Below, in pieces: positions 1-34,311 of a stretch of 34,311 nucleotides of DNA (positions within the stretch are counted from its first letter, which is position 1; each line of letters starts with the position of its first letter). The DNA is taken from the NCBI GenBank assembly GCA_028817035.1, contig JAPPQH010000004.1, positions 1-34,311 of the forward strand. The letters run 5' to 3'. A model generated the notes under the pieces. It was not told the origin of the DNA and did not search any database. It saw nothing but the letters and a program-made list of their open reading frames with translations. A program made the position numbers and the translations under genes. The DNA comes from Candidatus Campbellbacteria bacterium. Its GTDB lineage: Bacteria > Patescibacteriota > Minisyncoccia > Phycocordibacterales > JABAAK01.

Positions 1-1
1 G

Positions 2-74
2 TGCGCCTGGCAGGATTCGAACCCACAACCCCCTGGTCCGAAGCCAGGTGCTCTATCCGTTGAGCTACAGGCGC
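2..74 (-). tRNA. tRNA-Arg (anticodon UCG)
   Basis: Read on the minus strand this folds as a complete cloverleaf. The 7-bp acceptor stem is GCGCCTG/CAGGCGC, the D stem is GCTC/GAGC, and the anticodon stem is CCTGG/CCAGG around a 7-nt loop CTTCGGA. The T arm holds TTCGAAT in its loop. The anticodon is TCG, reading CGA arginine codons. The discriminator base A lies at position 2 and only one further base (C) is visible before the window edge, so I cannot tell whether the 3' CCA is encoded. The gene diverges from the CCA-adding enzyme gene 28 bases away, whose product would finish or repair this 3' end. Confidence 0.95.
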
Positions 75-84
75 TTTTCTGTTT

Positions 85-97
85 TATAATTTATAAT
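85..97 (+). promoter_or_regulatory. -10 hexamers directly upstream of cca
   Basis: Two perfect TATAAT hexamers lie at 85-90 and 92-97, and the cca ATG follows at 103. The nearer one leaves only 5 bases before the ATG, so a transcript from it would be leaderless. The farther one would leave a leader of about 6 bases. No convincing -35 box was found. The same short gap carries the upstream region of the divergent tRNA gene. Confidence 0.45.
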
Positions 98-102
98 AGG
101 TT

Positions 103-1605
103 ATGATACACGATAACAACAAAACAGACAAAAAAAATATATTCAACAAGGCGCCCCAAATTCCCGAGGAGGTTGCTGATACGATAGATGCGATAAAAGA
201 AAAGGGATTTGAGGCATATATCGTGGGGGGTTGTATAAGAGATCTTTTGCTGAATAAATCTCCGAAGGATTGGGATGTTGCGACTAATGCTTTGCCAGAT
301 GAGATTGAGAAAATTTTTCCAAGAACTTTTTGCAATAATAAATATGGAATGATTGGTGTTACTCATGAAAAAGATGGGGTGACAAAGGTCGTTGAGGTAA
401 CAACTTTTAGATGTGATGACATATACTCAAACAAGCGCCATCCCGACTCTGTGAAATACTGCAAAAGTGTTGAGGAAGATCTTTCTCGGCGCGATTTTAC
501 CATCAACGCCATTGCTTATGAAATGAATAAAAATGAGTTTGTAGATCCTTCAGGTGGGATTGGCGATATAGCGCAATCAACCATCCGCGCTGTCGGAGAT
601 GCGGAGGAAAGGATTTCTGAAGATTTACTTCGCATGCTACGCGCCATTCGGATTGCGGTTGAAACTGGTTTTAAGATAGATTCCTCAGTAGAGAAGGCGA
701 TAGTTAAAAACGCAAAAGAGATAGTCAAAATATCAAAAGAGAGGGTGCGGGATGAGTTCACAAAAATACTTATGTCTGACCAGCCAATGCGTGGTCTTTT
801 GATGCTAAACGATACTGGTCTTTTGACTCACATCATCCCTGATCTTAAGAGGGGGATAGGGTGCGACCAGAACCAAGCGCATAAGTATGATGTCTTTGAA
901 CACAATTTGAGGACTCTTCAGCATTCTGCTGATAAAAGTTATCCTTTTATAATTCGTCTTTCTTCGCTTTTGCATGATATAGCAAAACCACACACAAGGG
1001 AGTTTTCAAAAGAAAAGAATGATTGGACTTTTCATAGTCACGAGGTTCTTGGTGCAAAGTTGGCGAAAGATATAGCAGAGGATTTGAGATATCCAAGAGA
1101 GGTCGTTCAGGATGTCAGAACGCTTGTCCGTTGGCATATGTTTTTTTCAGACACCGAACAGGTGACGCACTCTGCGGTGAGGCGACTTGTCGCAAGGGTG
1201 GGCGAGGATAAAATTTGGGATCTTATTAAATTAAGAATTTGTGATCGTATCGGAACGGGCAGACCAAAAGAGCAACCCTATCGTCTTCGTAAATTTATGG
1301 CAATGATTGATGAGGTTATGCGCGATCCCATTTCTGTTTCAATGCTGAAAATAAGTGGGAACGACATAATGAAACTTGGAGAAAAGCCGGGTCCTAAGAT
1401 TGGTTTTGTCCTGCATGCACTTTTAGAAGAAGCGCTTGATGACACAGGCAAAAACACAGAGGAATATTTGATAAATAGGGCAAAGGAACTTTTGAAATTG
1501 CCCGCTGATGAGTTAGCGAAACTGGGTATGAGCGGAAAAGAGAAAATGGAGGAAGAGGATGCAAAGATAATACAGTCCATAAGAAAAAAGCGATTTGTTG
1601 ATTAA
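103..1605 (+). CDS. cca: CCA tRNA nucleotidyltransferase with HD domain
   Basis: This enzyme adds the 3' CCA to tRNAs using CTP and ATP, in the cytoplasm. The 500-residue product has the class II nucleotidyltransferase signature: GGCIRD at about residues 42-47, followed by DWDVAT with the two metal-binding aspartates near 56 and 58. The motif RRDFTINAIA follows near 130-140. A tRNA-binding helical region comes next, and a C-terminal HD phosphohydrolase domain contains LLHDIAKPHT near 290. Poly(A) polymerase I is a close relative, but the HD domain and the overall length fit a CCA-adding enzyme better. The start is the first ATG after two TATAAT boxes; there is no clear ribosome binding site. 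The stop codon overlaps that of the convergent exonuclease gene. Confidence 0.93.
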   Translation: MIHDNNKTDKKNIFNKAPQIPEEVADTIDAIKEKGFEAYIVGGCIRDLLLNKSPKDWDVATNALPDEIEKIFPRTFCNNKYGMIGVTHEKDGVTKVVEVTTFRCDDIYSNKRHPDSVKYCKSVEEDLSRRDFTINAIAYEMNKNEFVDPSGGIGDIAQSTIRAVGDAEERISEDLLRMLRAIRIAVETGFKIDSSVEKAIVKNAKEIVKISKERVRDEFTKILMSDQPMRGLLMLNDTGLLTHIIPDLKRGIGCDQNQAHKYDVFEHNLRTLQHSADKSYPFIIRLSSLLHDIAKPHTREFSKEKNDWTFHSHEVLGAKLAKDIAEDLRYPREVVQDVRTLVRWHMFFSDTEQVTHSAVRRLVARVGEDKIWDLIKLRICDRIGTGRPKEQPYRLRKFMAMIDEVMRDPISVSMLKISGNDIMKLGEKPGPKIGFVLHALLEEALDDTGKNTEEYLINRAKELLKLPADELAKLGMSGKEKMEEEDAKIIQSIRKKRFVD

Positions 1606-2402
1606 TCGCTCATCTCTATGGAAACAGGGCAGTGGTCAGAGCCCATTATTTCTGAGTGTATGTCGGGGTTTTTTGTGGTTTTGTGCGTGTCGGTGTCTAC
1701 TATCATATAGTCAAGTCGCCACCCACGATTTACCTCGCGAGGTTTTGTTCCTCGCGGAAGGGAGAAGTCAAAGTTGTCCCAATATGTGTATGCCTCTTTT
1801 TTGTTTGGGTATTTTTCTCTGAAAGTGTCTATAAATTCTTCGGACAAAAAGGTTTCCATTTTTTCTCTTACAGATTTTCTGTAGCAAACATTGTTTTCAT
1901 TTTTTTCTGGTTGTGCGAGGTCAATTTCTGTTCTTGCTACATTGAAGTCGCCGCCGACAATTATTTTTCTCCCATTTTTTTTACACTTTATTAGGTGCTC
2001 TCTGAATTTGCTAAAAAATTCCAGTTTGTGAGCAAACGCTTCTTCGGATTTACCACCATTGGGGACATATACAGAAAAAATAGAGAGGTCTTCAATTTCC
2101 GCACAGATTATGCGACCCTCTTTGTCATTTAGTGTTGGTATTCCTTTTTTTATTTCTCCTATTTTGTCTGCATACTTTTGAGAAATCCAAACGGAGACAC
2201 CAGAGTACCCTGCTTTTTCTGCAGGATGAAAATATTTTCTGAAACTGTTTTCACTGAGAAGATTCTCGTCAAACTGTTCTGGTTTTCCTTTTATCTCCTG
2301 AAATAGCGCAACATCTGGTTTGCATTTGTTAATAAATTCTTCCAGAGAGCCCTTGCGAGCAACTGCGCGAATTCCATTTACATTCCAAGAAAATATTTTC
2401 AT
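1602..2402 (-). CDS. xthA: Exodeoxyribonuclease III (AP endonuclease)
   Basis: ExoIII-family enzymes cut DNA at abasic sites and trim 3' ends in base-excision repair. The 266-residue product has the full set of family motifs: NVNGIRA near residues 7-13, QEIKG with the metal-binding glutamate near residue 36, YVPNGG, GGDFNVA and a C-terminal SDHCPV. The length is normal for the family. It is the downstream gene of a minus-strand pair, with its ATG two bases after the stop of the recombinase gene. It shares the sequence TTAA with the cca stop on the opposite strand. I see no frameshift or missing catalytic residue. Confidence 0.95.
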   Translation of the reverse strand: MKIFSWNVNGIRAVARKGSLEEFINKCKPDVALFQEIKGKPEQFDENLLSENSFRKYFHPAEKAGYSGVSVWISQKYADKIGEIKKGIPTLNDKEGRIICAEIEDLSIFSVYVPNGGKSEEAFAHKLEFFSKFREHLIKCKKNGRKIIVGGDFNVARTEIDLAQPEKNENNVCYRKSVREKMETFLSEEFIDTFREKYPNKKEAYTYWDNFDFSLPRGTKPREVNRGWRLDYMIVDTDTHKTTKNPDIHSEIMGSDHCPVSIEMSD

Positions 2403-2404
2403 AA

Positions 2405-3304
2405 TTATCGTTCTTTTTTGTTATTATGAAACTTTTTATGGACTTCTCCAAGCTGTTTGTTCGTTATGTGTGTGTAAATCTGTGTTGTTGATATATTTGA
2501 GTGCCCCAAAAGTTCCTGAACGGAGCGAATATCTGCTCCGTTGTATAAAAGGTCGGTTGCAAAACTATGACGAAGGATGTGTGGGGTAACCTTTTTTGAT
2601 ATTCCGACTTCTCTCGCCAATCGTTCTACAATTCTTTCTACGGAGCGAGTTGTTATGCGAAGTGTTTCTCCTTTTTTCGCTGAGTGGTTTATAAACAGCG
2701 CTTCGTCGGTGTCTTGTCTTGCGTTAAGATAATTTTTTATTGCTTCTTTTGCTGACTTGGACAAAAAGACAACTCTCACTTTGTCTCCCTTTCCTCTGAC
2801 CACTACATCATCTCTTGTTAGGTCTATGTAGCGAGGTAGGGAACAGAGTTCAGAAACACGAAGCCCTGTTGAGAAAAGTGTTTCCAAGATTGCTTTGTTT
2901 CTTAAATCTTTTATTGTCTTGCCGTCTGATGATGAAAGCAATCTTTTCAGTTCATCTATTGTTATCAGATCAAGATCTCTCATTGCTATTTTTGCAAGTG
3001 GGATTGCATCAGGGGAGAGTGTTTTGATGCCTCTTGCTCTGCAGTATTTCAAGAACATCCTGAGCGCGATGAGGTGGTAGTTTTGTGTGTTGGTCTTTAC
3101 AGAACCTTCGTGTGTTTTCTGTCTGTTGAGCCAGAGTCGGTATTGCCGTACGCTTTCTTCATCTATTTTTTCAACTGTATCAATTTTTGTATGCTCAAAA
3201 AAGCGCTCAAGATATCGCTGGTAATTCTCAACAGTTTTCACCTGCCGACCTTTCTCCACTTCAAGATATTCCAGAAATTGCCTTAATATGTCTTTTATCT
3301 TCAT
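2405..3304 (-). CDS. Xer-type tyrosine recombinase
   Basis: This is a site-specific DNA recombinase of the XerC/XerD type, probably resolving chromosome dimers. It has an N-terminal SAM-like core-binding domain (about residues 1-90) and a C-terminal catalytic domain. The catalytic residues are visible: Arg in GLRVSEL, His and Arg in HILRHSF, His in LGHSN and the nucleophilic Tyr in TQIYTHI. I chose the ATG at 3304 (299 residues); a TTG at 3325 would add seven residues with no family resemblance. It forms an operon with exonuclease III. XerC and XerD cannot be told apart from this sequence. A mobile-element integrase is possible, but there are no mobile-element partners nearby. I found no convincing dif-like site in the window. 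Confidence 0.88.
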   Translation of the reverse strand: MKIKDILRQFLEYLEVEKGRQVKTVENYQRYLERFFEHTKIDTVEKIDEESVRQYRLWLNRQKTHEGSVKTNTQNYHLIALRMFLKYCRARGIKTLSPDAIPLAKIAMRDLDLITIDELKRLLSSSDGKTIKDLRNKAILETLFSTGLRVSELCSLPRYIDLTRDDVVVRGKGDKVRVVFLSKSAKEAIKNYLNARQDTDEALFINHSAKKGETLRITTRSVERIVERLAREVGISKKVTPHILRHSFATDLLYNGADIRSVQELLGHSNISTTQIYTHITNKQLGEVHKKFHNNKKER

Positions 3305-3361
3305 AATATTATGATAATGTCGCAAAATAAATAGGTGGTTTCAAAATGCTTATTTTTAGTG

Positions 3362-3367
3362 TATAAT
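3362..3367 (+). promoter_or_regulatory. Candidate -10 box of the rpsO operon
   Basis: TATAAT at 3362-3367 is preceded by AGTG, and a weak TTTCAA lies 17 bases upstream at 3339-3344. The rpsO ATG is 14 bases downstream of the hexamer, which would give a leader of about 8 nt. The same AGTG-TATAAT decamer recurs at 14377-14386. Confidence 0.5.
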
Positions 3368-3381
3368 CCCAGCATACGCAT

Positions 3382-3633
3382 ATGTTAACAAAGACAAAAC
3401 CAAGAAAAGTCGGTCTTCATGAAAAAGATACAGGGTCTCCTGAGGCTCAGGTTTTATTTATTACAGAGAGGATTGATGAGATAGCAAATCATCTGAAAAA
3501 AAATAAAAAGGATGTACCTGCTCGAAGGGGACTTTTGAGATTGGTTTCGGAAAGAAGAAAACATTTGCGTTATTTACAAAAGAAAAATAAAGATAGATAT
3601 AGAGCTCTTGTAAAAAAGCTCGAATTGAACTAA
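3382..3633 (+). CDS. rpsO: 30S ribosomal protein S15
   Basis: S15 is a primary 16S rRNA-binding protein of the small subunit. The 83-residue product carries the diagnostic DTGSPEAQV near residues 16-24, then RRGLLRLVSERRKHLRYL and the terminal RYRALVKKL. It is slightly shorter than the usual 89 residues. The missing part is in the N-terminal helix, which here is short and basic. It heads a plus-strand group with the NYN gene and pnp. The rpsO-pnp linkage is known from Escherichia coli and many other bacteria; here one gene has been placed between them. Confidence 0.95.
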   Translation: MLTKTKPRKVGLHEKDTGSPEAQVLFITERIDEIANHLKKNKKDVPARRGLLRLVSERRKHLRYLQKKNKDRYRALVKKLELN

Positions 3634-3648
3634 TTAAATAAATTGATT

Positions 3649-4152
3649 ATGAGTATTATTCAACACCCTGATCAAAGGGTTGGAATTTTCATAGACACAC
3701 AAAATCTTTATCACAGCGCGAGAAACCTTTACAATAAAAAAGTTGATTTTAGCAAAGTAGTTAAGGTTGCTCTTGCAAAGCGACGCCTTATAAGAGCAAT
3801 TGCTTATGTCATAACAACAGAGGCAGGTGATGAGACTATGTTTGTGGAAGCATTATCCAAAATGGGAGTGGAAGCAAAAGCGAAAGACCTACAGGTATTT
3901 CCTGGTGGTGTAAAGAAAGCAGACTGGGATGTCGGCATCGCAGTTGATTCCATAACCCTCGCACCAAAGCTTGATGTTGTCGTTCTTGTAACAGGCGACG
4001 GAGACTTTGTTGCTGCTGTTTATTATCTTAAGATGCTTGGTTGTCAGGTTGAAGTTGTTACCTTCGGACAATCCTGTTCATCTCGACTTAGAGAATCCGT
4101 TGATTTATTTACTGATTTATCGGAATCTCCCAAGGACTTTTTGTTGGGGTAA
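3649..4152 (+). CDS. NYN-domain (LabA/DUF88-like) putative nuclease
   Basis: The 167-residue protein resembles the NYN/PIN-like fold. GIFIDTQNLYHSAR near residues 12-25 carries the first acidic residue. KADWDVGIAVD lies in the middle, and VTGDGDFVAAVYYLK follows with further conserved aspartates. In the family these residues bind metal and most members are thought to cleave RNA, though many are uncharacterised. The start chosen is ATG at 3649; a TTG two codons earlier is also possible. It lies 15 bases after rpsO and 3 bases before pnp, so co-transcription with an RNA-degrading phosphorylase is likely. No ribosome binding site is visible. Confidence 0.8.
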   Translation: MSIIQHPDQRVGIFIDTQNLYHSARNLYNKKVDFSKVVKVALAKRRLIRAIAYVITTEAGDETMFVEALSKMGVEAKAKDLQVFPGGVKKADWDVGIAVDSITLAPKLDVVVLVTGDGDFVAAVYYLKMLGCQVEVVTFGQSCSSRLRESVDLFTDLSESPKDFLLG

Positions 4153-4155
4153 ATT

Positions 4156-6354
4156 ATGAAGACAGAGAGAACCTACACCCATAAAGAAAAGGATGGGGAA
4201 ATAGTTGTTTCATTTAATGATCTCGCCGATCAAGCGTGGAGTTCTGTTCTTGTAAGAAAAAACGGAACTGTTGTTCTTGTAACGGTAACTGCTTCAGAGA
4301 ACATAAAAGATACAGATTACTTTCCTCTCAGTGTTGAGTACATAGAGAGGTATTATTCCATAGGCGCAATTCTGGGCAGCCGTTTCATGCGAAGGGAAAA
4401 CCGACCTTCAGATCAAGCGATACTTAATGGTCGTATTGTTGATAGGACGATAAGACCTTTGTTTGATGATTCAATAAGAAATGAAGTGCAAGTGGTTGTA
4501 ACAGTTCTTGGTATTGGAACTGCCAACCCTGATGTGCTTGGAGTTCTTGGTGCGTCTCTCGCGCTTGGAACATCTGCTATACCTTGGAGAGGACCGGTGT
4601 CTGCTTCTCGGATAGCGAGAAAAAATAGAGGTGATGAGTGGGAGACAAATCCAGAATATAAATTAAACGACAGTTATTATGACTGTGAGATGTTGGCTTG
4701 TGGAGTTGAGGAAGGAATTAATATGATTGAACTTGAGGCGGAAGAGGTTGAAGAAAAAGATGTTTATGATGGACTGAATATAGCGTTTGAGGAGATAAAG
4801 AAACTACAGGCATTCCAAAAAGAGGTTATAAATAAAGAAAAAATGGGGAAGGCGCATTTTCCTCTTCAGACAACACCGCAAAGTGTTTCGGCATTGTTTA
4901 ACGAAACGATGGGTGCGAAAATTAAAGACACCATCTTTGGTTCGCAGGGAAAAGAGGGTATTGGAAAAGCAGAGAGTGAGTGGATGCAGGTAGCTGAAGA
5001 CAGGTTGTCGGCAGACGAATTAAAGTTTGCAGAAAGATGTTTTTCTGATGCAGTTGATGAGATTGTGCATAAAGAAGCAGTAGTCAACAAAAAGAGGGTT
5101 GATGGACGAGATATGGATTCTATTCGCCCACTTTTTGCAAAAGCCGGAGGTTTTGCAGAAGCGATACACGGAACTGGAATTTTTTACAGAGGGGGAACAC
5201 ATGTCCTAACAGCTTTGACACTTGGCTCTCCTGGGGATGGTCTTCTTTTGGATACGATAGAGGATCAAGACACAACAAAACATTTTATCCATCACTATAA
5301 TTTTCCTCCATACTCAACGGGTGAAACAGGAAGGTTTGGCGGAACTAATCGCCGTGCAATAGGTCACGGCGCACTTGCAGAAAAAGCGCTTCGTCCAATA
5401 ATACCAGACAAAGAAATTTTTCCATACACGATAAGGTTGGTCTCAGAGTGTATGGCTTCCAACGGCTCTACTTCTATGGGTTCTGTGTGTGCGAGCACCC
5501 TTGCTCTGATGGACGGTGGCGTTCCGATAAAATCAACTGTTGCCGGCATTGCGATGGGACTCATGAATTATAAAGATGATTATTGCATTTTGACAGACAT
5601 ACAAGGACCCGAAGACCATTATGGCGATATGGATTTGAAAGTTGCAGGAAGTAAGGTTGGAATAACTGCCATACAAATGGATGTGAAAGTGGATTCTGTT
5701 TCTATTAAAGTGTTAACAGAAACAATTGATAAAGCGAGAATTGCGAGAGAGAAGATAATAGATGTGATACACGAGGAGATACCAAAGCCACGCACGGAAT
5801 TATCAAAAGATGCGCCACACATAAAATCACTCAAAATAAATCCCGACTTGATAGGTAAAGTTATTGGATCAGGTGGCAAGACGATAAAAGCAATAAAAGA
5901 ATCATCCCTTGCTGACACTATTGATGTTGAGGATGACGGAACAATTTTTATATCAGGAACAAAAGAAGCAACAGAAAAAGCATCTCAAAAGATAGAGAGC
6001 ATCACACATGAATATAAAGAAGGTGAAGAGTTTGATGGCGAGGTTGTAAGTGTTACTGATTTTGGCGCGTTTGTGAGCATAGGAGCAGAGGCTGAAGGTC
6101 TTGTTCATGTGTCCGAATTCGCACCTGAGAGGATTGATTCTCCAGGTAAATTGGTGTCCGTGAGAGATATCGTTCCGGTTGTAATCAAAGAGATAAAAGA
6201 AAATAACAAAATTTCCTTATCAATAAAAGACAGAGATCCTAAGTTTTTTGCTGAAAAATTAGAGAATTTGCCAAAAGTGCAGACACGCCCACCTGCATTA
6301 AGACAGAAAAAGAACTATGGAAATGAACGAAGAAAAAAATACCAAAGAAAATAA
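4156..6354 (+). CDS. pnp: Polyribonucleotide nucleotidyltransferase (PNPase)
   Basis: PNPase degrades RNA 3' to 5' using phosphate. The 732-residue product has the standard order: first RNase PH domain, alpha-helical linker, second RNase PH domain, KH domain and S1 domain. The second RNase PH domain holds the catalytic acidic residues in PEDHYGDMDLKVAG. The KH domain has IGKVIGSGGKTIKAI near residue 570. The S1 domain has FDGEVVSVTDFGAFVSI near 630 and is followed by a short basic tail. Length and motifs are normal. The gene begins 3 bases after the NYN gene, and its last 38 bases overlap the next gene. Confidence 0.96.
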   Translation: MKTERTYTHKEKDGEIVVSFNDLADQAWSSVLVRKNGTVVLVTVTASENIKDTDYFPLSVEYIERYYSIGAILGSRFMRRENRPSDQAILNGRIVDRTIRPLFDDSIRNEVQVVVTVLGIGTANPDVLGVLGASLALGTSAIPWRGPVSASRIARKNRGDEWETNPEYKLNDSYYDCEMLACGVEEGINMIELEAEEVEEKDVYDGLNIAFEEIKKLQAFQKEVINKEKMGKAHFPLQTTPQSVSALFNETMGAKIKDTIFGSQGKEGIGKAESEWMQVAEDRLSADELKFAERCFSDAVDEIVHKEAVVNKKRVDGRDMDSIRPLFAKAGGFAEAIHGTGIFYRGGTHVLTALTLGSPGDGLLLDTIEDQDTTKHFIHHYNFPPYSTGETGRFGGTNRRAIGHGALAEKALRPIIPDKEIFPYTIRLVSECMASNGSTSMGSVCASTLALMDGGVPIKSTVAGIAMGLMNYKDDYCILTDIQGPEDHYGDMDLKVAGSKVGITAIQMDVKVDSVSIKVLTETIDKARIAREKIIDVIHEEIPKPRTELSKDAPHIKSLKINPDLIGKVIGSGGKTIKAIKESSLADTIDVEDDGTIFISGTKEATEKASQKIESITHEYKEGEEFDGEVVSVTDFGAFVSIGAEAEGLVHVSEFAPERIDSPGKLVSVRDIVPVVIKEIKENNKISLSIKDRDPKFFAEKLENLPKVQTRPPALRQKKNYGNERRKKYQRK

Positions 6355-7330
6355 CAGCCATACGCCAGTGCCGCACAAAGACGGGGATGAGAAACAGAGA
6401 TCCCATCTGAAACATCTTGGCTACACAAAAGCCATGCATACCATCAAGGATGATGCGGCAAGGGCAAAAAAAGATGAGGGTGCAGAAATTAAAGACACAA
6501 GAAGGGGTTTGTTAAAGAAAGATGTGAGAATACCATTAAACGATGGAAAATTTCAGTTTGGGCTTCAACAAAATGAGGATAGTTCAATAAGAATGATAAA
6601 GTATTTTACTGCGTTTCTTTTGATAGTTGGTTTAATTGGTGTCGGCATCTGGGGTTGGGGTTTTTATAGTAAAAATTCAGTAGGGGATGTTTCTGATAAT
6701 CGCGAGGAGGAAGAGGAAGAATACAACTTGCTATATGCAGAACAAACAATTCCTTTGCCGATTAATGTTGAAAATGATAATTTAATCTCACAAATACAAA
6801 AAGTATTGGCAGGAAATTACAGCGCATCAATTTTTGTGGAAATCAGACCAGTTAATCGCACAGGAACTGAGGAAGACTTTGTTGATGAGGCGGTTGATTT
6901 GATAACATTTATGAAAGCAGTTGACATTGCGCCTCCGTCTGGATTTCCAAGACAGGTTGCAGAAGAATTCTTTTTTGGCTTTTTAGTGGAAAAACCAAGC
7001 GAACCAATTCTTGTTTTTCCAGTATTGTTTTTTGAGAACGCAGTTTCAGAAATGTTTAAGTGGGAGGGCACTCTCTTTGAAAACCTAAGAGGTATTTTTA
7101 ATATAACCGAAACCCCTTTAAGAGATTCTTCGCGACAAAACACTCTGACAAATTCTATGTTTGAAGATGTTCTTATACAAAATACAGATGCGAGGGCTGT
7201 CATAAATGAAGGCGGGGAGTATATTTTGATATATTCTTTTGTTGATAGGAAAACTCTGCTTATAGCAGGGGGCGAAAAGTCCTTTATAAGAGCGGCTAAC
7301 AGAATCAGGTCTCAAAGTGTGATTAGGTAA
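6317..7330 (+). CDS. Single-pass membrane protein of unknown function
   Basis: I do not assign a function. The 337-residue product has a charged, hydrophilic N-terminus of about 90 residues and one transmembrane helix at about 94-117. A Glu-rich stretch near 129-137 follows, then an apparently folded domain of about 200 residues that would face outward. The architecture recalls extracytoplasmic sensor or assembly proteins, and I believe similar proteins recur in Parcubacteria, but this is from memory only. The start is ATG at 6317; an ATG at 6323 is equally possible. Either overlaps the pnp end in another frame, which suggests translational coupling. No signal peptide cleavage site or catalytic motif is evident. 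Confidence 0.75.
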   Translation: MEMNEEKNTKENNSHTPVPHKDGDEKQRSHLKHLGYTKAMHTIKDDAARAKKDEGAEIKDTRRGLLKKDVRIPLNDGKFQFGLQQNEDSSIRMIKYFTAFLLIVGLIGVGIWGWGFYSKNSVGDVSDNREEEEEEYNLLYAEQTIPLPINVENDNLISQIQKVLAGNYSASIFVEIRPVNRTGTEEDFVDEAVDLITFMKAVDIAPPSGFPRQVAEEFFFGFLVEKPSEPILVFPVLFFENAVSEMFKWEGTLFENLRGIFNITETPLRDSSRQNTLTNSMFEDVLIQNTDARAVINEGGEYILIYSFVDRKTLLIAGGEKSFIRAANRIRSQSVIR

Positions 7331-7336
7331 AATTTA

Positions 7337-7345
7337 TGCTATACT
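7337..7345 (+). promoter_or_regulatory. Extended -10 promoter of the DksA/TraR-like gene
   Basis: The sequence TGC-TATACT is an extended -10 element placed only 9 bases before the ATG at 7355. A start of transcription about 7 bases downstream would leave a leader of about 3 nt, essentially leaderless. A T-rich run fills the gap. Confidence 0.5.
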
Positions 7346-7354
7346 TTTTTTACA

Positions 7355-7723
7355 ATGAATAAAGACGATATAAAATATCTCAAAAAGAAGCTTGAAGCAG
7401 AGAAAAAGATACTTGAAGGAGAGTTGGGTGAAATATCAATAAAAAAATCAGATGGCGGACCTTGGATTCCTGCGCCACCACAAGATGATGTAAATATCAC
7501 AGAACCAGAAGACATGGCACACAAAGAAGAGAGTTTCATAGACAGACAGGCGATAACCAGTGAATTAAGTGCGCGGCTCTTCAATGTTAAGCTCGCTCTC
7601 CAAAAGATAAAAGAGGGCAAGTATGGTCTTTGTGAAATATCGGGAGAGGAGATTGAGAGGGATAGGTTGGAAGCAAATCCCGCAGCAAGAACCTGCAAGG
7701 CACACAGGGAACACAATATATAA
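7355..7723 (+). CDS. DksA/TraR-family regulator with degenerate zinc finger
   Basis: Members of this family bind RNA polymerase through the secondary channel and tune transcription. The 122-residue product has an N-terminal coiled-coil-forming region (about 5-30), the acidic middle, and a C-terminal finger reading YGLCEISGEEI and then RLEANPAARTCKAH. In the family the finger has four cysteines. Here the positions hold Cys93, Ser96, Cys114 and His117, so one ligand is lost and another is changed to histidine. Zinc binding may therefore be weak, or structural without metal. It has its own promoter and sits 24 bases after the preceding gene and 24 bases before comM. Confidence 0.85.
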   Translation: MNKDDIKYLKKKLEAEKKILEGELGEISIKKSDGGPWIPAPPQDDVNITEPEDMAHKEESFIDRQAITSELSARLFNVKLALQKIKEGKYGLCEISGEEIERDRLEANPAARTCKAHREHNI

Positions 7724-7747
7724 ACTAAAAGAAAATTAAGAGAGAAC

Positions 7748-9274
7748 ATGACAGCGAATGTTAAAAGCGCACAAACCGCAGGACTTGATGCACAAATAGT
7801 TTCCGTTGAATCTGATATATCACGAGGTATACACTCTTTCACAATTATCGGGCTTCCAGACAAAGCCATTGAAGAATCAAAGGAAAGGGTTTCATCTGCA
7901 ATAAAACATTCTGGCTTTAAATCGCCAAAAGGGAGCAACAAGAAGATTGTTGTTTCGCTTGCTCCTGCAGACATAAAGAAAGAAGGGCCTCTTTTTGATC
8001 TGCCAATTGCTCTTTCATATTTGCTGGTTGCGAAAGAGATTGAGTTTGATGTAAAAGATAAAGTTTTTATCGGAGAATTATCTTTAAATGGATCTCTTTA
8101 TCCTGTTAAGGGGATATTGCCACTCGTTGAACACGCAAAGAAAAAGGGTTTTAAGGAGGTTTTTATACCAAAGGGGAACGCAAAGGAAGGGGCACTTGTC
8201 CATGGAATAAAGATATATGCGGTAGAAACTTTAAAAGACATAATAAATCATTTCTCAGAAGAAAATAATATCCCTCTCAGCCCTGTTTCACCTACAAACA
8301 TAGAGGTTCCTGTTTATGATGACTTTTCAGTTATCTTTGAAGATATAAAAGGGCAGGGGAACGCAAAGCGCGGTCTTATAATCTCTGCTGCAGGCGGACA
8401 CAACATTGCTTTTTATGGACCACCTGGAACGGGAAAGACATTGCTTGCAAGATCGTTGATAAGCATATTGCCACCACTTACAAACAGAGAAATTACTGAG
8501 GTAACCTCGCTTTACTCCATAGCGGGTCTTCTGCAAGACGGAAAGATAATTTTAGAACCACCGTTTCGTGCACCACACCACACATCATCATATACCGCAG
8601 TGGTTGGAGGTGGAACAACACCGTCCCCAGGAGAGATTTCTTTCGCCCACAAAGGAGTTTTATTTTTAGATGAGTTTCCTGAGTTTGATAGAAGAGTTAT
8701 TGAATCACTTCGCGAACCACTTGAAGAAAAGAGGATAAGAATAGCAAGAGCAAAAAGCGCTGTTGTTTTTCCTGCTGATTGCATCGTTGTGATAGCAATG
8801 AACCCAAGCAGGTCGGGTTCAGATGAAGACATAAGAATAGATGCGAGGTCAGAAGCACTGTATCGTAAAAAAATTTCTGGTCCTATAGTTGACCGTATAG
8901 ATATGTGGTTGAGAGTTGATGCAGTTGATTGTGATTCTCTTTCTGAAAGAAGAAAGGAGGGTGAATATAAAGAAAGCCAAAAAGCGAGAGAGCAGGTGAT
9001 GCAGGCAAGGGAAACACAAAGAAAGAGATTTGAAAAAGAAACAGATGTGACAAAAAATGCCGACCTGTCAGCAAGGAACATAGATGATTATGTAACACTT
9101 ACGCCAAGTGTGAGGGAGATACTTAACAAGGCATCAACAAAATTAGGGCTTTCTCCGCGGTCATACCACCGACTCATAAAATTGTCGCGAACTATAGCAG
9201 ATATTGAAGGAAGTGAGAATGTGAAGGAAGAGCATATATACGAAGCTCTACAATACAAAAAGCAGGCTTTTTAA
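7748..9274 (+). CDS. comM: ComM/YifB AAA+ ATPase (Mg-chelatase-like)
   Basis: ComM is a hexameric helicase that promotes branch migration during natural transformation. The 508-residue product has the N-terminal Lon-like domain (VESDISRG, then GLPDKAIEESKERV) and the AAA+ core. The core has Walker A GPPGTGKT at residues 224-231 and Walker B VLFLDEFPEF near 300. The sensor region AMNPSR follows, and then the C-terminal lid typical of Mg-chelatase subunit ChlI. Length is normal for ComM. AGAGAG just before the ATG is one of the few purine-rich stretches in ribosome-binding position in this window. The presence of comM fits a cell that takes up DNA. Confidence 0.93.
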   Translation: MTANVKSAQTAGLDAQIVSVESDISRGIHSFTIIGLPDKAIEESKERVSSAIKHSGFKSPKGSNKKIVVSLAPADIKKEGPLFDLPIALSYLLVAKEIEFDVKDKVFIGELSLNGSLYPVKGILPLVEHAKKKGFKEVFIPKGNAKEGALVHGIKIYAVETLKDIINHFSEENNIPLSPVSPTNIEVPVYDDFSVIFEDIKGQGNAKRGLIISAAGGHNIAFYGPPGTGKTLLARSLISILPPLTNREITEVTSLYSIAGLLQDGKIILEPPFRAPHHTSSYTAVVGGGTTPSPGEISFAHKGVLFLDEFPEFDRRVIESLREPLEEKRIRIARAKSAVVFPADCIVVIAMNPSRSGSDEDIRIDARSEALYRKKISGPIVDRIDMWLRVDAVDCDSLSERRKEGEYKESQKAREQVMQARETQRKRFEKETDVTKNADLSARNIDDYVTLTPSVREILNKASTKLGLSPRSYHRLIKLSRTIADIEGSENVKEEHIYEALQYKKQAF

Positions 9275-9301
9275 TCACCTCAATACAAGCGCAACGCTGT
9301 A

Positions 9302-10369
9302 TTACTCGCAAACTGTATACAAAGGACAGTTTCTGAAAGGATTTTTAGCACCACGAACTTCAAAGTGAAGGTGAGATCCGTCTCCACCAAGTTTTATGTG
9401 CTTTCCGGTATTTCCAACATATCCTATTACTTGACCCTGTGACACAACTTGTCCTTTTTCAACTACATTCCTTGATTGGTGAGAGTATAGCGTCTGTGTG
9501 TTGTTCTCGTGTTGTAATACAATGTATTTTCCATAACCACCGTTCCATCCGTAATTTTTAACCACTATAACCTTACCTGCCATTGCAGCGCGAATAGGAT
9601 AGCCGTATGGTGCATCAAAATCAACTGCGTTGTATCCGTGTAGTGTCTGCGTTATTTCTCCTCCTTGAATAGGGGCAATAAAGAAGTTATCAAAATTAGG
9701 TCCATAATTACCACGAACCCTTGTTCTGTTGAACCTGCCATCTCTATATACTATTACATCATTTCTTTCGCCATCGGGTATAACTATTTCATTACCTACC
9801 ACAAGATCCTTTTCGCTTTTTATACCGTTGAAAAGTTTTACTTCATTTACATCTGCATCATACTTCTTTGATATAGATTCAATTGTGTCGCTTTCTTTTA
9901 CTTCATGCAAAACACCAGTTACTGGTAAGATAATCAATTCTCCTCCAACTTTTATATCTGATGCATAACGGATATTGTTCTGCCATGCGATTGTGTGCTC
10001 TGAAACACAAAACGCTTCTGCTATTTCAGAAAGTGTGTCACCCTTCTGGACTATGTATGTCCTTATGTTGTTTGGATTGGGACGACCACACCTGCTGTTG
10101 TCTTCGTCTAAATAGTGAGATGCAACGGCAACCAAAACTCCGTTTGTTTCAACATTAAAAGTTTTTGTTTCTTCTTTAAGAAAAGGTCCGTTGGATGCGA
10201 TGAGCACATACGGATTATCATCATTGGGTCGCTCACCATAAGCAGAATCACCAACAACATCATTATTGAAAAAAGCGATACACACCAATGCAAAAAGGCA
10301 AAGCAATGATCGCTCTAAATATCTGCGTTTGGGGGATGAATCACTAAGTTGTGAAGAAGTTTCTTCCAT
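9302..10369 (-). CDS. Membrane-anchored LysM/M23 peptidoglycan endopeptidase
   Basis: M23 enzymes cut peptide cross-links in the cell wall. The 355-residue product has an N-terminal membrane anchor or uncleaved signal (about 21-35). Two LysM domains follow: about 103-149, starting TYIVQKGDTLSEIA, and about 153-199, starting HEVKESDTIESIS. The C-terminal M23 domain spans about 230-345. Its zinc ligands are visible: His244 and Asp250 in HGYNAVD, plus His333 and His335 in HLHFEV, with His297 in YSHQS. All catalytic residues are present, so it is probably active. It converges with comM and diverges from the helicase gene. It could act in cell division or open the wall for the secretion machine encoded further on. 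Confidence 0.92.
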   Translation of the reverse strand: MEETSSQLSDSSPKRRYLERSLLCLFALVCIAFFNNDVVGDSAYGERPNDDNPYVLIASNGPFLKEETKTFNVETNGVLVAVASHYLDEDNSRCGRPNPNNIRTYIVQKGDTLSEIAEAFCVSEHTIAWQNNIRYASDIKVGGELIILPVTGVLHEVKESDTIESISKKYDADVNEVKLFNGIKSEKDLVVGNEIVIPDGERNDVIVYRDGRFNRTRVRGNYGPNFDNFFIAPIQGGEITQTLHGYNAVDFDAPYGYPIRAAMAGKVIVVKNYGWNGGYGKYIVLQHENNTQTLYSHQSRNVVEKGQVVSQGQVIGYVGNTGKHIKLGGDGSHLHFEVRGAKNPFRNCPLYTVCE

Positions 10370-10433
10370 ATTCTTGTTTGTTCGTCTATTCTCTTTCTTG
10401 ATTAAAATGTCTTTAATGACTTACAATATAAAA

Positions 10434-10453
10434 CAAGGCAATCACATGCCTTG
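10434..10453. promoter_or_regulatory. Inverted repeat in the divergent M23/helicase intergenic region
   Basis: CAAGGCA and TGCCTTG form a perfect 7-bp inverted repeat around a 6-base centre (ATCACA). It lies in the 140-bp space between two divergent genes, so an operator or an RNA hairpin is possible. There is no T-tract on the plus side. The rest of this gap is AT-rich and shows no certain promoter. Confidence 0.3.
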
Positions 10454-10509
10454 CCTATACCCTCTCTATTATATACAAGATAACAGTTTGTGCAACAAAT
10501 TTTTCAACC

Positions 10510-12399
10510 ATGCCCATACCAAAGCTAAATAAAGCCCAAAAACAAGCGGTTTTTGACAATTCTCAATCCCTATTGATTTTGGCTGGAGCGGGGACTGGGA
10601 AGACCAGAGTCATAACATCAAAAATAATAAATTTGATAGAGAGCGGAGAAGATAAAGAAAGTATAGTCGCACTAACCTTTACAAACAAAGCGGCAAGAGA
10701 AATGTTGGAGAGAATAAGTAAAGAAGTTGGTCGTTTCAACCTGCCGTGGTTCGTTGGAACATTCCACTCTCTTGGAGTTAAGTTGTTGAGAACACACGGA
10801 GAGAAAATAGGGATACCAAAAACATTTTCAATAGCAGACAAAGAGGAAGGTAAAAAATATATTAAGAAGGCAATGAAAGATATGGGACAGGAACATATTT
10901 CTGCATCCCTTATACAAAACACAATCTCACTTTATAAAAGAGGAGGTGAAACTTATGAGTCGTGGGACGGAGCTTCCCCTTCAGGAATTTCAAAAGAAAG
11001 TTTTAGAAACTTGTGGGGTGAGTATGAGTCAATATTAAAAAAAGAAAAGTCACTTGATTTTGACGACCTAATAGCAAAATCAACAAAACTGTTAGAAACT
11101 AAAAAAGACATAAGAAAGATTTACACAGATAAATTAAAACACATACTCATAGATGAGTTTCAAGACACAGACGCACTACAAAACAATTTTATTTCTCTTT
11201 TCAAAGGCAAAAAAACAAATCTGTATGCAGTTGGAGATATGGATCAGACAATATACTCATGGCGCGGCTCGGACATATCGTTTATGCTTAACTTTCCAGA
11301 AGTATATTCACCGGTTAAAACTGTTTCACTTGAAGAAAACTACAGATCAACAAAATGTATCCTAAACGCAGCACAAGCGGTGATAAAGAAGAATAAACTG
11401 AGAAAAGACCAGACACTAACAACAAAAAACAAGGAGGGAGAACAGATAACAATAACAGTCGCAGAAAACGAGAAAAAGGAGGCAGAAGCGGTTGCGCAGA
11501 ACATACTCTCACTCATTAATGAGGGAACAAAGAAAAGTGATATAGCGATACTTTATAGATTTAACTTCCAATCACGCGCACTTGAAGAGGCAATGATAAA
11601 AAACAAAATACCATACACTGTTTTGGGAACAAAATTTTTTGATAGAGCAGAGATAAAAGACCTGCTTGCTTATCTTCGTTTTTGTTTTATCACGGAGCGC
11701 AACACAGATCTTGCAAGAATAATAAACAGACCCAAAAGATCTTTGGGCAAGCAAAGTCTGAAAATGATATTGGATGGAAAGATTGCCGAGCTACCTCTCA
11801 GAAAACAAAGTGCCGTGAACAAGTTTTTTGAAGAGATAAAGGATTTTAGGAAATACGGCAAAAATCACAACCTATCCGAAATGCTGTTTTATATGAAAGA
11901 TCGCCTAAAATTTGAAGAATACCTAAAAAATACATACATTGACAGTGCCGAGCGCATACAAAATATAGGGGAATTGGTATCATTTGCAGAAGATTACAAG
12001 GGGGAATCTGCCGAGAAAAAGGCGCAGATGTTCCTTGAAAACGCAGATTTGGGTAGCGAACAGGACACTTTAGACATAAAAAAGGATAAAGATTCTGTCA
12101 CTCTTATGACTATACACTCAGCAAAAGGGCTTGAATTTCCTGTTGTTCTTGTGTGTGGGCTTGAAGAAGGGCTGTTTCCTTATGAAAGAGGGGAAGACAG
12201 TCTGAATGAAAAAGAGGAGGAAAGACGGCTTTGTTATGTCGCTTTCACAAGGGCAAAGCAAAAACTCTTTCTTTCATCGGCTATAAACAGGATGCTGTTT
12301 GGGAAGCGAACAATCTCAACGCCATCATCTTTTCTGAATGATATCCCCAAAAACCTATGTAAAATACAGGAAGAAGGCGGAGAAGTGATAATTTTTTGA
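10510..12399 (+). CDS. uvrD: UvrD/PcrA/Rep-type superfamily 1 DNA helicase
   Basis: This ATP-driven 3' to 5' DNA helicase acts in repair and replication restart. The 629-residue product shows every SF1 motif in order. These are the Q motif (LNKAQKQAV, 6-14), motif I AGAGTGKT (25-32), Ia TFTNKAAREM, II LIDEFQDTD, III GDMDQTIYSWRGSD, IV LEENYRS, V TIHSAKGLEF and VI CYVAFTRAKQKL. It is shorter than typical PcrA or UvrD (about 720 residues), mainly through a reduced C-terminus. UvrD, PcrA and Rep cannot be separated by eye. The TGA stop is followed after two bases by the rsmA ATG, so the two are co-transcribed. Confidence 0.93.
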   Translation: MPIPKLNKAQKQAVFDNSQSLLILAGAGTGKTRVITSKIINLIESGEDKESIVALTFTNKAAREMLERISKEVGRFNLPWFVGTFHSLGVKLLRTHGEKIGIPKTFSIADKEEGKKYIKKAMKDMGQEHISASLIQNTISLYKRGGETYESWDGASPSGISKESFRNLWGEYESILKKEKSLDFDDLIAKSTKLLETKKDIRKIYTDKLKHILIDEFQDTDALQNNFISLFKGKKTNLYAVGDMDQTIYSWRGSDISFMLNFPEVYSPVKTVSLEENYRSTKCILNAAQAVIKKNKLRKDQTLTTKNKEGEQITITVAENEKKEAEAVAQNILSLINEGTKKSDIAILYRFNFQSRALEEAMIKNKIPYTVLGTKFFDRAEIKDLLAYLRFCFITERNTDLARIINRPKRSLGKQSLKMILDGKIAELPLRKQSAVNKFFEEIKDFRKYGKNHNLSEMLFYMKDRLKFEEYLKNTYIDSAERIQNIGELVSFAEDYKGESAEKKAQMFLENADLGSEQDTLDIKKDKDSVTLMTIHSAKGLEFPVVLVCGLEEGLFPYERGEDSLNEKEEERRLCYVAFTRAKQKLFLSSAINRMLFGKRTISTPSSFLNDIPKNLCKIQEEGGEVIIF

Positions 12400-12401
12400 T
12401 T

Positions 12402-13163
12402 ATGGGAGCATTTTTAGGGCAACATTTCCTGAATTCTACAGATGTAGCGGAGAAACTCATCTCTTCGTCACATGCAAAAAGCGGAGATACCGTGCTTGAA
12501 GTTGGTGGGGGCAAGGGGTTTTTGACCGAGATGCTTATTAAAAACGGCTTCAAAACAATGGCTGTTGAGAAAGATAAAAAAATGGTCGGTCATCTTAATA
12601 AAAAATTCAGAAAAGAAATAGCACGGGGAGATTTGGTTGTTTTGGAAGGCGACATAAAACACACCAAGCTCCCACAAAAAAGTTTTCACATAATAGGAAA
12701 CATTCCGTATTATCTAACAGGAATTTTTTTAAGACGCAGTTTATCAGCAGACAATCAACCCAAATCAATAGCGATACTGATACAGGAAGAAGTTGCAAAA
12801 AGAATTGTAGACAAAAAGAAGAGCAGTTTGCTTTCTCTTTCTGTTGAACATTATGGGAATGCTTCTTTTATTGAAACAGTAGACAAAAGTGCGTTTACCC
12901 CCGAACCAAAAGTAATGTCCGCAATACTCTTAATCTCTTCAATAAAAAAGCAAGATAAAGAGTTTTCAGAAAAGTTTTTTAAACTCATAAAACAAGCATT
13001 CTCACACAAAAGAAAAAAGGTTCTTTCAAACATTTCGGACGAGAGTATGAAAAAAGCGCTTGAAAAAATAATTTTGAAACACAATCTTCCAAAAGATATA
13101 AGAGCAGAAGACATATCTTACAGCCGTTGGGAAGAAACTACTTTAGACTTGATCCGTGTATAG
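12402..13163 (+). CDS. rsmA: 16S rRNA dimethyladenosine transferase
   Basis: RsmA (KsgA) dimethylates two adjacent adenines near the 3' end of 16S rRNA during small-subunit maturation. The 253-residue product starts with LGQHFL, close to the family's GQNFL. It has the S-adenosylmethionine loop VLEVGGGKGFLTEML at about 31-45 and the catalytic IIGNIPYYLTG near 95-105. I chose the ATG at 12402; a TTG two codons earlier overlaps the helicase stop. There is no ribosome binding site, so translation may be coupled to the helicase gene. The last 26 bases overlap the end of the convergent minus-strand gene. Confidence 0.94.
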   Translation: MGAFLGQHFLNSTDVAEKLISSSHAKSGDTVLEVGGGKGFLTEMLIKNGFKTMAVEKDKKMVGHLNKKFRKEIARGDLVVLEGDIKHTKLPQKSFHIIGNIPYYLTGIFLRRSLSADNQPKSIAILIQEEVAKRIVDKKKSSLLSLSVEHYGNASFIETVDKSAFTPEPKVMSAILLISSIKKQDKEFSEKFFKLIKQAFSHKRKKVLSNISDESMKKALEKIILKHNLPKDIRAEDISYSRWEETTLDLIRV

Positions 13164-14343
13164 GGAAGAAACCCCACAAGACAGGACACAAACCAGCAGG
13201 ACAAGGAACTAAACAAGCGAATGGTATCGGGATTATTGTCCCCAATGCTTTTTGTGCAGGAACAGGAGGTTGGAACAAAGGCAGTAATGAAACTCTTGTC
13301 TTCAAAATAAATGGATATACTTCTGTTGAACGTATTACATCAAAGTATGTTCCGTTTACACAAGCGGGAAAGACACCACTAACAGTTCCCCCAAATGGTC
13401 TCAGCAGTTGACCAAGTAAAGCAAAAGCTAATGCCGCACCCGACCCGCCGGCAGATGTATCACCACCAACAATTCTGTCAACAATTGCCTGTGATGCGGC
13501 ATTAATTCTTCTTGCATCTGCTGCTCCACCGTTGTTTGTTCTTAAAGCTGATGACAAACCACGGAAAAGACCGGAGAGTTCCTGTCTGTCTTCTACTGTT
13601 CCTCCTGCTGTTGCTCCTTCAATTTGTTTAGCCACTGACTCATACACATTAGCGAGCCCCCCAGAAGTATCCAACACCTCTGTTGTGGATGGTTTATTGT
13701 CAGAATCATATAAGTCATTAAGCCTTCCCAATGCCCCTGAGGCATCCCCATACGCCTCATTTATAATATCAAATATAGGTTTTTGGTAGTCAATTGGGTA
13801 TTTTTCAGGTGGCAAATTATCCACATTTACCTCCGCAGTTGAGGGTATGGTCTGTATGTTTGAAGTGGATGGCGGTCTTATCGTTGTTCGGGTCTGCTTA
13901 AAATTTGCAGCAGGCGAGCCAGTCCCTTCTGTTCTCAAAAGATTTTCAAATTGATTGGTAAGGGTTGTTGTTGGGGTTGATCGTGAAGTTGTTACTACTG
14001 GAGTTGTTGAACTTGTGAAAGGTGCAACTATGGAAAGTTTTTCTTTCTCTCTTTGTTCTACTTGTCGTGAAACACCTCCGCCAATAACAGAACCTTGCTC
14101 TCTATCACCGCCATTGTCGCTGTAGTCATTAACAAAAGAAAACGGAGTTGTGTCTTCAAAGAAAGAAGCAGGAAGTGGATATATCTGATCCTCTTCTCCG
14201 TTATCATCAACACTTTGTGTTTGCTCTGTGCGAGCACCAAAATTTTCATCCATATCAACATCATCACCGCCACCAAAGCCAGCAAATAACGCTGTCCCCA
14301 CAAGCGCCACAACTATAACCGCACTTACAATTTCTGTAACCAT
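13138..14343 (-). CDS. Membrane-anchored Thr/Ser/Pro-rich protein at the edge of the secretion-like cluster
   Basis: I do not recognise a characterised family. The 401-residue product has an N-terminal hydrophobic helix at about 4-22 and an acidic stretch. A low-complexity Thr/Ser/Pro-rich linker spans about 105-185. An apparently helical domain follows at about 190-310, and the C-terminal region has PFGGTV, ACVNGTYFDV and a cysteine pattern FACLVPCPAGLCPV. From memory, this kind of small C-terminal domain recurs in exported Parcubacteria proteins; that is not verified. It diverges from the secretion-like cluster across a 94-bp gap containing -10 boxes for both directions. Its 3' end overlaps rsmA. 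Confidence 0.7.
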   Translation of the reverse strand: MVTEIVSAVIVVALVGTALFAGFGGGDDVDMDENFGARTEQTQSVDDNGEEDQIYPLPASFFEDTTPFSFVNDYSDNGGDREQGSVIGGGVSRQVEQREKEKLSIVAPFTSSTTPVVTTSRSTPTTTLTNQFENLLRTEGTGSPAANFKQTRTTIRPPSTSNIQTIPSTAEVNVDNLPPEKYPIDYQKPIFDIINEAYGDASGALGRLNDLYDSDNKPSTTEVLDTSGGLANVYESVAKQIEGATAGGTVEDRQELSGLFRGLSSALRTNNGGAADARRINAASQAIVDRIVGGDTSAGGSGAALAFALLGQLLRPFGGTVSGVFPACVNGTYFDVIRSTEVYPFILKTRVSLLPLFQPPVPAQKALGTIIPIPFACLVPCPAGLCPVLWGFFPIHGSSLK

Positions 14344-14350
14344 TAATAAT

Positions 14351-14359
14351 ATGATAGCA
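14351..14359 (-). promoter_or_regulatory. Extended -10 promoter of the minus-strand Thr/Ser/Pro-rich protein
   Basis: On the minus strand TGC-TATCAT is an extended -10 box that ends 7 bases before the ATG at 14343. This places the transcription start at or next to the start codon. Confidence 0.45.
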
Positions 14360-14380
14360 CCTAATGGGGATATATGAGTG

Positions 14381-14386
14381 TATAAT
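14381..14386 (+). promoter_or_regulatory. -10 box in front of the secretion-like cluster
   Basis: A perfect TATAAT preceded by AGTG, the same decamer as before rpsO. The ATG chosen for the first cluster gene is at 14438, giving a leader of about 45 nt. A TTG at 14396, in frame, would instead be nearly leaderless. Confidence 0.5.
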
Positions 14387-14437
14387 TAATATATATTGGG
14401 TGAAGAATCTTTTGTTTCTTTTATTCCAAATAAAAAT

Positions 14438-15199
14438 ATGCGTCATCATTTTATAATTTTTCTTTTAATAGCGATTGTTGTGTTGTCAGGTGTCTTTTAC
14501 ACAACAAGGAAAACAGTTGGTAAAGATAATTCTGTTCCCGTTCCCGCTATATTAAAAGGTGGCATAGGGGACAGAAGCGAAGCATTAAGGGATGATGATG
14601 GCGATGGTTATGAAAACTGGTTGGAGCAAATCCTTGATACAGACCCAAAAAAATTCAACACACCTGAAGAAATTTTGGAAAGAAACAGAGAAATAGTTAT
14701 TGAAAAAACAGGAACTAAAAGTTATTTTGATGAGGCGATTATAAATTATGGAAATGAATTCATAAACGCACAGTTAAGCAACACTTTGACAGGTGAAAAA
14801 AGGGAAGAGATTACGGAGGACTTCACCGCAAGGGTGTTTGATATCTCAAGAAAAATATATCAGCCAGAACTCACACTCGTTGACGACACTCCCGAAACAA
14901 GAAAAACTTTTTTGATGAATCTGGGAGAGGGTCTTATCTTGCTCGGCGAAGCACCAACTAAAAAAGATGTCGTAAAAGAGTTGGACGCCTCCATCACAAA
15001 GTTTGAGGGCGCACCCACACCGCGAAATGTTGAAAAAGATTACTCTGAATTTATTTCACATATAGCGTATATAAGAGAAATTGAGAAAGAAGATGCTGGT
15101 TCAATTCAAAATGACAGTTTCTTTGTCATACTCAGTTATATTTTTATACATGAAAACTTGCAAATTATATTAACTGAACTTGATGCCGTGCTACCATAA
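14438..15199 (+). CDS. Exported protein with a calcium-binding-type Asp-rich loop
   Basis: The 253-residue product starts with a hydrophobic helix (about 4-20) that anchors or exports it. At residues 52-70 it carries DDDGDGYENWLEQILDTDP. This matches the Asp-rich loop of thrombospondin type 3 and EF-hand-like repeats, which bind calcium in exported bacterial proteins. The rest is mostly helical and charged, without other recognisable domains. I prefer the ATG at 14438 because the signal-like helix follows at once; TTG at 14396 would put 14 polar residues before it. It is 5 bases upstream of the next gene and is the first gene of the plus-strand cluster. Its role is unknown; an envelope or assembly component is a reasonable guess. 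Confidence 0.72.
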   Translation: MRHHFIIFLLIAIVVLSGVFYTTRKTVGKDNSVPVPAILKGGIGDRSEALRDDDGDGYENWLEQILDTDPKKFNTPEEILERNREIVIEKTGTKSYFDEAIINYGNEFINAQLSNTLTGEKREEITEDFTARVFDISRKIYQPELTLVDDTPETRKTFLMNLGEGLILLGEAPTKKDVVKELDASITKFEGAPTPRNVEKDYSEFISHIAYIREIEKEDAGSIQNDSFFVILSYIFIHENLQIILTELDAVLP

Positions 15200-15204
15200 T
15201 AATA

Positions 15205-17250
15205 ATGCAAAAAACTTTTCAAAAAGTTTTGCTTGTTATTTGTTGTTTTGTTTTGGTTTTGGGAACGCCAATTGAAATAAGGCACAATGAAATTAGCACA
15301 AGAGCGGTGAGTTTATCTGTGAGTGAGGCACAGGGTGAAAGTTGTAGTAATACGATTACTGCAGGTCTTACACAGTTGGGCAGTAGCATTCTCGGGTCTT
15401 TTACGAGCATTGGGGTTCCTACTGTAGATTATGGAAGCATTGCGAAAGATACATTGGATTGTGCCTTAAATGTTGGATGGCAAACGGTTAAGAGAGCCTT
15501 TATTGGAACAATTCAACAAGGTCTGTATGACTGGATAGAAGGTGGATTCCAGGGTAAGCCACTTTTTCTTGAAGATCCAGATGTGTTTTTTGATAATTTA
15601 GAGGATTATGCGATTGATGAGTTGTTCACAAGGGGAAATGAACTGGTTAGGTTTTTATGTAAGCCAATCCAAATAGACATAGCTCTTGAGTTGAGAACCA
15701 TCCTTGGTGACAGACCAGAACTTCAATGCACCCTTGACGACATATCAGAAAACATAGAGGACTTTGAAGTAGGAGTTATAGATAACTGGGAAGACCTTGT
15801 CCATGTTACATACGAAAGAGGCAACAATCCGTTGTTCGTTCGTTTTTATGCAAAACTACAATTCCTTGATCTTATCAAAGACACAGAAGAACTATATGCC
15901 AGGATCAGAGGAGAATTCACAAAAGATGGATGGGGAGCAGAATATGATGAAGGATGTTTTGATCGCAACATAGCCCAAGCAGAAAGCCGAGCAAGAGAAA
16001 AGATATTAAAAAAGAAAGAGAGAGAAGGAACAGGAACAGTAATAACACAAGAAGAGTTTAGAGAGATCAAAGATGAAACAGATAGACAACTGAGAATACT
16101 TGCTGCAAGATATTGTGTCCCTCGTAAAGCTGCGGAAAGGGTGGGCGACACAGTGCAAGGAGAAGAACAAGCACAAAGAGAAGAGCTTTACGATATAGAT
16201 GTAGAAGCACTTGCTGTTTCTGGAATAAATGCTTTGATTTCTCACGCAGTAGCAAGAGCAAAAAATTCTTTCTCAAAGAAAAGAAGGTCATATCCAAGCA
16301 GAGATGCAACCCCAGAACCAGAGGAAACACTTACAGAAGAAGAAAGAGAGAGGCAACAGTTGGAACAAGAGGTTGCCGCACTTTTGGAGAGCGGACAGGA
16401 CCGCCCTGAGTTGGGGGCAGCCGGCTTGGGGGTTGGCGAGGACACCCTAACAAGAGCCCAAAGAATACTGCAAATAGAGCGATTTTACCTTATGGATGCG
16501 AAGGAAATACTCACATATGCCGTTGGTCCGACTGGAAACGATAGAGAGGGTAAATTCTATAGCGGTTTTCAGCAGGTGATTGCTGGTTTGGGTAGAGCTA
16601 ATAGCCCAAGCGAAGTTAGTGGCGTGGCGGATAGACTGAAAGATGGATTGAAGGCATCTGTTGATAGTATGAAAAGATTTTTAAGCGAAGAAGAACAAGC
16701 AGATGTTGACCGTGAGGTAAGAACAAATGCACTGGATAATTATCCTGGAACAGCAAGAGATATTTTCAAGCCCTATATAAAGTGGATGAGAAGAACTTTG
16801 GTTGTGGTAGAAACTTCTTTAACAGAAGTAGAAGAAAAACTTAACGGACTAAATGCAGAAAATGCCGCAGAGGTGGTAAGTGATTCTCAAAGATACAATT
16901 CAAGGCAAGATGTCGCAACCCTTGTTGACAGCACGAATCGGGTTTTATTAGGAATACAGGAATATGCTTGGGAGGCATGTGAGGGCGATAAAGATATAGA
17001 AACTTGTAATCGTGTTTCACACAAGGACAATTATAGTCGCTTCATAACACAATATGTTGAAGATCCAAACTTTATAAGAATTTTGAATAAATTTGAAATA
17101 GAAGAACCAAGTATTACAAATATAAACAGCCAAAATATGCGGAGGACATGGTCTCATGGTCTTTTCGGCACTGCAACCAATTCTATCAATGTGCACTCTT
17201 ATTCTGCTGGTTTAGGTAAAAGAGATGAACATCAAGCTTTGTATGAATAA
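15205..17250 (+). CDS. Large exported protein preceding the VirB6-like gene
   Basis: I do not recognise a named family. The 681-residue product begins with a hydrophobic signal segment (about 6-21, with a possible cleavage near 42 after SVSEA). It continues with a Cys-containing domain of about 200 residues, two strongly charged regions likely to form coiled coils (near 265-300 and 368-395), and a helical C-terminal half. It contains several spaced cysteines that could form disulphides outside the cell. It overlaps the VirB6-like gene by 8 bases, which points to coupled synthesis. Its position is where VirB5-like or other surface subunits sit in type IV secretion clusters, but no homology to VirB5 is visible. 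Confidence 0.72.
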   Translation: MQKTFQKVLLVICCFVLVLGTPIEIRHNEISTRAVSLSVSEAQGESCSNTITAGLTQLGSSILGSFTSIGVPTVDYGSIAKDTLDCALNVGWQTVKRAFIGTIQQGLYDWIEGGFQGKPLFLEDPDVFFDNLEDYAIDELFTRGNELVRFLCKPIQIDIALELRTILGDRPELQCTLDDISENIEDFEVGVIDNWEDLVHVTYERGNNPLFVRFYAKLQFLDLIKDTEELYARIRGEFTKDGWGAEYDEGCFDRNIAQAESRAREKILKKKEREGTGTVITQEEFREIKDETDRQLRILAARYCVPRKAAERVGDTVQGEEQAQREELYDIDVEALAVSGINALISHAVARAKNSFSKKRRSYPSRDATPEPEETLTEEERERQQLEQEVAALLESGQDRPELGAAGLGVGEDTLTRAQRILQIERFYLMDAKEILTYAVGPTGNDREGKFYSGFQQVIAGLGRANSPSEVSGVADRLKDGLKASVDSMKRFLSEEEQADVDREVRTNALDNYPGTARDIFKPYIKWMRRTLVVVETSLTEVEEKLNGLNAENAAEVVSDSQRYNSRQDVATLVDSTNRVLLGIQEYAWEACEGDKDIETCNRVSHKDNYSRFITQYVEDPNFIRILNKFEIEEPSITNINSQNMRRTWSHGLFGTATNSINVHSYSAGLGKRDEHQALYE

Positions 17251-19624
17251 ATCTGGTTTTTACATATCATTTGTTCTTGTAGGAGTTTTGCTTGTGGTGA
17301 GTCCGTTTTTTGATATTGGGGGGAGACAAACTGCTGAGGCTTTTAATCCTTTTGTTGGATTAGTGGGAAGTTATTTGGGCGAAAGAGCGAGTAATATTTA
17401 TAACCAAGGACGAGGGGATGAATCAAGTGCACGCAGAGAGGCGGTTTTGGGTCAAATATATCAATTGGAATTGCAAGAAAGAGTGAGAATAAGGGATGAA
17501 GCGTTGGAAAGGGCAGGAGGTGATGAATCTGCGAGACAAAGAATAAGGGAACAATATAATAGGGAAGCTGAAGGCAACTTACGAGCATGGGAGAGAGAAT
17601 TAACAAGGTTGCGAGATCAAGATCCTGCGCCTGATGCAGTAAACGACCAAGTATTAAATGAGTTGCAAAATAGATTTAATGTAAGGAATGTAGAACTAAG
17701 GGATGAAGCATTGGAAAGGGCAGGAGATGATGAATCTGCGAGACAGGAAGCAAACACACAATACCAAGCAAATAGTGCAGCAGCACAAGACGTTGGCACT
17801 CAGACATTTAATAATAACGAAGAGGATTTATTGAATGTTGAGGGAATTTTGAATGATTTGGGTGGTAGTAATCAAATTTTTAAAAATGCAGAAAATATTA
17901 AGTGTAATGGTGGAGGTGGTGGAGGTGGTGGAGGTGGTGTGGTAGATGCAGTTACAGGTAATGCAGCGAGTGCTATAAAAGACCTGCTTAATCCTGAATG
18001 TGTGTTGCGTTTTTTTATGTATGGTTTGTCTGTATTCTTTCTTTTGGTGGGGCAATTTGTCTTGATTATCAGTATGGCTTTTTTCCATTCTATTATAGAG
18101 CAGTTTGTCACAGGTTTGACAGTGCTCATGGAAAAAATTGGCATAGAATCTATATGGATAATCTTTAGAAATTTGATAAACCTTGTTCTTGTTTTCTCTT
18201 TGGTCGCGATTGGTATAAGTATGATTTTGAGGATAACTTCTTTTGGGAATACTGGAAAACTTGTTCAACTGCTCATAGCGGCGACCTTAATCAACTTCAG
18301 TTTGTTTTTTGCAAAAGATGTGATGATTGGGACATCAAACCTTTTTATTAACTCTCTCCAATCATTCACTTTTGCGGAAGCCAACAGCCCCCCTTCTAAT
18401 ACGCCAGGCAGTTCTTCTGCTACACCAGAAGGCTCTTCTTCTAATACACAAAGTGTGGCAGGAAAAATATATACAACAAGTGGTATTGGTAAAATTGAAA
18501 CCTGTGTTGCAGGAAGATTAAACGATTCAAACAATGATGGGCTTAACTTGGCAAATGCTCTTGAGTTTATGTTGGGTTCAATAATAATCTTCGCTCTTTA
18601 TGTTCTTCTTGCTACTATGTTTGTTTATGTGGGATTCCATTTTTTGGTAAGGGGGATTTATCTTATAGTACTTGCCATAGCGTCGCCTGTTGGGTTTATA
18701 TGGTTTATTCCCAAACTTAGAGATTTTGCGGCAGATTGGTGGAAAAAGATTATAGCTAACGCATTTATCGTTCCGATGTTGTTTTTGGTTATGATAATTT
18801 CAATAAAAATAATGGGGACAACTGGCAGCGATGTTGCGCAAGCGTGCACAGCTGCTGCTCGAGATACTACAAACAATGTATTGAGTCCTATTGATTATTT
18901 TAAAGCCATTACATCAATGATGTTGACTATTGCGCTTGGTTTGGGATTTTTCATAATAGCGAAAAAGAAAATAGTGGAGAATATAGACTCAGGCTTGGCA
19001 AATGCTCTCGCTACTCCTTTGAAGGCAGCAGGTGGCAAACTTAGGGGTCTTGCTGGAAGTGCTATTAGCAGTGTTGGAGGAGGAACTCTTGGTCTTGCTG
19101 GAAAGGGTGCCAATGTTGCTGGAAAGGGCGTTGGAAAGAGCATTGGTCTCGCTGGAAAGGGGATTGGTCTCACCGGAAAGGGTGTTAGTGGTGTTGGAGG
19201 CCTAACGGAGTCTCTTGGTAGAAAGGTTCTTGGTGCTGGTGTTGTTGGAGGGGCTGTTGGTGGTGCCTTGATAGCTGCTGGAAAGACAGGGAAGGTTGCT
19301 GGAAAGGGAGTTGAGCTTGCCGGAAAGGGAGTTGGGCGCGTTGGAAAGGGGGTTGAGAAAACTACAGAGGTGGTTGGCGATGTTGGAAAAGAAGTTATAG
19401 AGAAACTTAATGTGCCTGTAGTCGAGGGTCTAAAACAACCCATCCCCAATATTCCCCAAGCAGTGAGAAACAGAAAAGCAAAGAGAGCAATAGAAAAAGC
19501 AGAAGATAAGCGTCTCGCAGAGCTCATGAAAGATCTTAATGCTGGAAAGATCCGTTTTGGTAGTCGAGACTGGCATGAATTAACAAAATTGCAAGACAGG
19601 GTAGCCAAAAGGAATAAGAAATAA
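17243..19624 (+). CDS. VirB6/TrbL-like polytopic membrane protein
   Basis: VirB6-type proteins form the inner-membrane channel part of type IV secretion systems. The 793-residue product has a signal-like N-terminus ending near AEAF (about 30-34) and an outer Arg/Glu-rich region with an internal duplication. A run of ten glycines (223-232) precedes about six hydrophobic segments between about 253 and 576. A Gly/Lys-rich tail with repeated AGKG units (about 590-710) and a charged C-terminus follow. I chose ATG at 17243, within an 8-base overlap with the preceding stop; ATG at 17225 adds six residues. The assignment rests on topology and on the following prgI and virB4 genes, the same order as PrgH-PrgI-PrgJ of plasmid pCF10. 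Confidence 0.75.
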   Translation: MNKSGFYISFVLVGVLLVVSPFFDIGGRQTAEAFNPFVGLVGSYLGERASNIYNQGRGDESSARREAVLGQIYQLELQERVRIRDEALERAGGDESARQRIREQYNREAEGNLRAWERELTRLRDQDPAPDAVNDQVLNELQNRFNVRNVELRDEALERAGDDESARQEANTQYQANSAAAQDVGTQTFNNNEEDLLNVEGILNDLGGSNQIFKNAENIKCNGGGGGGGGGGVVDAVTGNAASAIKDLLNPECVLRFFMYGLSVFFLLVGQFVLIISMAFFHSIIEQFVTGLTVLMEKIGIESIWIIFRNLINLVLVFSLVAIGISMILRITSFGNTGKLVQLLIAATLINFSLFFAKDVMIGTSNLFINSLQSFTFAEANSPPSNTPGSSSATPEGSSSNTQSVAGKIYTTSGIGKIETCVAGRLNDSNNDGLNLANALEFMLGSIIIFALYVLLATMFVYVGFHFLVRGIYLIVLAIASPVGFIWFIPKLRDFAADWWKKIIANAFIVPMLFLVMIISIKIMGTTGSDVAQACTAAARDTTNNVLSPIDYFKAITSMMLTIALGLGFFIIAKKKIVENIDSGLANALATPLKAAGGKLRGLAGSAISSVGGGTLGLAGKGANVAGKGVGKSIGLAGKGIGLTGKGVSGVGGLTESLGRKVLGAGVVGGAVGGALIAAGKTGKVAGKGVELAGKGVGRVGKGVEKTTEVVGDVGKEVIEKLNVPVVEGLKQPIPNIPQAVRNRKAKRAIEKAEDKRLAELMKDLNAGKIRFGSRDWHELTKLQDRVAKRNKK
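17491..17538 (+). repeat. Intragenic direct repeat, copy 1
   Basis: This 48-base segment recurs at 17698-17745 with two mismatches, exactly 207 bases (69 codons) downstream and in frame. It encodes RDEALERAGGDESARQ in the extracytoplasmic part of the VirB6-like protein. Confidence 0.9.
17698..17745 (+). repeat. Intragenic direct repeat, copy 2
   Basis: Second copy of the 48-base repeat, encoding RDEALERAGDDESARQ. Similarity stops abruptly at both ends, which suggests a fairly recent local duplication. Confidence 0.9.
17909..17938 (+). repeat. Poly-glycine minisatellite (9-base unit)
   Basis: The unit GGTGGAGGT is repeated three times plus one GGT, encoding ten consecutive glycines just before the first membrane segment of the VirB6-like protein. 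Length changes by one unit would keep the frame. Confidence 0.85.
19088..19360 (+). repeat. Degenerate GGAAAGG repeats coding a Gly/Lys-rich tail
   Basis: About nine spaced copies of a TGGAAAGG-like core occur here, each coding a GKG or GKT tripeptide, in the C-terminal tail of the VirB6-like protein. The spacing is irregular, and the repeats are coding, not a CRISPR array. Confidence 0.7.
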
Positions 19625-19650
19625 GGATGATTAAAGGGTGGTTTAATGCG

Positions 19651-19659
19651 TGATATAAT
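19651..19659 (+). promoter_or_regulatory. Extended -10 promoter before the prgI-like gene
   Basis: TGA-TATAAT is an extended -10 element 13 bases before the ATG at 19673, in the 48-bp gap after the VirB6-like gene. It would give a leader of about 7 nt and lets prgI-virB4 be transcribed separately from the upstream genes. Confidence 0.5.
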
Positions 19660-19672
19660 TTAATTAGATACT

Positions 19673-20086
19673 ATGCAGTTTAAGGTTCCTCAATTTCTTG
19701 AAGTTGAAGATAAGGTTGCGGGTGTTCTTACCTTTAAGCAACTGGTTTATGTTGCTGGTTCAGCGGCAATGATATTTTTGGGTGTGTCTTTTCTTGGATT
19801 GGTCTGGGGGATACTGGCGACATCTCCGTTTGTTCTTTTGGGTGTTCTTCTTGGTTTTGTGAAATACAACGGTCGCCCGTTTATATTCATCATAGAATCT
19901 GGTTTTTATTATTACATATCTAAAAAATTCTATTCGTGGCACAGGGGAGGGGGTGAAGAAGATGTAAATGAAGTTTTGATTCAAAAACTGAAAGCCCCTA
20001 AGAAATTTGATAATAGAAAGGTCGGTTCTATCAAATTTACAAATATGACAACTCAACTGGATACAGATATTGTGGATGATAAATAA
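19673..20086 (+). CDS. PrgI-family (VirB3-like) membrane protein
   Basis: PrgI proteins are the VirB3 counterparts of Gram-positive type IV secretion systems and pair with the VirB4 ATPase at the inner membrane. The 137-residue product starts MQFKVPQFLEVEDKVAG and is followed by LTFKQLVYVAGSA, the typical opening of the family. Two close transmembrane helices follow (about 28-47 and 50-66), then KYNGRPFIFIIE and a cytoplasmic C-terminus. It lies directly before the TraC-like and VirB4 genes. The family call is firm on sequence style and context. It does not show what the machine transports. Confidence 0.88.
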   Translation: MQFKVPQFLEVEDKVAGVLTFKQLVYVAGSAAMIFLGVSFLGLVWGILATSPFVLLGVLLGFVKYNGRPFIFIIESGFYYYISKKFYSWHRGGGEEDVNEVLIQKLKAPKKFDNRKVGSIKFTNMTTQLDTDIVDDK

Positions 20087-20092
20087 TTGCTT

Positions 20093-20698
20093 ATGCCAAC
20101 AACTGCTCCTTCAAAAAATTTTGTTCCTATAAAGGAAATAACAGATAACATAATAATAAGAAAAGACGGCACGCTTGTCGGTATTGTTCTTGTGAATTCT
20201 ATAAACTTTGCTTTGAAGTCGCAAGATGAGAGAGCGGCTATTCTTTTTGAATTTCAAAATATGTTAAACTCGCTTGGTTTCAGTGTGCAGATACTCATCC
20301 AGTCGCGCAGAGAAAACATTGCACCATACATACAAAAGTTGAAGGGTATAAGAAAGGAGCAGAAAAATACACTTCTACAACTTCAGACACAGGAGTATAT
20401 AAAATTTATACAAGAATTCACAAAAAAGACGGACATAATGTCAAAAAACTTTTTTATAGTAGTTACTTACAAACCTTTGGTAACTAAAAAGAGTTCTGGG
20501 TTCTCTCTTCCTTTTTTCTCCTCTCCAAAAAAGAAAAAGTCTGAGGCTTCTATTTCTCAAGAAAACCACGCTCAGCTTGAGCAGAGGGTGGAGGTGGTGA
20601 GGCAGAGTCTTTCCAGAATAGGATTGAAAACGGTTCAGTTGGGGCAAGAGGCGCTCATAGACCTTATTTACCAGACACTTAATCCTTATGGTTCTTAA
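20093..20698 (+). CDS. TraC/VirB4 N-terminal-domain-like protein
   Basis: The 202-residue product resembles the N-terminal, non-ATPase portion of TraC/VirB4-type proteins. It has a beta-rich start (NIIIRKDGTLVGIVLVNSIN), a helical segment DERAAILFEFQNMLNSLGFS and a strand VQILIQSRRE, then a long helix. There is no Walker A or B motif. A Lys/Ser-rich insert lies near residues 140-152. I chose ATG at 20093; a TTG two codons earlier is less likely. It lies between prgI and the full VirB4 gene, 8 bases from the latter, so a stand-alone partner of the ATPase is plausible. The virB4 gene has its own N-terminal domain, so this is not simply a split gene. Confidence 0.7.
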   Translation: MPTTAPSKNFVPIKEITDNIIIRKDGTLVGIVLVNSINFALKSQDERAAILFEFQNMLNSLGFSVQILIQSRRENIAPYIQKLKGIRKEQKNTLLQLQTQEYIKFIQEFTKKTDIMSKNFFIVVTYKPLVTKKSSGFSLPFFSSPKKKKSEASISQENHAQLEQRVEVVRQSLSRIGLKTVQLGQEALIDLIYQTLNPYGS

Positions 20699-20706
20699 TA
20701 TATAGT

Positions 20707-22506
20707 ATGGCAAACGAAGAATTAAAATACGGAGTTCCTGAAAAATTTTACGAGAATAAGGCGTTGGGAATTGTTGATTTGGTTGCTCCTCCTGCGCTAA
20801 AGATAGCTTCAAGGAGTGTGTCTTTGGGTAGGCGACTTGCAAGGACATTTTTTGTAATATCGTATCCCAGTTTTTTGAGTGAAAACTGGTTCGCTCCGAT
20901 AATTAACCTTGATAAAGAGTTTGATATTTCCCTGTTTATACACCCCATTGATACAGAAAAAGCGCTTAGAAAATTCAGAAGGAAGGTCGCTGAGGTCCAA
21001 AGCCAGATATTAGAACGAGAGACAAAGGGGCTTATCCGCGACCCAAAATTAGACACTGCTTATCAGGATCTTGAGCGTTTGAGGACACTGCTCCAGCAGG
21101 CACAGGAGCGGTTGTTTGATGCGGGGTTGTATATAACGGTATATGGAAAAACTGAAGAAGATCTTGATAGGTCAAGCAGTGAGATAGAGTCCTTCCTTGA
21201 ATCAAGGATAATATACATAAAGCCAGCAACCTTCCAACAGGAGCAGGGTTTCAAAAGTATGATTCCTGTCGGAGACGATCTTCTTTCAATACATACAAAA
21301 CTTAATTCAGAGCCATTATCAAGTTTCTTTCCTTTTGTTTCATCCAACCTCTCACACGATGACGGGATTTTGTTTGGGATAAACAGACACAACTCTTCTC
21401 TGATTCTTTTTGATAGGTTTTCACTTCCAAACTACAACTCTGTTACATTTGCAAAGTCAGGTGGTGGTAAATCATACGCAATGAAATTAGAAATTTTGCG
21501 TTCGCTTATGGTTGGTGTTGATGTGATTGTTATAGATCCTGAAAGGGAATTTGAATATCTTGCAAAAGCGGTTGATGGAAGATATTTTAATATTTCTCTT
21601 AACTCAGAGCACCACATCAATCCTTTTGATCTGCCTGCTGTTTTGCCAGATGAAAGACCATCAGACATTTTGCGTGCAAACATAATAAACCTTTTGGGGT
21701 TGTTTAAGATAATGCTTGGCGGACTTTCTGCAGAAGAGGATGCGATTCTTGATCAAGCAATTACTGAAACATATGCGCTTAAAGATATAACTCCAAAATC
21801 TGACTTCTCAAAAATATCACCGCCACTCATCTCTGACCTTGAATTAGTTCTTGCCGGAATGGATGGCGCAGAGGGGTTGGTTCAACGACTTGCTAAATAC
21901 ACTCGCGGAAGTTGGTCAAGGTTTATAAATCAGCCGACAAATGTAGATATAAATAGAAAGATGATTGTTTTCTCCATAAGAGATATGGAAGACGACCTTA
22001 AACCAGCAGCGATGTATATTGTTACACGGTATATATGGAACAGCATAAGAAGGGAGTTGAAAAGACGGCTTTTGGTTGTTGATGAGGCGTGGGTTATGAT
22101 GAAATCAGAAGATACTGCATCATTTTTATACGGACTTGTTAAAAGGGGAAGGAAGTATTATCTTGGTGTCGCCACAATAACTCAAGATGTTGAGGACTTT
22201 TTGGGTTCTAAGTATGGTGGACCAATACTCACAAACTCTTCTCTTCAGTTGTTGTTGAGACAATCAACCGCGTCTATTGATGTTGTTCAAGAGACATTTA
22301 ATCTGACAGAGGCTGAAAAATTTCTTTTATTGCAGGCAAATGTGGGTGAAGGAATATTTATAGCTGGGCTGAAACGGGCAGCGATTAAGATAATATCTTC
22401 ATATACAGAGCATCAAATAATAACCTCAGATCCTTCGCAGATTCTATCAATAAAGCGGGGGCAGGACGAATTAAACAATGAGGGTGGGGAAAGCAAGATA
22501 ATTTAG
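20707..22506 (+). CDS. virB4: VirB4/TraC-type secretion ATPase
   Basis: VirB4 ATPases energise pilus assembly and substrate transfer in type IV secretion systems. The 599-residue product has an N-terminal domain of about 230 residues and a C-terminal RecA-like ATPase. The nucleotide loop at residues 249-256 reads AKSGGGKS, so the usual first glycine of Walker A is alanine. Walker B is RLLVVDEAW with Asp459 and Glu460, followed by the family's KRGRKYYLGVATITQDVEDF and, later, QANVGEGIFIAG. It follows PrgI and the TraC-like protein in one operon. There is no signal of truncation. It is the strongest single marker of the secretion-like system; DNA or protein as substrate cannot be told from it. 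Confidence 0.92.
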   Translation: MANEELKYGVPEKFYENKALGIVDLVAPPALKIASRSVSLGRRLARTFFVISYPSFLSENWFAPIINLDKEFDISLFIHPIDTEKALRKFRRKVAEVQSQILERETKGLIRDPKLDTAYQDLERLRTLLQQAQERLFDAGLYITVYGKTEEDLDRSSSEIESFLESRIIYIKPATFQQEQGFKSMIPVGDDLLSIHTKLNSEPLSSFFPFVSSNLSHDDGILFGINRHNSSLILFDRFSLPNYNSVTFAKSGGGKSYAMKLEILRSLMVGVDVIVIDPEREFEYLAKAVDGRYFNISLNSEHHINPFDLPAVLPDERPSDILRANIINLLGLFKIMLGGLSAEEDAILDQAITETYALKDITPKSDFSKISPPLISDLELVLAGMDGAEGLVQRLAKYTRGSWSRFINQPTNVDINRKMIVFSIRDMEDDLKPAAMYIVTRYIWNSIRRELKRRLLVVDEAWVMMKSEDTASFLYGLVKRGRKYYLGVATITQDVEDFLGSKYGGPILTNSSLQLLLRQSTASIDVVQETFNLTEAEKFLLLQANVGEGIFIAGLKRAAIKIISSYTEHQIITSDPSQILSIKRGQDELNNEGGESKII

Positions 22507-22538
22507 GAATAATTATCTATTGTTCTGCTTTTGTTCTA

Positions 22539-22544
22539 TATAAT
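22539..22544 (+). promoter_or_regulatory. -10 box before the Ig-like exported protein
   Basis: A perfect TATAAT ends 7 bases before the ATG at 22552, consistent with a leaderless transcript. It separates the VirB4 operon from the three downstream genes. Confidence 0.45.
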
Positions 22545-22551
22545 GGTATTA

Positions 22552-23592
22552 ATGCGATATTTATTGTTTTCTTTTGCTTTGGTATTTGCTGTTTTGTTGT
22601 TTTCAGCAGAACAGGTTGCTGTGGCGCAAATTCCGGTGGTAGACACACTGAGAAACACACGGACACCATTCCAACAAGCAGGTCCGAGTAAATGTCTGGC
22701 TTCTTCTCTTGTTCCTTTGTCTGTAATAGGCTCTCATCCAAAACCTTTTGAGGATTTTGCGGTGTCTGCGAGAGTGGGTGGAAACATTGATGCGTTAGAT
22801 GTTGTTTGGAAGGTTAATAATAGAGAAGTTGAAATAGATGACAAAAGTGAGATAACAATAAAAGCAGGAGACTTTGGCCAAGCGATAGATGTCGTGTTTG
22901 AGGCAAGGTCTGGTGGATGTTTGAGATATAGCGGAAAAACATCTGTCCTTCCTGCGAACATAGAGATTGTGTGGGAAGCACTTACATCAACCACGCCTTT
23001 ATATTACGGACGCCCTCTTCCGCCAAAAAACAGTTCGGTAAAAGCGACTTTGATAATAAGAGCGGTAAACAGAGAGGGTAATAATATGAGTGCTTCTGAT
23101 TTTGATATCAAATGGATAGTTAATAATAGAGAGGTTACAAGGGCAAGAGGTGGGGACTCATTTACTTTCAGATTATTAAACAACACAAGCGAACAGGACA
23201 TAAGGGCAATAATTTCTTCAGACAAAATTGGTTTGTTTGTTACAAAGTCAATTGTGTTTCCTTCTTTTTTCTCCATTGATCCAAAAGTTCTTTTATACAA
23301 GCAAGATCCCATTGAAGGAACATTAACCAACAGAATCCTAAGTGATGTAGATGTTGAAGAAGATCTTAATATTATTGCGATTCCTTATTTCTTTGATGAA
23401 ACCAAACAAATTTCTTTTTCATGGACGCTTGATGGCGATAGTATAGGTAATGTAGATAATCTTTCTAAAATAACTCTCCGCCCTTCCAGTTCAAACAATG
23501 AAAAAAGTGTGGCGAAATTAAAAGTTGATGCGGTGAGTGTGGGAAGTATTGAGGGCGCTTCTTCAACTTCAGATATAAATGTTAGATATTAA
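22552..23592 (+). CDS. Exported protein with probable Ig-like beta domains
   Basis: I do not assign a function. The 347-residue product has a clear signal peptide (hydrophobic residues 3-20, cleavage likely after AVA near 26). A beta-rich body follows, with repeated patterns typical of Ig-like or PKD-like folds: DVVWKVNNREVEID and DIKWIVNNREVTR, about 105 residues apart, then SFSWTLDGDSIG. The recurrence of VWKVNNREV and KWIVNNREV suggests two or three tandem domains. I chose ATG at 22552 because it gives the best signal peptide; ATG at 22543 or TTG at 22531 are alternatives. It sits between the VirB4 ATPase and the pilin candidate, so a surface or adhesion role is likely. Confidence 0.75.
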   Translation: MRYLLFSFALVFAVLLFSAEQVAVAQIPVVDTLRNTRTPFQQAGPSKCLASSLVPLSVIGSHPKPFEDFAVSARVGGNIDALDVVWKVNNREVEIDDKSEITIKAGDFGQAIDVVFEARSGGCLRYSGKTSVLPANIEIVWEALTSTTPLYYGRPLPPKNSSVKATLIIRAVNREGNNMSASDFDIKWIVNNREVTRARGGDSFTFRLLNNTSEQDIRAIISSDKIGLFVTKSIVFPSFFSIDPKVLLYKQDPIEGTLTNRILSDVDVEEDLNIIAIPYFFDETKQISFSWTLDGDSIGNVDNLSKITLRPSSSNNEKSVAKLKVDAVSVGSIEGASSTSDINVRY

Positions 23593-23593
23593 T

Positions 23594-23965
23594 ATGAAAA
23601 ATATAAAGAAAATATACTTGTCCATTTGGTTGCTGATAATTTTTTTACTTGCCACACCAACCGTTGCGCAAAACAGAATTATAGTAAATCTAAGGGGTGG
23701 TAATGAGATTGTGGATAGCGGCGGTGATGCAAGGCAATTTGTGGGAGATCTCTATGAGTTTTTGATAATTGTCGGTGGAATACTTGCTGTTATTATGTTT
23801 TCTTTTGGTGCTTTTATTTATATATTTTCTGAGGCAATACCCAAAAAGGTGGATGGGAAGGAATATATGGTTTATTCCATTCTTGGCGTTGTGGTAATTC
23901 TTTCATCATATCTCATATTCCAAACGATATGGGGCACAAATGTCTTAAAGGAAATTGGAATATAA
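23594..23965 (+). CDS. VirB2/TrbC-like pilin candidate
   Basis: The 123-residue product has a signal peptide (about 1-25, ending TVAQ), a short polar stretch, and two transmembrane helices at about 52-78 and 92-112. These are joined by a small basic loop (PKKVDGKE). That is the layout of VirB2/TrbC pilins, which are processed, stored in the inner membrane and assembled into the pilus. Sequence alone does not prove the family, because two-helix proteins are common; context with VirB4, PrgI and VirB6-like genes supports it. The ATG at 23594 follows the previous stop by one base, and the next gene starts two bases after its own stop. Confidence 0.7.
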   Translation: MKNIKKIYLSIWLLIIFLLATPTVAQNRIIVNLRGGNEIVDSGGDARQFVGDLYEFLIIVGGILAVIMFSFGAFIYIFSEAIPKKVDGKEYMVYSILGVVVILSSYLIFQTIWGTNVLKEIGI

Positions 23966-23967
23966 AT

Positions 23968-25302
23968 ATGGAATCTGGAAATAAAAAAATTGTCGTGATA
24001 GGGAGTGTAATTTTTCTTATGATTGTTTTGGTGGTCGGTTCAGTTCTTTGGTTTCTTTCTGATACCAGTTCAAACATATCTGTGCGAGATAGTGGGGATT
24101 CTGGAGAAGTTCCGTTTAGTTTTATAGATGAGATTGAGGATGTGGAGACAGACAATACACAGGATGATTTTTTTAATTCCCAAGTGGTAGAAACCGATGG
24201 GGATGTTGACTCTTTTGAGAATATAAACACCCAAAACAACCCATCGGTTAATGAAGGAGGGGCAGATGCGCGAAATGTGGAAACAACCAGTAGAGACATA
24301 TCGGGTATTTCAAATGCTGTTAAAATATTTCCAAAAGCGGCTGCTGGTTTGAATTTGTTGGATTCAAAAGTTCGTTTGGTTGAGAGGTCATCAGGAAATA
24401 TATATGAAATAAAATTGGGAAACAAAGAATCTATACACACTCCAAAAAGAATAACCAACGCGAGTATTTTGCGTGTCAGAAACGCGATTGTTTCTGGGGA
24501 AGGGGCGGTTGTTCAATATGAGGATATACAGACAGATGAATTGAGGACATTATTCACAACAATAGGAGTAGAAACTGGTGGCTTTTCAAAACTAACAAGA
24601 GGGACATTATTACAAAGTGCTCCTTTTATAGGGTGGTCTTCCAAAAATAAAAAAGTTTTTTATATCAATCAAAATGAATCTGGCGTTGAAGGTTTTGTTA
24701 CAAACACAGGTGGCAGATCACCGGCAAAAGTTTTTGAGTCCTCGTTTCTCTCATGGAGACCAATTGTTGCAGAAGACGGAGCGATTGGTGTTTTGACAGC
24801 TCCTTCAAGATTTACAAAAGGATTTTTATATAAGGTTGAAAATAGCGGTAATCTATCTTTAGTAACAGGAGATGTGGACGGGCTTTCTATTGCAAATCCA
24901 AAATCTTTTGATAAGTTTGTTATATCTTTTATATCTAACGGTCTGCTTAGGATAAGCCTTGTTGATAACAAATCAAAAAGAGTTGTTCTTTTCAGTTTTC
25001 AAACACTTGCTGAAAAATGTGCTATGGGAAACAAGATAATAGTATGTGGCGTTCCCAAAGATTTAGATGGCGATGGTTTTATAGCCTCAGACCTTCCTGA
25101 TTCTTGGTATAGAGGAGAGGGTGTTTTTGAGGACAGTATTCTCTTTATAAATATGGAAAATGGCGAGATATTCAAGACCATTGACCCCACAAGAGAGGCA
25201 GGAGAGGAGGTTGATTTTTATAGGGCGATTGTCACAGATGATGACAAAAAGGTTGTTTTCATAAACAAGAGGGATGAGTCGGTCTGGGTAGCCTTTAATT
25301 AG
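23968..25302 (+). CDS. Membrane-anchored protein with a beta-propeller-like domain
   Basis: The 444-residue product has an N-terminal transmembrane helix (about 8-30) and an acidic Ser/Asn-rich linker (about 31-110). A large beta-rich domain follows, with repeated strands in the pattern of seven-bladed propellers, for instance IYEIKLG, FIGWSSKNKKVFYIN, FLYKVENSGNLSLV and KVVFINKRDESVWVAF. Such propellers usually bind partners and are not enzymes. A loop DLDGDGFI resembles a calcium site. I believe proteins of this kind accompany VirB4-type genes in Parcubacteria, from memory only. It is the last gene of the cluster, and its stop overlaps that of convergent yidC by 8 bases. Confidence 0.68.
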   Translation: MESGNKKIVVIGSVIFLMIVLVVGSVLWFLSDTSSNISVRDSGDSGEVPFSFIDEIEDVETDNTQDDFFNSQVVETDGDVDSFENINTQNNPSVNEGGADARNVETTSRDISGISNAVKIFPKAAAGLNLLDSKVRLVERSSGNIYEIKLGNKESIHTPKRITNASILRVRNAIVSGEGAVVQYEDIQTDELRTLFTTIGVETGGFSKLTRGTLLQSAPFIGWSSKNKKVFYINQNESGVEGFVTNTGGRSPAKVFESSFLSWRPIVAEDGAIGVLTAPSRFTKGFLYKVENSGNLSLVTGDVDGLSIANPKSFDKFVISFISNGLLRISLVDNKSKRVVLFSFQTLAEKCAMGNKIIVCGVPKDLDGDGFIASDLPDSWYRGEGVFEDSILFINMENGEIFKTIDPTREAGEEVDFYRAIVTDDDKKVVFINKRDESVWVAFN

Positions 25303-26023
25303 CCTTATTATTGCTGTTTCGCTTCATCACCATTGGTCTAAATATCAGCATTTCCTGCAATATAGAAACAAGGGCAGTTGCGGTCCAGTAGAGGGCAACC
25401 GCGCCCGAGAGGTAAAAAGAGGTGATGGCGACCATTGGGGGCAAAATAATAAACATCCATTTTTCCATTTTTTTTCTCATCAAATCCATTTGTTCTGTTG
25501 ATGCCTTTCTTGGACGAGAAAAAATAGCTTTCAATAAAAAGTATTGTGAGATAAAAGCAAAAACTGCAAGTAACAAACTTTGTGAGGAAAGATCAATGTT
25601 GAGTAAAGATCCATTTATAGTTGAAGGAAACTCTACAAAAGAATATAGTAAATCACTTCTTGCGACAAAAATCTCATCTCTAATTATTATAAGAGAAACT
25701 GTTATTATAATTGGTATCTGAAGTATTATTGAAAGGATTCCCAAAAACGGATGGAAGTTGTGTTCTTTGAAAAGTTTTTGTATCCTTATAAAAAACTCTT
25801 CTTTGTTGTTTTCATATTTTTTCTTTATCTCTTCCATCTTCTTGCTTATCTCTTCCTGGACCTGTTGATTGTGAAACGATATCATCAAAAGTGGAAACAG
25901 TATTATTTTTATTATTATAGGTATCACCACCATCGCTATAGCGATATTATCTCCTAATAAAGAAATAATAAATATAATAGAGTTGTATATAGGAGCGTAT
26001 ATTACTGTTGAAAAAAAACCCAT
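25295..26023 (-). CDS. yidC: YidC/Oxa1 membrane protein insertase
   Basis: YidC inserts and folds inner-membrane proteins, alone or with SecYEG. The 242-residue product is of the short Gram-positive/Oxa1 type without the large periplasmic domain of Escherichia coli YidC. It shows five hydrophobic segments: an amphipathic start (about 1-20), a helix near 26-47, a charged coiled hairpin (EISKKMEEIKKKYENNKEE), helices near 95-112, 147-167 and 190-206, and a final segment. The rpmH-rnpA-yidC order is the conserved neighbourhood of the bacterial origin. It starts 6 bases after rnpA, with no ribosome binding site. It may insert the many membrane proteins of the adjacent secretion-like cluster. Confidence 0.92.
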   Translation of the reverse strand: MGFFSTVIYAPIYNSIIFIISLLGDNIAIAMVVIPIIIKIILFPLLMISFHNQQVQEEISKKMEEIKKKYENNKEEFFIRIQKLFKEHNFHPFLGILSIILQIPIIITVSLIIIRDEIFVARSDLLYSFVEFPSTINGSLLNIDLSSQSLLLAVFAFISQYFLLKAIFSRPRKASTEQMDLMRKKMEKWMFIILPPMVAITSFYLSGAVALYWTATALVSILQEMLIFRPMVMKRNSNNKAN

Positions 26024-26029
26024 AATAAT

Positions 26030-26350
26030 TTAGTTAAGCAACCTTTCTTGTTTCAATAATTTTATCATTGTTTCTTTTATATGTTCTTTGTTATATATAA
26101 AAAAAAGACCTGAAAAAGATTTTAGGTTTGGTTTGTTCTTTTCAAGTGCGCCTCTCATTATTCTTTTCATTCTATTTCTATCTGTTGCAAGCTTCTCCAC
26201 CTTTTTGCTTATTGAAAAAGACACATACACAGTTTCTGTTCTTCCCTTGGTGTATACAAACTTCATATTCTTTTCAATATAAGATTTCTTACCAACAGAC
26301 ATTACCTTTTTTACACCATCCCTGTCAAGCGACTTTATTTCTAAAACCAT
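26030..26350 (-). CDS. rnpA: Ribonuclease P protein component
   Basis: RnpA is the protein subunit of RNase P, which matures the 5' ends of tRNAs. The 106-residue product has the family core: YVSFSISKKVEKLATDRNRM followed by KRIMRGAL, equivalent to the conserved RNR motif that contacts the RNA subunit. A hydrophobic strand GLFFIYNKE and a C-terminal helix follow. The ATG is placed three bases after the rpmH stop. The sequence AGG 4 bases before the start is too close for a normal ribosome binding site. Confidence 0.9.
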   Translation of the reverse strand: MVLEIKSLDRDGVKKVMSVGKKSYIEKNMKFVYTKGRTETVYVSFSISKKVEKLATDRNRMKRIMRGALEKNKPNLKSFSGLFFIYNKEHIKETMIKLLKQERLLN

Positions 26351-26353
26351 AAC

Positions 26354-26488
26354 CTAAACTGTTATGCGAGTGCGTTTTTTCATTCGCCTTCTTTTTAGTA
26401 TGGCTTGACCTCCTTTGGTTTTTGACCTATTCAAAAAACCGTGTGTCTTTAAGCGTTTTCTCTTTTTTGGACTATAAGTAGTTGACAT
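26354..26488 (-). CDS. rpmH: 50S ribosomal protein L34
   Basis: L34 is a short basic protein of the large subunit. The 44-residue product reads SPKKRKRLKTHGFLNRSKTK near its start and ends in RRRMKKRTRITV, a close match to the family. I placed the start at 26488 because upstream in-frame sequence does not resemble L34. A well-formed promoter lies just upstream on the minus strand. It heads the rpmH-rnpA-yidC operon next to dnaA. Confidence 0.95.
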   Translation of the reverse strand: MSTTYSPKKRKRLKTHGFLNRSKTKGGQAILKRRRMKKRTRITV

Positions 26489-26506
26489 AATAAAGCAACA
26501 CCAATC

Positions 26507-26535
26507 AGTATACATTTTATGGGAGTTTGTTGCAA
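26507..26535 (-). promoter_or_regulatory. Promoter of the rpmH-rnpA-yidC operon
   Basis: On the minus strand TTGCAA (26535-26530) and TATACT (26512-26507) are separated by exactly 17 bases, a good sigma-70-type promoter. It would start transcription about 12 bases before the rpmH ATG. The same -35 sequence TTGCAA occurs in the promoter of the RNA candidate at 33116-33228. Confidence 0.6.
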
Positions 26536-26634
26536 CCCACAACCTTTGCACTTTTTTTACACTTTTGCAGGGGTTGAAAAAATCAACAACAAATGAGAAA
26601 GTGGTCTTACATTTACAAATTTATTCAGATAAGT

Positions 26635-26643
26635 TACTATATA
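26635..26643 (+). promoter_or_regulatory. Candidate -10 region of dnaA
   Basis: The overlapping hexamers TACTAT (26635-26640) and TATATA (26638-26643) end 10 and 7 bases before the dnaA ATG, again compatible with a leaderless or nearly leaderless transcript. The 162-base gap between rpmH and dnaA also holds CAACCCACA at 26533-26541, a possible weak DnaA box, and a GTTGA-AAAAA-TCAAC hairpin. Confidence 0.4.
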
Positions 26644-26650
26644 AAACAAT

Positions 26651-28060
26651 ATGAGGAACAACATCTCTTCTTACAACACAAAAAAGGTCGAAACAGAAGG
26701 AGTTATAAATGCAGCAACCTTGTGGGAGGGGGTTCTTGATAACATAAAGACAAGTGTTCAAGACACCACATTTGCGACTTGGTTCAAGGGGACACACATC
26801 ATTAAATTTAAGGATGGAGTTGTCCACATAGGAGTCCAAAATGAATTCACAAGAAGTTGGCTCAACCAAAAACACTACAGACTTATTTTGAAAGAGCTAA
26901 GAGACAAGGTTGAAAGCGTGAGAGCGATTAAGTTTGTTGTATCAACAAATATAAAATCTTTGGCAAACAGAGAGAGAAAAATAAATGTGAAAAACAATAC
27001 TAACAAATCCGGAGATCTTGCTCTTGAAAGATATCAAATAGACAGAGAAGACAACTTAAACCCAAGGTATACTTTTGATACCTTTGTTGTTGCTCCGTTC
27101 AATGAGATAGCAAGCACTGCCGCAGAAGCTGTTGTAAACAAACCTGGCATGACATACAATCCGTTTTTTGTGTACGGTCCTGCCGGTGTTGGAAAGACAC
27201 ACTTGCTACAAGCAATAGGAAACAAATTAAAATCACTGAACACAAACTTACGCGGATATTATGTAACATCAGAAATGTTTTGTTCTGATTTTCTTAACTC
27301 CATAAAAAGAGGGGACATAGGAAGGTTTGTTGGAAAATTTGAAAAGTATGATTTTTTGATTTTTGATGACACGCAATTCTTAATGAACAAAGAAAAAACT
27401 ATGGAAGCGCTATTCAATGTTTTTAACCGACTTCACCAATCAAACAAACAAATGGTTCTTTCCTCAGATGTTCATCCAGCAGATTTGAATGGGGCAGAGG
27501 AAAGGCTAAAGTCCCGATTCTGCTCTGGCATAACTCTTGGATTAAATGCACCTGATTTTGAGTCAAGATGTATGATAATAAAGGAGAAAATGAGAGAAAG
27601 GGGTCTGTCATTGCAGGAAAGCACTGTTGAGCTTATAGCAAAAGATGTTGAGGCAAGTGTAAGGGAGTTGGAGGGAATTATGAATCTGATACTCATACAC
27701 ATGGAGATGAAAAATGGGGATTTGAGTGTTGAAAACATAAGAACCCTTGTAAAACAGTTCATAAGACCTAAAAAGGCGGTGTCTATGCAGGAAGTTATAA
27801 GAAAAGTCTGTAATTTTTACGACATAAAAGAAGAAACCGTTATGTCATCAATGAGAAGCCGTAAGATCGTCCAAGCAAGACAATTAATTATGTATATTCT
27901 CAGAGAGTATGCAAACATTCCTTTCTCAACCATAGGTCAATATCTAAAAAGGGATCACACAACAGTTATACACTCTTGTGAAAAAATTAAAAAAGAGCTA
28001 ACCAAAAACAAAGTTTTGGCGGAAGACTTCAGACAGTTACGCGGAATATTAAATATGTAA
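26651..28060 (+). CDS. dnaA: Chromosomal replication initiator DnaA
   Basis: DnaA binds origin boxes and opens the duplex. The 469-residue product has the four-domain layout. The N-terminal domain I includes TTFATWFKGT, and a short linker follows. The AAA+ domain III has Walker A GPAGVGKT at 176-183 and Walker B FLIFDDTQFL, with the sensor region ERLKSRF. The C-terminal DNA-binding domain IV has YLKRDHTTVIHSCEKI, equivalent to the DnaA signature. All motifs are intact. It diverges from rpmH and precedes dnaN, the standard origin arrangement. Confidence 0.96.
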   Translation: MRNNISSYNTKKVETEGVINAATLWEGVLDNIKTSVQDTTFATWFKGTHIIKFKDGVVHIGVQNEFTRSWLNQKHYRLILKELRDKVESVRAIKFVVSTNIKSLANRERKINVKNNTNKSGDLALERYQIDREDNLNPRYTFDTFVVAPFNEIASTAAEAVVNKPGMTYNPFFVYGPAGVGKTHLLQAIGNKLKSLNTNLRGYYVTSEMFCSDFLNSIKRGDIGRFVGKFEKYDFLIFDDTQFLMNKEKTMEALFNVFNRLHQSNKQMVLSSDVHPADLNGAEERLKSRFCSGITLGLNAPDFESRCMIIKEKMRERGLSLQESTVELIAKDVEASVRELEGIMNLILIHMEMKNGDLSVENIRTLVKQFIRPKKAVSMQEVIRKVCNFYDIKEETVMSSMRSRKIVQARQLIMYILREYANIPFSTIGQYLKRDHTTVIHSCEKIKKELTKNKVLAEDFRQLRGILNM

Positions 28061-28284
28061 AACCATAGCAAACTCTGTTAATATCATGTTAAATACCTTG
28101 CAACAATCCACACATCAAACCACACTTAAGGGATATGTAAAATTAATTAAGGTTGGAGCAAGGTTCATTAAGAAACATATCAACAGAAATATTCTTAAAA
28201 TATTCAACAATATAAAAGAATTAGTTTGTATTCCACAGTTTGAAGACAATAATAAAAGATATAATAATTATATATAATAAATAT
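28061..28284. other. Candidate replication origin region between dnaA and dnaN
   Basis: This 224-bp non-coding gap lies at the usual origin position. It holds candidate boxes CAATCCACA (28104-28112), CAAACCACA (28116-28124) and TATTCCACA (28229-28237). Each keeps the CCACA half of the classical TTATCCACA but differs in the first half. An almost pure A/T tract at 28256-28284 could serve as the unwinding element. Proof would need GC-skew or DnaA-binding data. A 63-codon reading frame here looks like chance. Confidence 0.45.
28273..28278 (+). promoter_or_regulatory. -10 box of dnaN
   Basis: TATAAT ends 6 bases before the dnaN ATG at 28285, so a transcript from it would begin at or beside the start codon. 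A second TATAAT lies at 28260-28265. Both are inside the A/T tract, so chance occurrence is possible. Confidence 0.4.
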
Positions 28285-29388
28285 ATGAAATTTGAATTGA
28301 CAGCAGAAGATTTTTTCAAATGTGTATCCTTGGCTGATAGGGTGAGTAAAAAAAGGTCTATAGCAACAAACAACCTTGTCCATTCAATTCACATTGAGGC
28401 GAAAGAAGATGTGATAATTCTCAAGGCAATGAATAATATGGGAATATCAATAACTCAGCCCGCGACTGTCTTTAAGGACGGATCTGTTCTTTTGCCGGGC
28501 AGCATACTTCACGGCTTTGTTTCAAACATATCGCCAGAAGCCGTATTGAGCATTGAGAAAAAGGGTTCTATGCTAAGCATAAGCACATCACACAATGAGG
28601 CGGAGATAGAGCTTTTCAAGGAGGAAGAGTTTCCTTCTTTTCCAGAAATAGAAAACACAACCACATTTGAGGTTCTAAAAGAGGTTCTTCTTCAGGGAAT
28701 AGAAAATGTGTCCCACATTGCATCACCGATTCTCTCCAAACCAGAACTTGCGACACTTCACATATACACAAAAGACGACATACTTCATTTTGTCGCAGGT
28801 GATAGATCTCGGATGGCGGAAAAAAAGATGCTTAACACAAAAATTGAAAATGATGTATATATTTTGTTGCCTATTGAAAATGTTCCAGATGTATATTATC
28901 TTTTGAAATCTGTCTACAAGCCGGTAAAAGTTTCTTTCAATGAGCAATATGTTTCATTTGAATCAGATGGCATATATTTCTTCTCGCGCTTGATAGATGG
29001 GTCTTTTCCTAAATATCTTGACCTCATACCAAAAAGTTCGGTGTCTGAGGTAAAATTGATAAAGAATGATTTGCTTTCATTTTTTAAGAAAGCGCCATAT
29101 TTTTCAGATAAATTTAACAGAATGAGAATAGAGGCAGATTCTGAAAAAAAGACATGTGTTTGCACAATTGAGAATAGCGGTGTCGGAAGGACAAGAGAGA
29201 TAATCCCGTCAGATGTAATAGGGGAGTCGTTTTCAGCAAAATTTGATTACCAATACATATATGACCCGCTACAGTCCATAACATCCAATCACCTTAAAAT
29301 AATATTTTATGGACTCGGAAAACCAGCGGTGATGAAAGACACCAACGATGACTCCTTCACTTATATAGTTGCGCCAATAATAGATTAA
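28285..29388 (+). CDS. dnaN: DNA polymerase III beta sliding clamp
   Basis: The beta clamp encircles DNA and tethers the replicative polymerase. The 367-residue product has the normal length and the three repeated clamp domains. Recognisable segments are ATLHIYTKDDILHFVAGDRS in the middle domain and the C-terminal region ending SFTYIVAPIID, near the usual family ending that forms the partner-binding pocket. I placed the start at the ATG 28285 (MKFELTAEDF), because in-frame sequence before it is A/T-rich non-coding DNA. Its stop overlaps the stop of the convergent penicillin-binding protein gene. Confidence 0.94.
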   Translation: MKFELTAEDFFKCVSLADRVSKKRSIATNNLVHSIHIEAKEDVIILKAMNNMGISITQPATVFKDGSVLLPGSILHGFVSNISPEAVLSIEKKGSMLSISTSHNEAEIELFKEEEFPSFPEIENTTTFEVLKEVLLQGIENVSHIASPILSKPELATLHIYTKDDILHFVAGDRSRMAEKKMLNTKIENDVYILLPIENVPDVYYLLKSVYKPVKVSFNEQYVSFESDGIYFFSRLIDGSFPKYLDLIPKSSVSEVKLIKNDLLSFFKKAPYFSDKFNRMRIEADSEKKTCVCTIENSGVGRTREIIPSDVIGESFSAKFDYQYIYDPLQSITSNHLKIIFYGLGKPAVMKDTNDDSFTYIVAPIID

Positions 29389-31877
29389 ATTATATTTATT
29401 TCAACTTCCTCTGTTGTGGAGTTAAACACGGAATCGCGTGCAATAACCTTTATCACATTTTTTCCATCTTTTGAGTGTGGTGTTTGGTTTGGTATAAATT
29501 TGAAAAAGGGTATTGATCCAAGAACACCAAGAAGGTTGTCATTCAAATAAACCTCATAAGACTTTATCCTGTATTTTCCATTTGAAGAAAATGATATTGT
29601 TATTTCGTCTGATTCTTTATAAATACCACCTTCAACTGGTCTAACTATTTTTACTTCTGGAAAGTTTGATGGTATGTGTATATTATCCTCATAATTTGGT
29701 TTTGTTGGAAAATCATTCTCCGACACATTTCTCCTTACCCACTCGCCAACACTGTGCTCCCAGAGATGATATTGCGGTGTTGTGCTTGGAACTTCGGGAA
29801 CACTACCTCTTGGGTCATCTTTATCAATCCAATGCAGTATTGAATGAGGATCAAATGTGTGACCCAACTTCCTTGTTTCTTCCGGCGTGTGTTCTGTCGC
29901 AAGACCTTTTGATATTGTGTCTATCTCAAATTCTTCATTTCCTATCCACACACCATTAAGAACAGGATTCGCGTTTTTTGTATCAACAAATGGTGGGGCA
30001 AACCTATCACCCTCATCTCCATGTTCTCTAAGTGCTATTTTTACAATCTCATTCCACATTGGCGCAACAATAAAGCCCGCAACTTTTTTAACCATCGGAG
30101 AGTTGTCGTTGTTTCCAGCCCAAACACCAACGGCAACATTTGGTGAATATCCAACAATCCACGCATCCCTATAGTCATTTGTAGTTCCTGTTTTTACAGC
30201 AACATCATGCCCTTCTATGCGTAGGAAAGAATGTTCGCCAAACGCCGGAGCCCTTGCCTCATTGTTCTCCAAAATCTCATTTACCATCCTTGCAACATTT
30301 GCATCAAGGACCTTGTCTTCTTTAAGATCAACCACTTCAACATTTCCCCCAGATTTTTTGTTTATTGACAATATGGAGCGGTAGGGAACAAAAACACCCT
30401 CCCTTCCAAATGTTGCATAGGAATTAACAACATCAACCAACCTGACCTCACCGCCACCCAAAACAAGAGTAAGCCCATATCTTAATGGATCTGTGAGAGT
30501 TGATATTCCCATATTTTGAGCAAGGTTGAATGTTTCATTAAGACCCGCGAGGAAAAGTGTTTTTACAGATGGAACATTTATGGATTGTGCGAGGGCATCT
30601 CTCATTTTTACAGGACCTCTGAATACATTATCGTAATTTTGCGGAGAGTAACACACATCATCCGTTTCAAAATTATCTGGCTCACAGGACTCATGAAACT
30701 GGGTTGGAACATCAAATACAACCGTGTTTGGAGTGAAACCTTTATTAAACGCAGCAGCATAAGCAAACGGCTTGAAAACAGAACCTGGCTGTCTAAGAGA
30801 AGTTGTAACATTAACCCGACCATCAATATCAGGATCAAAATAATCTCTTGACCCAACCATCGCCAAAATTTCACCCGTTTTTACATCTGTTACAATAACA
30901 CCAGCATTTTCTGCGTTGAACTTTGTTTCATTTTCAAGTGCCCCCTTTCTCACAATCTCTTCCAACTGTCTCTGAAGATTATAATCAAGAGTCGTTGTAA
31001 CGCTTAATCCCTCTGATGCAGGGTCATTAATTTTATACCTTTGTGATAGCGCATCTTTTACAAAAAACACAAAATGAGGGGCTTTAATGTTTGTCTCTAT
31101 CCTATCCCTAAACACAACTTCCTCAGCAAGTGCTAAACTGTATTCCTCTTCATCAATCATACCCAAATCAAACATCCTTCTCAAAACAAGATTTTTTCTT
31201 TCTTCAAGGGCATCAACATTTTCTCCATATGGAGAATAAAAAGATGGTGCTTTTGGAAGAGAGGCGATATATGCCGCTTCTGCAAGCGACAAGTCCGCAG
31301 GATCTTTATTGAAAAAAACTTGGCTTGCTTCTCCAACACCATACACAGTTCCTCCGTATGGAATCTCATTTAGGTAAAGCCCCAATATCTCTTCTTTTGT
31401 AAGCACCCCCTCTATTTTTATAGACAAAACCCACTCTTTAAGTTTTCTGGAAATTGATTTATCAAAAGTCAACAGCGTGTTCTTTACAAGCTGTTGTGTA
31501 ATTGTTGACCCTCCCTGTTCAAAGCCGAGAGAAAATATATTGGTAAGCGTCGCCCTCACTATAGAGAGAGGTCTTAAACCAAAGTGGTCATAAAACTTGC
31601 CGTCCTCAATCGCGACCGTGGCGTTTTTTACATGTCTTGAAATGTCGTGAAGGGGAACAAACTGCCGTTTTTTATCTCCCACAAAATCAAACAAGACAAC
31701 CTGCCCTGTGCGGTCAAGTATTTTTGTTGATTGCTCTATTCTCCTTTCTCCAAAAGAGGAAAGATCTGGAATAGGCAAAAGAGCGGTCCATATTATAAGT
31801 ATGCCCGCCAATAGAAAAAATAATGAAATGCCAGTAGTGACAGCTATAATGACACCCTTTGAAACAAAACGCCTCAT
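29385..31877 (-). CDS. Class A penicillin-binding protein (transglycosylase/transpeptidase)
   Basis: This bifunctional enzyme polymerises glycan strands and cross-links them. The 830-residue product has a short cytoplasmic tail and a membrane anchor (about 9-31). The GT51 domain follows, with catalytic Glu91 in EDGKFYDHFGL and GGSTITQQLVKN near 122-133. The transpeptidase domain has SVFK near 365, SINVPSVK and KTGTTNDYRDAW near 555-565. A C-terminal Ig-like domain of about 85 residues ends the protein. I put the start at 31877 (MRRFVSKG); the longer frame would run across the tyrS promoter. All active-site motifs are intact. It shows that the cell makes its own peptidoglycan. Confidence 0.94.
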   Translation of the reverse strand: MRRFVSKGVIIAVTTGISLFFLLAGILIIWTALLPIPDLSSFGERRIEQSTKILDRTGQVVLFDFVGDKKRQFVPLHDISRHVKNATVAIEDGKFYDHFGLRPLSIVRATLTNIFSLGFEQGGSTITQQLVKNTLLTFDKSISRKLKEWVLSIKIEGVLTKEEILGLYLNEIPYGGTVYGVGEASQVFFNKDPADLSLAEAAYIASLPKAPSFYSPYGENVDALEERKNLVLRRMFDLGMIDEEEYSLALAEEVVFRDRIETNIKAPHFVFFVKDALSQRYKINDPASEGLSVTTTLDYNLQRQLEEIVRKGALENETKFNAENAGVIVTDVKTGEILAMVGSRDYFDPDIDGRVNVTTSLRQPGSVFKPFAYAAAFNKGFTPNTVVFDVPTQFHESCEPDNFETDDVCYSPQNYDNVFRGPVKMRDALAQSINVPSVKTLFLAGLNETFNLAQNMGISTLTDPLRYGLTLVLGGGEVRLVDVVNSYATFGREGVFVPYRSILSINKKSGGNVEVVDLKEDKVLDANVARMVNEILENNEARAPAFGEHSFLRIEGHDVAVKTGTTNDYRDAWIVGYSPNVAVGVWAGNNDNSPMVKKVAGFIVAPMWNEIVKIALREHGDEGDRFAPPFVDTKNANPVLNGVWIGNEEFEIDTISKGLATEHTPEETRKLGHTFDPHSILHWIDKDDPRGSVPEVPSTTPQYHLWEHSVGEWVRRNVSENDFPTKPNYEDNIHIPSNFPEVKIVRPVEGGIYKESDEITISFSSNGKYRIKSYEVYLNDNLLGVLGSIPFFKFIPNQTPHSKDGKNVIKVIARDSVFNSTTEEVEINII

Positions 31878-31889
31878 ATTTGCTATAAT
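31859..31889 (+). promoter_or_regulatory. Promoter of tyrS
   Basis: TTGAAA (31859-31864) and an extended -10 TGC-TATAAT (31881-31889) are separated by 19 bases. The start of transcription would be near 31896, giving a leader of about 28 nt before the tyrS ATG. The -10 box overlaps that of the divergent penicillin-binding protein gene. Confidence 0.6.
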
Positions 31890-31890
31890 A
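31885..31890 (-). promoter_or_regulatory. -10 box of the penicillin-binding protein gene
   Basis: On the minus strand TATTAT ends 7 bases before the ATG at 31877, compatible with a leaderless transcript. It shares five base pairs with the tyrS -10 box, so the two promoters should compete. Confidence 0.4.
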
Positions 31891-31923
31891 ACACACAAGG
31901 TAGATTTATAAAAACCTATTGAT

Positions 31924-33117
31924 ATGTGGTTCAAAAAGACAAAGGCAAAATCAATTTCATCTGAAAAAATCAAGGAAATACTTTCCAGAGGGGTAGAAGA
32001 AGTTATTGATAAAAAATTCATAGAAAGTTCGCTAAAGGACGGGAAAAAGTTGCGTATAAAGCTTGGCATAGATCCAACATCTGACTCACTTCATTTGGGC
32101 TCTCTTGTGCTCCTTATGAAACTCCGTGATTTTGAGGAGGCAGGACACACGCCAGTCGTCATAATAGGCGACTTCACGGCTCGCATAGGGGACACATCAG
32201 ACAAAGATTCAGAGCGCCCATCCCTTGAGAAAAAGTTGGTTGAGAAAAATATGAAGAATTATGCGACCCAAATAAAACGCATATTAAAATCGTCTGAGGT
32301 TGAGATCTTATACAATTCAAATTGGCTTAACAATCTTAAATACGAAGAAGTGATATCACACGCCGGCATGTTTTCTGTGTCCGACTTTATAGCAAGAGAT
32401 AATATAGCACGGCGACTCAAAGCAGGGAATAGAGTTTCATTAAAAGAAGTTCTTTACCCTCTTATGCAAGGGTATGACAGTTTGGTTGTGAATGCAGATG
32501 TTGAGTTGGGTGGAACAGATCAAAGGTTTAATATAATTGCAGGACGAACAATACAAAAAAACAACAACAAAAAACCACAATCAGTTGTTTTGACACCAAT
32601 ACTGTCTGGACTGGACGGCAAAAAGATGAGTAAAAGTTTTGGCAATACCATATCCCTTGATTCTTCTCCACAGGAAATATATGGAGGAATAATGTCTGTT
32701 AATGATGAATATGTTTTTGAATACTTTAAATTACTCACACGACTACAGCAAAATGTTATTGATAGGTTAAAAAGCAGAACACCCCTTGAAGCAAAAAAAT
32801 CTCTTGCAAAAGAAGTGGTTTCAATCTTGCATGGCGATGAAGAGGCAGAGAAATCTGAAAAGTATTTTGAAGATGTTTTTCAAGAAAAAAAGAATATATC
32901 TGACTATGCAGAAGATATAGAGGTATCATCGGGAAAAAACCTTGTTGAGATTGCAGAAACACTTAATCTCTCAAGAGCAGAGATGAAGCGTTTGGTAAGA
33001 AGTGGCGCAATAAAGACAGAGCGAGGCGACAGCATAAAAGATGAGATATACACACCAAAGGACAATGAAATTATATTGATAGGAAAAAGAAGGATAGTGA
33101 GAGTAAAATATAAATAA
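31924..33117 (+). CDS. tyrS: Tyrosyl-tRNA synthetase
   Basis: TyrRS charges tRNA-Tyr. The 397-residue product has the class I nucleotide-binding motif as HLGS (in DSLHLGSLVLL), the region VIIGDFTARIGDTS and the KMSKS loop in LDGKKMSKSFGN. A C-terminal S4-type RNA-binding domain contains LNLSRAEMKRLVRSGAI. The overall pattern (GIDPTSDSLHLG) fits the TyrRZ type of tyrosyl enzyme and not tryptophanyl-tRNA synthetase. Length and motifs are normal. It has its own promoter. The stop codon lies inside the A-tract that forms the T-tract terminator of the minus-strand RNA candidate. Confidence 0.93.
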   Translation: MWFKKTKAKSISSEKIKEILSRGVEEVIDKKFIESSLKDGKKLRIKLGIDPTSDSLHLGSLVLLMKLRDFEEAGHTPVVIIGDFTARIGDTSDKDSERPSLEKKLVEKNMKNYATQIKRILKSSEVEILYNSNWLNNLKYEEVISHAGMFSVSDFIARDNIARRLKAGNRVSLKEVLYPLMQGYDSLVVNADVELGGTDQRFNIIAGRTIQKNNNKKPQSVVLTPILSGLDGKKMSKSFGNTISLDSSPQEIYGGIMSVNDEYVFEYFKLLTRLQQNVIDRLKSRTPLEAKKSLAKEVVSILHGDEEAEKSEKYFEDVFQEKKNISDYAEDIEVSSGKNLVEIAETLNLSRAEMKRLVRSGAIKTERGDSIKDEIYTPKDNEIILIGKRRIVRVKYK

Positions 33118-33166
33118 AAAAAAAGAGTTTCGCTAAGTGGAGTGTGGAGCAATCCTGCGAAACTCT
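33116..33166 (-). terminator. Rho-independent terminator on the minus strand
   Basis: Read on minus, GAGTTTCGC and GCGAAACTC form a perfect 9-bp stem (10 with the adjoining A-T pair), followed directly by nine T residues. The loop of 23 bases is unusually large. It can terminate both the RNA candidate and read-through from ruvC. Its T-tract covers the tyrS stop codon. Confidence 0.7.
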
Positions 33167-33228
33167 CAAGTGCCCAAGAAAGAAGAATCCAAAAAGAACT
33201 TGGGCAGTCTCTCATTTAGGAGATGAGC
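33116..33228 (-). ncRNA. Unassigned structured small RNA candidate
   Basis: A promoter, three successive hairpins and a terminator fit into the gap between tyrS and ruvC. In minus-strand order the hairpins are as follows. The first is CTCAT/ATGAG (33227-33211) with the loop CTCCTAA. The second is TGCCCAAG/CTTGGGCA (33206-33171, 8 perfect pairs, pyrimidine-rich 20-base loop). The third is the 9-bp terminator stem (33165-33125). The first loop carries a CTCCT sequence. I do not match it to 4.5S, 6S, tmRNA or RNase P RNA. It could instead be the shared 3' untranslated region of tyrS or ruvC, but the dedicated promoter favours a separate RNA. Confidence 0.55.
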
Positions 33229-33234
33229 AATTTT

Positions 33235-33262
33235 ATTGTATCATCTGTTTGAAATTTTGCAA
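33235..33262 (-). promoter_or_regulatory. Promoter of the small RNA candidate
   Basis: On minus, TTGCAA (33262-33257) and TACAAT (33240-33235) are spaced by 16 bases, a good sigma-70-type promoter, located just downstream of the ruvC stop codon. Transcription would begin near 33228. Confidence 0.55.
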
Positions 33263-33271
33263 GGTCTTTTC

Positions 33272-33748
33272 TCAACTTCCTCCTTTGGCGAGTAGCCCAG
33301 AGATAGATACAGCAACTGCATCATATTCATCGTCCTTTTTGCCTTTTGGTAGTGTTGGGATGAGCAGAGAGACCATTTTATAAATTTGCTGTTTCTCTGC
33401 CGAGCCGTCCCCACACACCATGGACTTTATCTCTTTTGGAGTGAATTGTAACACCTTTAATTTTTTATCTTCTGTTGTATAAAGCAGGGCACCCCTTACC
33501 TCAGCAACCTGCATGGCAGTTTTTTTGTTTTTCGCGACAAATAAAAGTTCAATCGCACAAAAATCAGGTTTATACTTTTCTATCAGTTTTTTATAACGGT
33601 CTGTTATCTCCCACAACCTTTTTTCAAAATTATCTTTTGAGTTTGTTTCCGCACACTCAGAATGAATTAACTTGAACTTTCCACCACTTTCTTCGACAAG
33701 CGCGAACCCAGCTCTGTCATATCCAGGATCAACACCAAGAACTATCAT
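33272..33748 (-). CDS. ruvC: Holliday junction resolvase RuvC
   Basis: RuvC cuts Holliday junctions made during recombination. The 158-residue product shows the catalytic acidic residues: Asp in GVDPGYDRAGFA near residue 7, Glu in AIELLFVAKN near 66, and two Asp in KDDEYDAVAVS near 139-144. The family segment KTAMQVAEVRG is present. Its ATG overlaps the yebC stop codon as ATGA, so the genes are translationally coupled. ruvA and ruvB do not follow it here. Length is close to the usual 160-175. Confidence 0.92.
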   Translation of the reverse strand: MIVLGVDPGYDRAGFALVEESGGKFKLIHSECAETNSKDNFEKRLWEITDRYKKLIEKYKPDFCAIELLFVAKNKKTAMQVAEVRGALLYTTEDKKLKVLQFTPKEIKSMVCGDGSAEKQQIYKMVSLLIPTLPKGKKDDEYDAVAVSISGLLAKGGS

Positions 33749-34275
33749 TTTGAAGCGTTTGTTATAACTTTCTCAACATCATCATGTTCTTCCAAAGCAC
33801 TGACAAGTTTTTCCAAAGGGGACATATCGGACTCACTCAATTTGATTGGCGACTTTGGAATCCACTCACCGCCCTCATTACTGAACGACCATTTTACAGC
33901 GCCGGGCTGTGCAAATGAACCGCCACATTTTGATGTTAAGTGTCTGAGTTCTGCGACCGTCCTGTTTTTATTATCTGTTACCGCTTGAACCATTATTCCC
34001 ACACCACTTGGTCCGTATATCTCATACAAAACACTTTCACCGCCTGCTTTAGATGAACTACCTTTTGCAATCGCCCTTTCTATGTTTTCTGAAGGCATGT
34101 TCTCTGACTTTGCGTTTTCAATCGCAACTTTAAGCGCAGGGGAAGAACGATCACCTCCTGCTTTTTTAGACTCAGCGGCAATTATTGCGGCATGCTTGGA
34201 AAAAATTTTACTTTTCTTAGCGTCTGTAACCGCCTTTTTGTGTTTGACTTTTGACCATTTATTATGACCGGACAT
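33745..34275 (-). CDS. yebC: YebC/PmpR-family protein (short form)
   Basis: YebC-family proteins bind DNA as regulators in some bacteria, and some members relieve ribosome stalling. The 176-residue product starts with the hallmark MSGHNKWSKVKHKKAVTDAK and continues with NMPSENIERAIAKG, YEIYGPSGVGIMV and LRHLTSKCGG. The usual length is about 240-250 residues; here the last domain is strongly shortened although the stop is followed at once by ruvC. There is no sign of a frameshift. The linkage to ruvC is conserved in many bacteria. A weak -10 box (TAGAAT) ends 8 bases before the ATG. Confidence 0.9.
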   Translation of the reverse strand: MSGHNKWSKVKHKKAVTDAKKSKIFSKHAAIIAAESKKAGGDRSSPALKVAIENAKSENMPSENIERAIAKGSSSKAGGESVLYEIYGPSGVGIMVQAVTDNKNRTVAELRHLTSKCGGSFAQPGAVKWSFSNEGGEWIPKSPIKLSESDMSPLEKLVSALEEHDDVEKVITNASK

Positions 34276-34283
34276 AATTTATT

Positions 34284-34289
34284 ATTCTA
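34284..34289 (-). promoter_or_regulatory. Candidate -10 box of the yebC-ruvC operon
   Basis: On minus TAGAAT, one mismatch from TATAAT, ends 8 bases before the yebC ATG. No -35 box is clear before the window edge. This is a further case of the short spacing seen at other genes here. Confidence 0.3.
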
Positions 34290-34311
34290 AACTTTTTAAA
34301 TGTTTAACGCC

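What the first reader, a model, noticed from the sequence alone, without database searches (positions are those of the whole stretch)
33116..33228. Compact unassigned small RNA gene between tyrS and ruvC
Within 154 bp a minus-strand TTGCAA-16-TACAAT promoter, three consecutive hairpins (two with perfect 8-9 bp stems) and a nine-T terminator occur in the right order and spacing. The first hairpin loop displays CTCCTAA, a C-rich exposed motif of the kind used by regulatory RNAs to pair with targets. I can match it to no known RNA class.
Basis: partly seen in the sequence, partly recalled or inferred. Interest (0 to 1): 0.7.

Follow-up and report, generated by a model that had tools for sequence, protein, structure and literature searches.

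The report
Orphan small RNA gene beside tyrS
Next to a tRNA-charging gene, this ultra-small uncultured bacterium carries what looks like a short non-coding RNA gene, sitting where nearly all its relatives keep a tiny acidic protein gene; the transcription unit is probably real, but the RNA is unique to this genome and its job is unproven.

Summary
The anatomy is real. A minus-strand promoter (TTGCAA-16-TACAAT, extended TG) lies just after ruvC, followed by two statistically strong hairpins and a T9 intrinsic terminator overlapping the tyrS stop. The ~111-nt product has no closed ORF, no Rfam match and no copy elsewhere. The first hairpin, with the 'CTCCTAA' loop, is not above chance (p=0.18).

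Comparison changes the picture. The window is a Paceibacterota-type (Patescibacteria) genome. In 26 of 26 relatives with convergent ruvC/tyrS and a gap over 100 bp, that gap holds a small acidic microprotein gene, usually behind the same promoter type. Here the promoter is kept, the acidic gene is gone (none in 84% of the genome), and the hairpin RNA stands in its place.

The implied mechanism, C-rich loops masking Shine-Dalgarno sites, is disfavoured: the 16S rRNA of this genome and of 12 relatives has lost the CCUCC anti-SD, only 12 of 165 genes have an SD-like 5-mer, and Hfq was not found.

No homologue was found (297 order genomes, 380 phylum genomes), so covariation could not be tested. 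Best reading: a lineage-specific, independently transcribed non-coding RNA of unknown target. Main rival: a leftover transcription unit after loss of the acidic gene.

The parts
33235..33262 (-). Promoter: TTGCAA (33262-33257), 16-nt spacer, extended TG, TACAAT (33240-33235)
   Evidence: scan; score 13/14, 0/1000 shuffles; the same type of promoter (TTGCAA/T-16/17-TG.TACAA) recurs downstream of ruvC in most relatives with the acidic ORF
33116..33228 (-). Putative non-coding RNA, about 111-113 nt (inferred start at about 33228, end in the T tract)
   Evidence: fold z about -3.4; no Rfam match; no closed ORF of 20 aa or more
33211..33227 (-). Hairpin 1, 5 bp, loop CTCCTAA; not above chance
   Evidence: z -0.94, p 0.18; absent from centroid
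33171..33206 (-). Hairpin 2, 8 bp TGCCCAAG/CTTGGGCA, 20-nt pyrimidine-rich loop
   Evidence: z -3.5, p 0.006
33125..33165 (-). Hairpin 3, terminator stem GAGTTTCGC/GCGAAACTC, 23-nt loop holding two CTCC
   Evidence: z -4.4, p 0.002
33116..33124 (-). T9 tract of the intrinsic terminator; overlaps the tyrS stop codon (33115-33117) by 2 nt
33272..33748 (-). ruvC, gene upstream of the RNA on the same strand
   Evidence: Pfam PF02075
31924..33117 (+). tyrS, convergent neighbour
   Evidence: Pfam PF00579

Best explanation
A lineage-specific gene for a small non-coding RNA of about 111 nt. RNA polymerase starts at about 33228 from an extended -10 promoter that is ancestral to this slot after ruvC, makes an RNA dominated by two stable stem-loops with long unpaired pyrimidine-rich loops, and stops at the T9 intrinsic terminator at the end of tyrS. 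In relatives this promoter type drives a small acidic protein; in this genome the protein gene has been lost and the promoter now makes the structured RNA. If it acts, the most likely way is base pairing of the open U/C-rich loops with purine-rich stretches of other RNAs (or with the tyrS 3' end, to which it is antisense), without Hfq and not by masking Shine-Dalgarno sites. Shown: sequence elements, structure above chance, promoter type conserved in position, no ORF, no homologue found, acidic gene absent from the slot. Inferred: transcription, its start and end, the ancestral state, and any regulatory action.
For: Promoter and terminator in order with no gene between; whole-RNA z about -3.4 and two hairpins individually significant; promoter of the same type after ruvC in most relatives, where it precedes a gene, so it is very likely a working promoter; 26 of 26 convergent ruvC/tyrS loci with gap over 100 bp hold an acidic ORF there while the window has none, nor does 84% of its genome (the filter recovers 22 of 24 known cases); no Rfam family; Hfq not detected.
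Against: No expression data. No homologue in 297 order genomes (covariance model, best other E 0.08), 380 phylum genomes or the family, so there is no evidence of selection on the RNA itself. Loop-to-leader pairing energies against 165 gene starts are no better than shuffled loops, except for a marginal top-5 value for loop 1.
Confidence: 0.5

Rival explanations
1. Relic transcription unit: the acidic microprotein gene was deleted in this lineage, leaving its promoter and a terminator. The short transcript is made but has no function beyond ending transcription between the two convergent genes.
For: The slot carries an acidic gene in 26 of 26 comparable loci and none here; same-family genomes G002, G003 and G007 have neither acidic ORF nor tyrS after ruvC, so the slot is being eroded in this family; the RNA has no homologue.
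Against: Hairpin 2 (p 0.006) is not needed for termination; the promoter is still near consensus in a small genome; the terminator differs from the short-loop bidirectional hairpins of relatives.
Confidence: 0.32
2. Convergent overlap element: the stems serve mainly as 3' structures of tyrS and/or ruvC mRNA, and the minus-strand RNA is a cis-antisense partner of the tyrS 3' UTR.
For: The plus strand folds equally well (z -3.8); no plus-strand terminator is found in the gap, so the tyrS mRNA probably runs through it; the T9 overlaps the tyrS stop.
Against: T9 and the promoter point to the minus strand; relatives separate the two genes with a compact bidirectional terminator.
Confidence: 0.12
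3. Firmicutes-type sRNA that blocks Shine-Dalgarno sites with repeated CUCC loops, like LhrC of Listeria.
For: CUCC occurs in loop 1 and twice in the terminator loop; LhrC carries CUCCC in two loops and a linker and pairs with the SD region of lapB (PMC4132741).
Against: No UCCC; hairpin 1 is not above chance; SD-like 5-mers before only 12 of 165 genes (3.5 expected); 16S 3' ends of this genome and 12 relatives lack CCUCC.
Confidence: 0.04
4. Cryptic small protein gene read from ATG 33215 (minus strand).
For: An ATG frame is open from 33215.
Against: The frame has no stop before the terminator and runs 103 codons into antisense tyrS; not acidic like the gene of relatives; no Pfam match.
Confidence: 0.02

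Closest known systems
LhrC family sRNAs of Listeria (and RsaE, SprD, FsrA as cited in PMC4132741)
   Same: Stand-alone sRNA with intrinsic terminator and CU-rich loops, including the terminator loop
   Different: Those have UCCC motifs and pair with SD regions in SD-using bacteria; here no UCCC, anti-SD lost, SD-like motifs rare, one copy, no homologues
Acidic microprotein gene in the ruvC-tyrS gap of relatives (no name found)
   Same: Same genomic slot and same type of promoter
   Different: Encodes a roughly 30-100 aa protein, usually 35-60% Asp/Glu; here no ORF, a structured RNA instead
6S RNA (RF00013)
   Same: Short stand-alone structured transcript
   Different: Not a long interrupted double-stranded rod; no Rfam match here and no 6S match in the genome

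Membership tests
Any Rfam 15 family | Covariance-model score at or above the gathering threshold | tested here: not met
   only chance snoRNA matches far below threshold
Stand-alone bacterial sRNA gene | Own promoter | tested here: met
   13/14 score, promoter type conserved in position in relatives (sequence evidence only)
Stand-alone bacterial sRNA gene | Intrinsic terminator | tested here: met
   9-bp stem plus T9 (the scan missed it because it allows loops of 3-8 only)
Stand-alone bacterial sRNA gene | No coding potential | tested here: met
Stand-alone bacterial sRNA gene | Conserved structure (covariation) in relatives | tested here: inconclusive
   No homologue found and no same-genus genome held
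Stand-alone bacterial sRNA gene | Discrete transcript seen | not testable with these tools
   No RNA data
SD-blocking CU-rich sRNA (LhrC/RsaE type) | Unpaired UCCC motif | tested here: not met
   Sequence has CUCCU, CUCCA, CUCCA only
SD-blocking CU-rich sRNA (LhrC/RsaE type) | Host uses SD/anti-SD | tested here: not met
   anti-SD lost, SD-like motifs rare
Hfq-dependent sRNA | Hfq in genome | tested here: not met
   no PF17209 match; genome 97% complete
6S RNA | RF00013 match | tested here: not met

The most novel reading that the evidence does not exclude
A protein gene was replaced by an RNA gene under the same conserved promoter: the ancestral acidic microprotein of the ruvC-tyrS slot has been supplanted in this lineage by a structured regulatory RNA that took over its regulation, and perhaps its role.
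Probability: 0.12. Interest if true: 0.6.

Novelty: new member of a known kind. Interest (0 to 1): 0.3.

Why it matters
I found no paper on small RNAs of the Patescibacteria in the open-access library with the terms tried. A promoter-backed candidate in a genome without detectable Hfq and without an anti-SD would have to work by a route other than the textbook one. The slot itself, a conserved promoter that serves an acidic microprotein in relatives and an RNA here, is a testable case of gene turnover under a fixed promoter. The RNA alone, being an orphan, is of modest interest.

Tried and rejected
Rfam at gathering and relaxed thresholds: nothing. BLASTN in 60 relatives: one 27-base hit in G009, outside the ruvC-tyrS gap of that genome, limited to the terminator arm and T tract; rejected. 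Family-wide BLASTN at E up to 10: only short chance matches. A covariance model from the single sequence in 297 order genomes: no hit but itself below E 0.07, others of varied length at unrelated places; rejected as chance. Phylum-wide BLASTN: only itself. Genome-collection scan with RuvC alone found nothing; with a TyrS alignment it gave named Paceibacterota, Kaiserbacteria, Yonathbacteria and Zambryskibacteria loci, six with convergent ruvC, all with the acidic ORF and none with the RNA. Arms-only pattern of hairpin 2 in viral contigs: 98 stretches; the two 8-bp arms alone are too unspecific, not followed up. Target prediction by duplex energy: no convincing enrichment. Coding rival rejected.

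Full report
WHAT IS THERE. The finding lies in a 154-bp gap (33118-33271) between convergent tyrS (plus strand, PF00579) and ruvC (minus strand, PF02075), with yebC upstream of ruvC and a class A penicillin-binding protein gene beyond tyrS. On the minus strand there is TTGCAA (33262-33257), a 16-nt spacer, an extended TG and TACAAT (33240-33235); then, from an inferred start at 33228, three hairpins and T9 (33124-33116), which overlaps the tyrS stop codon by two bases. The fold energy is -32.7 kcal/mol, z about -3.4. Tested singly, hairpins 2 and 3 exceed dinucleotide shuffles (p 0.006, 0.002); hairpin 1, which displays CTCCTAA, does not (p 0.18) and is missing from the centroid. The plus strand folds as well (z -3.8), so folding alone does not choose the strand; promoter and T tract do.

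HOW UNUSUAL IN ITS GENOME. A search of 475 kb of the 566-kb genome for a strong promoter followed 60-300 nt later by a hairpin with a T tract, mostly outside genes, gave 8 places, of which two (in L302 and L311) have the same length, promoter, terminator and ORF; the window site ties for the best promoter score. So the pattern is uncommon, not unique.

KNOWN RNA? No Rfam 15 family matches at gathering or relaxed threshold; 6S is not found in the genome. No copy exists elsewhere: BLASTN in 60 relatives, in the family and in 380 phylum genomes, and a covariance model in 297 genomes of the order, return only the window, apart from one rejected 27-base terminator match. No same-genus genome is held; the RuvC of same-family genomes is 38-47% identical to that of the window. 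Covariation is therefore untestable here.

WHAT RELATIVES HAVE IN THE SAME PLACE. In many members of the order ruvC and tyrS are convergent too. I read every fetched locus of that kind with a gap over 100 bp: 20 from order genomes and 6 from named Paceibacterota, Kaiserbacteria, Yonathbacteria, Zambryskibacteria and Parcubacteria records (some species may occur in both collections). All 26 carry, on the ruvC strand, a short very acidic ORF (roughly 30-100 aa, usually 35-60% D/E). The examples printed with their downstream sequence mostly show a compact palindromic terminator before tyrS. The region before the acidic ORF usually holds a promoter of one type, TTGCAA or TTGCAT, 16-17 nt, TG.TACAA, the type found in the window. 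Three order relatives with almost no gap lack the ORF (L006, L073, L079), as do the same-family genomes G002, G003 and G007, in which ruvC is followed by the penicillin-binding protein gene. The acidic proteins tested have no Pfam family.

So the window promoter is very probably genuine and ancestral. What it now drives is different: no acidic ORF in the gap, and none by a filter that recovers 22 of 24 known examples in 84% of the genome. The hairpin RNA occupies the slot.

C-rich loops are used by several low-GC Gram-positive sRNAs to cover Shine-Dalgarno sequences; LhrC has three CUCCC sites, two of them in loops (PMC4132741). Here this is unlikely. The 3' end of the 16S rRNA reads ...GTGGAACATATCC instead of the usual ...GGATCACCTCC (the latter from general knowledge), and 12 relatives show the same loss. 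An SD-like 5-mer precedes 12 of 165 crudely called genes against 3.5 expected, so SD use is residual (start sites were not curated). Hfq is not detected. Pairing energies of the three loops with gene starts do not beat shuffled loops, apart from a marginal top-5 value for loop 1.

VERDICT. A real transcription unit (my estimate 0.8 that it is transcribed, inferred from the promoter), almost certainly non-coding, lineage-specific. Whether the RNA is a regulator or the residue of a lost microprotein gene is open; I put the functional RNA reading at 0.5 and the relic reading at about one third. It is an orphan candidate of a known kind (stand-alone sRNA gene), with modest interest; the conserved acidic microprotein slot and the order-wide loss of the anti-SD are the more general observations.

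Noticed in passing
L007, L009, L011-L015, L017, L064, L068-L070, L074-L076, L078, L080, L081, L083, L085, L091-L094, L096, L098: gap between ruvC and tyrS: A conserved small, extremely acidic protein gene (about 30-100 aa, usually 35-60% Asp/Glu), usually behind a TTGCAA/T...TG.TACAA promoter, sits downstream of ruvC across the order; no Pfam family for the five tested.
   Followed up: partly
L090 (G000 16S rRNA 3' end); L279-L290: The 16S rRNA 3' end of this genome and 12 relatives lacks GGATCACCTCC (reads e.g. GGAACATATCC, GGAATAATTCAA): the anti-Shine-Dalgarno is lost. In the same 13 genomes no protein reaches the NCBIfam cut-off for Era, which is reported to bind exactly this GAUCA...CCUCC stretch (PMC10582724).
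   Followed up: partly
L302:17335-17560 (+) and L311:7237-7462 (-): Two apparently identical short promoter-terminator units of 225 nt on different contigs, each with a 39-aa ORF (MSEKAIPADVSRIF...): a repeated small element.
   Followed up: no
L175:9755-9862 (+), L177:14307-14565 (+), L179:3536-3604 (+): Other promoter-hairpin-terminator units in gene-free stretches of the same genome, without an Rfam match; further orphan RNA candidates.
   Followed up: no
window 31924-33117: The window TyrS resembles other families of the order (36-47% identity) more than the TyrS of its own family (about 31%), which is encoded elsewhere and not beside ruvC: a replaced or differently inherited tyrS.
   Followed up: no
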